From IMG/VR virus record IMGVR_UViG_3300032285_003395, positions 1 through 64,000 of that record: a stretch of 64,000 bases of DNA; one strand, 5' to 3'. Shown piece after piece: positions 1 to 64,000 of this stretch. This DNA comes from a virus. Numbering within the stretch: the first letter of the stretch is position 1; each line of letters starts with the position of its first letter. Under the pieces are notes generated by a model. It did not search any database. It saw nothing but the letters and a program-made list of their open reading frames with translations, and was not told the DNA's origin. Both the position numbers and the translations under genes were made by a program.

Positions 1-87
1 ACATATCAAGGTCAATGTTTTTATACAACAGGATATTTCTTTACTTGTGTTTCTGATGATGTATGGATTAGATTAAAAAGACAATAA
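1..87 (+). CDS. C-terminal end of an upstream structural protein (partial)
   Basis: The first reading frame is open from the window edge and ends with TAA at 85-87, giving 28 residues that end in DDVWIRLKRQ. The next gene starts inside this stop codon (TAATG, one shared base), an arrangement seen elsewhere in the window, so this is very likely a real gene end. Its place just before an adhesin suggests a tail or head-fibre protein, but 28 residues are too few to name a family. Confidence 0.6.
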   Translation, partial: TYQGQCFYTTGYFFTCVSDDVWIRLKRQ

Positions 88-1802
88 TGGTGCCTAGTAC
101 AACTGCTAATATTTTAAGATATACTAAAACCAATCCAAGCAAAGTATATACAGCATGGACAAGACCTTCTGATTGGTTAACTATACCTAGTATAGCAACA
201 GGTGAACAAGTAATATATCTTTTATATGGTGTATTAGATAACGATTCAAACTATATGGCTTTACTTTGTCAAGGTAACTATACGGTAGATTGGGGGGATG
301 GTACTATTGAAAATATCTCAACAAACGTTAAAGCTCAACATCAGTATACATTTAGCTCTATCCCGTCAAGTACAACTACAAGTGAGGGATATAGACAAGT
401 ATTGATTAAGATAACACCACAATCAGGACAAAATTTAACAGTTGTCAATTTAAACCAAAGACATTCTTTCTATTCAGCTACAAATATAGCTACTGTTTTA
501 GATATGGTGTTAAATATACCAAATGTTTCAGGAGCAAATTTAACAATATCTAGTAGTTCCCCAGTTGTATTATATGCACGTTGTAAAAGATTTTGGGTAA
601 ACCAAATTGGAGCTATAAACACTACAAACTATTTGTTAAATGGTTTTAGAGATTTAGAAAGTATTCCATTGTTTGACACTAGTAGTGTAACAAACTTTGC
701 ATATATGTTTTATAACTGTTATTCATTACAAACAATTCCTTTGTTTAATACTGCAGCAGCTATTTCATTTTCAAATATGTTTAATAGTTGTTTAAGTTTA
801 TTAACTATACCATTGTTAAATAGTGCTAATGTAACAACAATGGATAGTATGTTTGTTTCATGTTATTCTCTACAATCTGTTCCTTTGTTAAACACATCAA
901 AGGTAACTAGTATGGCTAATATGTTTTTAAATTGTGGTTCATTACAATCTGTTCCATTATTTGATACATCTAATGTAACAGGAATGAATACAATGTTTTA
1001 TAATTGTAGTGCATTACAATCTGTACCTAATTTTAATACAACAAAGGTTACAGTAATGAATAATATGTTTTTAAACTGTAGTTCATTAATAACAGCCCCA
1101 ACATTAACCACATCAAATGTAACCAATATAGGTGGTATGTTTCAAGGATGTGGATTTTTAATATCTATACCTTATATGGATACATCTAAAGCAACTTTAA
1201 TGGGAAATATGTTTAATGGATGTAAATCTCTTCAATATTTACCAAACTTAAATACTTCAGCATCGACAGATTTAAGTGGTATATTTAATGGTTGTAATTG
1301 TTTAAAATCCATACCAACTTTTGACTTTAGTAAAGCAGCATCATTAAATAGTTCATTTTTTGGTTGTAGTAATATACAAAGTGTAGATATATCAGCACCT
1401 CTAGTTACAGGTTCAAATTCAGGTAATAATACATTTTATGGGTGTTCTAATATTAAAAAAATAAAAGTTTATACGCCTTTACTAACAGATGCACCTGGGT
1501 TTATTATAGGATGTTCAAATTTAACAGATTTAGAAATAGAATCTAGTTCATGGGCTACCAATGGTCTAAATACTGTTTCTGCTGGAGTAACAACACTCAC
1601 AAGAGTCATATTAACCAATATGAAAATATCTTTTAACGTGAGTAACAATAAACTATCTGCAAAGGCCATAAACGATTTAGGTAATTCTGTAGCTAATAGA
1701 GTAGGATTTACTTCGCCAACAGTTACTTTAACAGGAAATCCAGGTACAGCAACAATGACAACATCAATATGGACAGCTAAAAACTGGACAGTAGTTATAT
1801 AA
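87..1802 (+). CDS. Putative receptor-binding adhesin with PKD-like domain and BspA-type (DUF285) repeats
   Basis: 571 residues. Near the N-terminus (about residues 66-115) is a PKD-like beta domain with the WGDGT motif followed by an HQY motif. From about residue 195 to 435 come roughly ten repeats of 23 residues with the pattern MF-x-x-C-x-x-L-x-x-I/V-P-x-x-(N/D)-T-S-x-V-T, the leucine-rich repeat of BspA-like bacterial surface proteins (DUF285/PF03382). The C-terminus is a short Thr-rich beta segment. In bacteria such repeats bind host surfaces; in a phage the likely role is a fibre or adhesin for receptors, mucus or glycans (inference). It has no signal peptide, which fits a virion component. 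It starts at ATG in a TAATG overlap with the preceding gene. Confidence 0.75.
   Translation: MVPSTTANILRYTKTNPSKVYTAWTRPSDWLTIPSIATGEQVIYLLYGVLDNDSNYMALLCQGNYTVDWGDGTIENISTNVKAQHQYTFSSIPSSTTTSEGYRQVLIKITPQSGQNLTVVNLNQRHSFYSATNIATVLDMVLNIPNVSGANLTISSSSPVVLYARCKRFWVNQIGAINTTNYLLNGFRDLESIPLFDTSSVTNFAYMFYNCYSLQTIPLFNTAAAISFSNMFNSCLSLLTIPLLNSANVTTMDSMFVSCYSLQSVPLLNTSKVTSMANMFLNCGSLQSVPLFDTSNVTGMNTMFYNCSALQSVPNFNTTKVTVMNNMFLNCSSLITAPTLTTSNVTNIGGMFQGCGFLISIPYMDTSKATLMGNMFNGCKSLQYLPNLNTSASTDLSGIFNGCNCLKSIPTFDFSKAASLNSSFFGCSNIQSVDISAPLVTGSNSGNNTFYGCSNIKKIKVYTPLLTDAPGFIIGCSNLTDLEIESSSWATNGLNTVSAGVTTLTRVILTNMKISFNVSNNKLSAKAINDLGNSVANRVGFTSPTVTLTGNPGTATMTTSIWTAKNWTVVI
670..1390 (+). repeat. Tandem 69-base repeats coding for BspA-type units
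   Basis: About ten in-frame, diverged units of 69 bases (23 codons) each containing ATGTTT for Met-Phe and TGT for Cys. Similarity at the DNA level is enough to allow copy-number change by recombination. Confidence 0.7.
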
Positions 1803-1818
1803 TTAAAATGTTATTAAT

Positions 1819-2025
1819 ATGGATAAACAACCAGGATTTTACAAAAATGAAAATGGAGATTGGATATATGCTTCAACAAAAGTTATATTCCCAGATACTT
1901 CTGAAATACTAGTAGAAAACTATCAGGATTATGAATATCCAATAAATGGATGGGAATACTATGAGTATCCTCCTCAAGAATATATTGATTATATTAATAA
2001 GTTAAATCTAGAATTAATTAGTTAA
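1819..2025 (+). CDS. Small acidic Tyr-rich protein
   Basis: 68 residues, starting at ATG 16 bases after the adhesin stop and ending before a 120-base gap with promoter-like sequence. It is acidic and rich in Tyr, Pro and Asn, with short repeats of the type YEYP. It has no membrane segment or Cys. It is not recognised; small acidic proteins after fibre genes can be fibre-assembly chaperones, but nothing in the sequence shows that. Confidence 0.55.
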   Translation: MDKQPGFYKNENGDWIYASTKVIFPDTSEILVENYQDYEYPINGWEYYEYPPQEYIDYINKLNLELIS

Positions 2026-2055
2026 AAAATATTTAATAATAAAAAAATTTTTATT

Positions 2056-2145
2056 TATATTTGTATCATTTATGTACACCTTAAAATAAAATAATTTTAT
2101 GTATTTGTAAAAAAACATTTACTTTTGCATAAAAAATATAAATAT
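2056..2145 (+). promoter_or_regulatory. Bacteroidota-type promoter(s) before the metallophosphoesterase gene
   Basis: The box TACTTTTG at 2120-2127 matches the TAnnTTTG -7 element used by Bacteroidota primary sigma factor. A start site about 7 bases downstream leaves a short leader before ATG at 2146. A second match, TATATTTG, lies at 2056-2063. No well-spaced -33 TTTG is evident. In DNA this A+T-rich the 8-mer is expected by chance about once per kilobase per strand, so position is the main argument. Confidence 0.5.
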
Positions 2146-3414
2146 ATGGTATCAAATGACACTTTAAATAGATACATTGCTTGGAAAGAACAAAATAAAA
2201 TGTACCTTAATTTAGGTAGACCAAGCAAAAAAACTTTATTAAGAAAATTAAATAAAAGTGGTTTTAATTTAACTTTTGATGAGTTAAATTATTTAATACA
2301 ACAATCTGGCAGAAGTGTTAGAAAAAATACTGAAATTAGTCAAGGAACTAATATTTGGGTTCCTGCTGAAATGGTAGATACAGTTAAGGAGTTAAATGCC
2401 ATATATAGAGAAAGTAAAAATATTGGATTACCTGTAGAAGATGTAAAGCATGGTTGGTTAAAAACACAAGATGCTTCTATGTTTTTTACTAATCCTTTGT
2501 ATAAAGGAGAAGAAGCTTTTGATATTAATTCTATTGATTTTAAAAACTTATTTAATAATTTAATAGAAAATATAGATATACCTGTTAAAGAAAATAATTT
2601 TTCAGGAGAATTTGATAAGCTTGTGATTAGTGATATTCATATTGGTATGGATGCATCTAATGGAGGGGAGTCTTTATATGATGTCAATTGGAATAAAGAA
2701 GAATTATTTAAAAACTTAGAAATATGTATTAAACATGTTGTTGAGTTTCAAAAATCTAAGATTCTTTATATTGCAGAACTAGGAGATTTTGCAGATGGTT
2801 GGGATGGTTATACTACAAGAGGTGGTCATAAGTTACCTCAAAATATGAGTAATAATGAAGTTTTTGAAAATGGTTTGTTATTTAAAATAAATCTAGTTCA
2901 AAACTTATTAAAGTATTATGATAAAATAATATTTAGATCTGTAGTAAATAATAACCATGGGGGTGCATTTGATGAGATTATTAGTACAGCTTTTTATCAT
3001 TATTGTAAAGTATCTTTTAATGATAGAGTTGAAGTAATAACTCAAAAAAAATTTTTAGACTATGAAATTATAAATAATAGATTATTTATTTATTGTCATG
3101 GTAAAGATAAACAACACATGAAGTTTGGATTTAAAGTTAAGATTAATTCACAACAAATAAATAAAATTTTAGGATATTTAAATGCAAATAATTTGTTAAA
3201 TAAAGGTTATGATATTTTTTTTTTTAAAGGAGATTCTCACCAAATGTTATTTGACTATTCAAGTTCAGATGTATTTAAATATTTTAACTTTCCTAGCTTT
3301 GCTCCTCAATCTGACTGGGTTGCACATAATTTTCAAAGAGGAACTAATGGTTTTGTATTCTTTAATTATAGAAAAGATGGAGTTAGTATAAATGATAAAT
3401 TTTTTACTAATTAA
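2146..3414 (+). CDS. Calcineurin-like metallophosphoesterase
   Basis: 422 residues from ATG 2146. An in-frame TTG at 2125 also exists, but it lies inside the -7 box, so 2146 is preferred. Metal-binding motifs of the calcineurin-like phosphoesterase fold appear in order: D163-I-H165, GD at 213-214 followed by FADG, NNNHGG with N270 and H271, CHGKDK with H318, and GDSH with H365. Residues 20-60 contain a basic, helix-turn-helix-like stretch. It is probably a nuclease or phosphatase; the substrate is unknown. It opens the block of ring and muzzle genes, so it could be a virion or DNA-packaging enzyme, or simply share the late promoter. Confidence 0.85.
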   Translation: MVSNDTLNRYIAWKEQNKMYLNLGRPSKKTLLRKLNKSGFNLTFDELNYLIQQSGRSVRKNTEISQGTNIWVPAEMVDTVKELNAIYRESKNIGLPVEDVKHGWLKTQDASMFFTNPLYKGEEAFDINSIDFKNLFNNLIENIDIPVKENNFSGEFDKLVISDIHIGMDASNGGESLYDVNWNKEELFKNLEICIKHVVEFQKSKILYIAELGDFADGWDGYTTRGGHKLPQNMSNNEVFENGLLFKINLVQNLLKYYDKIIFRSVVNNNHGGAFDEIISTAFYHYCKVSFNDRVEVITQKKFLDYEIINNRLFIYCHGKDKQHMKFGFKVKINSQQINKILGYLNANNLLNKGYDIFFFKGDSHQMLFDYSSSDVFKYFNFPSFAPQSDWVAHNFQRGTNGFVFFNYRKDGVSINDKFFTN

Positions 3415-3431
3415 AAAATAATATTTAATAA

Positions 3432-3656
3432 ATGAATTTTTATTATACTAATGGTGGACAAATAAATAATGATCAATTTCAAACTGATCAACCATATCAT
3501 TTATTTGATGAAAATAATAATAAACAAGAAAGAGTAATTGATTTAAAACAATTATATGTATATTTTATGAATCACCCACTTTGTAAAGTACAAAACTTTC
3601 CTTATAATTTATTTAAGGAATATTATACCAAGTGGATTGAAGAACAATATAAATAA
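3432..3656 (+). CDS. Small protein of the ring/muzzle gene block
   Basis: 74 residues, ATG start 17 bases after the phosphoesterase stop. The N-terminal part is polar (Asn/Gln-rich, TDQPYHLFDENN) and the C-terminal half is predicted helical with aromatic residues. No family is recognised. Its conserved-looking position between the phosphoesterase and the ring-protein genes suggests a minor structural or assembly role. Confidence 0.55.
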   Translation: MNFYYTNGGQINNDQFQTDQPYHLFDENNNKQERVIDLKQLYVYFMNHPLCKVQNFPYNLFKEYYTKWIEEQYK

Positions 3657-3667
3657 ATTAAAATACT

Positions 3668-4348
3668 ATGACAATAAGAGAAATTATTAATGGTTTTAGG
3701 GTACCAATAGATAAAGGTTTTCCAACTGATGATAGTGGTTTTTCTAATGCTTATATTTATCATTTAATGAAAATTTGTAGAGGAGTTTTGTTATATGAAA
3801 AATTAAAAGATCCAGATTATAACTATAGTTTAAATTTACAAACTTTAGAGTGTGTAGAATTAGAATTAGCTGATACTAATGAATGTTGTGAAAAACTTCC
3901 TTCAGGATGTAAATGGTTAAAATCTAAACATAAAATACCTAACACTATTAATAATATTATTACTACTGTTTACAATGACAGAGGTGATACTTATTCAAGA
4001 ATTGTATTTGAGTCTTCTAAATCTTTTAGAAGATATAATAATTTAGGAATTACAGAAAATCATTTTAAATTTTTAATTAAAAATAATCATTTATTTGTAC
4101 CTGATTTAAATAGTCCACAATGGGTTAAAGTTCAAGCTTTATTTTATGATGACTATGAGGTAAAAAATATTTGTGGGGAAGTTTGTAATTTTTTAGACAC
4201 AGAGTTTCCTATTGATGAAAGATTATTAGATAAGATGTATAGTATGATGGCAGATAAGATCTTAAAAACTTATCTATACTTTAGTAGAGATACTATTAAT
4301 AATGCCTTAAATGATGATGGTAATGACAATGCGAAAGCAGGTAAATAA
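3668..4348 (+). CDS. Putative head-tail ring/adaptor protein
   Basis: 226 residues. No catalytic motif, signal peptide or membrane segment. It lies directly upstream of the IHF-like protein and the gp4-like ring protein, the position where crAss-like phages carry another ring/adaptor protein of the tail barrel. It has paired Cys residues near 83-90 and ends in an Asn/Asp-rich tail that the next gene overlaps by about 20 bases. The assignment rests on context, not on a recognised domain. Confidence 0.5.
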   Translation: MTIREIINGFRVPIDKGFPTDDSGFSNAYIYHLMKICRGVLLYEKLKDPDYNYSLNLQTLECVELELADTNECCEKLPSGCKWLKSKHKIPNTINNIITTVYNDRGDTYSRIVFESSKSFRRYNNLGITENHFKFLIKNNHLFVPDLNSPQWVKVQALFYDDYEVKNICGEVCNFLDTEFPIDERLLDKMYSMMADKILKTYLYFSRDTINNALNDDGNDNAKAGK

Positions 4349-4712
4349 ACCTTTAAAATATTTTTCTATATATGATGCAGCTAAGAAATCATCTTATAAA
4401 GATAAAATATTGTATTTAAAAGTTATTACAGAAATTTTTAAAGTTGCCATAGAAATATTATTAATAAAACATAGATTACAATTACTTAATATAGGTTCAT
4501 TTAAAATAATAGGATACAAATCAAATAAAAAATTAGTTGATTTTGGCTTAACAAAAAAATTAGGAAAGACAGTATTTTTTACTAATTTTCATACTAATAG
4601 ATTTAGATATAAGTTAAGTTATTTTCATAGTATGATTAATACTTATTATAAATTTGTTCCTTATAGAAAATTAAATAGAGACTTAGCTAAAACATTAAAA
4701 GAAGATGAATAA
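4329..4712 (+). CDS. IHF-subunit-like ring protein of crAss-like phages
   Basis: 127 residues from the ATG at 4329; earlier in-frame ATGs at 4311-4323 lie deeper in the upstream gene. The order of elements is that of the crAss proteins annotated as integration host factor subunits: an N-terminal YFSIYDAAKKSS helix-turn-helix-like segment, an amphipathic helix (FKVAIEILLIK), a turn with IGSFKI, and a basic strand with HTNRFRYKLSYFH. In solved crAss virions these proteins form part of the tail barrel rather than bending host DNA (recalled knowledge). The following gene starts 8 bases before its stop, so the two are probably translated together. Confidence 0.7.
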   Translation: MRKQVNKPLKYFSIYDAAKKSSYKDKILYLKVITEIFKVAIEILLIKHRLQLLNIGSFKIIGYKSNKKLVDFGLTKKLGKTVFFTNFHTNRFRYKLSYFHSMINTYYKFVPYRKLNRDLAKTLKEDE

Positions 4713-5655
4713 TTTACAATTTACAAGTATTTCTACAGTTATTGAAAACTGGAAACAAATAGCTCCAAATGAACTTAATTTTAATGAAGAATTAATGACA
4801 GAGTGGATTATAGATGCTTATTATGAAATAGGTACTTATAAACAATATAAAGAAAAAGTTCAACATTTAACTGTAAAAGATTTTAAAGTTGAATTACCTT
4901 GTGGTTTTAAAGAAAGTTTATATGTATTAGCTAAACCTAGAAATGAGGCACAAGAACAATTCTTTTTAACAGAATTAATTAAACAAGACTTTAATAATCC
5001 TGACTGTACTTGGACTTATAAAAAAACTTGTAAATGTGGAGATTCTTGTTCTTGTGATAAAAGTTATATAGAAACTAATGGATGGTTATATATTACTAAC
5101 CTAGAAAAAGCTAAAGCATTACAATTTGCTAGTGTTAAAGACTTTACTCCTTGGTTTGAAAAAAATAGAAATGAATGGTTAATATTACAACCAAAGAAAA
5201 ATGAAATGTCTTTACTTAGACATGTTAATAAACAATTTGAGCAAGATTTAAGACCTCAAAGTACTTTTACAATTGATAATGGTTATTTAATATGTGATTA
5301 TAAAGAAGCTCAAATATTAATAGGTTATTTAGCTTTACCATTAGATGATAATGATTTACCTTTAATTCCTAACACTAAAAATTATATATCTGCATTAATT
5401 GCAGCTATAGAGGAAAAACTAGCTTATATACAATATAGAAAAAGTAAATCTAATGCTGATTTAAATTTCTTTCAAATAGCTCAAAAAGAATATATTAAAT
5501 ATAGAATTAAAGCTAGAGAAGATATGAATAATCAAACATTTGATGAAATGTGGGCTATGGGTGAAGCTACTAATCAATTCTTAGTTCCTAATTCATATCA
5601 TGGTTTAGATCAAAGAAAGTCACAAACAATATATAATGGATTTACAAAATACTAA
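4705..5655 (+). CDS. P22 gp4-like tail stabilisation/ring protein
   Basis: 316 residues. The region around residues 200-225 (IGYLALPLDDNDLPLIP), followed by a helix-rich stretch, is the hallmark of the crAss ring protein related to P22 gp4/T7 gp11 tail adaptors. The N-terminus (VIENWKQIAP, then ELMTEWIIDAYYEIG) matches the start of that family. An insertion near residues 109-117 carries CKCGDSCSC, a possible metal-binding knuckle. It starts 8 bases inside the IHF-like gene and ends two bases before the muzzle gene, fitting a co-translated tail-barrel set. Expected location: ring between portal and muzzle. Confidence 0.75.
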   Translation: MNNLQFTSISTVIENWKQIAPNELNFNEELMTEWIIDAYYEIGTYKQYKEKVQHLTVKDFKVELPCGFKESLYVLAKPRNEAQEQFFLTELIKQDFNNPDCTWTYKKTCKCGDSCSCDKSYIETNGWLYITNLEKAKALQFASVKDFTPWFEKNRNEWLILQPKKNEMSLLRHVNKQFEQDLRPQSTFTIDNGYLICDYKEAQILIGYLALPLDDNDLPLIPNTKNYISALIAAIEEKLAYIQYRKSKSNADLNFFQIAQKEYIKYRIKAREDMNNQTFDEMWAMGEATNQFLVPNSYHGLDQRKSQTIYNGFTKY

Positions 5656-5657
5656 TT

Positions 5658-8600
5658 ATGCCTAATAAAAATGATATAGAAGATTTATTAAGGAATGTTA
5701 ATAAAACTAGAACTCTTCAAGATTCAACAAATTATAGCTTTAATAAAGGTATGAATCAGGATACTCCTATAGATTCACAACCTAAAGATACTTATAGAGC
5801 TGCATTAAATATGGTAAGAGAGTCTTCTGAAGGAGATGAAAATTATCTTACTTCTGAATATTCTAATACATTTAGAATAACTCTTCCAGGTAAAGTATTA
5901 CATTCTAATTTAATAAAATCTATTGATAAAGTAGTTTTATTTTTAGATACTAATGAAATTGGTATTTATGATCCTAATGCAAATACTTATACTAAATTAT
6001 ATGCTTCTCCAGATTTAAATTTTACTATTTATTTAGAGTCTGTATCATTTACTAAAACAGAGTGTGAAGATATTGTATTAATATTCTGGGATAATTTAAA
6101 TAGAGTTAGAAATATAAATGTTTCTAAGTTTTTAAAAAATGGTCCTGGCTCTGGTCCTGTAGAAGAACTAGAGTTATTTAAAACAGCAGATACTTGTATT
6201 AAATTAAGTAATGTTAGTTTTACTGAAAATGCTGCTTATAATGTAGATGCAGGAGTTTATAGACCTTTTATTCAATATGAAGATGAAGATGGTAATACTA
6301 CTAATTATTACATTATTAATGAAAATATTCCACTAATAGAAGATTATATTACAGGATCTTTTCAATATATAGATGGTAATGAACCTAAAAAATTAAATAA
6401 AAGTATTGTATTACATTTTGATAGTATAGATACTAAATATCCTTATATTAATATAGGGTTTATAAAAACTGTAGGAGGTGTTTCTACAGCATTTAAATTT
6501 AAAAGTAGACAACCTGTTAAACCTTCTTTAACAATTAATTATGAAGGTGATACAATTTTTGACACAACTATAGATTTACAGGAAGTTTTAAATAAAAGAG
6601 CTTTTTATTTATCTGCAAATAGTGGATTAATTTATAATAATAGATTATTACTTGGTGGAGTAAAAGGAATTAAAAATGTTGACTATCAACATTATGCAAA
6701 TAATATAACTGTTAAATATGTAACAGGAAAAATTAATTTAACTTCTACTAAAGGATATAAAAACCCAGAGCATGTTATCCATCATAAGTCTTGGATGAGA
6801 GATGAAAATTATATGCTAGGTATTGTATTGGAATTTGAAGATATGTCAGAGTCTGCAGTATTTCCTTTAGTTAATACAAAATATCCTGACTTTCCAGAGT
6901 TTACAGGTCCTGAGGGAGAAAGACCTGAGACTAATGATACTAATTTATGTTGTAATACTGAAAGAAAATATTGGAAAGAAGTTAATACTGCTAAAAGAAC
7001 TTATTATAACCCAAATGCAGTTGATTTAAGTGTATTAGATTATTGTTCTGGATCAATAGATAATAATGAAAATACTATTAGATCTGAAGGATATTTAGGT
7101 TATTTTGAATCAGAAGAAAGATACCCTGTAATACCAAGATGTAATGTAACTCCTGGATCTTTAAATCCTAATGATTATATGTATCCTACAGAAGTTATAA
7201 ATGGTGTAGTTGTTGGTAAGAATATTACATTATTTAAAATGCCAGATTCTACTATAGAACCATTTCATAATAATTTATTAGAAAATTATTCTGTTAATAG
7301 TTACATAAATACATATAAAAGTAGATATGAAGATTTAGAAATTTATCCCTTAGGTTTAAAATTGGATAATGTAATAATGCCTACATTAACAGAAACTGGT
7401 GGAGTTAAAGTTACAGGTTATAGATTAGTATATGTTAGAAGAGATTCATATAATAAATCAATTCAAGATAAAGGTTGGTTTGTTGAAATGTTTAAAAATA
7501 ATTTAAATGGTCAAGATTTTATTTATCCTAAACATAATGTAAACTCAGCAGCTAAATGGGATTATTTTAGTAACATTAGAAATAGAGATATTGAAGGATC
7601 TAATCCTATACATGACTTTGTTAGTAATTGTGGATATGGAACTCACTATAATAAAGGTATGATGTTTTATGGTGGTAATACTTTATCTTATCAACAAGGA
7701 TTAAATATTAACCACGTTAAAATAGAGCAACAATATAATACTTTAGGATTTTATATAGATTCTATAAGACATCAAAATTCTGATAGATATTCTACATGGG
7801 GAGATGATACTTATGATCCTTCAACTTTCTTGGATAAAGATGGAAGATTTAGAGCTAGTGCTATACAAATTTATAATTTATATAATTATGGATATAATCA
7901 ATTAACAAATGGAAGTATAGATAAAAGTCAAGGTTATTTTAATAGAACAGAAAATATTTATCAATTTAAAAATATTTGTATAGATAATTATTCTTATGTA
8001 AAAGATAATGTAATATTAAATAAAATATTAGGAGCTGAATATTCATTAGTAAATTATTATAGAGAAAGTGGCTTATTTTTAGATTTTAAAAATACAACAG
8101 ATTTATCTTTTAATAAAGCTTATAAAAATTATACTTTTGAATGTACTATAAATTCTACTACAATTGTTAATATTCCTAATACTACATTACCTCCAGGAAC
8201 AATTATTACTCTTACTGATTTTGGATATGGTTGTTTACCTGAGGATAGTGCTGTATTTGGACCTATTGGTAGACAATATACTGTTATAAATAGTACTACC
8301 TTAGAAGTTATAGGTACACCTTTTGATCCTTCTAAAATAGGAACTATTTGTGATTACTTAACTTTTAGTGCACCATCTAATAGGGAATATTTTAACTCAG
8401 ATACAAGTTCTAAAAAATGTACTTGTGTTTTAACTCCTGAATATTATTATGATCATTATTTAGATAATGCTTCTACTACTCGTATATTAGATCAATGTAA
8501 TGAAGGATACATTTATTATGGATCTATAAAAAATAATTTACCTAGTCAATATGGAAGTATTAATGATATGTTTTTTATTGATACAGGATTAAAAGCTTGT

Positions 8601-10388
8601 GCTAACCAAACTAGTGTTACAGGATTTTATGGAGATAGTTATATTAATACTTTTTCTTTTATTAGAACAGGTGTTACAGGAATGTTAGAAGACTCTGCTA
8701 TTAATGATAGTAATACTGTTTGGGCAGATAAATATGAACCTAAATATACTATTACTAATATTATTGGAAGAGGTAACAGTTCTTATCTATTAAATTTATT
8801 TTTACCACAAAAAGCAAATGTTACTTTATTAAATACTATTATAGAATCTGATGTTAATTTAGATTTAAGATATGAAGGCCCAACATATAATGAACTATAT
8901 TATCCTAAATTAGCTAATGGTAAATATAAACTATATTCTACTAGAAAATATGAGTATGCAGAAGATTGTTTCTTAAATACTTATTTTTATGAATTATATT
9001 GTAATAATGCTCAAGATAATTGTACTTCTACAAGTTATGAATTTGTTGAATATAATGATTCTTATAAAAACTTTCATAACAATGTTATTCATTTAAATAC
9101 TGATTATAATGAATTAAATGGTATGAGATACTATTTAATGAAACCTATTAATAGTACTTATAAAGTTTGTGATTGTAATAATGAATATGATAATAGAATT
9201 ATTATATCTTCTGCAGATAATCAATCAGTTGGTAGATTAAACTATAGTAAATTCTTGAAAAATGATTTTATTACTTTACCTCATAAAGAAGGTAAACTTA
9301 CAAAACTTTTAAAAGAGAGTCAAATATTATATGCACATACTACAGATAATATTTGGAAACTACTAACTTTAGAGTCTAAATTACAAGCTAATAATAACTT
9401 AGTATACTTAGGTACTAATGACTTTTTATCTGCTCAGCAATTAGAGTTATTTGCTTCTAGTGAGGGTTATGCAGGATTACAAGATAAAAGATTTTCATTT
9501 CAAAACAATGTAGGATATTTTTTCATAGATTTAAAAAATCAAACTATGAATTTATTTTCTAATAACCAATTAGATTCTATATCTACTTATGGAATGAATT
9601 CTTTTTTTAAAACTTACTTAAAACCTTATTATAATTCTTATAGTCAAAAATTACCTTTATCTAATATACAATTAAGATTTAGTTATGATTATAGACATAA
9701 AAGATTATTATTTACAGATGTATTAAATGAGTATACTATATCTTATTATCCAGAATATAAAGCTTTTTATTCTTACCATTCTTATTTACCAGCTGCTTAT
9801 ATTCAAAATAGAGATACTTTCTTTAGTCAAGATAATAATAATGATTTATACATACATGAAGATAATTTTAATTCATATAGAAAATTTTATGGGCAACATT
9901 ATCCAAGTATAGTAGATTCTGTATTTACTTATTTTCCAATGAATTATACTACATTACAAAACATTGGAATTAAGATGGATGTTTATAACAATGTAAATGA
10001 TCAATTAATATTAGTTGATGAGCCACCAACAAGTGTATCTGTTTGGACAAATAGACAACATTCTGGAGAAGTATTCTTAAAAACTCCTGTAAATATAGAT
10101 TATATGTCTAATGTAGTGTTAGATAACCAACCACATAATATTATTAATGGAATGGTATTTTGTAATAATTTAATGAATTATGTAGTAGATAGTAGTCAAA
10201 ACTTTTTACAAGGAAGTATCTTTAAATATCCTAATACTAATGTTTCTTTTGCAAAAGATTGGACAAAAGTTGATAGACTAGAAAATGGATTTTTTAATTA
10301 CAGAATTAACATTAATAACAAAGATTTAGAAAATTTAAAATTTATACTTAAATTTACACTTCTTAATTACAATATATCCATGCGTTAA
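5658..10388 (+). CDS. Tail muzzle protein
   Basis: 1576 residues. The N-terminus has the signature of crAss muzzle proteins: FNKGMNQDTP, then DTYRAALNMV, then EGDENYLTSE (about residues 28-66). The rest is long, beta-rich and full of Asn, Tyr and Thr, with no enzyme motifs, as expected for the large barrel closing the tail end. The equivalent in the solved crAss001 virion is the muzzle, which plugs and releases the genome. Scattered Cys clusters occur (for example CTCVL and VCDCNNEYD). It starts two bases after the ring-protein stop; its own stop overlaps the next start (TAATG). Confidence 0.8.
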   Translation: MPNKNDIEDLLRNVNKTRTLQDSTNYSFNKGMNQDTPIDSQPKDTYRAALNMVRESSEGDENYLTSEYSNTFRITLPGKVLHSNLIKSIDKVVLFLDTNEIGIYDPNANTYTKLYASPDLNFTIYLESVSFTKTECEDIVLIFWDNLNRVRNINVSKFLKNGPGSGPVEELELFKTADTCIKLSNVSFTENAAYNVDAGVYRPFIQYEDEDGNTTNYYIINENIPLIEDYITGSFQYIDGNEPKKLNKSIVLHFDSIDTKYPYINIGFIKTVGGVSTAFKFKSRQPVKPSLTINYEGDTIFDTTIDLQEVLNKRAFYLSANSGLIYNNRLLLGGVKGIKNVDYQHYANNITVKYVTGKINLTSTKGYKNPEHVIHHKSWMRDENYMLGIVLEFEDMSESAVFPLVNTKYPDFPEFTGPEGERPETNDTNLCCNTERKYWKEVNTAKRTYYNPNAVDLSVLDYCSGSIDNNENTIRSEGYLGYFESEERYPVIPRCNVTPGSLNPNDYMYPTEVINGVVVGKNITLFKMPDSTIEPFHNNLLENYSVNSYINTYKSRYEDLEIYPLGLKLDNVIMPTLTETGGVKVTGYRLVYVRRDSYNKSIQDKGWFVEMFKNNLNGQDFIYPKHNVNSAAKWDYFSNIRNRDIEGSNPIHDFVSNCGYGTHYNKGMMFYGGNTLSYQQGLNINHVKIEQQYNTLGFYIDSIRHQNSDRYSTWGDDTYDPSTFLDKDGRFRASAIQIYNLYNYGYNQLTNGSIDKSQGYFNRTENIYQFKNICIDNYSYVKDNVILNKILGAEYSLVNYYRESGLFLDFKNTTDLSFNKAYKNYTFECTINSTTIVNIPNTTLPPGTIITLTDFGYGCLPEDSAVFGPIGRQYTVINSTTLEVIGTPFDPSKIGTICDYLTFSAPSNREYFNSDTSSKKCTCVLTPEYYYDHYLDNASTTRILDQCNEGYIYYGSIKNNLPSQYGSINDMFFIDTGLKACANQTSVTGFYGDSYINTFSFIRTGVTGMLEDSAINDSNTVWADKYEPKYTITNIIGRGNSSYLLNLFLPQKANVTLLNTIIESDVNLDLRYEGPTYNELYYPKLANGKYKLYSTRKYEYAEDCFLNTYFYELYCNNAQDNCTSTSYEFVEYNDSYKNFHNNVIHLNTDYNELNGMRYYLMKPINSTYKVCDCNNEYDNRIIISSADNQSVGRLNYSKFLKNDFITLPHKEGKLTKLLKESQILYAHTTDNIWKLLTLESKLQANNNLVYLGTNDFLSAQQLELFASSEGYAGLQDKRFSFQNNVGYFFIDLKNQTMNLFSNNQLDSISTYGMNSFFKTYLKPYYNSYSQKLPLSNIQLRFSYDYRHKRLLFTDVLNEYTISYYPEYKAFYSYHSYLPAAYIQNRDTFFSQDNNNDLYIHEDNFNSYRKFYGQHYPSIVDSVFTYFPMNYTTLQNIGIKMDVYNNVNDQLILVDEPPTSVSVWTNRQHSGEVFLKTPVNIDYMSNVVLDNQPHNIINGMVFCNNLMNYVVDSSQNFLQGSIFKYPNTNVSFAKDWTKVDRLENGFFNYRININNKDLENLKFILKFTLLNYNISMR

Positions 10389-11935
10389 TGGTTAAAAATA
10401 AAATTAAACTTAATAAACATAATTCTTCAGGATGGTTAGATGACTATTCTGAAGAATTTTTTATTAATACAAACCCTTCTTTAAATGTTAAAGAAAATAA
10501 TGGTATGAAACAAAAAAATGGTGGGTATTTAAAAAATAAAAATACTTATGTTACTAAAGATGGAAGAGAGACTAAAAGAGGTCTTTGGGCAAATGTATAT
10601 TTAAAAAACCATAAGTATCCTGCTGGAGGATATTTAGGTTATCAAGATGAATATAAAGGATTTGGTATTGGTCCAAAATTATATCAAGATAATAGTTATT
10701 TTAGATCAATAATGCCTGATTATGTTGAAAATATGCAAGCACAAATTAATCAACCAAGCATATTTTCTGGTATTAATAATGTTTTAGGTGGAGTTAATGA
10801 AGGTTTGGGTCAAGTAAATAGTTTACTAAGTAATTTTACTGCAGCAAATATGCCTGCAAAAAAATATGTTCAAGATAATATAGGTGGTGTAGAAGGTGTT
10901 ACAACTTCTCAAGGAATGACAAAAATGACTGAAAATATACCTGATGCTTCATATCATTCTATGATGTGGGGAAGTACTAAGCCACAATACTTAGCCCCTA
11001 CTCAACAAAATGGAGGATATATAAATCATTATGCAGGAGGAGGAGATTTATCTTTACAAGGTTATATTAATTATATAAATAACCAAAATCAAAATCAAAT
11101 TCCTTCAAATGCTTTTAATACTAACTCAAATAGAATGGGATTAGATGCATTACAAAGTGCTACTGCAAATGATTTTTTACATACTAAAGTAGCTCATGAT
11201 AGATTACAAAAAGAAGATGATAAAGTTAATTGGGGATTTGCAGATTTTCTTAAAGCTCCTACAGAAGCATTAGTAGGAGGAATATCTTCTATTCCTATAG
11301 TTGGAGATGCAGTTGGAAATGCTTTAGGAGATTCTTATTTTACAAGATCTGGAGCATATAAAGCTGGTAAAAATATTGGTAAATCTGTTGTAGGTGCAGG
11401 TAAAGTAATTGGTGGTGCATTAACTGGTAATGTAGGTTTAGTAGGTAGTGGTATTGGTGATGTAGGTTCTGGAGTGGGTAGTACTATTGGAGAGTTAAAT
11501 GCTGAATCTGGTATAGAAGATTACAATAAAGCTGGATATGTTTCTGGTAAAAGAATGGTAAATGCTTCACAAGACTTTGGTAGTCTGATGAATAATGCTG
11601 CTGGAATTTATGGTAATATTTCTGGAGGTATTAGTAATATTAATAATTTTGGAGGATTTGATCAATTTACCAAACCTTTAATGGGTGGAAAAACTGGTGC
11701 AAAAGGAGTAGGAAATTTAATTGGTAATTTAACAGGGTTTTCAATGGAAGATGGAGGAGTTGTAGACAATGATTATTTAGCTTTACAACAATTTTTAAAT
11801 GGTGGTTTAACTCCTAATAAAGCTGAAACTATGCTACACGACAAAAATTTTAAATCAGATAAACAAAGAAAATACTTTGGTTATATTGCATCACAAAAGA
11901 AAAAAACTAATAATGGGTGGTTAGACACTCTATAA
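10388..11935 (+). CDS. Gly-Gly-rich virion/cargo-type protein 1
   Basis: 515 residues. The N-terminal third is polar and basic (GRETKRGLWAN). Short motifs with an aromatic or hydrophobic residue after a Gly pair recur (NGGYL, AGGYLGY, NGGYI, AGGGDL, DGGVV, NGGL). Residues about 290-395 form a Gly/Ala/Val-rich, mildly hydrophobic segment (IPIVGDAVGNALGD, then GAGKVIGGALTGNVG) like membrane-active parts of ejected phage proteins. The gene follows the muzzle, where crAss-like phages encode capsid cargo proteins ejected with DNA (recalled). The assignment is from position and composition only. Confidence 0.55.
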   Translation: MVKNKIKLNKHNSSGWLDDYSEEFFINTNPSLNVKENNGMKQKNGGYLKNKNTYVTKDGRETKRGLWANVYLKNHKYPAGGYLGYQDEYKGFGIGPKLYQDNSYFRSIMPDYVENMQAQINQPSIFSGINNVLGGVNEGLGQVNSLLSNFTAANMPAKKYVQDNIGGVEGVTTSQGMTKMTENIPDASYHSMMWGSTKPQYLAPTQQNGGYINHYAGGGDLSLQGYINYINNQNQNQIPSNAFNTNSNRMGLDALQSATANDFLHTKVAHDRLQKEDDKVNWGFADFLKAPTEALVGGISSIPIVGDAVGNALGDSYFTRSGAYKAGKNIGKSVVGAGKVIGGALTGNVGLVGSGIGDVGSGVGSTIGELNAESGIEDYNKAGYVSGKRMVNASQDFGSLMNNAAGIYGNISGGISNINNFGGFDQFTKPLMGGKTGAKGVGNLIGNLTGFSMEDGGVVDNDYLALQQFLNGGLTPNKAETMLHDKNFKSDKQRKYFGYIASQKKKTNNGWLDTL

Positions 11936-11946
11936 AAAATAATAAT

Positions 11947-14922
11947 ATGAAAGAATTACTTTTAAAACTTGCTAAAGTTAAGTCAGAGTCAGAATTTTAT
12001 AAGAAATTTCCAACCAAAGCTTCTTTTTTTAAAGCTCATCCAGAAGCTAAAGCAATTTTAGCACAATATGAAAAAGAACAGCAAAATAATTCTGTAGAAA
12101 CTCCACAAGAACAAATGACAGGTGGTCCAGAGGAAACTATGGAACAAATGGCAAATGGAGGTGGAATTGACAATCCTGGTTTTAAAGCTTTACCAAAGTC
12201 TGTACAAGAAAATATTATTTCTAATATGGCTATGGGAGGAGAAGTTGAAAAAATGGGAGAAGGTGGTATTCCACAAAGATATAAGAATATGGGTTTTACT
12301 CATGTTGGACAAAAGAAGCAAGGAGATGGTATTCACAAGTGGAAAGTTTTAGCTAAAAAAGGTGATAAATATAAAGTAGTTCAAGGTGGTTGGAGAGGAA
12401 TGCAAGATTTTAAACAACATCACTCAGAAAAAAGAAGAGATAGATTTTGGTCTAGAATGGGAGGCAAAGATTCTGCTAAAGCACATGATCCATTTTCACC
12501 ATTATACTGGCATAAAAGATTAGGTACTTGGGCAGATGGAGGTATTCTTCCTGATATGCAAGATTTAATTATGGCTAGTCAACAATATGATATGGGTGGA
12601 TTAGTTCAATATCCTACTTATTTAGAAATGGGTGGGATGATTGGTGGTCCAGATATGGGTTATGAAGATAATTATGTAAAACATGCTATGGGTGGTCCAG
12701 TATATGCTTATGGTATGGGAGGAAATATTGAAATTAATCCTGAACATAAAGGTATGTTTACTGCCTGGGCAAAGAAACATAATATGTCAGTTCAAGAAGC
12801 TGCAAGTCATGTTTTAGCAAATAAAGATAAGTATGATACCCATACTATTAAAATGGCAGCTTTTGCACATAATTTTGGTGGACACAAACACGCAATGGGT
12901 GGAGATGTTTATGCAATGGGTGGAGGAATACATTTAAATCCAGAGCATAAAGGAATGTTTACAAAATGGGCTAATAGACATGATATGAGTGTTTCTGAGG
13001 CAGCTAATCATGTAATGGCTAATAAAGATAAATATGATGCACATACAGTTCAAATGGCTAATTTTGCTAAAAATGCTGCTAAATGGAAGCATGCTATGGG
13101 AGGTATGGTATATGATGAAGGAGGTATAGTACCTAATTTAGCAAATCAAATTCCTGTACAAACAGAAAAATATGAAGGACAACCTGAGCAAGTTGTATAT
13201 CCAGATAATACTATTAAATCTGTAGATGCTACTACTTCACATGAAAATATGTCTGATGATAAAATTACAGATGTATTACCAGCTGGATCACATATTCAAA
13301 GTTCTAGAAATAAATTAACACCTGGTCAATATCAACAATTAATTGATATGTTTACTCCAGAAGTAGCTAAGGAAAGAATGAAACAAATTGAGCAAATTAC
13401 AAGAGGTAAAGATAAAAAAATATCTCCAGCTGAAATATCTGAATATGGTAAGAATAAATACCAAAATAAATCTACACCAAATTCTTTTGATACTGATAAA
13501 TTAAAAGAAGGTAATAAACAATCTTATATTGATTTAAGTATTGGTATGAATGATTTAATTAAAGCTGGTAAAGAATTAGCTCAAGGTATTTTACCTCAAC
13601 AAGAACCTATGATGGCTTGGGGAGGAATGGTAAATAAATACTTAGATGGTACTCCAAATTATGGTATACCTTCAATTAGTAATAAATTTACTACTGCTGA
13701 TGATTGGGATATTTTAAAAAATTATATTACATTAAATCCTAATGGTAAAGCTAGCCTTCTTTTTCCTTCTAACTTACCTTTAGATACTAAATTACAAATT
13801 GAAAAAGCAGCAGAAAACTATGATTTAACTAATCTTATACAAAAATATACTCCTAATACAAGTGGAAGATTTGCAGCAGGATTAACTGGTAAAGATTTTG
13901 AAGATAAACTTGCTCTAACTAGTTTAGGCCAAGAAGAATATGATAAAATTAAAAATGATCCAAATAAAGTAAGAGAAGTAGCTTATAAAATTATTGGTTT
14001 TAATCCTACAGGTAATGTAGATTATAATAATCCAGAATTTTATAGTAAATTTAAAAAAGCTTTTGAAACTAAACTTCCTGAAAATATGAGACCATTTTTT
14101 GGAAATACTGGACCAATGGGATTAGATTATTGGAATGCTTTAAAAATGAGTCAACCTACACCTACTCCTGTAGCACAAACTCCTTTACAAAAAGCTGCAC
14201 AAGAGCAATTAGGTGCAGTTAATTTAGTAGAGCCTGCAGCTCAAATTCCAATGAAAAATAAATATAATTATGGTTTATTAAATAAACAACTTAATTATGG
14301 ACTAAATGCAAATGAATTAGCTACTAATACTTTATTAGGTATTAATCCTATATATCAAATGGAAACTCCTGATACATATATAAGAAGTCAAAAAACTGAA
14401 GTTCCTGTAGGTAATATACTTTATAATATTGAAAAAGCACAAAGAAATGCTGCTAATCAATTATCTAATGAAACAGGAGATTGGAGTACACTAGCAGGTA
14501 ATATTGCTAATCTTGGTGCAACAGCTATGAATCAAGTGGGTAGTACTCTTAGTACTTTAAATGAAAAAAATCTTGATTTGTATAATAAACAACAAGAGGA
14601 AGAACAAAAACTTCTTGGTAATAATATGGTTGTTAAAAATGCTAATTTAGCTGATATGCAAGATGTTCTTAATAAGAAAAAGAACTTATTAGCTAAAAAA
14701 TATGTTTCTAATGCTAGTTTAATGAGTAATTATTACAAATCTATGATGGAAAATCAACAAGAAGAAAGAAATCAAAAACTTAATTTACTTAATACAATAG
14801 CTTCTAAACCTGATATGTTTAAAGGTGTACAAGGTCAAAATTATGTTAATCAAATATTTGGTACTACAGGTTCTTATGATAATCCTTTTGTAGGCACTCC
14901 TTTAGATTTATTTAATCAATAA
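11947..14922 (+). CDS. Gly-Gly-rich cargo-type protein 2 with tandem 67-residue repeat
   Basis: 991 residues from ATG 11947, which lies 12 bases after the upstream stop; an in-frame GTG at 11917 would overlap that gene and is less likely. The N-terminal 400 residues contain about a dozen (M/D/E)GG motifs and two tandem 67-residue repeats starting near residues 264 and 331 (NPEHKGMFT...MSV.EAA.HV.ANKDKYD...MA.FA). This short domain recurs in other phage and giant-virus proteins as recalled. The rest is helical, with a coiled-coil-like C-terminus (about 860-960). It is probably packaged in the capsid or tail and ejected; no catalytic motif is visible. Confidence 0.55.
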   Translation: MKELLLKLAKVKSESEFYKKFPTKASFFKAHPEAKAILAQYEKEQQNNSVETPQEQMTGGPEETMEQMANGGGIDNPGFKALPKSVQENIISNMAMGGEVEKMGEGGIPQRYKNMGFTHVGQKKQGDGIHKWKVLAKKGDKYKVVQGGWRGMQDFKQHHSEKRRDRFWSRMGGKDSAKAHDPFSPLYWHKRLGTWADGGILPDMQDLIMASQQYDMGGLVQYPTYLEMGGMIGGPDMGYEDNYVKHAMGGPVYAYGMGGNIEINPEHKGMFTAWAKKHNMSVQEAASHVLANKDKYDTHTIKMAAFAHNFGGHKHAMGGDVYAMGGGIHLNPEHKGMFTKWANRHDMSVSEAANHVMANKDKYDAHTVQMANFAKNAAKWKHAMGGMVYDEGGIVPNLANQIPVQTEKYEGQPEQVVYPDNTIKSVDATTSHENMSDDKITDVLPAGSHIQSSRNKLTPGQYQQLIDMFTPEVAKERMKQIEQITRGKDKKISPAEISEYGKNKYQNKSTPNSFDTDKLKEGNKQSYIDLSIGMNDLIKAGKELAQGILPQQEPMMAWGGMVNKYLDGTPNYGIPSISNKFTTADDWDILKNYITLNPNGKASLLFPSNLPLDTKLQIEKAAENYDLTNLIQKYTPNTSGRFAAGLTGKDFEDKLALTSLGQEEYDKIKNDPNKVREVAYKIIGFNPTGNVDYNNPEFYSKFKKAFETKLPENMRPFFGNTGPMGLDYWNALKMSQPTPTPVAQTPLQKAAQEQLGAVNLVEPAAQIPMKNKYNYGLLNKQLNYGLNANELATNTLLGINPIYQMETPDTYIRSQKTEVPVGNILYNIEKAQRNAANQLSNETGDWSTLAGNIANLGATAMNQVGSTLSTLNEKNLDLYNKQQEEEQKLLGNNMVVKNANLADMQDVLNKKKNLLAKKYVSNASLMSNYYKSMMENQQEERNQKLNLLNTIASKPDMFKGVQGQNYVNQIFGTTGSYDNPFVGTPLDLFNQ
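12736..13137 (+). repeat. Two tandem 201-base units in cargo-type protein 2
   Basis: Copies start at 12736 and 12937, each beginning with codons for Asn-Pro-Glu-His-Lys-Gly-Met-Phe-Thr. They code for 67-residue domains that differ at scattered positions, so this is an old duplication. Confidence 0.7.
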
Positions 14923-14936
14923 ATAAAAAAAAACTT

Positions 14937-16214
14937 ATGGCAAATCAGTATAAACCTTATTATGGTAATAATGATAATTTTGATATAGATTTTTCAAATA
15001 TAGATTTTGCAGACTTTAAACCAGTAGATATGAATCTATTGGCAAATAATGCAACATTTGCTCAAGAAGTTGCTAATAAAAGATTAGATGCTTTAAATGA
15101 GGAAAGAAAAAAACTATTGGAAGATGTAAAATTACATAAAAGGTTTGATAATATTCAACAAGATTTAGTTTCTAAAATAGATTCTGTTTTACAAAATGCA
15201 GGTAATATACAACTATCTGATAATGCAAATTATAATAGATTAAATAGTAGTTTAACAAAATTACAAACAGATCCTGTTTTAAAAAGAAATATTTATACTT
15301 CTGAACAAGCAAAAAAATATTCAGAAATTTTAGATAAAAATCCTAATTTAGCAAATCAACCTTGGAATGATCCTAACTATGATTCTTACAAAAAATTTAT
15401 AGATGGATACTCTAATGATTTTGAATTAAAACCTATTTATAAAGAAGTGGATTTAATTCCTGTTTGGGATGATTTTTTTAGTAAATTACCTAAATCAGAA
15501 CAAAATGCTATTGTTAAATATGGTATTAATGGTATTGCACAAGCTAAAAAAGAAGGTTTAGATGTAGATCAATTAGTTGGAAAAATACAAAATTATAAAA
15601 ATTTTATAGTTAAAAATAATCCAGAAGTTAATTCCAACCTTGAAAGAAGAAAAAATTATGCTAAATCTCAAGGATTAAATGGTGATGAATTTATTAATAA
15701 TTATATAGATGATAGTATTAATGCATCTGCTAGTAAATTTGCAGGAGTTAATGAATCTATTACAAATCCTCAAGAAGATATAGATAAAGCTTTTGGTTTA
15801 AAACAAGCTCAAGAAAATAGAATGGCTGCTGCACAAAAAATTCGTGATGATTTTTCTAGTCCTTATCAATTAAAAGGAACTTTATTATATAAAGGAAGTA
15901 AATTGATTAAATCTCCATTAGAAAATAGTGCTTTATTAAATAATATTATTACTTCCACATTTCCTACTGGTCAAATTAAATTACCTGGTAAAACAATTCC
16001 AATTAATATAAAACCTTCTTCAATACAATTATCTTATAATAACAATACTCAACAATATTATTTAACAGGACAAGCTGAAGGACCTCTTCAAAATGAACCT
16101 TGGAAATTAACGTTAGATAATAATTTAGTATTAAATAGTGTAAATAGTTTAAATGCAGGTAACGTTTTAAATCCATCTACCAATAATGCAACAGATAGTG
16201 GCACTCCTTGGTAA
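14937..16214 (+). CDS. Virion-associated helical protein of the cargo block
   Basis: 425 residues, ATG start 14 bases after the upstream stop. An acidic, Asp/Phe-rich N-terminus (about 15-32: DIDFSNIDFADF) is followed by a helical, charged middle that includes a likely coiled coil near residues 50-75. The last 120 residues look like a beta-rich domain. No enzyme or membrane motif is recognised. Its place between cargo proteins and giant virion proteins, with tight spacing on both sides, points to an internal virion protein. Confidence 0.5.
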   Translation: MANQYKPYYGNNDNFDIDFSNIDFADFKPVDMNLLANNATFAQEVANKRLDALNEERKKLLEDVKLHKRFDNIQQDLVSKIDSVLQNAGNIQLSDNANYNRLNSSLTKLQTDPVLKRNIYTSEQAKKYSEILDKNPNLANQPWNDPNYDSYKKFIDGYSNDFELKPIYKEVDLIPVWDDFFSKLPKSEQNAIVKYGINGIAQAKKEGLDVDQLVGKIQNYKNFIVKNNPEVNSNLERRKNYAKSQGLNGDEFINNYIDDSINASASKFAGVNESITNPQEDIDKAFGLKQAQENRMAAAQKIRDDFSSPYQLKGTLLYKGSKLIKSPLENSALLNNIITSTFPTGQIKLPGKTIPINIKPSSIQLSYNNNTQQYYLTGQAEGPLQNEPWKLTLDNNLVLNSVNSLNAGNVLNPSTNNATDSGTPW

Positions 16215-16229
16215 AATAAATTAATAAAC

Positions 16230-19200
16230 ATGAACGAAACTTTATTATTAAATTTATATAATAAATATAATTTATCTTCAAAAGGAGATTTTAATACATT
16301 TAAAAGTGATATGTCTAATCCTATTGTTAGGCAAAACTTTTTTAATAAATACAATCTTGCTTCAAAAGGAAATTATCAAACTTTTGAATCTGATTTATTA
16401 GGTGCAAATAAAAATTTAACTCAAACTCCTGTTCAACAACAATCAGTAGCTCCTAAACCTACTCCAAAACCTCAAGAAGAAGAAACTTTTTTAGGAGGAC
16501 TTGCTAACTCAATTCTTTCAAGATTTAAAAATAATGATGAAGAAAAACCTGAAGAACAAAAAGTTAATCCTGTAGTTAAACAACCTGTAGTTCAACAACC
16601 TGTATTAAATAATTATGTAGTTAATAAAGCAGAGTTACCAGTAGAACCAAATTTAAAAACTGCACCATCTGAATTTGCTAAAAAAGGTTATAATCCTAAT
16701 AAAACTTTAGAACAACAATTAGCAGAAATTAATGATTTATATGATCCTGAAAAAATAAAAAAAACTAATCAAGAAAGTATTAAAATTTTATCTGATAATA
16801 GAGCTAATAATGGTCTTAATATAGATAAAATTAATTTTTTAATTCAAGATTTACCTAATAAGTTAAGAAAAAATGAAATATTAAAACAAAGTAAAATAAA
16901 TACTGTTTTAGCACAAAAAAATAATCAAGTAGGTGTAGTTCAAGATCCTGAAGAAAAACAAACTTATTTAAATCAGTATAAACAAGGTATCAATTTAAAA
17001 CAAAAAGAATTAGATGGATTAAATAATCAAAATATATTTGATGATATTACTAAAACAAGAAATGCTAATACTGATGTTTTAACTAGTGCAATAAATAATG
17101 ATACAGGATCTCTTTTAGCAAATGTTGCAAATGCAGCAAATTTTGCAAAAAATGTATTTACTAATTACATGGATAGAAAAAATAAAATTGATGATTTACA
17201 GTCTACTATTAATCAAGCTAAAAAATCTCAAGAATATTTATCTAAATATAGTATATTATTAAATAAAACAAAAGAAGATATTAATTCTGAAGATTTACCA
17301 CAATTAGCATCTGCTTATGATCCAAGTATAAAAGGACATTTAAAATCATCTAATAAATATCAAAATAAAGAAGATATTACTAATTATTTTGATTTAAGTA
17401 AAGGAGGGTTTAATTCTAAAGAAGTTGCATTAAAAAATATAGCTTCTGATAATCAAGTTAAACAAGCATTAGAAAAAACTTATTTAGTATTTAAAAAAGA
17501 TAATGAAATATTAAATGCTGCTAATAAAGATAATTTGCAAAATTTAGTGGCAAAAAATAAATGGCAACAAAATATTAATGTTTATGATAATAAGTTTAAC
17601 AGTTTAATTGAAAATTATTATGAATTTCAAAATAATCCAGAATTAAAACAAACTTATTTAAAACAATATTATTCTGATCCAAAAGACCAAGAAAGAGTAT
17701 CATACCTTATGAATACTCCTGACTTTAAAAATATTATTAAAAATGAAGTTAATTTAGCTAAAATTGGAAAAGATGCTATTAATCAAAATTTAAAAAGTTG
17801 GAAAGATCAAAATATTAATAATTTACAAGCTTTAAATGCTCAAAAAGTTTTAAATGAAAGACAACAATTATCTCAAGATTATATAGAACAACAAGCTAAA
17901 GATAAAGGATTACTTAGTCGTGAAAATGTTTATTATACTTTACAACAATTAAGTAAAGCAGGTGGTCATATTGGAGAATATGTAAAGAAAAATACAGGAG
18001 CTGTTCTTTCAACTATATTACCTGATTCAGAAACTGCAAGACAATTAGAATATAGTAAAGATCTTTGGGATGCTATTAATTACTCTCAAGATGATGAAAA
18101 TTTATCAGTTTTTGATAAAGGTGTAAAATGGATTTCTTTACCTGCAAAAAATAAAGGTAATTATCAATTAGGTATTGATAAAGATAATAATTTAGTTGAT
18201 ATTAGAGCAAATGATTTATCTTTACCTGTAAAAGGAGAACAAAAAAAAGTTATTGAAAATTATTATTATAATAATATTGATAATTTAAAAACACAAGCAA
18301 AAGATTTATCTCAAATTCCTGGAGGTAAATATGAAGCTTTAAAAAATTTAGCAAAAACTGTTGGTGTAGGTGTTGCTGAGGAAGTACCTGAACTTGCTGT
18401 AGAAGCTGGACTTACAGCAGCTACAGAGGGTGTTGCAGCACCATTATTAGAATCTGGTTTATTAAAACTTGGAATGAAAATAAATGATGTTCAAAAAGTA
18501 ATGAAAAATTATAATAAAGTTTCTGGTCATACTATAGATGTACTTACTAGTTATGCTGAAATAAAACATGATGTACAAAAAGATTATGAGGATAGAGGAT
18601 TAGATCCTAGTTTACTTAATACTGTAATAACTTCTCAAGGTTTGGCAGGAGTTGGACAATTAAGTAATAGAGTTGAAAGAGGTTATAGAAAATTTGGATC
18701 AGAATTATTAAATAAAAATTTAAAAGAACAACCTCAAAAAGTATTTGTAGAAGATATACCTAAAGTAATAAAAACTTTAAGAGATGATGTAGCAGATATT
18801 AAAAATCCTGTTTTTAAAGAATATTTATTTAATAAAAATTTAAGAAATTATGCAGTTGCTAAATATACAGAAAGAGCTGCAAAAGTAGCTAAAGAATTTG
18901 GACTATCTGGTTTACAAGAAGCTTCTGAAGAAACTATTTTAGAACCTCTTGCACAAGTTATACTTAATCAAGCTAATGCTAATTTAACAGGTAATCAAGA
19001 ATATAATAATCAAAGTTTACAAGAATTAGGATTTTTAGATCCTGAAACTGCATTAATAGCTGGATTAACTGGAGGAGTTATGTCTAGTGCTGTAGATGTA
19101 GCACCTGATTTATTAAATAAAGTTTTAAAAAGAGATAATGGATTAAGTTCTATTGATGCATTACATGCAGCTGTAAATGATCCAAATAAATTTAAAAGTT

Positions 19201-22200
19201 TATTAAGTCAATTTGTAGAAACTCCTAATTCACAAGGTAAATCTTTAACTCAAGAACAATTTCAAGATTTATCTAATTCTTTAGATAAGTTAAAGACTAA
19301 TTATGAAAATACAAAAAATAATTTTAAATTAGATGAAGACTTTATTTCAAAATTAAATTTTGATAATGTAGCTCACAAATCTATATTAGAAAGTTTAGGA
19401 ATTAACTTAAAAAATATTGAAAATTTTAAAGGTAGTAAAACTTTTGAAAATATTCTTTTAAACTCAGAAGTAAATAAACTTAATAAAGAAAAAGTTACTG
19501 ATAAATTAGCACAGTTATTAGGTGTTCCAAATAATAATGGATATGATTTAACTCCTTATTTAGATGATACAGGTTTATTTAACTATAATAAATTTAATAA
19601 AATAGTTGGTAAAGATACTCTTGATAATGATACTATAAATACTATACAAGATTATAATCAATTAGTTGCTAAAGAAAAAAATGTTAATAATTTAGTTAAT
19701 TTATTTAATACTAATTTAGGTCCTGTACAAAAAGAATTTCAACAACAATACCAAAATGCTATTGAGACAAATACAGAGTTATTAAATCCTAAAGCACAAA
19801 TAATTAATACCCTATATCAAGATAACTTATTTAATAAAATTTTAAATCAACAAAGAATTGATAGAATTAATGAGTTATTATCTATAGGTCAAGGTAAAGA
19901 AAAAGAAAGACAATTAAATGAAGAATTAGCCCAATTAACAGATGAAAATAACAGATTAGATAAAATGTTAACTCATGTTGACAAAACTTATAAGAATGGT
20001 TATTTTGAAGCCCAGGAGAATATTAAACAATTAGATGAAGAGTATAATACTTTACATAATGATTTAAAGACTAAATTAAGTGATTATTTATCTTTAAATC
20101 CAATAGAAGAATTGTCTGATGAAAAAGAAAAAGAATTAAATAGTTTAATAGGACAAAAAAATACAAAATTAAAAGAATTAAAAAAGGCTCATAAAGATTT
20201 TAATGCTACATATAATAATAATATTAAATCAAGTGTTTTAGATAAAAATAAAACAGTTATAAATACTAATGATAAAGTTAATGTAGAGGAAGATTCTAAT
20301 GTTGATAAAAGTTTAACTGAAGAAATACAAAAAGATAAAGAAACTTTAGGTAAAGTAAAAGAATATAGAGAAATTTTTAATAAATTAAAAGAAGGTACTG
20401 TTACCAAAGAAGATTTATCTAAATTAAAATCTAATAATAGATTATATACTAAAGATGTTTTAAAAGAAACAGCATTACCTTATTATGTAGCATTTTCTAA
20501 AGAAGAATTACTACAAGCATTTAATAATGATCCAGATTTATTATTAGGTATGTATTCTATATTAGAAGATTTAGGGTATGCTTTAGATTTTAAAAATTAT
20601 AAAAATATTAATGTAGATACATTAACAGGTATTGTTACTGATGCTATTATTAAATTAAATTATAATATTAGTTTAATTAATAATAATAAACAAGATGAAA
20701 TAAAAAATATTGATGAATTAAATGGAGCTTTATTAATTAATAATTATATTACTGCATTACAAGAAAAAGCAAAAGAAATTAATCCGGATAGTGCTCCTGA
20801 AACTATTGATAATTTAGGATCTGATGCACAAAATAATACAATTAAATTAATAGAACAAAATAGTAAATTAAAATCTGATTTTAATGAAGAGGATATAACT
20901 TCAACTTCTTATTTTATAGATGATAAAGAGTATAAAACAGTTTCTGCTATAGGTAAAGCTGCTTTAGAAGATAATGAAGAATTAACTGCAGCATCAAATG
21001 TAGATAATTTAGTTATATCTTTAGGTAGAGTAATTTTTGGTAATAATAACATAACTAAAGAAAATATTGATAATTTATTACTTTCTCAAATGTCAATATT
21101 TGCTAAACTAGGTATTGAATTTAATGTTGATAAAGAAAGTTATATTACTCTGTGTAAAACATTAATAAATCAAAGAGATAGTTTAATTAAACAAGGTTTT
21201 AAATTTGTTACAGAAGAAAGAGTATTATTTCATAATTATGATGGTATTAATTTTACTCAAAATAATAATGTTATAAAAGATAATACTGTAGGTATAGCTA
21301 CTACTATGGATATTATTGCCATTGACAAAAATGGTAAAATAGATATTATCAATTTAAGAGTTAGTAAAAATAATGAAGATAAACAAAATGTTTGGGCAGA
21401 ACAACTAGCTTTTGATAAAACTATTTTAGAAAAAATACCTTCTATTAAAATTAATAATGTAAAAGTATTTTCAACTAAAGCAACTTATGATATTCATAAT
21501 TTAGGTAATAAAATAGATTTTTTACATTTTAAAAATTATAATTTTAAATCAATAAATATTTCTAATACAATACTAAAGTTAGTTAATACTTATTTAAGTA
21601 TACCTAATTTACCTGTAGAAGTTATTAATACTGAAGAAATTAATACTGAAGAAACTTCTCAGCAAGAAATGCCTGATTATATTTTAGAACAACAACAATT
21701 ATTAGCTGAGCAAGAGGAAGGATTTGATATTAGTACTGTTGATATGGGTCCTAGTTTGGAAGATTTAGGTATTGAGGAAAACCTTGAACCTGAAGAAATA
21801 GGACCTTCTGAATTTGAATTAATTGCAGATATTTCACCTGTTGTTACTCCTGTAAATTTAGAAGAAAATATTACTACTAATGAATCTAATTTAAAAAATA
21901 ATTCTACATCTTTAGAAGAAAATCAACTAGATCCTAATACACAATTAATTACTGGTCAAGCTGATAAAGAAGAGTTTGAAAAAAATACAGAAGTAACATT
22001 AGGTGAATTTACAGATGAACCTAATAGTAATATTGTTTCTTTACAAAGAGTTTCTTATGTTAAATTTAATGTTACTTATAATAATAATGGAGAAGAACAA
22101 TATACTGTAAGTATTATTAATAACAATGCTTTAAATAATAAATTTAATAAAGTATTAAATAAAGAAGAACTTAAAAAAGCATTTAAAGAAAATAATTTAT

Positions 22201-23306
22201 TTTTTTCTGATAAATTAACACCTAATACTATTTACATATTAAAAAATACAGATAAAACACCCGTACCTTCTTTTCAACAAGAAAATATTTTAAGTCAACA
22301 AAGTTATCCTGAATCAAGTATTTTAAATAGTGTTTATGCAGATGATTTAACTAATCAAGAAGGAGAAATAGTAGTATTAGATACTAATGATAAATTTAAT
22401 GATACTTTAAAAACTGAAGAAGATTTTAGAAATAAAGCTACTCTAGGAGTAATTGTTAATAATGCATTAGTAGCAATAATACCTGCAAATAAAGGTACTA
22501 CTAAAAATGCTCAAGTTAGAAATAGTTTAACTATTACTAAAGAAGGTGGTAAGTTTAAAGTAAAACCCTTTAAAGTTAAAATTAATAAAGTTAAAAAAGA
22601 AAGATTTTTATTTAATAATAATCCTATAAAAATTCAAAACTTTTTAAATAAATTAAATGGCTTTAAATCCACTATAGCTTTTGTTGCAGAAATAGGTAAG
22701 AATAAAAAATTAATTAATCCTTTTACTTCTAAAGAAAATTCTCAATTAAATATACCTGCAACTGGTTTAACTACTAATGGTGTATTTCTTATATTAGAAA
22801 GAAGTAATAATTCACCTATTATTATTCCTTTAAAAACTCCTACTTTACAAGAATTTTTTGAAGGAAGTAATGAAGAATTAAATATGGTAAAAGAAATATT
22901 AAATAATGTATTGTCTAATAGTTTTACTAGTAAAGATTTAAAAGTTAATTATAATACATTTTTAAATAGATTAAAAGAAGCTTCTAGTAAAAATAGTACT
23001 ATAGAACAATTATATGCTGTTATTCCAAAAACAATTAATGAAACTTCTTCTAATATTAAGCAAAAAATAAAATTAGAAAATTTAAAATTAAATTTTACTT
23101 TAGACAATGTTACAGATTATTTGTGGGATACATTGATTAATCTAAATGAAACTACAAAAAATTTCTATTCAGTAGACTTAGATCCTGAAAACTTTTATGT
23201 AGATAATTATGTTATTTTAGATTATAAACCAAATACTCCCCTTAATACTACAAATACTACAACAACAGAAAGATTTAGCTCTGATGTTGATAGTTTTTGT
23301 TCCTAA
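16230..23306 (+). CDS. Giant virion protein 1 with a degenerate PD-(D/E)XK-like domain
   Basis: 2358 residues. The N-terminus has two copies of a repeat of about 28 residues (YNL-S-SKG-F-TF near residues 10-25 and 38-54), then a Pro/Gln-rich linker. Residues about 710-740 and 900-965 contain Gly/Ala-rich, mildly hydrophobic stretches of the kind found in ejected internal proteins. Long coiled-coil-like helices follow (about 1210-1370). Around residues 1680-1730 the layout T-x-D1694-I-I-A-I-D-K-N-G-K-I, then I-N1708-L-R1710, then QLAF resembles a RecB/Cas4-type nuclease core, but the usual D-x-K is N-L-R, so it is probably inactive. It precedes the polymerase gene and is likely ejected with it. 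Confidence 0.65.
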   Translation: MNETLLLNLYNKYNLSSKGDFNTFKSDMSNPIVRQNFFNKYNLASKGNYQTFESDLLGANKNLTQTPVQQQSVAPKPTPKPQEEETFLGGLANSILSRFKNNDEEKPEEQKVNPVVKQPVVQQPVLNNYVVNKAELPVEPNLKTAPSEFAKKGYNPNKTLEQQLAEINDLYDPEKIKKTNQESIKILSDNRANNGLNIDKINFLIQDLPNKLRKNEILKQSKINTVLAQKNNQVGVVQDPEEKQTYLNQYKQGINLKQKELDGLNNQNIFDDITKTRNANTDVLTSAINNDTGSLLANVANAANFAKNVFTNYMDRKNKIDDLQSTINQAKKSQEYLSKYSILLNKTKEDINSEDLPQLASAYDPSIKGHLKSSNKYQNKEDITNYFDLSKGGFNSKEVALKNIASDNQVKQALEKTYLVFKKDNEILNAANKDNLQNLVAKNKWQQNINVYDNKFNSLIENYYEFQNNPELKQTYLKQYYSDPKDQERVSYLMNTPDFKNIIKNEVNLAKIGKDAINQNLKSWKDQNINNLQALNAQKVLNERQQLSQDYIEQQAKDKGLLSRENVYYTLQQLSKAGGHIGEYVKKNTGAVLSTILPDSETARQLEYSKDLWDAINYSQDDENLSVFDKGVKWISLPAKNKGNYQLGIDKDNNLVDIRANDLSLPVKGEQKKVIENYYYNNIDNLKTQAKDLSQIPGGKYEALKNLAKTVGVGVAEEVPELAVEAGLTAATEGVAAPLLESGLLKLGMKINDVQKVMKNYNKVSGHTIDVLTSYAEIKHDVQKDYEDRGLDPSLLNTVITSQGLAGVGQLSNRVERGYRKFGSELLNKNLKEQPQKVFVEDIPKVIKTLRDDVADIKNPVFKEYLFNKNLRNYAVAKYTERAAKVAKEFGLSGLQEASEETILEPLAQVILNQANANLTGNQEYNNQSLQELGFLDPETALIAGLTGGVMSSAVDVAPDLLNKVLKRDNGLSSIDALHAAVNDPNKFKSLLSQFVETPNSQGKSLTQEQFQDLSNSLDKLKTNYENTKNNFKLDEDFISKLNFDNVAHKSILESLGINLKNIENFKGSKTFENILLNSEVNKLNKEKVTDKLAQLLGVPNNNGYDLTPYLDDTGLFNYNKFNKIVGKDTLDNDTINTIQDYNQLVAKEKNVNNLVNLFNTNLGPVQKEFQQQYQNAIETNTELLNPKAQIINTLYQDNLFNKILNQQRIDRINELLSIGQGKEKERQLNEELAQLTDENNRLDKMLTHVDKTYKNGYFEAQENIKQLDEEYNTLHNDLKTKLSDYLSLNPIEELSDEKEKELNSLIGQKNTKLKELKKAHKDFNATYNNNIKSSVLDKNKTVINTNDKVNVEEDSNVDKSLTEEIQKDKETLGKVKEYREIFNKLKEGTVTKEDLSKLKSNNRLYTKDVLKETALPYYVAFSKEELLQAFNNDPDLLLGMYSILEDLGYALDFKNYKNINVDTLTGIVTDAIIKLNYNISLINNNKQDEIKNIDELNGALLINNYITALQEKAKEINPDSAPETIDNLGSDAQNNTIKLIEQNSKLKSDFNEEDITSTSYFIDDKEYKTVSAIGKAALEDNEELTAASNVDNLVISLGRVIFGNNNITKENIDNLLLSQMSIFAKLGIEFNVDKESYITLCKTLINQRDSLIKQGFKFVTEERVLFHNYDGINFTQNNNVIKDNTVGIATTMDIIAIDKNGKIDIINLRVSKNNEDKQNVWAEQLAFDKTILEKIPSIKINNVKVFSTKATYDIHNLGNKIDFLHFKNYNFKSINISNTILKLVNTYLSIPNLPVEVINTEEINTEETSQQEMPDYILEQQQLLAEQEEGFDISTVDMGPSLEDLGIEENLEPEEIGPSEFELIADISPVVTPVNLEENITTNESNLKNNSTSLEENQLDPNTQLITGQADKEEFEKNTEVTLGEFTDEPNSNIVSLQRVSYVKFNVTYNNNGEEQYTVSIINNNALNNKFNKVLNKEELKKAFKENNLFFSDKLTPNTIYILKNTDKTPVPSFQQENILSQQSYPESSILNSVYADDLTNQEGEIVVLDTNDKFNDTLKTEEDFRNKATLGVIVNNALVAIIPANKGTTKNAQVRNSLTITKEGGKFKVKPFKVKINKVKKERFLFNNNPIKIQNFLNKLNGFKSTIAFVAEIGKNKKLINPFTSKENSQLNIPATGLTTNGVFLILERSNNSPIIIPLKTPTLQEFFEGSNEELNMVKEILNNVLSNSFTSKDLKVNYNTFLNRLKEASSKNSTIEQLYAVIPKTINETSSNIKQKIKLENLKLNFTLDNVTDYLWDTLINLNETTKNFYSVDLDPENFYVDNYVILDYKPNTPLNTTNTTTTERFSSDVDSFCS

Positions 23307-23325
23307 AAATAAAAAATATTAATTT

Positions 23326-26300
23326 ATGGCTTGTTATATTAATCCACACCCCACTGAAGTTTCAAAAGATGAATTTTTATTAATTTTAAATAGTAATAAT
23401 CTTTATGATAATTATTTAAATATTATTAATAATAATGAAGAAGGGTTGTTAAATTTTTTTAAAACTAATGAAAATATTATAAATGAAGGTATTAAAGAAG
23501 TTAAACAATTAAGAGATTTTAAAGCAGGTAAATTAAATAATTTAAATGATATTGCAAATAATAAAGTAATTAATTATTTTATAAATAACAATATAAATTC
23601 TAGTATACTTCAAACTTTAGATAAAGCTTTTACTGATATATTTTACAGATTAACTAGTGAATCTACAAGTCCTGTAGATAGTTTTATTAATTTAAATGAT
23701 GTATTTAAATTGTCTATTTTAGAAGGTAGAAATACTGATAATGTCATTATAAGATTTTTAGCTGCTGTAAATGAATATAAAAAAGTTTTAATAAATAATT
23801 TAGAGTCTGTTACTGCAAATAGTAAAGTATTAACAGATTTTGATAAACTTAATATACAACAAACTATTAATTATATTAACAGTTTAGGATTATCAACAGA
23901 TTTAACTTACCCAATTACTACATTAGATAATTTTAAAAATAATTTAAGGTTAAAAGAACTAATTAATTATTTAGGTAGAGATGGTTTATTTAAATTAGAT
24001 ACGAAATTAATAGAAGATTTAGATAATGAAAAAGAAGATTTAGAAAATAATGTTCAAATTTATGAAAAAGATCCACTAACAGAAAACCCTGTTAATAAAA
24101 TATCTGCAAGATTAAAGTTAATGCTTCGTGGTATTAATATGTATGATAGTCTAGGTAATAAAATAGTTAAAAATAATGTACAATTATTTTGGAAACCTTC
24201 TGATTTAATACAAAAAATGTTAACAGCAGTTTCAAATAATAATGTACATAATTTATCTATAGATCAAATAATAGATAAATTAACTGTATTATCTAATCAA
24301 AAAAATTATTTTTTAGCAGAACCATTACGTATATTTTTACAAAGATTAAATGCTTTAAAAAATAATAATGATCAATTTAAAACATCTGTACCAGATATTT
24401 ATACTGATTTATTTTTATATTTTCAACAATATCCTGTAGGTATTAAAGTATTAGAAACAAAGAAAAGTATTGTTAATGACTCTGAAGTTACAAATCTTGT
24501 AATTCAAAATAAAACTGATTATGTTAATGCAGGATTATATAGAGTACGTCAAGATATATTTGAGTCTTTATTAAATTCTAAAGAATTAGAAGGTAATTTT
24601 AATACTTTAAATGAATTAATACTTAAACCTAATCAAAGTGTTGCACAGTTAGCTGAAATACTTGCAAATCTTTTATCTCCTAATGTTGCAATAAATAAAG
24701 ATCAACTTAAAGCAGATATATTTAATCAATTAAAAAATACTAATTTAACTACTGGAGTTAATTTATTATCTGTATTAAGTAATATTATTAATGGAGATAA
24801 TATATTAAATTCAACTATTATTAATAAAGTCTATAATATTAATAATGATAATATATTTCCAGTATTAAATCCTTCTGAATTAAGTGAACAAGTAAGTATT
24901 ATTAACTCAAGTATTAATGCTATTAAAAATGGTGTTCCTTTTGAAGAGACAGATTTTTACAAAAAGTTTAAAGATGACATTATTGGAATGTCTTTATGGT
25001 CAGACTATGTAAAAAATTTAGGAAATGAATTAAAAATTTCTATTTTTCTTGGCTATAATTTAAATAATGATAATAAAAAAGAATACGAAAATTTTACTGA
25101 AAAAGAATTATTAGCAAATTTATTTAATATAGTAATGTCTGGTAGTATACCAACTCCTATATTATCAGATAAGTCTAATATTTATTTATTAGATAATTAT
25201 AATTATAGAACAACTCAAGTTAATAAATTAAGTTTTCAAGAAGAACCAATATCTTATTTTAAATACTTTATTAATTTTTTAAAGATAGATTCTAATTTAA
25301 ATGAAAAAATTAATGATGGTGGATCTATTGGTAAAAACATGGATAAAGCTATTGCTAAACAAAAATTAGTTTTATTTAATCCAGAGTTTTATGAAATTGC
25401 AAAAAATAGTAAAGTATTAGAATTATATGATAAATATAATAATGGAAGTAAAGAAGATAAAGAATTTGCTAAAAAAGAATTAATTAATATTATTGCTCAA
25501 TTTCAAAATATTTTAGGAGATCAGTTATTAAAAAAATTTACTAGTACAGGTTTAATTAAATATGATGATGAATTAGGTGGATATATTAGTACAGATCCTT
25601 TATTATCAGGTAAAGTTTATTATGGTAATCAAGATGCTTCTGAAGAATTAATAAATGATATAAAAACAGTAGCTGTTAAATATTTTGTATTTAATACACA
25701 TTTAAAATTATTGACTACTGGACACCCAGGATTTTTTAAAGAAAATGATGAGCAAAAAAGGGTTAAAGCTATTGTAGCTGATACTAAAAAACCTAATATA
25801 AATGCTACTTATAAAGGTACATTAGCAATTAAAGAAAATAAAGGTAGAAGAATTATTTTAAAAGATGTAGAAGTTGCTCTAATTAATAAAAGTATTCAAG
25901 AATTTTTTCTAAGTAATTTAAAAGCAAATAAAAATTCTAAACAACAATTATTAGAAAAAATGGCTAACCTATTTTCTAATTATACTTTGTTAGATGGTAC
26001 TCCTGTTTATTCATTAGAGTCTAATAAATTAGATAAAATAAAACAAGATTTTGAGGAAGAAACAAAAGAATTACAAGAACAAATAAAAACTTTAAAAGAG
26101 CAAAATAATACTAAAGAATTAGAAGAGGCTCAAAATAAATATAATAAAATTTTAAAAACTTACTCTGATTTAGAAAAAACAATTGAGTATTTACCTACTA
26201 AAAAAAGTAATACTACAGATGCATCTTCTTTAAGTTCTTTAGATTTTTCTAAACAATATCATATTGGATTAAATATGTATTCAGATGATCAAGAAAGTTT

Positions 26301-29300
26301 TTATGATGCAGAAACAAAAGGTAGATTTTTAGATAAATTTACTAAAAATAATTTTAGAACTATTAAAAATTTAGTTTTTACAAAAATTAAAGGAGTAAAA
26401 GCTTCAGCTAATGAAGAGGAAGGTATTTTAAAACCTTATATGGAAAAAACTTCTACAGATAACTTTACTGCACAAAGAGTATTTTTAGGAAAAAGTCCTA
26501 ATATTTACCAAGCTATGATAGGTAAAATGTTTGGTTATACTTTTGATGAAAAAAATAAATCTTGGACATATAATCCTGACAATGCTATTATAGATAAAAT
26601 AGTTTATGAAAGTGCTGTTAAAGCTGAAGTACCTGTTAATGCAGTAGGAAATGTAGCTATATTTGATTTATTAAAAGAAATTAATGATAAAAATATTACT
26701 ACTTTAGATGATGTAAATAATTGGAAACCTGAAGAAAACTTTGCAAATAATTATGTAATAGATATACCTATTACGGAAGATAGAATGCAAGTAGAAACTC
26801 CAGAACACTTAGAAGGACAATCTGATATAGGTACTCAAATAGAAAATTTGATTAATAATGGTATTGATCCAAATGTAGAGTATAGTATTAATAATAAAAC
26901 ATTTAATGGTTTAGATTTAACTAATTTATTAAATGAGTTAAAAATAACTTATGTAGAAAGTGGTAAAGAAAGATTATTTAATGATTTTTTTCAACAAGAT
27001 AAAGTTTATGATCTAATTGCATCATTGTATGATCAAAGAGAAAATTTAAATTTAGAAACTTTAACACCTGAAAAATTACCAGAATTATTAAATAACCCTC
27101 AATTTGGTTTAGCATTAGTATCTAAAATACAATCTTTAATTAAAAAAGATATAGTTAAAACAAAAATTAATGGAGTACAATTTTTTAATGGTGTAACTGC
27201 TAATGATACAAATTTAAATATTTTAGTAGAAGATGTAACTGATAGTGAAGGTAAAGTAATTAAAAAATTAGTTTTTGAAGTTGCAGTACCAGCTTTTAGT
27301 GAAGAAATGTTTAATGCAGCTTTAAACCCTGAAACAAAAGAATTAGACATTAATTTAATACCACAAGAATTAAGAGAATTTGTAGTATATAGAATCCCTA
27401 CAGAAGCTATGTACTCTATGTTTGCTGTAAGAATTAAAAAATTATTACATCCTGCAGCTGGACCAATTATTTATATGCCAGATGGTTCTACCAATATAGC
27501 TGGTTTTGATATGGATATTGATAAATTATTTGGTATTGTTAAAAATTATTATTCTAAAAATAATAAATTAGTACCTATTGAATATTCTTTAGAAAAAGAT
27601 AGTAATATTAATTTTAAAGAATGGATAAAAGATAATATTACTAATAGTGATAAAATTACTTTAGATGAATTATATAGACAAAAAAGTGATTTAATAGAGC
27701 AATATCCTGAATTTTATGAAGATAATAAAGAGATAAAAAATTTATTAAAAGCTAAGAATAAAATAATAGAGGACACTAAAAAACAATTAGAAGAGGAATT
27801 TAAATTAACAGGTTCTACTTTATCAAGAGCTATATCTGATGAATTAAATAGAGATGCTAGATATTTAGTTATTAAATCATCTTTAGAGTTATTTTATGAT
27901 AGTATTAAAGTTGAAAATAAAGAAGAATTAAAAAATAATATTAAAGACATAAATAAACAAATTAATGATATTTATAGTAACTATAAAGAGTACTGGAAAA
28001 AATTAAATATTACTGGACAACTAAGTAAATTACAATCTCAAAATTTATATTTAGATATTATTAGTGGAGTTATTACTAATCAAAAAAGTCTTAATGAATA
28101 TATTACAGGTAATAACTTTACAAGGTTAGAACAACAAGCTGAAGAATTAGATAATAAAAAATCTACTCAAAAAGAAAATAAGTCTAAAAAATTAACAAAA
28201 TTATTTCCTTATAAAGATTCTAATTTGTTAAATGCTATTAATACATTTAAAGCTATTATGTCAGGTGCTCAAAATATTGGACCTGCAGCTATATTTAACC
28301 AGTTTGTAGCAGTTAATAAATTTTTAAAGAATTTAGATCCTACAGAAGAAAATGGGTTTAAAGTTAAGACTATTAATTTATTAAGTAATAATCAAAAAAA
28401 TGCTGAATCTTTTGATATTTTTAAAGGATTAAATAATTATATTACTAAGTCTGGATTAGAGCCTAATATGGCAGTTGCTACACTATTAGCACAAGCTGTG
28501 GATAATATTAAAAAAGATTTATCTGTACCTTTAAATTTACAAAAAGAATTAATTTCATTAAGAGCTTTACTTTATTTAATTGGTTTAGATGAAAATGTAG
28601 TAGACAGAATATTTACAGATTATCCTAAAATAGATCAAATTATAAAAGAAGCTATTGCATCTAATAAAATAAATGAATTTAAAAATAATATTTTTAAAAA
28701 TAATCTTTATAATTTAAATGAAAAACCAAGTAAATTTATTTATTTAGATGAAAATAAAAAAGTAAATATTAATTTAAATTATTTAAATAAAGCTTTTAAA
28801 CCAGATTCTACATTATCAGATTTGTTTGGAAATAATGTATCAGAAGATGAAATAATTTATTTTTTACATGAAATGTTAGATTTATCTTTTGATTTATTTA
28901 ATGTTATAACAACTATAAATTATGTTCAAAATGGATTTGGTAAAAACTTTTCAAGTTTAGTTTATTCTTATAACAATGCTAAAAAATTATTAAATAATAA
29001 TTTAACAGATAAATTTAACATTAATTTAACAAATTCTTTTATTGAATTTAAATTAAAACAATTAATTAATGTTAGTGATAATATTTATAAATTATTTAAT
29101 ATAAATTTAGAAAACTCTAATTTTAATTTCTTTAAAAATTACTTTAAAGTATTTAATAACCCTAAGTATGCAGGTTATTTATTTAGAGCTAATTTAAGTT
29201 TAAATATTTATTTAAATTTAATTACAGAATTTGGATCTTCTGATAATATTAAAAAAGCTTATTTTAAAGAAATTAATGATTTAAAATTAATACTTGGTCA

Positions 29301-30843
29301 AAATAGTATAGTAGAAAAAACACCTGAAGGATATGTTAAATCAAAAAATCAAAATTTAAATTTAAGTACTTTAAATAATATAGTTAGATTTATTGACAAC
29401 AATATATATTTTCAAGATAATATACAAAACATTACAGAATTAAAACAACTATATCCTTTTGATGTACAATTTTTAGGACAAAATGAAGAATTTAATAATT
29501 CTTTTAATCCTAAAAATATTATAGATGTAATGTCTACAGATACTAAAACTTTATATTTTGGAGGTAATACAGATTTAATTGATGATAGTAATGTATTTAC
29601 AGCACAAGAAGTTGCTCAAAAATTATTTTTTATAAATATGATTCAGTCTGCTATTTTTAGTGGAAAAAATAATAAAGGTAGAAGTAATGTATTTGATTTG
29701 TTATTTTTAGATAATATTATTTTACAAAATTTTATATTATATTTAAATAACCCTTACTCTTATTATGTAAATAATTCATTATTTAATGATGATGTAATTA
29801 AAAATGATAATACTATTTTAAATAGTTTAAGTAATTTTATTATATTAAATAACCCAGATATAATGTCAAAATATAATAAAGATTTATCAAATACTTTTTT
29901 ATTATCAAGAGCTAATAAGCAAATTATTTCTAATAGTTTATTAAAAACAGAACCTGTAACTTTAAATAATTCTTTAGTAAATGTACAAATTATTAATATA
30001 AATAATTTAATTGATACAGATAATAAAGTAATAAAAAATAAAATAGATAAATTTTTATCAAGTAATTATATTACAGTTAATGATAAAGGTGTACAATATA
30101 TATTTCAAAAAATTGATACTTTAAATGAAAATCAAGTAATTTATAAAAATTTAGGAATTTTAAATAGTAGATTAGTAAAAAACAGTTTTAATGCTAAAAT
30201 TAATCCTATTGAATTTAAATTTTTAGATGACGTTGTTACTGAACTAGGTATTACAACTTCTAATATTGATATTCAAGAATTTAATAGTGATTTATTTATC
30301 CAACAATCTCCTAATTTTAAAAATTATGGATTACCAAAATATGTTAACTTTAAAACTGGTTTAGAAACTGATCAAATTTTATTGCAAAAAGCTGATGGTG
30401 TTATTACAGAAGTTGATAAAAAATTAAAAGATTATGCTTATAATAACTTTGAAAGTTTTAGTAAAGATATTGATATTACTAAAAATGATGAATTAATTAA
30501 AGCTAAATATAAAAAAGAAGATAATCAAACTATTTTATTATCAAGAACTAATAATGCTTCTGATGTGTTATCAGATGAGTTAAAAGATTTAATTAATTTA
30601 CATATTAAATTTAAAAACAAATTTATCTTTAATAATAATATGTCAAATAAACCATTATTAGATTATTTAATTTCAAAAAATTATAATAATTTTGAAGTTT
30701 ACGGAATAAATGGAAATAATACATTTAATAATGATGATGTAAAAATTGCCTTAACAAATATTAAAGAAAGTAATGAACCTGAAATAACTCCAGTTATTGA
30801 TGAAGAAGAATTTACTAATGTACCTCCTTGTATAAAAGAATAA
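23326..30843 (+). CDS. Giant virion RNA polymerase
   Basis: 2505 residues. The stretch from about 1358 to 1404 reads YRIPTEAMYS, a spacer, GPIIYMPDGS, then AGFDMDIDKLF. This is the catalytic double-psi beta-barrel region of crAss virion RNA polymerases, in which the three Asp of DxDxD (here D1395, D1397, D1399) hold Mg2+; the usual form recalled is GSDFDIDKLY. The protein is otherwise helical and charged. In phage phi14:2 the homologous enzyme is packaged, ejected and transcribes early genes. Neighbours are a giant protein upstream and a ferritin downstream. The first DPBB barrel cannot be placed by eye. Confidence 0.85.
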   Translation: MACYINPHPTEVSKDEFLLILNSNNLYDNYLNIINNNEEGLLNFFKTNENIINEGIKEVKQLRDFKAGKLNNLNDIANNKVINYFINNNINSSILQTLDKAFTDIFYRLTSESTSPVDSFINLNDVFKLSILEGRNTDNVIIRFLAAVNEYKKVLINNLESVTANSKVLTDFDKLNIQQTINYINSLGLSTDLTYPITTLDNFKNNLRLKELINYLGRDGLFKLDTKLIEDLDNEKEDLENNVQIYEKDPLTENPVNKISARLKLMLRGINMYDSLGNKIVKNNVQLFWKPSDLIQKMLTAVSNNNVHNLSIDQIIDKLTVLSNQKNYFLAEPLRIFLQRLNALKNNNDQFKTSVPDIYTDLFLYFQQYPVGIKVLETKKSIVNDSEVTNLVIQNKTDYVNAGLYRVRQDIFESLLNSKELEGNFNTLNELILKPNQSVAQLAEILANLLSPNVAINKDQLKADIFNQLKNTNLTTGVNLLSVLSNIINGDNILNSTIINKVYNINNDNIFPVLNPSELSEQVSIINSSINAIKNGVPFEETDFYKKFKDDIIGMSLWSDYVKNLGNELKISIFLGYNLNNDNKKEYENFTEKELLANLFNIVMSGSIPTPILSDKSNIYLLDNYNYRTTQVNKLSFQEEPISYFKYFINFLKIDSNLNEKINDGGSIGKNMDKAIAKQKLVLFNPEFYEIAKNSKVLELYDKYNNGSKEDKEFAKKELINIIAQFQNILGDQLLKKFTSTGLIKYDDELGGYISTDPLLSGKVYYGNQDASEELINDIKTVAVKYFVFNTHLKLLTTGHPGFFKENDEQKRVKAIVADTKKPNINATYKGTLAIKENKGRRIILKDVEVALINKSIQEFFLSNLKANKNSKQQLLEKMANLFSNYTLLDGTPVYSLESNKLDKIKQDFEEETKELQEQIKTLKEQNNTKELEEAQNKYNKILKTYSDLEKTIEYLPTKKSNTTDASSLSSLDFSKQYHIGLNMYSDDQESFYDAETKGRFLDKFTKNNFRTIKNLVFTKIKGVKASANEEEGILKPYMEKTSTDNFTAQRVFLGKSPNIYQAMIGKMFGYTFDEKNKSWTYNPDNAIIDKIVYESAVKAEVPVNAVGNVAIFDLLKEINDKNITTLDDVNNWKPEENFANNYVIDIPITEDRMQVETPEHLEGQSDIGTQIENLINNGIDPNVEYSINNKTFNGLDLTNLLNELKITYVESGKERLFNDFFQQDKVYDLIASLYDQRENLNLETLTPEKLPELLNNPQFGLALVSKIQSLIKKDIVKTKINGVQFFNGVTANDTNLNILVEDVTDSEGKVIKKLVFEVAVPAFSEEMFNAALNPETKELDINLIPQELREFVVYRIPTEAMYSMFAVRIKKLLHPAAGPIIYMPDGSTNIAGFDMDIDKLFGIVKNYYSKNNKLVPIEYSLEKDSNINFKEWIKDNITNSDKITLDELYRQKSDLIEQYPEFYEDNKEIKNLLKAKNKIIEDTKKQLEEEFKLTGSTLSRAISDELNRDARYLVIKSSLELFYDSIKVENKEELKNNIKDINKQINDIYSNYKEYWKKLNITGQLSKLQSQNLYLDIISGVITNQKSLNEYITGNNFTRLEQQAEELDNKKSTQKENKSKKLTKLFPYKDSNLLNAINTFKAIMSGAQNIGPAAIFNQFVAVNKFLKNLDPTEENGFKVKTINLLSNNQKNAESFDIFKGLNNYITKSGLEPNMAVATLLAQAVDNIKKDLSVPLNLQKELISLRALLYLIGLDENVVDRIFTDYPKIDQIIKEAIASNKINEFKNNIFKNNLYNLNEKPSKFIYLDENKKVNINLNYLNKAFKPDSTLSDLFGNNVSEDEIIYFLHEMLDLSFDLFNVITTINYVQNGFGKNFSSLVYSYNNAKKLLNNNLTDKFNINLTNSFIEFKLKQLINVSDNIYKLFNINLENSNFNFFKNYFKVFNNPKYAGYLFRANLSLNIYLNLITEFGSSDNIKKAYFKEINDLKLILGQNSIVEKTPEGYVKSKNQNLNLSTLNNIVRFIDNNIYFQDNIQNITELKQLYPFDVQFLGQNEEFNNSFNPKNIIDVMSTDTKTLYFGGNTDLIDDSNVFTAQEVAQKLFFINMIQSAIFSGKNNKGRSNVFDLLFLDNIILQNFILYLNNPYSYYVNNSLFNDDVIKNDNTILNSLSNFIILNNPDIMSKYNKDLSNTFLLSRANKQIISNSLLKTEPVTLNNSLVNVQIININNLIDTDNKVIKNKIDKFLSSNYITVNDKGVQYIFQKIDTLNENQVIYKNLGILNSRLVKNSFNAKINPIEFKFLDDVVTELGITTSNIDIQEFNSDLFIQQSPNFKNYGLPKYVNFKTGLETDQILLQKADGVITEVDKKLKDYAYNNFESFSKDIDITKNDELIKAKYKKEDNQTILLSRTNNASDVLSDELKDLINLHIKFKNKFIFNNNMSNKPLLDYLISKNYNNFEVYGINGNNTFNNDDVKIALTNIKESNEPEITPVIDEEEFTNVPPCIKE

Positions 30844-30875
30844 AAAAAAATAATTAAATAATAAAATAATTAAAT

Positions 30876-31367
30876 ATGGAATTAATATCACAAAAAACTA
30901 TAGATTTATTAAACTATAGAATACAACAAGAGTTAACTAATTCAAAAAGATATGAACAAATGTATCTTTGGTTACAAAACAAATCTTATATTAATGCTGC
31001 TCAAATATGGAAAGTAAATTATGAAGATGAAATTAAACATTCTAATTGGGCAAAAGATTACCTTATGTCATTTAATGTAATGCCTGAATTAACTGCTATT
31101 GAAGAACCCGCAAATATGTATGAATCTTTTGAAGAAATAGTTCAAAAAACTTTTGAATTTGAAGTAGAGACTACAAAACAATGTAGAGAATTAGCTAAAC
31201 ATGCTTTAGAAGAAGGTGATTATAATTTATTAATACTAGCTAATAAATATAATGAGGAGCAAATTGAAGAAATGGATACAGCTTATGCATTCTTAGATTT
31301 AGTAAAAATGACAAATGATAAACTAGTTTTAGAAAATTATATTCAAGAAAACTTTTTAGAAAATTAA
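30876..31367 (+). CDS. Ferritin (non-haem, bacterial FtnA type)
   Basis: 163 residues, close to the 165 of E. coli FtnA. All six ferroxidase ligands align without a gap at a constant offset of +2 to FtnA: E19, E52, H55, E96, Q129 and E132, plus the conserved Tyr26. The third-site residues D51, E128 and E131 are acidic as well. The fold should be a four-helix bundle that oxidises Fe(II) and stores iron in a 24-subunit shell in the cytoplasm. It has no signal peptide. It lies 32 bases after the polymerase gene and 42 bases before giant protein 3, on the same strand, so it should be expressed with late virion genes. Dps is less likely because the ligands are intra-subunit. Confidence 0.9.
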   Translation: MELISQKTIDLLNYRIQQELTNSKRYEQMYLWLQNKSYINAAQIWKVNYEDEIKHSNWAKDYLMSFNVMPELTAIEEPANMYESFEEIVQKTFEFEVETTKQCRELAKHALEEGDYNLLILANKYNEEQIEEMDTAYAFLDLVKMTNDKLVLENYIQENFLEN

Positions 31368-31409
31368 TAATTTTTGTTTATATTTATCTTTTTTATATTA
31401 AACTAATAT

Positions 31410-34400
31410 ATGAGTAATTGTCAAATACCTTACATTGAACAAAGGTTTAGAGAGTCTGATCCTGAAAAAGCTGATTATTTTAATAATTTAGTAAATACTT
31501 TATGGAATAAAGTTGATAATTCTTTATTGTTTACATATCAAAGTAATAATTCTTACAATAAGTTTATTGCTAATGTTAAAAAAACTTTAAAAAGAAAAAA
31601 ACAAGATGAATTTATTAATTCAATTAATAGTGAATTTAATCAAAATATTATCAAAATTACAAATGATAATTTTGTAAATATTAATTTAACTCCTTTATTT
31701 GAAGAAGATACTACATCTTATGAAGATAAACTTAATAATATTCCAAATACTGAAATAGATATAAACAAATACTTATATCAAGGATATGATGTTAAAAATG
31801 CTATTTTACAATATATTCAAGATAAATACCTTGATAGGCCTACTTATGTTCAAACTAGAGATGAATTTCTTAGATTAGAACCAGGTTCTTTTATAATTAG
31901 TCCAAAAAGTGAAAAAGTTACAAGATCTAAAAATCCTAGAGCTGCTGCTAGAGCTATAGCTAGTTCTTTAGAAAATAAAATTGAAGGTGAAGTTCCTGGT
32001 GTAAAAGTTATTGTAAATTTAGACTCAAATCCAGTTAGATTAAAAATAGTTCCAAGTATAAAATTAATTAACAAATATGCAGATGTAAATTTTAATGAAC
32101 AAACACAAGGTTTACAAGATAAAAATTTAAGAGAAAAATATTTTAATGATAATAATATTACAACTGATAAAGAAATTTTAACTAAAATATCTCAATCAAA
32201 TCATCCGTTAAATAAAGTTGCTGAACAATTAATTCCTTTTAGTAAAAATGTTAAAGTAGAATTAATACCTGTAAAAGATTTTAATTTAAAAAATCAAATT
32301 GCAAATGGAGTATATACAACTTTTGGATTAGGCCAAGATGAAAAAATTGAAATTGCAGAGTTTGCAAATTTTAGAAAGGCAAACTCAGAAGATGTAATTA
32401 TACATGAAATAGTTCATGCTTTAACTGTAAATTGGTTAGAAAATGTAGATAAAAAAGATCCGTTATATGTAGAGTTTAAAAAATTATATGATGAATCAGT
32501 TTTAAAATTAGGTAAAGAAAATTTTTATGCTTTAAGTAATATTAAAGAATTTGCAACTGCTTTATTTTCAGATGCAAAATTTATAAAAGAATTAAGAAGT
32601 TTACCTTCAGAAAATTTAACAAAATATTCTAATTTATTAGAAAATATTTTTAATCATATTTTAAAATTATTTAAAGTTACAGATCCTGAATCTACTTTAT
32701 ATAATGATGCTTTTGCAGTAGTATCTAATATTATTAATGTTCAAAAAGAATTAGAAAATTCTTTAATAACTAATATTAATGAATTTGAAAATTTACAAGA
32801 TGATTTAGAAAATTATTATATTGATAATTATTCTCAATATACTAATGTTCCTCAAAATTTATTTGAAGAAGAAATTATTAATCCAGAGACTAATATTAAA
32901 CAAAGTTTAGAAATTAAAACTGATATAATTCCTAATAATTTAACAGAACAATTTGATGAATATGAGTCTTTAAAAAATAAAGATGCAGAAACTACTGAAG
33001 AATTAGAAAAACAAGTTTTATATACTCTTACTTTACCAAATCTTAGTAAAGATAAATTTTTTAAAGTTTTTTCTCAATTAGATCCAGAAGAATTTGATAA
33101 TTACAGACAAAGAGAAGTTAATAGAATTATTAATACTTTTGCAGAAAAATTTGGAATTACTATAGAACAAATACAAGCATATCAAGATAGATATGTTTTA
33201 GCTAATAATAAAAGCTTAAGTTATAATGGAGTAGCTAATTTAGCTAATAAAACTATTAAATATTTAGAAGGAGATAATAAAGCTTTAACAGAAGAAGTAG
33301 CTCACTTTATGGTAGCTATGTTACCTAAAAATAGTCCTGAATATTTAAGTTTAAAAAATTATATTAGTAAAACACCAGAGTATCAATTATATTATAAAAC
33401 ATATTTAAAAGTTTATAATGGAGATGTAGATAAAACTGAAGAAGAAATAATGGGTAAAGTAGTAGCTAATAATTTATTAGGTATTACAGAAAACATACCT
33501 TTATCTTTAAAAAGTATTATTATATCTATATTAAATTATATACATGATTTATTTAATCCAGATTATAGAAGAGAATTTAAAATAAGTGTAGATAATATTA
33601 ATCATTTATTTTTTACAGAAAATTTTGACACTATTTTTTCTGAAGCTAATATTTCTTTTGATCAATTTTATAGTTTAAATTTTGTTGAAGCTAATGATGA
33701 AAAAGTATTTAACCAGTCAACTGATAAAATGTTAGATACTATTTTATTAAATCTTAAAAATCAAAGACAAAAATTTATTGAAAATAAACAAACTAATTTA
33801 GTTGAAACTATTAATACTTTAATAGATATAATTACAGACCAAGATAGTACAATTAGTAATGAAGATAGAATTTCTAACTATATAAATATGTCTTTAATTG
33901 AAATACAAAAAGTTAATAAAGCTTTTAATGATTTTAAAAACAGCCAAGTTATACAAGACTTAGAAAGTAAAGATTTTAAAAATTTAAGTAGAGCAGAGCA
34001 AGAAGCACAAACACAACAAGATAGACAAAATCATTTAAATTATATAGCAGCTGCTATTACTACTGTACAAAACTTAAAATCATTTGTTGATTTAATTGAG
34101 TGGAATTTTAAAGGTTTCAATAAATCATTTAGCTCTTTGTCTAAATATAATGAAATTATTAAAAATTTACCTGATACTTATGAAAATAATGTATTTAAAC
34201 AACTATTAGAAATAACTAAAGACTCCTCAGAAATAAGTAAAATGAAAGGAGTTTATGTTGAAATTAGTAAAGAATTATTAGATGTTTGTTTTAAAAGTTT
34301 AAATACTACCGAACAAAAAAACTTTTTAGAAATAACTCAAACAAATTTAACACCAAATGTTAAAGTTCAAGAAGATATAAATAATGATATTTCTGTGTTA

Positions 34401-37400
34401 TCTACTACAAAAGATATATTAACAGGTAAATTTAGTATAACAAGTGTAGGGTCAACTGTAAAAGAAAATATAATGCCTACTAACTTTCAAAGTGACATTT
34501 TTTTAAAAGCAGTTGATAATGCTAATGCAGCTTTAAGACAATATGCTTTAATGGCATCTGCAAAAGAAAGTTTTGAATATTCTTTATTACAAGAAAAATT
34601 AAATCAATTAGGAGTTTTTGATGAAACTTGGATTTCTTCTAAAGATGATAAAGGTCAATTAAGTCATAAATTATTACAAAAATATAATTTTAAATTATTT
34701 AAAAAATCTTTAGTTCAAAAAATTATACAAGAACATTTATCTAAAATTATTGATCTTGATAATGTATTAAAAGAAGTAAAAGATAATAACCCTGAAATAT
34801 TAAAACAAGTAGTTGATAAAACATATAAATCACCTAATGAATTAAAAGATGTAATAAACAAATTATTTGATGATGGTGTAATAAGTAAAAAACTATTTTT
34901 ATTTTTAAATAACTATGTTAATGGTTATGAAACTTTATATACTTTAAAATTAAGTGAAGGTAATAAAAACTTAACAACTATTAATCAAAATAATTTACAA
35001 AAATTTAAAGATAAATATATTACTCAATTAGAGTCTAATTTAAATAATTTAAATTTTAATAAAAAAGGTTTACCTTACTTTAATCCTAGTTTTAGTTTTA
35101 ATGATACAACAATTAGTACAGATCAATTATCTGGTATTCTTAGAAATGTTATATATAATAGAAGGGAGTTTTTAATTAAAAAATATGTTACAGTTCCAAG
35201 AATTATTAATGGAGAATTAAATCCTATTTATGATAATCAATTAGCTTATGTAGAAGGATTGTTAAATTATTTTAAAAACAATATTTCTTTTTTAGAAGAT
35301 GAAGAGGGTAATGTTAAATTAAACTATATAAATTATTTGTTATTAGGAGATGACTATATGTTTAATTTATCAGATAAATTTTCTGTTCCAAGTATTAATT
35401 TTATAGATCAAGATTATGTTAACTTAGAAAAAGATTTACAATCTAGTGATCCTAAGAAAAAACAAATTGCTGAATTAAAATTACAAGTAATAGAAAAAAT
35501 TAGATTAGAAAATATTTCTCACAATGCACCTTCTAATTCATTAGAATATATACCTAAAAATAATAACGCAGCTTTTTTAAGCAATTCTAAAGAATATAGA
35601 CATTTATATAATTTAATATTTAGAGTAGCTTTACCGGGAGTTTTAGCAACTTCAACAACTGTAAATCCTTTAGCAGGAGTTATGTTATATTTTCTTTATC
35701 AAGGAGGTCTTGATAATTTAATATATAAACCTCTTTATTTTTTTAAACATGATAAAACAGAATCTAATACTTTTTCTAAAGCATATAAAGCTTTATTAAT
35801 GAGTTTAAAAGAAGGTTATAATAAAAATCTAAGAGAAAATACTATTATTAAAAATAATGAAAGTTTACAAAATGAAGTTGTTACAGGTTATAAAAAAATA
35901 TTTAACAATATTATAGAAAAAATAAAAACTAGTTTAAATAAAGATAGATATAAAAATAATATATTATTATTAGGAGAATATAAAATACCTAAATTATTTG
36001 GTGCAGATAAAACTAATAAAGTATTTTTATCAACAGATTTTCTTTCTAACCAAAAAACTATTGTACAAGCAAGATTTAATTATGAACAAAATATAAGATT
36101 TGAATCTTGGATAAGAATGGTTGGTGATTTTAATGAAAGTAGAGAAGGTGTAAATAACTCTAATGTTATTAATGTAATAAAAGATAGATATTGGTTTAAT
36201 AAATTTTATAAACCAAGTGCTATGTTAAATGCATATAGATCTTATTTAGGATTTTTATCAGGTAAATTATTAAGAGGAAATATTCAAAGTGCTATTAATA
36301 ACTTAACTGTTGGACAATTTAACGTATTTTTATTTACTAATCCAAAAACTTTACCTAAAACTTTTATAGATTTATTAAAACATAATATGAATATGTTAGC
36401 TATGGGTACTAACATAGACAATGTAGTAGATAATTTTATTACTACAGTAGGTAATCCTAATAATGCAGAATCTAGACAAGCATTTTTTGATGCTTTAAAA
36501 AATATTTTTTTACTTAGATCTACTAATCAAAATAAATATAATACTAATTTAATAAATCACATTAGTATGAATTTAAGAAAAAATAGAGGCACTGGTTATA
36601 TAAATTATGATGAAAGTGAGTCTATTTTAATAAAAGAATTAAATTTAACTAATACTCAAGCATTACAAAATCTTGGTGAAAAACTTATTGAACAAAATAT
36701 TATATTTCAATTATTAAATAGTAAAATTTTTATTGATGAAGATGGTAAACCTGTTAAAAATTTAAAAAAATATTTAAAAGTTGAAAATGGTATTATTGTT
36801 ATTGATAAAACTAAATTACCAAAAAATTTATATTTAAAAACTACAGTTGATTTAGCTTATAAAAATTATTATAATATTGATATAAATTCAGGAATAAATA
36901 TTACTAAAATAACTCCAAAAGAATTAGGGTTATTACCATTAACTAATGTAGAATTACAAAATTATTTAAATGTAACAATGTCTAATGACATAAATAATTT
37001 AATAGAAAAATCTCAAGGTTCTTATAATATATTTAATAGAAGTTACTGGAGAAATACTTTTGTAGGATTAACATTTTTACAATTTAAAGACTATGCATTA
37101 CCTGCATTAACCTCTACTTGGAACTCTAAAAAAATATATAATAATTTTACTAATTATGAATCAGGAGTTTTAAATTCTATAGGAAAAGCATTTGATAGAG
37201 TTGCTGTATCAGGATTAAGAGTAGTAAATAAAAATATTGATTTTAATAAAGATTCAGATCATAATTTATTAATTATTAATAATATATCTAAAGCAGAATT
37301 TTTAAAAGAATTAGCTGTTATAAAATATTTTTTACCAAAAGCTAATAAAAAAATTAATGAAAATTTAAAAACTCTTGCTTCTGATAATAAAAAATTTAGA

Positions 37401-38441
37401 AAAGATACAAAAAGAATAACAAGTATTGATAAATTAGAATCTTTAAGTCTTAGTTGGTATTTAAAAAATATTAATCTTAAAAGTCAAGATGAAATTAATA
37501 AAAAAATAGAATTTGATTTTAATTTAAATAGAAATAATCCAAAATTTAAAGAACAGTTAGATTATATTAAAAATTTAATTAATAAAAAATATAAAAGTAA
37601 AAATAATTTAACAAATGCTGATATAGATCAATTAAATAAATATGATGTTGATCAAAATTATTTTGATTTAGTCCAAGCTTATTTAAAACTTAAAATAGAT
37701 TTAAGAGCAGATAAAGATTCTATTAATAAATTAATTAATTTTGTTGGTTTAAGTGTTGGTGTAGTAGCAATATTAAGTGTATTAAAAGCTTTAGAGTGGC
37801 CTAAAAATGAATTAGATGAAGAAGGTAAAAAAATATTAAATTTTAAAGATTGGTTAATAGCTACTGTAGAATTTAGTACATCTAATTTATTTCTTAGTTA
37901 TGTTCCTTCAGATGTTAATGATGCTTATGGTATTGATTATAAAAACTTTGCATTACAACTTTATAAATTAGCACCTGCAATTTCTGAAATAAAAAGAGTT
38001 ACTGATAAAATAAAAACTAATTATGCAGATGTTAACCCAAATAATATTACTACAGAAAAAGCAAAAGAATTATTGCGTATTCAACAATTAAATGGGGGTA
38101 AACTTCCTTTATTACAACCTAAATTAATTATTAATGAAAAAACAAATAGTTATGAATTAATAAAAGGGGAAACTTTGGTTGCTAATGCATTAACACAAAC
38201 TCTTGTTAATAAAGAATTATTAAATAATTTTGAATTTTCAGCACTTGATAAAAATAAATTTAATAGATTAAAAAATAAAAGTTTTATTTCTTCATTAGCA
38301 GAAAAAGCTAATATTAATAGATCTTATAAATTTGGAGATAGACCTACTGATGATACTCAAGAAGAAAAACAACAAAAAATTGATCTATTTAATGCATATA
38401 AAGCAGAACTTGAAAGTGGAAGTAACCCATCAAATAAATAA
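31410..38441 (+). CDS. Giant virion protein 3 with zincin-like metalloprotease motif
   Basis: 2343 residues. A zinc-metalloprotease motif H332-E-I-V-H336 is followed at a typical distance by the segment NIKEFATALF with E380, a plausible third zinc ligand. A second, degenerate copy, EEVAHF, lies at 628-633 without the first His. Coiled-coil helices fill most of the rest. Hydrophobic stretches occur near residues 1408-1435 (LPGVLATSTTVNPLAGVMLY) and 2110-2130 (FVGLSVGVVAILSVL). It is the last gene of the plus-strand block and stops just before the bidirectional terminator. Giant proteins in this position accompany the virion polymerase in crAss-like phages; this one may process or translocate ejected proteins (inference). 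Confidence 0.7.
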   Translation: MSNCQIPYIEQRFRESDPEKADYFNNLVNTLWNKVDNSLLFTYQSNNSYNKFIANVKKTLKRKKQDEFINSINSEFNQNIIKITNDNFVNINLTPLFEEDTTSYEDKLNNIPNTEIDINKYLYQGYDVKNAILQYIQDKYLDRPTYVQTRDEFLRLEPGSFIISPKSEKVTRSKNPRAAARAIASSLENKIEGEVPGVKVIVNLDSNPVRLKIVPSIKLINKYADVNFNEQTQGLQDKNLREKYFNDNNITTDKEILTKISQSNHPLNKVAEQLIPFSKNVKVELIPVKDFNLKNQIANGVYTTFGLGQDEKIEIAEFANFRKANSEDVIIHEIVHALTVNWLENVDKKDPLYVEFKKLYDESVLKLGKENFYALSNIKEFATALFSDAKFIKELRSLPSENLTKYSNLLENIFNHILKLFKVTDPESTLYNDAFAVVSNIINVQKELENSLITNINEFENLQDDLENYYIDNYSQYTNVPQNLFEEEIINPETNIKQSLEIKTDIIPNNLTEQFDEYESLKNKDAETTEELEKQVLYTLTLPNLSKDKFFKVFSQLDPEEFDNYRQREVNRIINTFAEKFGITIEQIQAYQDRYVLANNKSLSYNGVANLANKTIKYLEGDNKALTEEVAHFMVAMLPKNSPEYLSLKNYISKTPEYQLYYKTYLKVYNGDVDKTEEEIMGKVVANNLLGITENIPLSLKSIIISILNYIHDLFNPDYRREFKISVDNINHLFFTENFDTIFSEANISFDQFYSLNFVEANDEKVFNQSTDKMLDTILLNLKNQRQKFIENKQTNLVETINTLIDIITDQDSTISNEDRISNYINMSLIEIQKVNKAFNDFKNSQVIQDLESKDFKNLSRAEQEAQTQQDRQNHLNYIAAAITTVQNLKSFVDLIEWNFKGFNKSFSSLSKYNEIIKNLPDTYENNVFKQLLEITKDSSEISKMKGVYVEISKELLDVCFKSLNTTEQKNFLEITQTNLTPNVKVQEDINNDISVLSTTKDILTGKFSITSVGSTVKENIMPTNFQSDIFLKAVDNANAALRQYALMASAKESFEYSLLQEKLNQLGVFDETWISSKDDKGQLSHKLLQKYNFKLFKKSLVQKIIQEHLSKIIDLDNVLKEVKDNNPEILKQVVDKTYKSPNELKDVINKLFDDGVISKKLFLFLNNYVNGYETLYTLKLSEGNKNLTTINQNNLQKFKDKYITQLESNLNNLNFNKKGLPYFNPSFSFNDTTISTDQLSGILRNVIYNRREFLIKKYVTVPRIINGELNPIYDNQLAYVEGLLNYFKNNISFLEDEEGNVKLNYINYLLLGDDYMFNLSDKFSVPSINFIDQDYVNLEKDLQSSDPKKKQIAELKLQVIEKIRLENISHNAPSNSLEYIPKNNNAAFLSNSKEYRHLYNLIFRVALPGVLATSTTVNPLAGVMLYFLYQGGLDNLIYKPLYFFKHDKTESNTFSKAYKALLMSLKEGYNKNLRENTIIKNNESLQNEVVTGYKKIFNNIIEKIKTSLNKDRYKNNILLLGEYKIPKLFGADKTNKVFLSTDFLSNQKTIVQARFNYEQNIRFESWIRMVGDFNESREGVNNSNVINVIKDRYWFNKFYKPSAMLNAYRSYLGFLSGKLLRGNIQSAINNLTVGQFNVFLFTNPKTLPKTFIDLLKHNMNMLAMGTNIDNVVDNFITTVGNPNNAESRQAFFDALKNIFLLRSTNQNKYNTNLINHISMNLRKNRGTGYINYDESESILIKELNLTNTQALQNLGEKLIEQNIIFQLLNSKIFIDEDGKPVKNLKKYLKVENGIIVIDKTKLPKNLYLKTTVDLAYKNYYNIDINSGINITKITPKELGLLPLTNVELQNYLNVTMSNDINNLIEKSQGSYNIFNRSYWRNTFVGLTFLQFKDYALPALTSTWNSKKIYNNFTNYESGVLNSIGKAFDRVAVSGLRVVNKNIDFNKDSDHNLLIINNISKAEFLKELAVIKYFLPKANKKINENLKTLASDNKKFRKDTKRITSIDKLESLSLSWYLKNINLKSQDEINKKIEFDFNLNRNNPKFKEQLDYIKNLINKKYKSKNNLTNADIDQLNKYDVDQNYFDLVQAYLKLKIDLRADKDSINKLINFVGLSVGVVAILSVLKALEWPKNELDEEGKKILNFKDWLIATVEFSTSNLFLSYVPSDVNDAYGIDYKNFALQLYKLAPAISEIKRVTDKIKTNYADVNPNNITTEKAKELLRIQQLNGGKLPLLQPKLIINEKTNSYELIKGETLVANALTQTLVNKELLNNFEFSALDKNKFNRLKNKSFISSLAEKANINRSYKFGDRPTDDTQEEKQQKIDLFNAYKAELESGSNPSNK
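32403..32549 (+). other. HExxH zinc-binding segment within giant protein 3
   Basis: The codons at 32403-32417 spell H-E-I-V-H and the codon at 32547-32549 is the downstream Glu of KEFATALF. The spacing between the second His and the Glu (44 residues) is longer than in gluzincins with a 20-residue spacer but is seen in other phage zincins. The motif is direct sequence; activity is inferred. Confidence 0.6.
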
Positions 38442-38444
38442 AAT

Positions 38445-38473
38445 AAAAGCCACTCAATTTAGGGTGGCTTTTT
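38445..38473. terminator. Bidirectional intrinsic terminator between convergent blocks
   Basis: The arms AAAAGCCAC (38445-38453) and GTGGCTTTT (38464-38472) form a stem, extended by T-G and C-G pairs in the 10-base loop. A T-tract flanks it on both strands. The plus-strand block stops at 38441 and the minus-strand block stops at 38479, so one hairpin ends both convergent transcripts. Confidence 0.9.
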
Positions 38474-38478
38474 AATTT

Positions 38479-38802
38479 TTATTTATTACTTTCAATTTCA
38501 CAACAATAAGCTAATTTAAGATAATTTATTGCATCTTCATAGGAATCAAGAAGAGATTCATTCATAATGTCTTTTCCTTCTTTTTTGAGATTCCAAATAC
38601 GCACAAATTTTAATATAACCATTAATGTAGCATAACCTTCTGGTTTAGAAACGTCTACACCTATCATTTTTGTTACATTACTTACTATTTTAAAGTTAGA
38701 AAGAACATCTTCTGATGCATAATCATTTGTTTTTAATTTAATAATATCTAATGTTTTAGCATCTAGTCTTTCTAATAATTTTATTTGTTCTTGTGAGGTC
38801 AT
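38479..38802 (-). CDS. All-alpha NTP-pyrophosphatase-like (DUF6378-like) protein
   Basis: 107 residues, all helical. The pattern K-x-N-D-Y-A, then VLSNFK, then a helix ending LKFVRIWNL, then ESLLDSYEDAINYLKLA matches a family of small phage proteins (DUF6378 and relatives) thought to be distant from MazG-type NTP pyrophosphatases: an acidic helix pair with N-F and K-x-x-R-I, and a C-terminal D-x-x-x-D helix. The likely role is nucleotide pool housekeeping beside ThyX and dUTPase. It is the last gene of the minus-strand block. Family recalled, not searched. Confidence 0.55.
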   Translation of the reverse strand: MTSQEQIKLLERLDAKTLDIIKLKTNDYASEDVLSNFKIVSNVTKMIGVDVSKPEGYATLMVILKFVRIWNLKKEGKDIMNESLLDSYEDAINYLKLAYCCEIESNK

Positions 38803-38813
38803 ATTTATTTATT

Positions 38814-39029
38814 TTATAATTTTTCTAATTCTTGTCTAACGTTTAAATAATAATCAAAAATTTCATTATTTGCATAAAATGCTACTCTTGTAGCCTCAAC
38901 TACACATATTTTTGCGTGTTTAATGGCAATACTTGTACATAATATTTCATTTCCACAATCAGTATCTTCATTCATTAGAATAATTTTAAATTTATCTACT
39001 AAATCTTCTGCTTTTTCTTTTGGTGTCAT
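38814..39029 (-). CDS. Small protein, unknown
   Basis: 71 residues, predicted helical, with Cys at 22, 27 and 38 and no membrane segment. ATG start; 11 bases separate it from the next gene downstream. It could be a small regulatory or inhibitor protein, but no family is recognised. Context: the string of short genes at the promoter-distal end of the minus-strand block. Confidence 0.5.
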   Translation of the reverse strand: MTPKEKAEDLVDKFKIILMNEDTDCGNEILCTSIAIKHAKICVVEATRVAFYANNEIFDYYLNVRQELEKL

Positions 39030-39044
39030 ATTATTTATTTTTTT

Positions 39045-39368
39045 TTATTGATTTTTAATTAATTCTAATAAAAATACAGATATTTTATAACCTGTAAATG
39101 CCCCTAATGCAGAGCTAGTAGGGAATATAACAATTTTTCCTAACTGAGTGACATATTTAGGTCTATTAATAATTTTACCTACATACAGATAATAAATTAC
39201 TTGTGAAAATAAAACAGCAACATCTATCTTTAATGATATTGTAACCATTATCATAGCTCCTAAAAACCCATATAAAAAATTATCTGTAATTGCTTGTGCA
39301 ATTTCTCTAGGAGTAGCAGCTTTCCACTCTTTTACTATTTGTCTATGTTTAACTTGTATTCTTTTCAT
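39045..39368 (-). CDS. Small integral membrane protein
   Basis: 107 residues. After a basic N-terminus (about residues 1-18) come hydrophobic segments near residues 31-62 (FLYGFLGAMIMVTI, then VAVLFSQVIYYLYVG) and 78-104 (IVIFPTSSALGAF, then ISVFLLELI), giving two or three membrane spans. Size and topology would allow a holin-like or phage-inner-membrane role, but no holin family is recognised and the lytic transglycosylase is 24 kb away, so this is only a possibility. Confidence 0.5.
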   Translation of the reverse strand: MKRIQVKHRQIVKEWKAATPREIAQAITDNFLYGFLGAMIMVTISLKIDVAVLFSQVIYYLYVGKIINRPKYVTQLGKIVIFPTSSALGAFTGYKISVFLLELIKNQ

Positions 39369-39376
39369 ATTATTTT

Positions 39377-39604
39377 TTAATCTTCTATATCAAAATTTCT
39401 TTGTCTATATTCATCTCCTTCAGATAAATCAGCAAATGGACAATTTAAACAATTGTTATAACAGCATCTCCCTCTTTTTATATGATATTCTCTAGTAAAA
39501 ATCATTTTTCCATTTTCCCAATAAAAATCTTCTGGAGATAGTTTTGTTTTTTCTTGAAGCAATCTTTTAGCTTCTAGTTCTAATATAAAATCTTTTTGTA
39601 TCAT
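39377..39604 (-). CDS. DUF5522-like Cys-rich small protein
   Basis: 75 residues. The segment YHIKRGRCCYNNCLNCPFA (about residues 40-58) matches the DUF5522 signature, an RGxCC-x3-C-x2-CP motif, expected to bind zinc or an iron-sulphur cluster through four Cys. In Bacteroidota this short domain occurs as a stand-alone protein of unknown function. Here it sits 11 bases downstream of thyX, so it may be co-expressed with nucleotide genes. It was possibly acquired from a host. Confidence 0.65.
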   Translation of the reverse strand: MIQKDFILELEAKRLLQEKTKLSPEDFYWENGKMIFTREYHIKRGRCCYNNCLNCPFADLSEGDEYRQRNFDIED

Positions 39605-39615
39605 AAATTATTTAT

Positions 39616-40233
39616 TTAATAATTAAAAGCTTTTAAAGTGTATTCAAAAGGATTACCTTCAATGTTTTTTAATAAAATCATCATTTCCTCTGCAATATCA
39701 GAAATTTCTTTTTGTGCTTTGTCTGAATGCCTTAATTTATAAAAATTTGCAAAACAACTCATATTCATTATACAATCTGTAGTAATTACAGAATTATAAG
39801 TTTTAAAATACCTAGCACTTTCTTTAGCTCTTTTTCTACCAAGGATAGGTGTTAAATTATCCAACCATGTATGATATAAATGATTAGAATGTAAAGTAAA
39901 AGCTTCTAATTGTTTTATTGCATCTTGAGGCCAATCTTCAGGTAAATAATACTTATCTTCTTTTAATTCTTTGTATCTAGCACTTTCTCCATTTGTTCCC
40001 ATGTGTCTATGTTTTAACAAATGTATATGACTTGCAATATCAGCTTCTACTAAAAAATGAACTATACCTCTTTCAAAAGGAGTTTTGTGTCCTTCTGAAT
40101 AAAGAGTTTCAATCATTTTGGGTATTCTTTTAATCTTATCTTCTGTCAATTCTCTAGACGTAGATGTCCAAGCTGCTAAAGCTATTTGTTCATCAGAACC
40201 ATAATAACCTACTAGTTTTACTCTATTATTCAT
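39616..40233 (-). CDS. thyX: Flavin-dependent thymidylate synthase
   Basis: 205 residues. It methylates dUMP to dTMP using methylene-tetrahydrofolate with FAD/NADPH. The ThyX signature is KHRHMGTNGESARY at 74-87, close to the consensus RHR-x-x-S-x-N-E-x-S-x-R-Y (first Arg is Lys and the middle Ser is Thr/Gly-shifted). GHKTPFE near 49-54 is the H-x-S/T-P-F-E motif, and LRHSDKAQKEI is the C-terminal conserved helix. It overlaps the preceding gene by 8 bases. With dUTPase and class II RNR, both in this block, it gives a complete dUTP-to-dTMP route. Size is normal for the family. Confidence 0.93.
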   Translation of the reverse strand: MNNRVKLVGYYGSDEQIALAAWTSTSRELTEDKIKRIPKMIETLYSEGHKTPFERGIVHFLVEADIASHIHLLKHRHMGTNGESARYKELKEDKYYLPEDWPQDAIKQLEAFTLHSNHLYHTWLDNLTPILGRKRAKESARYFKTYNSVITTDCIMNMSCFANFYKLRHSDKAQKEISDIAEEMMILLKNIEGNPFEYTLKAFNY

Positions 40234-40651
40234 AATCTTTAATTTTTAAATTTATTATTGGATGTATTTCTGTTATACTATGTGTTTTATCAAAAACATA
40301 AGGACCTTGTATTTGAATTATATCATCTTTTTGTGGTATAATAATTTTATTTTTATAAAACCAACAAATAGGAAATATAGAAGGTGCTGCACATACAATT
40401 TCTCCTACCATACATCCTTCTTCATCTACATAATTATTTTTAACTAATAAAGATGTATCTTTTATTTTTAATCTAATATGTACATCTCCATCTAAATCTG
40501 ATTCTACTTTAATAACTTTACCTGATAAAGTTTTAAAAGAATCTAAAATAACTAATCTACCAGGATGGTGTATTCTATTGCAAGGACAATCTTCCGTAGA
40601 TATAAAACTTAGTAATATAACTATTGTAATTAGTGTTAAAGTTAATTTCAT
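40226..40651 (-). CDS. Exported protein with hydrophobic N-terminus, 'EIHP' family
   Basis: 141 residues. Residues 2-17 form a hydrophobic signal or anchor segment, followed closely by CPC. The mature part is beta-rich: GDVHIRLKI near residue 54, a Cys pair around 80-87, IQGPYVFDK near 113-121 and TEIHP near 127. The layout (hVRL ... C ... G-pyV-D ... EIHP) matches a family of small secreted bacterial proteins of unknown function, as recalled. Function unknown; it would act in the host envelope or periplasm. It has its own -7 box (40669-40676) and its end overlaps thyX by 8 bases, so it heads that small operon. Confidence 0.6.
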   Translation of the reverse strand: MKLTLTLITIVILLSFISTEDCPCNRIHHPGRLVILDSFKTLSGKVIKVESDLDGDVHIRLKIKDTSLLVKNNYVDEEGCMVGEIVCAAPSIFPICWFYKNKIIIPQKDDIIQIQGPYVFDKTHSITEIHPIINLKIKDYE

Positions 40652-40668
40652 TTTTATTAATTATAGTG

Positions 40669-40676
40669 CAAAAATA
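40669..40676 (-). promoter_or_regulatory. Promoter -7 box (TATTTTTG) for the exported protein-thyX operon
   Basis: On the minus strand the 8-mer matches TAnnTTTG and lies 18 bases upstream of the ATG of the exported-protein gene, downstream of a terminator hairpin (40715-40759). The terminator-promoter order makes this one of the better-supported promoters. No -33 TTTG at standard spacing. Confidence 0.55.
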
Positions 40677-40714
40677 GTAAAAAAAATAAATACCCTTAAT
40701 TTTTTATTAAATAT

Positions 40715-40759
40715 AAAAAAAAATGCCTACATTACTATCTGCGCAAATAATAATGTAGG
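40715..40759 (-). terminator. Intrinsic terminator after the 77-residue protein gene
   Basis: On the minus strand CCTACATTA (complement of 40751-40759) and TAATGTAGG (complement of 40726-40734) form a 9-bp stem. After two bases (CA) a run of nine T follows (40715-40723). It lies in the 213-base gap between 40864 and 40652, the longest gene-free stretch in the window. Confidence 0.75.
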
Positions 40760-40766
40760 ACTTAAT

Positions 40767-40800
40767 GCCCAGAGATAAAGCTTACAGTTTATTCGGGGGC
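40767..40800. other. Nested hairpin, unclassified structured element
   Basis: GCCC (40767-40770) pairs with GGGC (40797-40800). Inside it ATAAA (40775-40779) pairs with TTTAT (40788-40792), capped by a C-G-closed TTACA loop at 40781-40787, with a small internal loop between the stems. It is a rare G+C-rich patch in an A+T-rich gap and touches the terminator hairpin with 7 bases between. It could be a structured leader, a ribozyme-like element, a replication-origin hairpin or a weak opposite-strand terminator. No known riboswitch consensus was recognised. Confidence 0.45.
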
Positions 40801-40864
40801 TTTAATATTGTAAAAAATTATTTAATAATACTTTTTTATTTTAAATTTATATTATTTAATTTGT

Positions 40865-41098
40865 TTAACTAATAATTTCTATTTTATTTTGAGTTTCAAT
40901 CCATACTTTTGCTCCACAAGATAAAGGATTATTAGGACTATATTTTATGGTAGCTACTATATTACCTTCTTTATCCAAAATATTTACATTATTAGCATAG
41001 TTATTTGACTTATAATTTTTACAAGTTATAACAGGTAAATTAGCACCTTTAGCATTTGCTTTTATGTTATGTTGATTAACATGAATAATACTTTTCAT
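40865..41098 (-). CDS. Small protein, unknown, beside RNR
   Basis: 77 residues, soluble, basic N-terminus and beta-rich in appearance (NILDKEGNIVATIKY, then KVWIE). ATG start 9 bases after the RNR stop, so it should be co-transcribed with RNR. The phrase CGAKVWIET suggests a small beta-barrel, but no family is recognised. Confidence 0.5.
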   Translation of the reverse strand: MKSIIHVNQHNIKANAKGANLPVITCKNYKSNNYANNVNILDKEGNIVATIKYSPNNPLSCGAKVWIETQNKIEIIS

Positions 41099-41107
41099 TT
41101 TTTATAT

Positions 41108-43303
41108 TTAAAAATTAATTTCGCATGATCCTCCTGAACAAGCTATACCACTCAACTCATCAGCACTAAGATATTTTTCTGTATAATCTATTTTAGAAAA
41201 ATCTATAGATTTGTTTTTTAACACTCTATTTATTTTAACCCATTTATGATAAAGATGAATATCTTTTAAACAATCAGAAGCTTTAAATAAATCTCCTTTA
41301 AAGTAGTTTTTAGCAAACTTTTTAATTCTACTAACAATATCTTTTTTAACCATAACAGTTATTCTATCTCCTGAAAGTATAAAATTTCTATCTGTTACAG
41401 CAGAACATACATCCCAAAGGTCATTATTAAAACAATGTAAGGCATCTACAATAAGTCCTGATGCAAATAAAGCTGCATCTCCATATTTATCCATTAATTC
41501 TTTTTGAGTAAATACTTCTGTAAAAGGTGCTTGCTTGTATATTTTATCCCCTGAATTAGGTAGAAAAGATAACCCACAAAAGTCTTCTTTATTGTCAAAT
41601 ATATAATCAAAAGCTTTATCCCAATCATTTACACTCACGGTATTAGATACATTATGAGTGATTGTCTCACTATATCCTAATTCTTTATTAGTACCAGGTA
41701 AAACCCAATGCTTATAAACTAATTGAACTGCTTTTAGAAATTCTATTTCATCTACTTGAGATTTTACAATAGTTTCAGGTGTTTCTTTCATAGGAATAAA
41801 ACAAGCATAATCACTATTAGTTGGACTCCATACACCTTCTTCTAGTAATTCAGGATAATTTTCATTTAAAAACTTAGCCATTGGCGTGTCTTTATTTAGT
41901 TGAATAGTTCTAAAATAATTATGAGCATGAGCAGGATGAATACCACTTGCAGTCATAGCTAACACAGAAGCATTTCCAGAAGGTTTGACACAGGTAGTTC
42001 TAGCAGCTTGATTAATACCAATTAATTCAGCCACTATTTTATTTGTTTCTTTAACTATTTCTGCACCTTTTTCTAACACTTCAGGATTTAATAATACAGA
42101 TGGATTATTCATAATACCTGTAATAGAAACTCCTAATAATGCTTCCCAATTAATAAGTTCTTCTGTTTCTTTACCTAAAAAAGGCATATTAGTGTAAGAT
42201 GCTTGGAATGTTCCTAATATAGCAGCTGCCTTACATGCTTCATAAAACTTTTTAGGAGTGGTACACTTAGAACCAATAATTTCATTTAGATTACAAAAAG
42301 ACCAACAAGATTTTCCTGAAAATGGATTGATTGGTTTAAATCCTATTTCAACACATGGATTTACCATCATATCAATATCATCCACTAAAACAACTCCAGG
42401 TTCACCAAATTGTTTTATAAATTCTTTATAACCATCTAGCTCTTCTTTTGTAATAGATGATTTTAATATTTTAGCAGAATTGTTTGCTCTAGCTCTCCAA
42501 GGAGTATCCATCCACCAATTACCTGTTTTACAACTAAGCATATTTTGGTCATCTTTATCAAATAAAGAAATTAAAGCACTTCTTCTCACTCCTCCAGATA
42601 AAACTGCATCTGATAAAATACAAACAATATCATGGCAATCTATAGATGAAAGTTTAAACTCTTCTTTGCTTAATTTAGTGTCTAAAATCTTCTCTATTAA
42701 GTCCAAAGATTTTTTTAATCCATCAGGGCCAGGAGCTATAAATTCTCCTGCTATAAGCTCACCTTTTGCTCTAATTTTTGAATAATCAAATAACACCTTT
42801 TCAGTTCCATTAAAATAAGAACTAATTAATATATCTATTGCATTTGCCCAACCTTCAATAGAATCTTCAATAACATGAACTGCATGAGAATCTAAAATTC
42901 TATTTTTTATAGAAGGCAATTTTTCTATAAATCTTTTTTCTACAGAAAACCCAACTCCAGCTCCACATAAAAGTACATACATAATTTCTTTAAATACTTC
43001 TACTCTGTCTATAAAAGTAACTGAACAATTGTACAATTTAACATTATGGGAATTAATGTGTTTCTCTCTAAATTGTAAATTTCTTTGAGAGGCCAAAATT
43101 TCCATATTTGTATAAGCTTGTTTAGCTATGTCAAAATAAGGAGCTATTTCATTCCAATTACTTCTTGTTGAAAATTTATTATAATGCATTTGCATTACAT
43201 CATCAACAGATTCTTCCCAGGTTTCTAACCTGTTTTTATGCTTTAAAAACTTAGCATAAGATTCATTAAATTTTAGCTGTGAAGCTATTTCTTTACCATT
43301 CAT
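41108..43303 (-). CDS. nrdJ: Adenosylcobalamin-dependent (class II) ribonucleotide reductase, monomeric RTPR-like
   Basis: 731 residues, near the 739 of Lactobacillus RTPR. It reduces ribonucleotides (probably triphosphates) to deoxyribonucleotides with a B12 radical. Key residues: redox Cys C93 and C337, active-site N315-P-C317-V-E319 (thiyl-radical Cys317; the usual form is NPCGE), GAGVGFSV near 114-121, GGVRRSA at 237-243, and the swinging C-terminal pair C722-x4-C727 as in RTPR. It needs no oxygen, fitting a gut anaerobe, and depends on host cobalamin. Promoter box at 43337-43344. Confidence 0.93.
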   Translation of the reverse strand: MNGKEIASQLKFNESYAKFLKHKNRLETWEESVDDVMQMHYNKFSTRSNWNEIAPYFDIAKQAYTNMEILASQRNLQFREKHINSHNVKLYNCSVTFIDRVEVFKEIMYVLLCGAGVGFSVEKRFIEKLPSIKNRILDSHAVHVIEDSIEGWANAIDILISSYFNGTEKVLFDYSKIRAKGELIAGEFIAPGPDGLKKSLDLIEKILDTKLSKEEFKLSSIDCHDIVCILSDAVLSGGVRRSALISLFDKDDQNMLSCKTGNWWMDTPWRARANNSAKILKSSITKEELDGYKEFIKQFGEPGVVLVDDIDMMVNPCVEIGFKPINPFSGKSCWSFCNLNEIIGSKCTTPKKFYEACKAAAILGTFQASYTNMPFLGKETEELINWEALLGVSITGIMNNPSVLLNPEVLEKGAEIVKETNKIVAELIGINQAARTTCVKPSGNASVLAMTASGIHPAHAHNYFRTIQLNKDTPMAKFLNENYPELLEEGVWSPTNSDYACFIPMKETPETIVKSQVDEIEFLKAVQLVYKHWVLPGTNKELGYSETITHNVSNTVSVNDWDKAFDYIFDNKEDFCGLSFLPNSGDKIYKQAPFTEVFTQKELMDKYGDAALFASGLIVDALHCFNNDLWDVCSAVTDRNFILSGDRITVMVKKDIVSRIKKFAKNYFKGDLFKASDCLKDIHLYHKWVKINRVLKNKSIDFSKIDYTEKYLSADELSGIACSGGSCEINF

Positions 43304-43336
43304 TTATTATTTTTTTTTTAAAGTGAAAAAGGGTTG

Positions 43337-43344
43337 CAAATATA
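43337..43344 (-). promoter_or_regulatory. Promoter -7 box (TATATTTG) for nrdJ
   Basis: On the minus strand TATATTTG matches TAnnTTTG and ends 34 bases upstream of the nrdJ ATG, in the 51-base gap after the upstream gene. The sequence TTGCAACCC just after the box is less A+T-rich than its surroundings. Supported by position; chance matches of this 8-mer are common. Confidence 0.5.
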
Positions 43345-43354
43345 TGAATAAATT

Positions 43355-43930
43355 TTAATTTTCTTTATCATTATAATACAATAATATTATACTATTTTTA
43401 TTAATAATACATTGATAATATTCTTTTTGATTAATCATAAATTGTTTAGTATTAAAAGGTTTAGTAATTAAATGAATAACATTTAAACCCTCAATATTAG
43501 CAACAGTATGATTACCATTAGGATTACAATCATTAATTAATGTTTTTATTCTAAGAAAATTATTATGTGAAATATTAGAATTTATTTCTATGTTCCAATA
43601 TTGTTGTTCTGAAGATAAATTTTTAGTTGATTCTTTTATTAAATCTTTAAATAAATAATTTTTATTTTTTAATTTATTTAATATTACTTCAGATATGCTA
43701 AACCCTAATTTTTCTAAAGAGTATTGTTGAAGATTAATATAAATTTTAGCATCAAATAAATCAGCTATTTTTTTCATATCTTCATAAGTATTTAATAACT
43801 CTTCTTCATTATGAATTAAATAGTAATTTAAAATATTTAAGGTATCTTGATTTTTAATAATAAAAATTTCATATACCCAACCTTGTTTAAATTCTAATAA
43901 AGAAGTTATTTTTTGTATATTATCTATCAT
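43355..43930 (-). CDS. Conserved Bacteroidota-phage protein, possibly degenerate primase-polymerase fold
   Basis: 191 residues. The order of elements, DAKIYINLQ near 60-68, then WNIEINS near 112-118, then VIHLITKPFN near 150-159, is that of a family of Bacteroidota phage proteins recalled with the form YINLNRRS ... WIIDIDT ... GYHLITKPFN, which resembles the core of archaeo-eukaryotic primases (acidic DxD plus a His strand). Here the Asp residues of the usual IDID are E and N, so activity is doubtful. It sits between RNR and small genes of the replication block. Function unknown. Confidence 0.45.
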   Translation of the reverse strand: MIDNIQKITSLLEFKQGWVYEIFIIKNQDTLNILNYYLIHNEEELLNTYEDMKKIADLFDAKIYINLQQYSLEKLGFSISEVILNKLKNKNYLFKDLIKESTKNLSSEQQYWNIEINSNISHNNFLRIKTLINDCNPNGNHTVANIEGLNVIHLITKPFNTKQFMINQKEYYQCIINKNSIILLYYNDKEN

Positions 43931-43931
43931 T

Positions 43932-44147
43932 TTAAAAATTATTATGTAAGATATTTTCTAAATCTTTTTTAATTAAAAATAATTCATCAAAGATAGCTAT
44001 ACTTATAGGATTATTACAAGGTAATAATTTTTTTTCTAAAGATTTGGTATTATTTATATCTATAAGTGCAGCTTTTATAGCCTGTTCTTTATTTAATCCA
44101 ATATTAATATATTTATTTATTAATTGTTCTGAATTATATTCTATCAT
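43932..44147 (-). CDS. Small helical protein, unknown
   Basis: 71 residues, predicted all-helical. The first 30 residues (QLINKYINIGLNKEQAIKAAL) look like a UBA-type three-helix module: a helix, a G-L-N turn, then a helix. ATG start; its stop is one base before the next gene start, so the two are coupled. A promoter-like box TAAGTTTG lies 62 bases upstream, inside an inverted repeat (44172-44215). Function unknown. Confidence 0.45.
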   Translation of the reverse strand: MIEYNSEQLINKYINIGLNKEQAIKAALIDINNTKSLEKKLLPCNNPISIAIFDELFLIKKDLENILHNNF

Positions 44148-44164
44148 TTTTAATTATTTTTTAG

Positions 44165-44215
44165 AAAAAAAAAGTTTGTAAACTTAAAAATATAAATCTT
44201 TAAATTTACAAACTT
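44165..44215 (-). terminator. A+T-rich hairpin with T-tract after the membrane-anchored coiled-coil gene
   Basis: Perfect 11-base inverted repeat: AAGTTTGTAAA (44172-44182) and TTTACAAACTT (44205-44215), loop 22 bases, followed on the minus strand by a run of T (44165-44173). It fits an intrinsic terminator for the gene ending at 44249. The right arm also contains TAAGTTTG (44209-44216 complement), a -7 match, so an alternative is a promoter/operator for the gene starting at 44147. Confidence 0.55.
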
Positions 44216-44248
44216 AGTTTTTAAAATTATTTATTTTATTATAAAATT

Positions 44249-44527
44249 TTAATTTTTAATAACTGGTTTTTTTCTAGGTTTATTAGATTTTTTAATTGGT
44301 TTTTCCTCAATTGCAGGAACAGTTTTATTTTTAACATTACTGCTAATATCAATAGGATTCTTTTTCTTTTCTACAATTAAACTATGATATGCTTGGGTTA
44401 GTACATCAAGGTTTTTTTGTAATTCAGATTTTTCTTCTTTAAGTTTATTTATTAGTTTCCAAAATTGCCAATTAGCTATTGCAGAAATAATAAAATAAAA
44501 ACAAAAAATAATAATTTTAATTTCCAT
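44249..44527 (-). CDS. Membrane-anchored coiled-coil protein (spanin-like layout)
   Basis: 92 residues. Residues 4-22 form one membrane span with short basic N-terminus. Residues about 26-55 form a coiled coil (KLINKLKEEKSELQKNLDVL), and the C-terminus is Lys/Pro-rich (KKSNKPRKKP). This is the layout of an inner-membrane spanin or a small membrane scaffold. No outer-membrane partner is visible beside it, so lysis is only a possibility. Own promoter box at 44572-44579 and a terminator-like hairpin after it make it a single-gene unit. Confidence 0.5.
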   Translation of the reverse strand: MEIKIIIFCFYFIISAIANWQFWKLINKLKEEKSELQKNLDVLTQAYHSLIVEKKKNPIDISSNVKNKTVPAIEEKPIKKSNKPRKKPVIKN

Positions 44528-44571
44528 AAGTTTAAATTTTTAATTTTATTTTTTAATTAATTTTTAAGGTG

Positions 44572-44579
44572 CAAATATA
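44572..44579 (-). promoter_or_regulatory. Promoter -7 box (TATATTTG) for the membrane-anchored protein
   Basis: On the minus strand TATATTTGCACC lies 45 bases upstream of the ATG in the 77-base gap after the dUTPase gene; the same TATATTTGCA string precedes nrdJ, so the two share an extended 10-base match. That shared extension supports both as promoters. Confidence 0.5.
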
Positions 44580-44604
44580 ATAAAAATATTTTAAAATAAA
44601 TTTT

Positions 44605-45054
44605 TTAATTACCTGTACTTCCATAACCACCCCAACCTCTTATTGAATCAGATAATTCATTTACTTCTTCCCAGTCTACTTCAGGATAAGGTAAAATAAT
44701 TAATTGACCAACTCTATCTCCAAGTTCATATAAATTACCAGGAATAGCATCATCTTTTTTAACAAAATATTGGTAATTAGGTTTATACTTAAACATAATT
44801 TCCCCTCTATATCCGCTGTCCAAAATTCCAACGGAGTTTGTCAACATTAAATCTTTTTTACAATTAGAAGATCTAGGAAATAATAATCCTACAAATCCTT
44901 TAGGAATTTCCATAGCTAAGCCTGTTTTATAAACATAGTTACCATTAGTATCTAATTCTATTTCAGTACAGGTTAGATCCATTCCACCATCTCCAGGATT
45001 TGCATAAGAGGGTGTTACTGCATTTTTATTTAATTTTTTTATTCTTACTATCAT
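44605..45054 (-). CDS. dut: dUTP diphosphatase (trimeric dUTPase)
   Basis: 149 residues. It hydrolyses dUTP to dUMP, keeping uracil out of DNA and feeding ThyX. All five trimeric dUTPase motifs are present in order: GDGGMDL (I), PRSS (II), LTNSVGILDSGYRGEI (III, with the nucleotide-binding Tyr/Asp), GDRVGQLIILP (IV) and RGWGGYGSTG (V, C-terminal arm). Size is normal. It starts one base after the upstream gene ends. Confidence 0.95.
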   Translation of the reverse strand: MIVRIKKLNKNAVTPSYANPGDGGMDLTCTEIELDTNGNYVYKTGLAMEIPKGFVGLLFPRSSNCKKDLMLTNSVGILDSGYRGEIMFKYKPNYQYFVKKDDAIPGNLYELGDRVGQLIILPYPEVDWEEVNELSDSIRGWGGYGSTGN

Positions 45055-45055
45055 A

Positions 45056-45367
45056 TTAAATATCTTTAATTATATAAGTTTCATTTTTAGAACTACATGG
45101 TTCTTTAGTAATTAAATAACCTAATCTATTAACAATATGTAAACCTGATACAATATAAAGTTCATCTTCTTCATCTATAATAGTCCACACATTTTCTTTA
45201 GGTTGGTTTTTTACATAATCAAATTCTTCATCAAAAGTTTCATACATACAACCACCAAAAGAACACATATCTTCTGGTTTATAGATAGTATTATTAATTA
45301 AAATTTGATTATATTCTGGAGTGTATTTTTCATAAAAATCATCATCCGTTAATTCTATGTTACTCAT
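45056..45367 (-). CDS. Conserved-position protein, unknown
   Basis: 103 residues, acidic N-terminus (ELTDDDFYEKYTPEYN), one Cys pair near 33-40 (CSFGGC) and a beta-rich C-terminal half (EDELYIVSGLHIVNRLGYLIT). It sits between the primase and dUTPase genes with 1-2-base spacing. The LYIVSGLHIVNRLGYLIT stretch resembles short beta domains seen in Bacteroidota phage proteins. Function unknown. Confidence 0.5.
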   Translation of the reverse strand: MSNIELTDDDFYEKYTPEYNQILINNTIYKPEDMCSFGGCMYETFDEEFDYVKNQPKENVWTIIDEEDELYIVSGLHIVNRLGYLITKEPCSSKNETYIIKDI

Positions 45368-45369
45368 AA

Positions 45370-46365
45370 TTATTTGATTTTTAAAGTTATTTGATCTCTT
45401 AATAATCTTTCATTAATTATTTCTAATAACCTATTAGATCCTAAAAATTTAATAACATCTGAAGGGTCTTTTTCTTGCATAAAAGATGGATTATTAATAT
45501 ATTTTAATCTAGTATCAATTTCTAATGTTAATAATCTAGAGAATTTTTTACCAGCTTCATCATTATTTAAGTAAACATAAATTGCTTCAAATTTACTAAA
45601 TAAATCTTCTATAACAGGTAAGAAAATTTTATAACTATTTTCACTAGGTAAATTAAAAGCATCATAACCTAATGCAGTTAAACACATAGTATCTTTTAAA
45701 GAAGATGTAATAAAACAAATATTAGTTTTATATTCTAACTTAGAATATCCTTCTAATATAGCTTTAATAGTTCTCCATTTTTGAAAAGATTTACCTATAG
45801 GATTATAAATTTTAAATAACTCATTATTTTCATAATACCCAAAAATAGGATTAAAGTTACTAGCTGAATAATTAATAATATTATTTTTTAATACATATTG
45901 TATAGGTTTAATTTCAAACTTGTTTAATATATCTAAATTAATTTGAAATTGATTCCAATAATTTAATTCAATATTATTAAAAGATTTGGTAATTACACTA
46001 TAATTAGATTTTTCTAATGTATTAGTTACTTTATCCAAAGTTAAAAGAGGAGCTTTTTGGAGCTCCCCTTGAACTTGAGATAAAAAATTACCTTTAACTT
46101 TATTACTATACTTTAAATCTAAATTAATTTTATTTATACTAGATTTTCTATCATTTAAATTATATTGTTTATTTACAAACTCAATACAATCTAAATGGGT
46201 GGGCATAAAAGCCCAGTCCATAAAGAATAATGTATCATTTCTTTCTGTAAAATAACATTTTGGAGTTTTATCATTCCTTAAAGGATTTTTAAAACTTTTT
46301 TTAAGTTCAACAGGTCCAAAATAATAATTAAATATTTCATATTGTTGATCTAAAGTATATATCAT
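45370..46365 (-). CDS. DnaG-type primase with modified TOPRIM motifs
   Basis: 331 residues. The N-terminal part (about 20-65) has the NPLRNDKTPKCYF then FMDWA layout of the primase zinc-binding/N-terminal domain but without zinc Cys. The TOPRIM domain (about 215-280) has ITSSLKDTMCL then LPSEN then YLNNDEAGKK. The classic first Glu (TEG) is Ser, as is tolerated in crAss-like primases recalled as ITKSLKD, and the first Asp of DxD is Asn (LNND). Neighbouring SSB-like, Sak4-like and DnaB-like genes support a primase role, with altered metal binding. Length is typical for crAss primases. Confidence 0.7.
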   Translation of the reverse strand: MIYTLDQQYEIFNYYFGPVELKKSFKNPLRNDKTPKCYFTERNDTLFFMDWAFMPTHLDCIEFVNKQYNLNDRKSSINKINLDLKYSNKVKGNFLSQVQGELQKAPLLTLDKVTNTLEKSNYSVITKSFNNIELNYWNQFQINLDILNKFEIKPIQYVLKNNIINYSASNFNPIFGYYENNELFKIYNPIGKSFQKWRTIKAILEGYSKLEYKTNICFITSSLKDTMCLTALGYDAFNLPSENSYKIFLPVIEDLFSKFEAIYVYLNNDEAGKKFSRLLTLEIDTRLKYINNPSFMQEKDPSDVIKFLGSNRLLEIINERLLRDQITLKIK

Positions 46366-46377
46366 AAATTGGTTTTA

Positions 46378-47208
46378 TTAAAATGCAAACGGATTATCTT
46401 CAGATAAAGTTTCAGCTTTTTGAGAAATTTCAGCTTTTACTGCTTCAATATTAAATTCTTCCAAAGTTTCAGAAATAGGTGCAATATTACCTGAGAAAGA
46501 ACTATATTCTCCCATTAGTGCATCTATAATTTCTTTTGCTCCTTTTTTATTAGGATTATCTTTCATAAATGCTTTAGAATATATTTCCATATCATAATAA
46601 GTATTGTTATCTACTTGTCTAGATTTAATACCTGCATAAACTTTAATAGTTTTATTTTCCAAAACTAATTTTTGCAAATCAGAAAAATCTCCTTTAAACA
46701 AATTTTCTACTGGTAGAAATATTTGAGGAGTATCTCCATCTTTCAAAGTAAATTTAGATAATTCAGTTTCCCAATTCATTAGTTTAACAAAAAAGTCAAC
46801 AACAATATCTTCTCCTTTAATACATTTTCTTGCATTATCAGTATAATACCAATTTTTATTTTTATTTAAAATTGATAAATCTTCTACATAAGTAGCAAAA
46901 CCTTGACCATTAATCATTTTAGTTTTACCAGAACGTGATACATCATATCTACCTTCTAACCAAAATGTAATTTTAGTTTTAACATCTACTTTTGGAAGTA
47001 TACCCCAAATATCAATTCTTAAAGATTTTACATCTTTACCATCAATATTTTTTGTAGTCAAATATTGAGGCTCTGTATTAATTTGTCTATTTAAAAATGT
47101 TCCCAAATCTTTACTATTTGGGTTAATCATTAATGGTTGAAAAGATCCTACACCATAATATTTTTTAAATGTAGTTGTATTACTTGCTGTTTTTACGTTA
47201 TTATTCAT
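46378..47208 (-). CDS. Single-stranded-DNA-binding-like protein
   Basis: 276 residues. The core is beta-rich and the C-terminus becomes acidic and ends EDNPFAF, reminiscent of the acidic-aromatic tail by which SSB proteins and T7 gp2.5 contact partner replication proteins. It lies between the Sak4-like ATPase and the primase. No OB-fold motif can be proven by eye. Alternatives: recombination mediator or a replisome scaffold. Spacing to neighbours is 12 and 44 bases. Confidence 0.5.
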   Translation of the reverse strand: MNNNVKTASNTTTFKKYYGVGSFQPLMINPNSKDLGTFLNRQINTEPQYLTTKNIDGKDVKSLRIDIWGILPKVDVKTKITFWLEGRYDVSRSGKTKMINGQGFATYVEDLSILNKNKNWYYTDNARKCIKGEDIVVDFFVKLMNWETELSKFTLKDGDTPQIFLPVENLFKGDFSDLQKLVLENKTIKVYAGIKSRQVDNNTYYDMEIYSKAFMKDNPNKKGAKEIIDALMGEYSSFSGNIAPISETLEEFNIEAVKAEISQKAETLSEDNPFAF

Positions 47209-47252
47209 ATTTATATTAAATTTAAAGTTGTTAATTTGTTAAAAATTGTTAA

Positions 47253-47990
47253 TTAGATAAATACCTGATCCCAAAAAGTTACTAACTCTTCATCTTGATC
47301 AAGTTCTGAAATTTTAAATTCTTTATTTCTTAAATGTTTACTTCTTGAGCCACCTATTACATCATCTGTATGTGCAAAAGAAAGAATATTTGTATTTTTA
47401 TTTTCAGGATCTCTATACATATAACCTATAGCATCCACTCTTAAAGCTAGTAAATCTTTTAATTTACCTTCCAAATTTAATTCTTTAATAGTTTGACCAG
47501 TTGCACTAACAGATTTATCTGCAACGTGACCTACAACAATTAAAGTTTTACAGAATTTAGTAAAAAATTCCATAATTTTAAATAGAGCTTCTCTTTTGTA
47601 AACTTGACCCTTACCATAAGCCAGTTTATCTACATCAAAATCTAGAGATTCATTTTTATTTTCTTCTCTATTATAAGATCTAACTGCCAATTGATTCAAA
47701 ACTTTCTCTTTTAAAGAAGTTACAGTATCAATAATAATATAATTATATTGAGGTTTTTGTTCTGAAAATGCTTGAATGATTGTATCAAACTCTGTAATAT
47801 TTGTCATATTAACTTTTGTACACTCATAAAAATCAGCACCACCTTCCATATCTAATATTAAAGAATTTGGTAGTTTAGAAAGAGCATGGGTTTTACCAGT
47901 TTTCTTTTGACTGAAAATTACCATAGTTCTTGGATTTACTACACTTGGTTTTTGAGGTGTAGTAGGTAATAAAAAATTTGCTTTACTCAT
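47253..47990 (-). CDS. Sak4-like RecA-fold ATPase
   Basis: 245 residues. Walker A SQKKTGKT at 27-34, then the acidic LDMEGG strand, and Walker B YIIIDTV near 83-89. A GHV strand near 153 and TGQT loop follow. Size and layout match AAA_24/Sak4 proteins of phages, RecA-like single-strand annealing or recombination ATPases that work with a phage SSB. Here it sits next to an SSB-like gene and a DnaB-like helicase; the overlap with the helicase gene is 8 bases. Role in recombination-dependent replication is inferred. Confidence 0.85.
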   Translation of the reverse strand: MSKANFLLPTTPQKPSVVNPRTMVIFSQKKTGKTHALSKLPNSLILDMEGGADFYECTKVNMTNITEFDTIIQAFSEQKPQYNYIIIDTVTSLKEKVLNQLAVRSYNREENKNESLDFDVDKLAYGKGQVYKREALFKIMEFFTKFCKTLIVVGHVADKSVSATGQTIKELNLEGKLKDLLALRVDAIGYMYRDPENKNTNILSFAHTDDVIGGSRSKHLRNKEFKISELDQDEELVTFWDQVFI

Positions 47991-49101
47991 TTAAAATTGA
48001 ATTTTTTTTATTAATAAATTGAGAAATAGCTAAACTATCACTAGGTTTAGGCAAAGATTCAAATGAAAATCCTTTTGGATTAAAAAAAATAGGTTCTGCA
48101 ACTCCAGTTCTGCCAAATCTATTTTTACACATGTGAATTGATCTAAAACAATCTTCTAACCCATTAGATTTATCAGATTCTAAAATTTGATAACCATAAT
48201 AATTATTTAGCTTATGTTTGTAAGGAGAAAATAATCCTAAAATAACTTGATAAGATCTAGCTACTTTAATATTGTCTCCTAACTTTTGTGGCTCTGGCTC
48301 TAATCTACCTGCTTTAAAATGGTTTAAGTCACCAGCTGCCATTTGTTGTTGTTGAACACAACATACATGCCAATTCCAATGTTTAGACATTTGTTTTCTG
48401 GCATAAGAATTTACCATTCTGTCAATACTTCCAGACAAATCCAAAGCAATTCCTAAATCATTTTTCTCTGGTTCTAAGATATTAACATTATCTATAACCA
48501 CAGCAACAATTTCATTAGGATTATTAGGTTCATAATGACTATAAACTTCCATTGGACCATCTTTTGTATCAATAGTTTTATGTATGTGTTTGCCTCTAGA
48601 ATAAGATAAATTCCTACATTGTTTATAAATACCTGTAGGATTTGATGTATGATCATCAAATATTATAAATTTTTTTACTAAATTAAAATAATTTTGTATT
48701 ATATCAGACTCAATTAATTTAATTGTAGTATCATCTAGTTGATTTACCCTAGATAATAATTCATCTTGGGTTTTATTGACATTGTAATATTTAGCTAAAG
48801 CATACTGAATAATACTAATGTCAAATTCTTCCACTGATTCTTCAAGACCAAACCAATAACATACATAATCTAAATCAGATTGGTTGTTTAAAGATAACAT
48901 ATAGTCTGCAACACTAAATACATATAAATACTTAGCTAAAGAAGTTTTACCAACAGAAGTTTCTGCAGTAACACAAACCAAAGCTCCTGGAAAAATACCA
49001 CTAAAGTATTTTTTCATACCATTAAATGGATTAGGTATACAATTAATATATCCATCTATTAGTTGTTGTTTGTTTTGTTTAATTACATTTAATACTTCCA
49101 T
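47983..49101 (-). CDS. Replicative DnaB-like (SF4) helicase
   Basis: 372 residues. PFNGMKKYFSGIFPGALVCVTAETSVGKTSLA near 21-55 is the SF4 entry with Walker A (SVGKTS). Walker B is VVIDNV near 200, then a QQQ motif (H3-like, about 246-249) and a Gly-Asp-Asn-Ile arginine-finger-like segment near 275. DnaB N-terminal domain is absent, as in T7 gp4-like and other phage SF4 helicases. ATG overlaps the upstream stop by one base (TAATG). It likely unwinds phage DNA at the fork and works with the primase encoded downstream. Confidence 0.85.
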   Translation of the reverse strand: MEVLNVIKQNKQQLIDGYINCIPNPFNGMKKYFSGIFPGALVCVTAETSVGKTSLAKYLYVFSVADYMLSLNNQSDLDYVCYWFGLEESVEEFDISIIQYALAKYYNVNKTQDELLSRVNQLDDTTIKLIESDIIQNYFNLVKKFIIFDDHTSNPTGIYKQCRNLSYSRGKHIHKTIDTKDGPMEVYSHYEPNNPNEIVAVVIDNVNILEPEKNDLGIALDLSGSIDRMVNSYARKQMSKHWNWHVCCVQQQQMAAGDLNHFKAGRLEPEPQKLGDNIKVARSYQVILGLFSPYKHKLNNYYGYQILESDKSNGLEDCFRSIHMCKNRFGRTGVAEPIFFNPKGFSFESLPKPSDSLAISQFINKKNSILNE

Positions 49102-49601
49102 TAGAATACTAATTTATCGTTTTTAATAAAAACTCCTTTACGCATTTCTAAAATATTATCTAACAATAAACTTCCACCATTTTTTTCTATAAAATATTGG
49201 GCATCTAGGGAGAAGACTAAATTACCATTATTTCTACAGTTTTCATGATAAAAATCTACTGCTTTTAAAATTTCCTCAGAAGATGTTTTATATTTATTAA
49301 TAAATACTTCTAGTTTTTTCTTAATTAAAGATTTTGGACTAAAAGATATTTTACTAATACCTAAAATATTTTGAGTAAATTTTTCATAATAATTTTCTAC
49401 AAAATCATCTGTAACATTAGTTACATATTTTGTACCATTAAGTACAGAGCTACCTAAATTTGTTAATTCAAAGTTAGATAACTCTGTGTTAGACTCATTC
49501 CCATCTATAAATCTAATTAACCCATTTCTTAATAATGGATTAGGAAATTTACATTTAGGATAATTGATTAATAATTTTCCTATTTCCTCAACTGTAATCA
49601 T
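49101..49601 (-). CDS. Protein of the helicase operon, unknown
   Basis: 166 residues. Central helix pair (LIKKKLEVFINKY, then SSEEILKAVDFYHENC, about 90-122) is followed by SLDAQYFIEKNGGS. Position directly upstream of, and coupled by TAATG to, the helicase gene suggests a helicase loader or regulator, but no AAA+ or known loader motif is seen. Size is similar to small primosomal proteins. Confidence 0.5.
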   Translation of the reverse strand: MITVEEIGKLLINYPKCKFPNPLLRNGLIRFIDGNESNTELSNFELTNLGSSVLNGTKYVTNVTDDFVENYYEKFTQNILGISKISFSPKSLIKKKLEVFINKYKTSSEEILKAVDFYHENCRNNGNLVFSLDAQYFIEKNGGSLLLDNILEMRKGVFIKNDKLVF

Positions 49602-49652
49602 TTAATATTTAATCAATTTTTATTTAATAATTATAATTTTTAAATTATAAAA

Positions 49653-49994
49653 TTAAAAGAAACCATTATTTTCTTCTTCTTCATTAGTAGGAAATATACC
49701 TGGAAAAAAATATTCTTCTTCCTCTTTTGTATCTATAGACATCTGATAAGATAGTTCTTCTAAAATTTTATTTAATGAAATATTTGAAGAATCCAAAACT
49801 ACTAATCTATTAGATTCACTATGAAAATTGTCAGTATCTTTTTTTAAGAATTTTGTTATTTCATTTTTAATACTAGATAATGGCATATAATCATCATTAA
49901 AAAATATTGTAAAATTTGATACTAATTCTTCATCTTTATAATTTAAATTATTATTTGACATAAATAATAAAATCTCATTAATTGTTTTTGCCAT
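49653..49994 (-). CDS. Small acidic protein with EEEE/FF tail
   Basis: 113 residues. The C-terminus is strongly acidic and ends NNGFF after EEEE, like the acidic-aromatic tips of ssDNA-binding proteins. The rest is helical and mixed in charge. Overlaps the upstream gene by 17 bases. It lies among replication genes; no family recognised. Confidence 0.45.
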   Translation of the reverse strand: MAKTINEILLFMSNNNLNYKDEELVSNFTIFFNDDYMPLSSIKNEITKFLKKDTDNFHSESNRLVVLDSSNISLNKILEELSYQMSIDTKEEEEYFFPGIFPTNEEEENNGFF

Positions 49995-50217
49995 GATAAT
50001 TATTTAATTCATTAAAAATTTGTTGGTATTGCTGTTGTTCTAAATAATCATTGTACAAAGATACAAAAATTTCATGATTATTTAGTATTAAATTTACATT
50101 TTCATTATTATTTTTTTTATCTATAATTATTAATTCAGTTAATATTTTAGAATTATTAATTTCAATCTCAGATAATTTATTGATAACCTGAGAATTGTTC
50201 TGGATTATTTTTAACAT
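49978..50217 (-). CDS. Small helical protein, unknown
   Basis: 79 residues, rich in Asn, Ile and Leu, with a likely coiled coil near 10-45. It overlaps the upstream nuclease gene by 41 bases and the downstream gene by 17 bases, tight packing that fits co-translation but also makes the start less certain. No family is recognised. Confidence 0.45.
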   Translation of the reverse strand: MLKIIQNNSQVINKLSEIEINNSKILTELIIIDKKNNNENVNLILNNHEIFVSLYNDYLEQQQYQQIFNELNNYHGKNN

Positions 50218-50563
50218 AATATTTATAAATTTCTAAAAAGAATTTCCAATCCATAGAAGCAATATCTACTCTACCCATCTTATGTCTTAAAATATAAGGA
50301 TGTTTATGAATTGGATCATTTTTGGGATAATGTTGTTCTAAAAGTTGTTTACTTTCATCTCTTAATACATCCCACTTGGGTCTATTATTTATATAACCCA
50401 TTTTACATTGTATATTAAGTGGCAAAAAAGCCAAATCAATTTTACAACTATCTAATAAATGAGAAGCATTTCTTGAAGTTTTAGTTTTAGGAAATACATC
50501 TCTAAGGTCTTTTACAGTTAATTGCTCTAATAGGTGACCTTTTCTTCTATATTTATTACTCAT
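50177..50563 (-). CDS. Holliday-junction-resolvase-like PD-(D/E)XK nuclease
   Basis: 128 residues. The basic N-terminus RRKGHLLEQL gives the Glu helix. The strand KTSRNASHLLDSCKIDLAF carries the Asp (about 42-46), and NIQCK near 50-54 supplies Q-x-K, the E...D...(E/Q)xK order of small resolvase-like nucleases of phages. It should cut branched DNA. Located between the polymerase and helicase operons. The family (HJR/RusA-unlike) was recognised by motif only. Confidence 0.65.
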   Translation of the reverse strand: MSNKYRRKGHLLEQLTVKDLRDVFPKTKTSRNASHLLDSCKIDLAFLPLNIQCKMGYINNRPKWDVLRDESKQLLEQHYPKNDPIHKHPYILRHKMGRVDIASMDWKFFLEIYKYYVKNNPEQFSGYQ

Positions 50564-50613
50564 TATTTAATCATATTTTATATGTTTTAATTAAGAAATA
50601 TTTTTTACATAAT

Positions 50614-52644
50614 TTATTTTGCTTCATACCAAGAGTTTCCTATATTGGCATCTGCATTCATTTTTAAAATAGGATTTTTTAAGAAAAAATTACCTCCTTT
50701 TCTCATACTATCTTGTACAACATGTTTATAAGTTTCTACTAAAGAATCTTCTACTTCTAACAATATTTCATCATGAATTACATTAGCAATTCTAGCTTTC
50801 CAATAGTGATTATGTTCTTCTATATAATTAAAAATTAATATAGTAGCAAATTTAGTTTGATGTGCTGATGTACCTTGAGTAGGAGCATTTAAACAAAGTC
50901 TAAAATATTGAGATTTTAAACTAAAATATTCACTTATTTCATGTTTATTATTTAAAAATAAATTATATGCTGTAGTATTTTGAATAACATATTCTTCATT
51001 TTTTAATTTAGCTTCTTTATTATTTTTATACTCTTGTTTACCTTCTCTATAAATGGTCCAAAAGTCATTATCAAGTTTAGAAATATAATTATGTAATTTA
51101 GTAAATCTATCAAATTTAGGTAATCTTAATTTAAAACCAAGAGCATATTCAATATATCCTAATTCAATAGATTCTTTTAATTTTTTATTACCATATTCAT
51201 AAACTCCAGAATGTAATTCTTTAAATAAATTTTCTAATCTCATACCTTCTTCAAGTGGTATACCTTCATTCATAGCTACAGTATAACCTGTACCACCATA
51301 AGTAAAAGCAAACCTAGGTGCTTTGGCAGAGTTTCTTTTATTTTTGTGTTCTTTTTTAATTATATCATCAGGTAAATCTTTAATTTCTGGATATAATAAT
51401 TTAGCAAAAGCACAATGAAGATCTAATCCATCTGTAATAGATTTAATTAATGCTATATCTCCTGTTAAATCTGCACCAACAACATTTTCTTGACCTTCAT
51501 AATCACAACAAATCATTTTAAATCCTGGATTAGCAGTAAAACAATCTCTTGTTTCTGAATTAGCTGGAAAATTTAAAAAGTTTATTTCACCTTTTCTTGA
51601 TGCAATTCTAGCAGTATCTAATATAGGTTTAAATCTAGTATATATTCTATTATTTTGAATTTTAGAATAAATACTATCTCCAAAAGTAGTTACATTATGT
51701 TCTGTTTCTTTAAAGTTTAACCAAAGTTTTACAAATGGATGTTTACTTTTAGAAATAACAGATTTTTCTAAACTTTCTTTAATAACATTTTTTTCATTAA
51801 TTTCAACATTAATACCAAAGTCTTTAAACACTGGTATCATTTGTTGAGGAGAAGATAATAAACAAGTAATTTTATTTTCAGTAGAAAACAAATTTAATTG
51901 CAAATTTCTATATTTAGGTAAATAATTAAAAATATAATCTGTAACTAATTGTTCACATTCTTTATATTTTTTATAATCATTATCCATTTTATTTTTCCAT
52001 TTTTCTACAGATATAGGTAACCCACATAGTTCCATATAAGTTAATGCTCTTATATGTTGACAATGTAAATTATAACTTTCTATAGCTTTGTATTCTTCTA
52101 ATTTTTTTACATAAACTGAATGTAATTCAAGTAATTTATCTACATCATTAAAACAATATTCAATAACAGATGATTTACTTAATTTAACATTATAAATGTT
52201 AGCTTGTTCTGTTTTATCATAATTAATATTTAATTCTCTTAACATACATTCTTTAAATGAATGTCTTATAAAAGAATTTCCATTATAATAAATCATAGAA
52301 GCTAACATAGTATCTTTTACTTTTTTTAAAAAGTAATTTTTAACAAAAAAGAAAGATAAATCAAATGCAGCATTATGAAATACTAAAGTTTTATCTTTTA
52401 TAAAAGGAATTACTTCTGATAAATAAATAGATTTATTTTCTTTATAAATTTGTAAATCTATAAGATAATTATTAAATCCAGTACCTATTTGAATAGAAAA
52501 TATTTCATCTATTTTTGGATCTAAACCTGTAGTTTCTGTATCCATAGCTATTATATCAGGTAAAACCATATCTTCTAATGAACAATAATTATAATTACCA
52601 ATTTTTGTAAAAAAATCTTTATTTTTGGTTATAATATAATTCAT
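50614..52644 (-). CDS. Family A DNA polymerase with 3'-5' exonuclease domain
   Basis: 676 residues. Proofreading domain: D35-T-E37-T-T-G (Exo I), FHNAAFDLSFF (Exo II, about 89-99) and YCFNDVDKLLELH (Exo III, near 160). Polymerase domain: motif A DYEGQE with catalytic D381 (usual form DYSQIE), motif B R-N-S-A-K-A-P-R-F-A-F-T-Y-G near 430-445, and motif C IHDEI near 634. It is the phage replicase. It has no N-terminal 5'-3' exonuclease. The ATG overlaps the upstream stop by one base. Length fits phage PolA. Confidence 0.95.
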   Translation of the reverse strand: MNYIITKNKDFFTKIGNYNYCSLEDMVLPDIIAMDTETTGLDPKIDEIFSIQIGTGFNNYLIDLQIYKENKSIYLSEVIPFIKDKTLVFHNAAFDLSFFFVKNYFLKKVKDTMLASMIYYNGNSFIRHSFKECMLRELNINYDKTEQANIYNVKLSKSSVIEYCFNDVDKLLELHSVYVKKLEEYKAIESYNLHCQHIRALTYMELCGLPISVEKWKNKMDNDYKKYKECEQLVTDYIFNYLPKYRNLQLNLFSTENKITCLLSSPQQMIPVFKDFGINVEINEKNVIKESLEKSVISKSKHPFVKLWLNFKETEHNVTTFGDSIYSKIQNNRIYTRFKPILDTARIASRKGEINFLNFPANSETRDCFTANPGFKMICCDYEGQENVVGADLTGDIALIKSITDGLDLHCAFAKLLYPEIKDLPDDIIKKEHKNKRNSAKAPRFAFTYGGTGYTVAMNEGIPLEEGMRLENLFKELHSGVYEYGNKKLKESIELGYIEYALGFKLRLPKFDRFTKLHNYISKLDNDFWTIYREGKQEYKNNKEAKLKNEEYVIQNTTAYNLFLNNKHEISEYFSLKSQYFRLCLNAPTQGTSAHQTKFATILIFNYIEEHNHYWKARIANVIHDEILLEVEDSLVETYKHVVQDSMRKGGNFFLKNPILKMNADANIGNSWYEAK

Positions 52645-53282
52645 TATGTATATTTTTTTAATAGTTGAAAATCTTTAAAAGTAATAGGATTAAAATTTTC
52701 AGGATCATAAGTTTCTTTATCTATAGATAATTTTAAAAATGGATGAGGAATATTTTTAATATGTAATTCAGATTGAATTATTTTATATAAACCTTCTTTT
52801 TTAATTAAATTATTTATAAAATTACTTACTATATCAGAAGAATGTAAAGGTTTCATACTTTTATACAATCCTTTTAATAATAAATTTACATGAATATTAA
52901 ATATTTCATTATCTGGTTTTATTGCAAATACATGATGTAAATCATTTTCATAATAATCTAATGTTTGTGGTATTTCTTCTAATACTTCTAATATAGTTAC
53001 ATTGTTCTTATTAAAATTAACATTAGGTAAATACTTAACATCTTTTTTAAATACTAAATAAATAACATCACTTGCATAATTATATTCAACTTCTTTATTA
53101 AATAAATAAGAATTAATTAAATTTTCATTATGCAAGTATGTTAAAGTGGATAAATTGTTAGAAATATTTTTAAAAATATTTATATGATTTAACAAAAACA
53201 AAGAAGTTTGAGTTATCTTTAAATCTTCTAATTCTTTAAAAAAATATGTCTGATGTGGATTCTTCAAGGTCATTCCAATCAT
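52644..53282 (-). CDS. Protein between polymerase and exonuclease, unknown
   Basis: 212 residues from ATG 53282. A TTG at 53300 extends it by 6 residues, and another ATG lies at 53273; all overlap the exonuclease gene end at 53236 by 38-65 bases, so the start is uncertain. It is Asn/Leu/Ile-rich, without metal or nucleotide motifs. TAATG coupling to the polymerase gene suggests a replication accessory protein. Not recognised. Confidence 0.5.
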   Translation of the reverse strand: MIGMTLKNPHQTYFFKELEDLKITQTSLFLLNHINIFKNISNNLSTLTYLHNENLINSYLFNKEVEYNYASDVIYLVFKKDVKYLPNVNFNKNNVTILEVLEEIPQTLDYYENDLHHVFAIKPDNEIFNIHVNLLLKGLYKSMKPLHSSDIVSNFINNLIKKEGLYKIIQSELHIKNIPHPFLKLSIDKETYDPENFNPITFKDFQLLKKYT

Positions 53283-54111
53283 TTTTAATGTATTTTTCAA
53301 TTAAATCTAATGCATCGTCTATTAATACTTTACCTTGAATTTCATCTTTATATGATAGAGGATATATTAGTGGTTCATCTATTTTTACAGAGTTACAAAC
53401 TACCCAATGAAATGGGCGTAAAGTATAATCACCATAACCATTCTTTTCCATAAAATCTTCTATTCCCATTAAATATAACTTACCTTGTAAATGATAATAA
53501 TATTTTTTAACTGACTCAGGAAATTGTGGAGGATAACTGCTAGATTTTAAATCTGTTACAATTATTTCTTTATTTGCTTTATCAATTTTTAAATAATCTA
53601 ATTTAACTAAAAAATTAAAATCTCTATATTTAAATTCCCATTTAAATTGTGCTTCACCTTCAGAAAATAAAAAATTAACTTTTTCATCTTTCTTTAAGTA
53701 AGTACCTATTTCTTTTCCTAAATCAAAATTATCTTTTAATATTTTATTTTTAGGATCTTTAAAATAGCTAATATAATCTGGATAACTTAATACAGTATTT
53801 AATATTTTTTCATAATTCTTAGATTTTACATTTAATGAAGTAGCAGCTTCTTCAACTGATTCTAAATTAAATTCTTTTTGATTGTTAATAATAAATTCTA
53901 TAATAAATTTTATTTGTGGTTTAGGAAGCTCAATATCTAATATTTCTTCCGTAAACTCTTCATTAAATACTACTTTATCAATTACAGTTCCTTTTTCCAA
54001 AAAAGAAGATTTTTTATAAACTGGGTTTAAAAAAGAATCTTTACCTTCTTTTAATAATCTACTCAAGGAACTGTAACTTAATCTTAGTGTTTCTTTATTA
54101 GGTGTTTGCAT
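53236..54111 (-). CDS. PD-(D/E)XK exonuclease (YqaJ/RecB-like)
   Basis: 291 residues from ATG 54111. A TTG at 54135 is unlikely because it overlaps a -7 box at 54133-54140. Nuclease core: VKLDYL (Asp strand), then IIVTDLKS (D-x-K strand), then YHLQGKLYL (Q helix), the order of PDDEXK_1 exonucleases related to RecB and lambda-type 5'-3' exonucleases. The N-terminal part with SYSSLSRLLKEG also fits. Likely makes single-stranded ends for recombination with the Sak4-like ATPase. Confidence 0.8.
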   Translation of the reverse strand: MQTPNKETLRLSYSSLSRLLKEGKDSFLNPVYKKSSFLEKGTVIDKVVFNEEFTEEILDIELPKPQIKFIIEFIINNQKEFNLESVEEAATSLNVKSKNYEKILNTVLSYPDYISYFKDPKNKILKDNFDLGKEIGTYLKKDEKVNFLFSEGEAQFKWEFKYRDFNFLVKLDYLKIDKANKEIIVTDLKSSSYPPQFPESVKKYYYHLQGKLYLMGIEDFMEKNGYGDYTLRPFHWVVCNSVKIDEPLIYPLSYKDEIQGKVLIDDALDLIEKYIKNDWNDLEESTSDIFF

Positions 54112-55552
54112 AATGATTATTTGTATAAGATGCAAAAGTACTCAATTTATCTGTAAAAAACAAATTTTTTCTATTATTATAATAATAAATTAATTCTTTT
54201 TTAACTTCATCTTTAAAATAATAATTAATTACATCCATAACAGTAAATACATGTCCTTCTAAGCATTCTTTTATGTGATCTTGCACAAACTCAAAGATAG
54301 CAATAGAAAGTAAAATTTGATTAATAACTCTGTTAGAGTTAAAAGTATTTTCATGAATTCTAAATTCTATAGTATTTCTACTAGAAAATAATAAATTCAT
54401 AAAATTAAATACATAATACCTGTTTACTCTATCCCATTTATTTTTTAAAGGATGTTTCTTATTCTTTTTGTTAAAGTTTTTACAAGAAGCAATTCCATCT
54501 GTTAAAAATAAAAATATATTTTTGTTATTATAATTAACAAGATATTCAAATTCTTTTTTATCTATCTTATTAAATGATATATTTTTACATAAAGGAGGTA
54601 AAGGTTTAGTATAATGTTTTCTTTTATTTAATACATTTTCTTTTTTATAATAAGGAAAATAACTAAAATAATCATGTTGAAAATAATATAAAAAATTATA
54701 CAATGCATTGATAAAAACTTTATCATTTCTAATATTACCAATATGAACATGCAAACTACAGTTTATATCAGTATTAACATTATTAGCATTTAAATTCATA
54801 AATTTTTTAATACTCTCAATACCTTTTAATCCTGACATAGGTACAGAAACATACTCTGCATTATCAATAGAACCATCTCTACAAATAGAAAATCCATATT
54901 TTTTTAAACTATGACGATATACAGAACCTTCAGAAGTTTCTAACTCTATACCAAAAGTATAATTTTTTAAATATTTTTTATATTTATAAGTAGTTTTTTC
55001 TATTTCAATATTAGATTTATTATATAAAAGAACAGATTCTTGATAATCTGAATTATCTTCTATATTATAAGCTCTATGAGTTGCAATAGAAGATGAAGTT
55101 TCTTCTTTTATTTGTTCAATAAAACTTTCTTGATCTGTAATATTTCCAATATAATAAAATTTAGAATTAGCTTTATTAAAAATAAAATCTGAATCATATA
55201 AAATTTCTTTAACATCTTTTATATAAACTATAGCTGTATCATATTGAAAAATTTTACCCTTATTAATAAAAACAAGATCTTTGGTACATTTAAAATAAAT
55301 TTGTTCCATCTTAGTAGGATCTTTAAGAAAGAATCCTAGTGTAAATGTTTTATTATTTTTATCATAAGAAATTACACCAAAATCAAAACTATTATCTCTA
55401 ATTAATTTACTAAAATGATAATGTTTATTTAAATCTTCTATAAAATATACATCAGGATGATTTATATGATAATAATTTTTTCTATAAATAATACATTCTT
55501 TTCTAGGTACTTCGTTACCAAGAATGTCAATAACTTTTTTATAAGTTTTCAT
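54098..55552 (-). CDS. Amidoligase (amidoligase_2 family, glutamine-synthetase-like fold)
   Basis: 484 residues. The N-terminal 190 residues are unrecognised. Residues 197-272 have the family motifs: FGIELET (201-206), a Glu-containing strand; RDGS (225-228); NAEYVS (231-236); and SLHVHIG (266-272). A later NTIEFRIHENT supplies the usual EfR-x-H segment near 410. Amidoligases join carboxyl and amino groups with ATP and are found beside GATase II and gamma-glutamylcyclotransferase genes in bacteria and phages. It lies 10 bases downstream of the GATase gene. Substrate unknown: peptide, protein or cell-wall precursor. Confidence 0.8.
   Translation of the reverse strand: MKTYKKVIDILGNEVPRKECIIYRKNYYHINHPDVYFIEDLNKHYHFSKLIRDNSFDFGVISYDKNNKTFTLGFFLKDPTKMEQIYFKCTKDLVFINKGKIFQYDTAIVYIKDVKEILYDSDFIFNKANSKFYYIGNITDQESFIEQIKEETSSSIATHRAYNIEDNSDYQESVLLYNKSNIEIEKTTYKYKKYLKNYTFGIELETSEGSVYRHSLKKYGFSICRDGSIDNAEYVSVPMSGLKGIESIKKFMNLNANNVNTDINCSLHVHIGNIRNDKVFINALYNFLYYFQHDYFSYFPYYKKENVLNKRKHYTKPLPPLCKNISFNKIDKKEFEYLVNYNNKNIFLFLTDGIASCKNFNKKNKKHPLKNKWDRVNRYYVFNFMNLLFSSRNTIEFRIHENTFNSNRVINQILLSIAIFEFVQDHIKECLEGHVFTVMDVINYYFKDEVKKELIYYYNNRKNLFFTDKLSTFASYTNNHYANT
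54133..54140 (-). promoter_or_regulatory. Promoter -7 box (TACTTTTG) for the exonuclease-polymerase operon
   Basis: Minus-strand TACTTTTGCATC matches TAnnTTTG and lies 21 bases before ATG 54111, inside the end of the amidoligase gene. The same TACTTTTGCAT string precedes the metallophosphoesterase gene at 2120, so the extended 11-base match is shared by two gene-start sites. Confidence 0.5.
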
Positions 55553-55562
55553 AATTTTATTT

Positions 55563-57263
55563 TTAATAACCTCTTAAATATTCTTGTTCATTAAAATTAT
55601 AACTTGAAAATTCGTCTTCATCTTCATCTTCAACAGGTTCATTGTGAGCAATATAAAATTCTAATACATGATTATTAATAGCTTCACAAAAAGAACCATA
55701 TTCTTTAACCATATCATTCCAATAAACATTAAATAATACAGTAGAAAATTCTGTAAATTTAGAGTTAGCAACAACAGATGAAGTATCTATCATTAGATCA
55801 AACATTTCTAGTTTATATAAAGGATTTTGTTCTATAAAGTTTAATATAGTTTGTTTAGAAAGATTAGGTTGTAAAATAAATTTTAATAAATGATAACTAA
55901 AGAAATATTGTTCACAATAAAATTTTTCTATTACTTCTTTTTCATCTAAGAAATCTGTATCAATTTCTAAACTAGATTTACTAGGAATAGATAATAACAT
56001 ATTATTTCTATTACTATCTATTTCTTCTATTTTTACAATATTAAAACTTTCAAAAAACAAATGTTTGTTAATAAATATTTTAGGTAATGGAAAATAAACA
56101 TTACTTTTTTTATTAATAGGTTTATACCAAGTGCTATTATATTTTATAGGAACCATACTAATACTTTCCAAATCATGGTTTGGAACTTCATAACTTAAAA
56201 TATTATTAATATTAAATTCAAGATTTTTACTTAAAATTTTTGCTCTTATTAATTCTAAATTTACCCAAATACCTTTATTAAAAACATAAATATATTCTTC
56301 ATCTAATATACTATCTAATGGTTTATTTATTAAATTAAATATAGTATTATCTTTATTAGATCTATATACACCATGTAATAATTTATTTTTAGATTTAGTT
56401 TTAAATAAACCTTTTTCAAATAAAATTTTAAATTTATCAGATTGATGTTCATCAAAACTATTTGTAGTATTAGAAAATAAATTATAATTACTATGTGTAT
56501 AAAAAGAAGATTTACTAACAAAAACTTCATCTTGAAAACATTCAGTTCTATCTATTTCAACAGTACTTATAACTTTATTATTTTTAAATTCAAAAATACA
56601 ATTAGTATTAATATCAAATATATTTTTATTTTCTTCTGAAGTACAAATAAAATTTAAACCTTTTTTAACAGAAGATAAATATAAACCTTCATTAAGATAA
56701 ACACCAAATAAAGGTCTTTCTTCAGTTAAAATGTTATTATTAGTTTTAGATTCACCTTTAAATACTTTAAGAGTTTGACCTCCATTATCAGTCCATACTA
56801 AAGTTGCTTTACCTCTATATTCTTTTAAAACATCATAACCATATTTATAAATAATATTAGCTAATAAAAAAGAATCTACTTTATCATTTGTATCAATATC
56901 TATAGGATATTTTTTAACTAAATCTTCTATATTATAAATAGTACCATTATGACAAAATACAAAGTTATCATCAATAATAAAAGGATGCAAATTTTCATCT
57001 GTTTTACTTCCTTTAGTAGCATATCTAGTATGGCTAATTACACAAGTAGCTTTAGTTGTTTTTTTAGTAAAGTGAAGGTTTGTATACAATTCTGAAAAAT
57101 TAGCTTTAGTAGCATCTTTATAAGAATAATTACTTGGGGCAGGGTTAGCCCAAATGCCAACCCCATGTCCTCCTCTAGAATCATTTGCAATACTTGCTAA
57201 CTTTAACTTTAATATATTTGGATTTTTATAGTTATTGCCTATAAATGCAGTTATTCCACACAT
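55563..57263 (-). CDS. Class II glutamine amidotransferase with long C-terminal extension
   Basis: 566 residues. The N-terminal nucleophile domain is complete: C2 after Met (MCG), SRGGHGVG near 29-36, SHTRYATKG at 77-85, HPF at 93-95, and the oxyanion CHNGTI at 104-109. It should hydrolyse glutamine to supply ammonia, or move a gamma-glutamyl group. From about residue 200 to 566 there is a long Asn/Ser-rich region with no recognised synthetase domain, so the acceptor enzyme is probably another protein, such as the amidoligase encoded downstream. The C-terminus is acidic (EDEDEDE). Confidence 0.88.
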   Translation of the reverse strand: MCGITAFIGNNYKNPNILKLKLASIANDSRGGHGVGIWANPAPSNYSYKDATKANFSELYTNLHFTKKTTKATCVISHTRYATKGSKTDENLHPFIIDDNFVFCHNGTIYNIEDLVKKYPIDIDTNDKVDSFLLANIIYKYGYDVLKEYRGKATLVWTDNGGQTLKVFKGESKTNNNILTEERPLFGVYLNEGLYLSSVKKGLNFICTSEENKNIFDINTNCIFEFKNNKVISTVEIDRTECFQDEVFVSKSSFYTHSNYNLFSNTTNSFDEHQSDKFKILFEKGLFKTKSKNKLLHGVYRSNKDNTIFNLINKPLDSILDEEYIYVFNKGIWVNLELIRAKILSKNLEFNINNILSYEVPNHDLESISMVPIKYNSTWYKPINKKSNVYFPLPKIFINKHLFFESFNIVKIEEIDSNRNNMLLSIPSKSSLEIDTDFLDEKEVIEKFYCEQYFFSYHLLKFILQPNLSKQTILNFIEQNPLYKLEMFDLMIDTSSVVANSKFTEFSTVLFNVYWNDMVKEYGSFCEAINNHVLEFYIAHNEPVEDEDEDEFSSYNFNEQEYLRGY

Positions 57264-57274
57264 ATATTTTTTAT

Positions 57275-57664
57275 TTAGTTGTTAGTAATAGGTCTATAAT
57301 CATTATAATCACCAGATGTAATAATTGTAGAACCTGAGTTTTCCATAAAATAAAGCCAAGCTTTTATTACTTGACCCTTTAATTCAACATTAATTTCTTC
57401 TCTACAATACCATTCAGGATGTCCTTCTAGTCTATCTACTGATGGCAAATGTAAGTCTCTGTTAATTTCCCAAACATCTACAACAATTTGTGTATCTGGA
57501 GTTTTATTAACAAAAGGAATACCACTAGCTCTCATTTGATATTTATCTACAGTTTTACCTGTACCTAACCATTTAGTCTGACCAGGAATATCTACAAGTC
57601 TAGAATTACCATAACCTTTACGTAAAGTGCCATAGCTTGCAATTAAAATATTATTTTTTATCAT
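57275..57664 (-). CDS. Gamma-glutamylcyclotransferase-like (GGCT/AIG2) protein
   Basis: 129 residues from ATG 57664 (a GTG at 57670 is less likely). YGTLRKG at 11-17 and N20 form the substrate loop of the GGCT/AIG2 fold. DRLEGHPEWYCRE at 77-89 carries catalytic Glu80 and the family's Y-x-R-x element. GGCTs release 5-oxoproline from gamma-glutamyl peptides or amines, as BtrG does in butirosin synthesis to remove a protecting group. With the GATase and ligases next to it, it could trim a gamma-glutamyl or related amide. Overlaps the 42-residue gene by 14 bases. Confidence 0.85.
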   Translation of the reverse strand: MIKNNILIASYGTLRKGYGNSRLVDIPGQTKWLGTGKTVDKYQMRASGIPFVNKTPDTQIVVDVWEINRDLHLPSVDRLEGHPEWYCREEINVELKGQVIKAWLYFMENSGSTIITSGDYNDYRPITNN

Positions 57665-57779
57665 CTTCACTTAATGTTTTTAAATCTTTAATAATTTCTT
57701 TTATTTCATGTATTTCAAAAGAACCTAGCCTATCAGACCATAATAATAATTCTGTTAATCTTTTAATTATCTCTATCAT
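57651..57779 (-). CDS. Small 42-residue protein in the amidoligase operon
   Basis: ATG at 57779, TAA at 57651. The product begins MIEIIKRLTELLLWSDRLG and ends EDDKK. It overlaps the ATP-grasp stop by 17 bases and the GGCT start by 14 bases, and it fills what would otherwise be a 98-base gap; the same packing is seen across the operon. The sequence is amphipathic-helical. It is too short for a standard gene finder but well placed. Function unknown. Confidence 0.55.
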   Translation of the reverse strand: MIEIIKRLTELLLWSDRLGSFEIHEIKEIIKDLKTLSEDDKK

Positions 57780-58713
57780 TTTGATTAATTATATTAATGT
57801 CTGAATCTAATTGAAAGTTTTTCCAAGCTAATGATTTAGAATTTTTAAATTTTTTAAAATCCCAATGTTCTAACTTACTTGTTTTAGTATGTCTATGAAT
57901 ATAATCAAATAGTTTAGCATATCTTTGAACAGTATAATCATTAGATATTAAAGTTGGACTAGAATTAATTTCTAATACATAATATTTATCTTCAAATCTA
58001 ATAATATCTACTGCACCAAAATCAGCTCCAACTGCTTCCATTGCTTTTAAAGCTGTTATACACATATCATAATTATATTCAGACCAAGGAATATAAATAA
58101 ATGGATCTCCATTTAAAGATCTATTCCAAGCTTTTTGACTAGGATTACTAGGCTTTGGTTTTTCTAATACAGAAATTACTTTACCTAAACCACAATGTAC
58201 TCTAAACTCTGCATCTTTTTCTAAATAAGGTGCAAAATAAAAATTAGTCATTTCATTTAAATCTAAAAAATGATTTAATTCATTACTATTATTTAGTACA
58301 ATAAAATTTCTACCTTTTGCGTGTTGCAAAGGTCTACAAATTATAGGATATTCTAAATTAGAATCTTCAGAAATTTTTTCATAGGTATAATAGGGAGTTA
58401 ATATATTATTATTTTTTAATATTTGTCTAGTTAATCCTTTGTTATTAATTTTTTCTAGAGCTTTAATATTATTATAAACAATACTATTATTATTAACTGG
58501 TAAAGGTATTCTATTACCCCATCTAATAATTACATTTTCATTAAAAGGAGCATTAATAGATTTTTTAATAAAATAATCAGAAACATTATAATTAAATGAT
58601 CTAAACCATTCTTTATTTTTAATTTTTCTTCTGATTCTTAATTCACAATTAAATTTCATGTGTTGATAGACAGCTTTCATTGAAGGTCTACCATCTTTAC
58701 CTACTAGTATCAT
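57763..58713 (-). CDS. ATP-grasp carboxylate-amine ligase (RimK-like)
   Basis: 316 residues. ATP-grasp motifs: KGLTRQIL near 92-99, a nucleotide-binding YPIICRPLQ with R127, EFRVH at 169-173, the DFGAVDI strand at 231-237 with Asp, and the metal-binding E248-I-N250-S-S-P near 248-253. Such enzymes join a carboxylate to an amine through acyl phosphate. The N-terminal part with RWGNRIP is that of the RimK-like branch. It overlaps the preceding gene by an ATGA. Works presumably with the adjacent COOH-NH2 ligase and GATase. Confidence 0.88.
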   Translation of the reverse strand: MILVGKDGRPSMKAVYQHMKFNCELRIRRKIKNKEWFRSFNYNVSDYFIKKSINAPFNENVIIRWGNRIPLPVNNNSIVYNNIKALEKINNKGLTRQILKNNNILTPYYTYEKISEDSNLEYPIICRPLQHAKGRNFIVLNNSNELNHFLDLNEMTNFYFAPYLEKDAEFRVHCGLGKVISVLEKPKPSNPSQKAWNRSLNGDPFIYIPWSEYNYDMCITALKAMEAVGADFGAVDIIRFEDKYYVLEINSSPTLISNDYTVQRYAKLFDYIHRHTKTSKLEHWDFKKFKNSKSLAWKNFQLDSDINIINQNDRDN

Positions 58714-59036
58714 ATTTTTTTAGGATTTTTTAAGTTATGTAATTTTAAAACATACATATCTAATGTTTGTTTTTTGCCATCTATGTTAGAAACTTCTCTT
58801 CTATTAAATTCTAGTGTTTTTCTAAAACCTAGTTTTTTAAGATTTCTTCTTAAAGTAATTTCTTCTTTTTTGACTATACATTGAATAGTAGTTTCACCTC
58901 TTCCATAACCATGCCAATTAATTTGATCTAGTTGATTATATTTTTTTAAAAGTTTTTTATACATTATATCAACGTTATCATAATTTTTAGCTTGTAAAAA
59001 TAATAATGCACAACAAGGTGTTCTCTTTATGGTCAT
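58710..59036 (-). CDS. 108-residue protein between two ligases, unknown
   Basis: 108 residues, coupled by 4-base ATGA overlaps at both ends to the ATP-grasp and COOH-NH2 ligase genes. Visible features are a Cys pair near 8-9, a YGRGET turn, and a helix-strand ending LKKLGFRKTLEFNRR near 68-82. A mixed alpha/beta small domain is likely. The tight coupling makes it a probable component, carrier or regulator of the ligase system. Confidence 0.55.
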   Translation of the reverse strand: MTIKRTPCCALLFLQAKNYDNVDIMYKKLLKKYNQLDQINWHGYGRGETTIQCIVKKEEITLRRNLKKLGFRKTLEFNRREVSNIDGKKQTLDMYVLKLHNLKNPKKI

Positions 59037-59779
59037 AATAAATTATATTTTTTAATTAATAATTCTGCTTTACTTTTATCATTATTTTTTATAATATTTT
59101 TAATATTATATTTTTCATGATCTTTAAAGTTAGATTCTAATAAATTTAAAGCTAGTTCTGAATTATTCCAAACAAAATCTAAATATCTTTCTTGTTGAAA
59201 CCAAGAACTTAATACTCTATATTCTACCCATTTATTATTATCTCTATAAGAACCTGCATTACCATATAATTTTTTACGATCATTATCAGGCTCTAGTAAT
59301 AAACTTGGAATAGCTAAAGTAAAATCTAGTAATTTAACTAAATCTTTTTGAAGATTATGTTTTACATCTATATGAAGATGAAATCCTGCAGACCTACCTT
59401 TAAACTTCATAGGATTAACTTTTACTACATTATATTTACCTGTATAAGCATTTAAATCTGGTTCACAACCAAATGTAATACTTTCTACAGTATATAATTC
59501 TTCTTCATCTACTTCATAAAAAGGAAATGGAGATAATTGTAAATCACTTTCTAATAAAGATTTTAAATAATCTTGACTTTCCAAGATTTGTTTTTTAAAT
59601 ACTTTTTTATTGTCTGTAATTGGAGTATTATATTCCATCATAATACAGTCTAAAGAAGTTAAAAATCCTCCTTCTTTCCATTGGTAAGGAAAAGTTTTAG
59701 TACCTTCTACAATACCACAAGCATTAATTGCTTTGTTATTTCTTGTAACAAAAATTTCTATATCTGTTCCTAAAATCAT
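59033..59779 (-). CDS. COOH-NH2 ligase (phage phiEco32-like type 2, PF14395)
   Basis: 248 residues. Family motifs: GTDIEIF at 4-10; GTK near 26-28; DCIMMEYN at 44-51; FGCEPDLNAYTG at 103-114; SAGFHLHI at 130-137; YGNAGSYR at 172-179; and WVEYRVLSSWF at 184-194. This is the glutamine-synthetase-like COOH-NH2 ligase type first recognised in phage phiEco32. It should form an amide between carboxyl and amine groups. It shares ATGA overlaps with genes on both sides. Family is recalled; substrate unknown. Confidence 0.85.
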   Translation of the reverse strand: MILGTDIEIFVTRNNKAINACGIVEGTKTFPYQWKEGGFLTSLDCIMMEYNTPITDNKKVFKKQILESQDYLKSLLESDLQLSPFPFYEVDEEELYTVESITFGCEPDLNAYTGKYNVVKVNPMKFKGRSAGFHLHIDVKHNLQKDLVKLLDFTLAIPSLLLEPDNDRKKLYGNAGSYRDNNKWVEYRVLSSWFQQERYLDFVWNNSELALNLLESNFKDHEKYNIKNIIKNNDKSKAELLIKKYNLL

Positions 59780-60495
59780 AATTCATTTTCTTTTTTTAAT
59801 TTAACATAACATTCATAACCTTCTTTAAATAATCCACTTTTAAATAAAGTAAATATTTTTTCTTTTATTTCTAAATTTTCAACATAAACATTATAATCTT
59901 CATGAGGATAAAAATAATCATTAAAAACAAATCTATTGTCAGTAATTAATGGTCTTATGAATTTAATAATTATTTTAGGATCTCCTACAGTAAATTTATC
60001 ATCATATACTGAACTTTTAAATCCATTATGTATACCATAATATGCAACATGAGGAAATGTAAAAGGTGCTAAATATAAAATTTCTTCTATACTATCTGTA
60101 TATTTTTGTAATTCCATAATAGCTATTGGAAATATATAATAGTATTTAATTATTAATAATCTAACTAATACCATAGCTCTATATACACTAGAAGAAGATG
60201 AAGGTTCTTTTAATTTATCAATTTTAATAACAAAAGTTATTTCATTTTTTATTATCTTATATTCAATAATAGTATTGGTAGCTTTTTGTACAAAATTTAT
60301 ATAATTAGTTAAAAACTCATTATTTTTAATATAAATTAAGTTAGCATTATATAAAGATGTTGTAAAAACAAAATAATTTTTACTTTTTGAAGACATTAAA
60401 CAAGTTCCTTTAATAAATTTAGAAAATAAAGAATAAGAATATTCACTTTTTATATGTCTATTATAAGATTTTCTTAAATCTGTAACATTTACCAT
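59776..60495 (-). CDS. Protein upstream of the COOH-NH2 ligase, unknown
   Basis: 239 residues. Coupled by ATGA to the ligase gene. Mixed alpha/beta, Tyr/Ile/Lys-rich, no membrane span, one Cys. No family is recognised. An Ser run near residue 118 (EPSSSSSV) could be a loop. The genes before it are 10 bases away. It probably belongs to the ligase operon. Confidence 0.5.
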   Translation of the reverse strand: MVNVTDLRKSYNRHIKSEYSYSLFSKFIKGTCLMSSKSKNYFVFTTSLYNANLIYIKNNEFLTNYINFVQKATNTIIEYKIIKNEITFVIKIDKLKEPSSSSSVYRAMVLVRLLIIKYYYIFPIAIMELQKYTDSIEEILYLAPFTFPHVAYYGIHNGFKSSVYDDKFTVGDPKIIIKFIRPLITDNRFVFNDYFYPHEDYNVYVENLEIKEKIFTLFKSGLFKEGYECYVKLKKENEL

Positions 60496-60505
60496 ATTAA
60501 TTTAT

Positions 60506-60877
60506 TTATTTATTTAAAAATATAAAAGCTTTACCATACTTAGTTTGTAACTGATGTATATCACTTTTTGAATGAACATAAAAACAATTCATACCATAAT
60601 AAGATATTAAAAAAGACATTATAGATTTATCTATAATATATAAATTTAACTTTAAATTAAACTTAGCTTCTTTATTAATTTCTTTTTTAACTATTATATT
60701 GTTACTAAATAATTCTTGATATACATTATAGTGTTCAAAATTTTCATCAATTTCTATAGTATCAATAAATTTAGAAGTAGAAAATAAAAAGTTTAATGGT
60801 GTTTTATTTAAATTGTCATATATTGCTACCAAAAATTTACTTTTAGGTATTTTTAAAATTTTGACTTGTTTTTTCAT
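60506..60877 (-). CDS. Protein of the ligase/helicase region, unknown
   Basis: 123 residues, basic, mixed alpha/beta. ATG start two bases after the helicase stop and 10 bases before the next start, so it links the helicase to the ligase operon. It contains LNLYIIDKSIMSFLISYYG near 78-96. Not recognised. Confidence 0.5.
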   Translation of the reverse strand: MKKQVKILKIPKSKFLVAIYDNLNKTPLNFLFSTSKFIDTIEIDENFEHYNVYQELFSNNIIVKKEINKEAKFNLKLNLYIIDKSIMSFLISYYGMNCFYVHSKSDIHQLQTKYGKAFIFLNK

Positions 60878-60879
60878 AA

Positions 60880-61920
60880 TTATAAATTTATAATCTTTAT
60901 TTGTTTAAAATTCTCCATGCCATTTAATACCCATTTTTCTTCTATTGTATCTTTTGCTACAATAAAATAAATTTTTGATAAATCATTTATAGTTAATCTT
61001 AAAAATCTACCTATTAATTGATGTTTTGAAGATGTTGAACTATCAATACCTAAAACAAATCCACATTTTAAATTTGGAATACTAACAGATTCTTTTAAAA
61101 TACCAACATTAACTAACTTACCATCAATTGAATTATAAAAATTATCATAGATTAAATCTTTTTTATCTTTAGTTAAAGAAGAGTTAAATACAGGTAAATC
61201 AAATAATTTACTTTGTTCAATAGAACCTGCATAAATTAATATTTTATGATCTTTTAAATTTTTATTTATTAGATTATTAGTTATATCAACTTTACTAGAT
61301 AAATTATTTAAAAATATTTTTAATCTATTTAATTCTGGGCAATAATGTTTTACCATTGGAGCATTAAAATATCTTTTATAATAATAATCATATAATGCTT
61401 TTTCATCATCTGGTAAATTATATTTTAAAATATACATTTCAAAATTATTTAACATTTTTTCTTCAATAGCATCTTGCATTAAATATTTATAAGAGATGGG
61501 TAAAATACTGTAAATAGGATGATTAGAAAGAGGTGTTCCTGTTAAACCAATAATTTCTATTTTTGGATTAATTTTTATTAGTTTTAATAACTCAGTATAC
61601 ACTCTGTCTGTCTCCTTATGAGCTTCATCATAAATAACTAAATCATAATGTTTAATATAATTATGTAATGATTTATTACAAATCATATCAATATTATTAT
61701 CACTACAATTCCATTTATTTAATTCTGACCTGAAGTTTCTTGAATAAACTTCTCTAGCACCTGTAAATAAAATTTTAGCTGAGGGATTTAACTCCCTCAA
61801 ACTAAAAATTCTATCTATTGCTATTTTGGTTTTGCCCATACCTACTGATAATCCAATAATAGATTTACAGTTATGCTCAATATGAGCTTTAATTGCTTCA
61901 GATTGTATTTTACTTTTCAT
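60880..61920 (-). CDS. SF2 DEAH-box helicase
   Basis: 346 residues. Motif I SVGMGKT (25-31), Ia near FTGAREVYSRNF, motif II YDEAHK (about 97-102), motif III GLTGTP (about 125-130), and motif VI QLIGRFLRL near 308-316. A compact, two-domain SF2 helicase of the UvsW/DEAD-like phage type, used in replication, branch migration or repair. It overlaps the upstream gene by 11 bases. The N-terminus lacks an extra recognition domain. Confidence 0.88.
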   Translation of the reverse strand: MKSKIQSEAIKAHIEHNCKSIIGLSVGMGKTKIAIDRIFSLRELNPSAKILFTGAREVYSRNFRSELNKWNCSDNNIDMICNKSLHNYIKHYDLVIYDEAHKETDRVYTELLKLIKINPKIEIIGLTGTPLSNHPIYSILPISYKYLMQDAIEEKMLNNFEMYILKYNLPDDEKALYDYYYKRYFNAPMVKHYCPELNRLKIFLNNLSSKVDITNNLINKNLKDHKILIYAGSIEQSKLFDLPVFNSSLTKDKKDLIYDNFYNSIDGKLVNVGILKESVSIPNLKCGFVLGIDSSTSSKHQLIGRFLRLTINDLSKIYFIVAKDTIEEKWVLNGMENFKQIKIINL

Positions 61921-62152
61921 TAGAAATAAAATAATTACAATCTTGTTCTGGAGTACTTGTTAAATTTCCACAAAAAGGTACATATAATGTATCTTGAAGT
62001 GGTGCATCTTTTTCTAGTAAATAAGCTATTAGTCTTTTACACTTACTAGCTGCAGGACATTCTACACAAGTACATCTTGAAATAGTATTAAATAGTATTG
62101 AAGAGATTACTTCTCCTTCACCTCCCTCAGGACATTTGTCAATTGTTTTCAT
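61910..62152 (-). CDS. Small Cys-rich protein
   Basis: 80 residues with eight Cys: C7, a cluster near residues 27-38 (CTCVECPAASKC), then C61 and C72. The cluster suggests a zinc or iron-sulphur site. It overlaps the helicase gene by 11 bases and the upstream gene by 14 bases. Not recognised; possible nucleic-acid-binding or redox accessory protein. Confidence 0.5.
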   Translation of the reverse strand: MKTIDKCPEGGEGEVISSILFNTISRCTCVECPAASKCKRLIAYLLEKDAPLQDTLYVPFCGNLTSTPEQDCNYFISNEK

Positions 62153-62444
62153 TTTCTATAACTTTTAAAATTAATGATCTGTGAACAAATTTTAATTGAT
62201 TAAATAATACACTTAAAGGCATCTCTTCAAACTCTAAATTAAGTTCTAATAGTTTAACTAAAGAATAAGCTTGACTTAATTTTTTTGTTAAAATAAATGT
62301 ATCAAATAATTTAGGTGGAGTTTGATTTGATAAAATTAAAATATGAGCATTATTGTTTTCATATTTTAATAATTCAGCATCAGATTTAATCTCTATAATA
62401 TTTAATTTATTTGCATTAAAGTATAGTTCTACTAAAAAATACAT
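62139..62444 (-). CDS. Protein, unknown
   Basis: 101 residues, no Cys, alternating hydrophobic strands and helices (ILILSNQTPPKLFDTFILTKK near 33-53). It ends inside the next gene by 14 bases and starts two bases after the upstream one. Leu/Asn-rich. Not recognised. Confidence 0.45.
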   Translation of the reverse strand: MYFLVELYFNANKLNIIEIKSDAELLKYENNNAHILILSNQTPPKLFDTFILTKKLSQAYSLVKLLELNLEFEEMPLSVLFNQLKFVHRSLILKVIENENN

Positions 62445-62446
62445 AA

Positions 62447-62665
62447 TTATAGTTTTAAACCTAGATTAACTATTCCATAAACTGCTAAAAATTTTATATC
62501 ATTATTAGAAATATTTCTAAAATGTTTTTTAGGTGCAGGTGTTGGTATTTCTGTAATTTGTAATTCACATCTAGCTTTTACATAGTTAATTTTACGAGTA
62601 TCAGCATAACTTAGTATTTCTTTTGGGGTAATGTCTTTGTTTAATTTTTTTGAAAAGTAATTCAT
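62447..62665 (-). CDS. Small protein, unknown
   Basis: 72 residues, basic, with a Pro-rich hinge (ITEIPTPAPKKH, about 37-48) separating two helical segments. The N-terminal segment (LNKDITPKEILSYADTRKINY) may be a small DNA-binding helix-turn-helix. Not recognised. Confidence 0.45.
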   Translation of the reverse strand: MNYFSKKLNKDITPKEILSYADTRKINYVKARCELQITEIPTPAPKKHFRNISNNDIKFLAVYGIVNLGLKL

Positions 62666-62703
62666 GTTAATTAATTTTAATTGTTAGTAATAATTTTTAA
62701 TAA

Positions 62704-62973
62704 TTAGTTTTCTGATAAACAAACAAAATGTTTTTTATGGATTGTGTTAAACAATAAAATACATTTGTCTTTAGGTTTTACCATAGATGTTAAAGCATCA
62801 TATAATACTTTTGCATAAATTTTAGATTCTTTACTAGAGGAAAATAAATAGTTAATTTTACCACCAGGATTTTGTATAACTCCTGTACTAAATACTATCC
62901 ATTCTTCACCAGTCAAAGTTTCTTTTTCTGTTAAGGTAAACAAATCTTTACCTATTTCTTCAATAACATACAT
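62704..62973 (-). CDS. Protein, unknown
   Basis: 89 residues from ATG 62973, which is 22 bases after the transglycosylase gene ends; a TTG further upstream (63078) would overlap that gene by over 80 bases and is rejected. Beta-rich N-terminus (YVIEEIGKDLFTLTEKET) and two helices. Not recognised. Confidence 0.5.
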   Translation of the reverse strand: MYVIEEIGKDLFTLTEKETLTGEEWIVFSTGVIQNPGGKINYLFSSSKESKIYAKVLYDALTSMVKPKDKCILLFNTIHKKHFVCLSEN

Positions 62974-62995
62974 AGTTAAATGGTTTAAGTTAAAA

Positions 62996-63631
62996 TTATT
63001 TATAATAAGGTAATGTGTAATTAATAACTCCTCCACAATATTCTTCATGGACTTTTTTCCAGTCATGGTATTTATCAAATAAATAATCTAAATAAATACA
63101 CATTACTTTGACTTGTTTATCTTCGTGGTTTCTACCAGAAGTATTTAGTCCACCTCTTTTACACATATTATTCCAGGTTAAATCTATAAATTGAAACATA
63201 CCTTTTGCAGAAGAGTTATTATTTTGTACTGTAGTTTTAAAGTTTGATTCTTTAAATGCAATATACCATACTAAGTTAGCAGGAACATGATGTAATTCAA
63301 TTACATGTTTATATTTAAAATATAAATAATGTAATCTTTTTTCTTGATCTTGAGTTAGTGTGATAGGTAAAGATTTTCTAAAGTCTGAGTATTCAGTAGC
63401 ACTATTTTGAGATTTAGTTTCTAAATAAAAAACATTAGTTTTTAACGTAGAGATTTCTTTTAGTTGTGAGTCAATGATATTATCTTGTTGTTGAGCATCT
63501 AATTTGTAATGGGTTATTAATATAATAATTAATATAATAGATCCTATAGTAGCTCTAAAAAATAAATTATATTTTTCTTGCTTTACTATATCTAATTCCC
63601 ATTCTAATTTTTCATGATTAAAAGTATACAT
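62996..63631 (-). CDS. Membrane-anchored lytic transglycosylase (SLT)
   Basis: 211 residues. One membrane span at about 24-41 after a charged N-terminus, a coiled-coil-like linker (about 48-72), then an SLT domain: catalytic E128 in AFKESNF, GMFQF at 144-148 preceded by NSSAK, and a C-terminal helix with YCGG. It should cleave peptidoglycan glycan strands in the periplasm, for lysis or for cell-wall penetration in infection. The signal anchor means no processing is needed. Confidence 0.88.
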   Translation of the reverse strand: MYTFNHEKLEWELDIVKQEKYNLFFRATIGSIILIIILITHYKLDAQQQDNIIDSQLKEISTLKTNVFYLETKSQNSATEYSDFRKSLPITLTQDQEKRLHYLYFKYKHVIELHHVPANLVWYIAFKESNFKTTVQNNNSSAKGMFQFIDLTWNNMCKRGGLNTSGRNHEDKQVKVMCIYLDYLFDKYHDWKKVHEEYCGGVINYTLPYYK

Positions 63632-63635
63632 AACT

Positions 63636-64000
63636 TTATTTTTTATTTTTTACAATTTCAATTAATTTTTTAAGACATTCAAATTCTGCTTCTTCATAGG
63701 ATTTATAAACTTGATACCCTATAGGTGGTAATTCATCATTCAACACTATAAAATTTTCTTGATTAATTTTATTACCATTAATCCCTCTAAAATGAACATA
63801 ATATCCATTATAAAATTCTGAACTTCTACTTATCCAATCAATACTGTAGGATATATTATACTTCTTTCTAAACCATCTAAATGCTTGTTGGTAGAGTGGA
63901 GAAATAACAAAATTTTTATTAGTTACAATAGTTCCAATTTCATTTCTCCCTTCAATAGTAAAAATCAATTTATTATTTTCAAATCTATCGTAAAATGCAA
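63636..64000 (-). CDS. Conserved Bacteroidota-phage protein, partial at the window edge
   Basis: At least 121 residues. The frame is open from a TTG at 63968 back to the window end, so the true start probably lies beyond 64000; a -7-like TAGATTTG at 63980-63987 would instead favour a start near 63968. The C-terminus (YKSYEEAEFECLKKLIEIVK) is a helix common in Bacteroidota phage proteins with the form YEEAE..CL.KLIEIVK. The middle is beta-rich. Function unknown. Confidence 0.55.
   Translation of the reverse strand, partial: AFYDRFENNKLIFTIEGRNEIGTIVTNKNFVISPLYQQAFRWFRKKYNISYSIDWISRSSEFYNGYYVHFRGINGNKINQENFIVLNDELPPIGYQVYKSYEEAEFECLKKLIEIVKNKK

Follow-up and report, generated by a model that had tools for sequence, protein, structure and literature searches.

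The window, the stretch of 64,000 nucleotides analysed here, belongs to a gut-type, crAss-like phage and carries in its replication arm a minus-strand cassette of five enzyme genes (54098-59779) that is inherited all-or-none, its genes being gained and lost together; none of 62 records with such a cassette clearly lacks a member of a family that cleaves gamma-glutamyl amides. The five genes encode an amidoligase (AL), a class II GATase (G2), a GGCT/GGACT (GG), an ATP-grasp ligase (AG) and a COOH-NH2 ligase (CN). Because the same enzyme set recurs in divergent phages, with only 14-37% identity to the window proteins, its presence here is not due to chance. The genes and ORFs at the locus are the following.

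54098..55552, minus strand: AL, Amidoligase_2-like GS-fold ligase, 484 aa (PF12224, phrog_7469)
55563..57263, minus strand: G2, class II (Ntn) glutamine amidotransferase, 566 aa (GATase_6, 1.7e-15)
57275..57670, minus strand: GG, GGCT/GGACT (AIG2-like) gamma-glutamyl cyclotransferase, 131 aa, GTG start (PF06094, 3.5e-18)
57651..57779, minus strand: 42-aa small ORF occupying the GG/AG gap
57763..58713, minus strand: AG, RimK-like ATP-grasp ligase, 316 aa (RimK, 1.3e-6; phrog_2599, 4e-22)
58710..59036, minus strand: 108-aa gene inside the cassette, not a conserved member
59033..59779, minus strand: CN, phiEco32-type COOH-NH2 ligase, 248 aa, GS/GCS fold (PF14395, phrog_3815)
59776..60495, minus strand: 239-aa ORF directly upstream of CN

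The five enzyme ORFs lie on the strand and at the place given in a preliminary description of this DNA, and their families were backed by Pfam and phrog matches. The cassette genes are adjacent, on a single strand and beside replication genes. The many overlaps of 1-17 bases that had been claimed came down to three clean 4-base overlaps (58710-58713, 59033-59036 and 59776-59779), whereas 10-11 bases separate the neighbouring AL, G2 and GG genes. The span originally proposed (54098-60495) does contain the five cassette genes, but it also takes in the 108-aa and 239-aa genes, which do not belong to the cassette. Both were considered as missing members and rejected, since the homologue of the 108-aa gene in five relatives is located upstream, about 8 kb from CN, and the 239-aa ORF has no homologue at other cassette loci. 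The 42-aa ORF, for which no homologue is known, is possibly a gene, judging from its position and overlaps.

The crAss-like DNA polymerase, terminase, portal and major head protein place the window phage, by sequence, in the Crassvirales. The best matches of polA are mostly named crAss-like phages (27-32% identity), and phrog_6681, phrog_6547 and phrog_11589 were matched between 70 and 90 kb of the record. Single-protein scans returned a near-identical contig as the sole match. No gene fusions joining cassette members were found, and the PADLOC anti-phage defence models gave no match for seven proteins.

The catalytic residues are intact in all five window enzymes, in agreement with the conserved active-site motifs first described, and they are nearly invariant in the homologues. 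AL scored 20.7 bits against PF12224, just below the Pfam cut-off of 22 bits; its family assignment nevertheless stands because of its match to phrog_7469 (4.5e-6), its homologues in Lbo-JY46, phi14:2 and cr108_1, and its residues GxExE (201-205), DGS (226-228), E233, HxH (268-270) and EFR (396-398), invariant or nearly so across 59 homologues. Foldseek matched the AF2 model of AL (pLDDT 78) weakly to YbdK and to glutamine synthetases. CN matched COOH-NH2_lig (PF14395) above the cut-off (1.6e-9) and phrog_3815 at 5e-43, and its conserved residues (D6, E8, E49, HxH 134-136, R168, R179, ExR 186-188) are kept in 99-100 of 100 homologues; its AF2 model (pLDDT 95.3) resembled YbdK, plant glutamate-cysteine ligase and Dop in Foldseek (TMq 0.54, 0.53 and 0.50, respectively). 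A direct sequence search of the PDB with CN and AL gave nothing credible. G2 is related to the PurF/GlmS glutaminase domains in the PDB, with Cys, HxR, HNG and Asp conserved among homologues and Cys2 exposed once Met is removed; it is devoid of a synthase/SIS domain and its C-terminal half matches no family. GG, which has solved GGACT/YtfP relatives, carries the catalytic-type Glu82, conserved in 53 of 54 homologues. AG, with residues K92, E169, R171, K185, D236 and ExN 248-250, is closest to rimK_fam among NCBIfam families (3e-12) and to alpha-L-glutamate ligases and RimK among solved structures.

At the 63 loci with at least 5 kb on either side of CN, this ligase was accompanied by AL in 61, by G2 in 61 and by AG in 56. 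Furthermore, in 25 crAss-like records anchored on primase, a gene unrelated to the cassette, CN, AL, G2 and GG were all found in the same two records and none of the four in the other 23. The cassette lies in the replication (early/middle) module of distant phages and its families are essentially phage-borne, with seven matches in about 85,000 species genomes (one strict pattern). It is an old phage gene cassette, moving both vertically and horizontally. The proposal that the five genes act as one functional unit was borne out: they co-occur in distant phages, and because of the joint gain and loss and the near-invariant residues, neither scattered single homologues nor degenerate active sites, either of which would speak against it, were found. 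The assumption that all versions of the cassette have three bond-forming ligases was not supported, since six viral contigs of 155-175 kb are devoid of AG and GGCT and keep CN, AL, G2 and a class I C26 protein. The irreducible set comprises the GATase, a pair of GS-fold ligases and one or more proteins of a family that cleaves gamma-glutamyl amides (GGCT/GGACT, class I C26 or both); the ATP-grasp ligase is an optional member. A gene of about 190 aa (phrog_4877/11055) was present at 49 of 103 loci and absent from the window and other crAss-like loci.

Among 62 whole records, 20 have both GGCT and C26, 13 GGCT only, 29 C26 only, and none clearly neither; two of the C26 genes are truncated by the end of a contig and were detected only by our own profile. 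The distribution of GGCT versus C26 departed from independence (Fisher p 8e-5, or 0.003 with the two cut genes scored as neither), and on the CN tree a Pagel test for dependent evolution gave p 0.004 (0.02-0.04 in stricter variants); the branches of this tree are long and 23 of its forks are open, and the pair test was underpowered. The earlier suggestion of a gamma-glutamyl group being trimmed by the cyclotransferase was strengthened by the GGCT/C26 rule. The C26 catalytic triad is kept in 80 of 83 proteins, and both PuuD and gamma-glutamyl-CDP-amidate hydrolase are among the closest named families, PuuD also being among the closest solved relatives; the scores are far under the equivalog cut-offs. 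Some C26 proteins (L005, L014) resemble ordinary class I glutaminases equally well, and C26 could therefore be a second ammonia source; GGCT, in turn, might have gamma-glutamyl compounds of the host as its substrates.

The cassette is not new in kind. It is known from phiEco32, LUZ24/PaP3, 7-11, PA11, tf, CW02, RIO-1 and HP1 (PMC5498523), and "peptidoglycan modification cassette" is its published name in RIO1-like podoviruses and others (PMC5498523, citing Iyer et al. and Hardies et al. 2013). Such clusters had indeed been predicted by Iyer, Aravind and colleagues, as cited in later papers. The window cassette shares with that of the podoviruses the five enzyme families and the operon-like clustering near primase/helicase; it differs in gene order and, unlike many relatives, has neither the conserved gene of about 190 aa between the COOH-NH2 ligase and the amidoligase nor a C26 class I protein. 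As in Cellulophaga phage phi14:2 (Crassvirales, Steigviridae), all five families are contiguous in a crAss-like phage, but the order in phi14:2 is GGCT, ATP-grasp, COOH-NH2 ligase, GATase, amidoligase, whereas the window has its GATase and GGCT genes placed between those of the amidoligase and the ATP-grasp ligase, and carries the 108-aa gene as an insertion. CrAssphage cr108_1 (Steigviridae) likewise has the amidoligase, GATase II, COOH-NH2 ligase and ATP-grasp genes in its replication arm, with C26 and no GGCT, the reverse of the window.

These data are compatible, with about an even chance in our estimate, with a single pathway of glutamine-fed amide-bond synthesis with obligatory gamma-glutamyl-amide cleavage, encoded by a mobile phage cassette. 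G2 would convert glutamine to glutamate and ammonia, and AL, chosen as the ammonia user for being the commonest G2 partner in published minimal pairs, would amidate a carboxylate with that ammonia. CN, whose fold is closest to YbdK/glutamate-cysteine ligase, would link an amine to the gamma-carboxyl of glutamate, AG would add an amino acid in those cassettes that have it, and GGCT or C26 would afterwards cut the gamma-glutamyl amide, like PuuD after PuuA or BtrG after BtrJ. The assignment of steps to individual ligases is a guess. In PuuA/PuuD (putrescine), BtrJ/BtrG (butirosin) and the Cj1417-type gamma-glutamyl-CDP-amidate hydrolase system, a ligase-type step is coupled to a C26 or GGACT-type enzyme that frees the product. 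The cassette resembles these pathways in its C26 family, but it is devoid of their acceptor, carrier protein and kinase. A more tentative possibility is that phages invented a pathway in which the gamma-glutamyl group is a temporary handle, built by the GS-fold ligases and necessarily removed by GGCT or C26, two unrelated folds replacing each other between phages; a new product with an amide or amine group would thereby be released and would protect or reprogram the infected diderm cell. The cutting step of such a PuuA/PuuD-like handle appears, at the level of gene content, to be backed by the GGCT/C26 rule.

Alternative explanations were weighed as well. Amidation or extension of peptidoglycan stem peptides, making infected cells resistant to superinfection or lysis from without, concerns the target and fits much of the proposed chemistry; already proposed for phiEco32 and RIO1-like podoviruses, it is consistent with the gamma-glutamyl bonds of peptidoglycan and with the diderm hosts of all listed CN-bearing isolates. 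We found no experiment for it in the literature, signal peptides, transporters and lipid-linked steps are absent from the cassette, and the gamma-linked D-Glu of the stem peptide is N-acylated by L-Ala, whereas GGCT and GGACT require a free alpha-amino group on glutamate; we consider this target unlikely. A protein of the host or the phage might instead be modified (e.g., virion proteins, RNA polymerase or ribosomal S6-like C-termini), AG then serving as a RimK-type glutamate ligase. This would suit the relatives of AG and the location in the replication module, distant phages included, but AG is dispensable, as the six contigs indicate, and no conserved small substrate protein was found in the cassette; we consider this quite improbable. 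The sole tail-motif candidate came from the many small ORFs within the CVT22 and CW02 cassettes that end in -LENE or -LLEENV; it was rejected as a C-terminal substrate of a RimK-type ligase because the DNA is an embedded Shine-Dalgarno (TTGGAGaaTGAATAA-ATG) for the next gene, and because the tail is also present outside the cassette.

Hypermodification of DNA bases, conferring restriction resistance, could account for the Gordonclarkvirinae, which have the cassette and resist restriction-modification with no known modification pathway, and replication genes do adjoin the cassette. However, the virion DNA of the CN-bearing phage tf is cleaved by RsaI, HpaI, EcoRV, SmaI and HaeIII (published), no constant cassette member is a base-modifying or nucleotide-activating enzyme, and the BASEL authors suggest dU from dCTP deaminase instead; we hold this explanation to be highly improbable. 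Auxiliary metabolism supplying the host with glutamate or ammonia, as proposed for Phage-ZRK32, which bears the same genes, is very unlikely, since their release needs no two ATP-consuming amide ligases with conserved partners, hosts already possess these activities, and the families are essentially phage-borne. Small accessory genes do gather in phage early regions, but accidental neighbourhood of unrelated genes is scarcely credible, being refuted by the all-or-none inheritance and the near-constant company.

What is new here is the all-or-none inheritance, the company of AL and G2 with CN, the GGCT/C26 rule and the minimal core in six contigs. No product of the cassette was reported in the literature found; inheritance as a unit, the four-enzyme core and the constant gamma-glutamyl-amide-cleaving member narrow the search for it. 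At least 316 sequenced phage records encode CN, many from phages infecting laboratory strains of E. coli and P. aeruginosa, and the search for the product is testable in ordinary phages such as LUZ24/PaP3 and the BASEL Kuravirus.

The cassette lies on the minus strand of the window, where its genes are listed here in order of transcription:

59776-60495, minus strand: 239-aa ORF, first in transcription order, overlapping the start of the COOH-NH2 ligase gene by 4 bases
59033-59779, minus strand: CN, phiEco32-type COOH-NH2 ligase, second in transcription order
58710-59036, minus strand: 108-aa ORF between CN and AG
57763-58713, minus strand: AG, RimK-like ATP-grasp ligase
between AG and GG, minus strand: 42-aa ORF
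57275-57670, minus strand: GG, GGCT cyclotransferase
55563-57263, minus strand: G2, class II glutamine amidotransferase
54098-55552, minus strand: AL, amidoligase, the last cassette gene

Downstream of AL follow a PD-(D/E)XK exonuclease and DNA polymerase I. The 97.7-kb viral source record encodes a DNA polymerase whose best matches are crAss-like phages, and terminase, portal and major head proteins matching PHROG families phrog_6681, 6547 and 11589. AL is the sole weak Pfam call of the cassette (20.7 bits vs a cut-off of 22), and its assignment is backed by PHROG, relatives and residue conservation. No homologue of the 239-aa ORF was found in the loci or libraries searched. The 108-aa ORF is the window's copy of a conserved crAss-like phage gene of about 100 aa (TT.CCALCQ..., C-terminal MYIKNL); it lies inside the cassette here, but five relatives (L025 199-498, L040 1834-2133, L046 2258-2557, L063 597-896 and L073 2054-2377) have it upstream, at a distance of about 8 kb from CN.

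For the comparison, 80 viral loci collected with the CN profile, seven bacterial or archaeal genome contigs and 13 annotated phages were scanned with one profile per cassette family. Where at least 5 kb was available on each side of CN, AL and G2 were each present in 61/63 loci and AG in 56/63. As a control we took the crAss-like primase, an anchor not picked for the cassette, and examined 25 records in full: CN, AL, G2 and GG were all found in the same two, and none of the four in the other 23. The primase profile was built from cassette-bearing phages, yet 74 of 79 new loci lacked the cassette. Catalytic residues were nearly invariant in every cassette family. The preliminary description had proposed a joint pathway, to be doubted if homologues occurred singly and scattered or if active sites were degenerate in most members; co-occurrence, the primase control and residue conservation show neither. 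The cassette is a genuine phage pathway of great age, conserved to an unusual degree.

Many relatives additionally encode a class I member of the Peptidase_C26 family (C26), which is absent from the window's record. GGCT and C26 occur together in 20 of the 62 cassette-bearing records searched whole; 13 have GGCT only and 29 C26 only, and in none are both clearly missing, two of the C26 cases being cut off at a contig end and recognised solely by our own profile. Fisher's test gave 8e-5, or 0.003 with those two counted as neither. On the CN tree, C26 underwent at least six changes and GGCT at least nine, and Pagel's test favoured dependent over independent evolution (p 0.004; stricter variants 0.02-0.04); an independent-pairs test on this tree was underpowered. 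On the basis of the counts and both tests, we read GGCT and C26 as two unrelated enzymes able to fill one required step, most simply the cleavage of a gamma-glutamyl amide. A rival reading takes C26 as a second glutaminase. Its catalytic triad is retained in 80/83 copies, the named families closest to it include those of gamma-glutamyl-CDP-amidate hydrolase and PuuD, with scores well under their cut-offs, and its solved relatives include PuuD, a known member of the Peptidase_C26 family.

Six viral contigs of 155-175 kb (L022, L030, L041, L049, L056 and L095) keep CN, AL, G2 and C26, and lack AG and GGCT. The ATP-grasp ligase is therefore optional, and the core consists of two glutamine-synthetase-fold ligases, an ammonia source and a member of a gamma-glutamyl-amide-cleaving family. 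In non-crAss cassettes a protein of about 190 aa (phrog_4877/11055) lies between the COOH-NH2 ligase and the amidoligase (L008 5279-5857, L012 9704-10321, L015 3675-4247 and 46 other loci), and is probably a further pathway member.

In CVT22 (L106 28002-43249) and CW02 (L107 1-8049) many small genes are scattered among the cassette genes, several of them alike (FKxGDxV starts). They share a C-terminus, -LENE in CVT22 and -LLEENV in CW02, because the last codons double as Shine-Dalgarno site for the gene that follows; these are insertable gene-plus-ribosome-site modules. Two unrelated phages, Leptolyngbya phage Lbo-JY46 (L005 2549-15307) and Salmonella phage 7-11 (L009 14635-17001), have NAD-salvage genes (PncB or NAMPT, with PRPP synthetase) near the cassette.

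The CN model (pLDDT 95.3) has the glutamine synthetase/glutamate-cysteine ligase fold. Ranked by TM-score, the closest solved structures are YbdK, plant glutamate-cysteine ligase and the Pup deamidase Dop, each of them remote at a TMq of about 0.5. AL was modelled with less certainty (pLDDT 78) and yielded just weak matches within this superfamily. Judging from the superfamily, both ligases probably use ATP to activate a carboxylate, which they couple to ammonia or an amine. G2 would release ammonia from glutamine for use by AL, CN would form a gamma-glutamyl or similar amide, AG may add a further residue, and GGCT or C26 would set the gamma-glutamyl part free.

Peptidoglycan has been proposed as the target, with prevention of superinfection as the role (PMC5498523); however, GGCT-type enzymes require a glutamate whose alpha-amino group is free, which argues against it. 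A rival role, DNA hypermodification, would agree with the unusual resistance of the cassette-bearing Gordonclarkvirinae to restriction systems in vivo, a restriction-modification resistance without a known pathway, for which dU from dCTP deaminase was put forward in a paper that leaves the amidoligase cassette unmentioned (PMC11990801); against this role, DNA of phage tf is routinely cut by five restriction enzymes. A role in nitrogen metabolism has been suggested for Phage-ZRK32 (PMC10945688).

A seven-gene 'peptidoglycan modification cassette' was described in HP1 and RIO1-like podoviruses (PMC5498523; also PMC10580990), the same genes being noted in phiEco32, 7-11, PA11, tf, MR299-2, LUZ24, PaP3 and CW02 (PMC5498523); a LUZ24-like annotation is given in PMC3890496, and the records of the Crassvirales phi14:2 and cr108_1 already annotate them one by one. 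Our literature search found no experiment on the cassette. The window's cassette is a diverged example of a published one; to this the analysis adds an all-or-none test, the rule on GGCT and C26 and a minimal core, and with these the question of what the cassette produces is now easier to attack.
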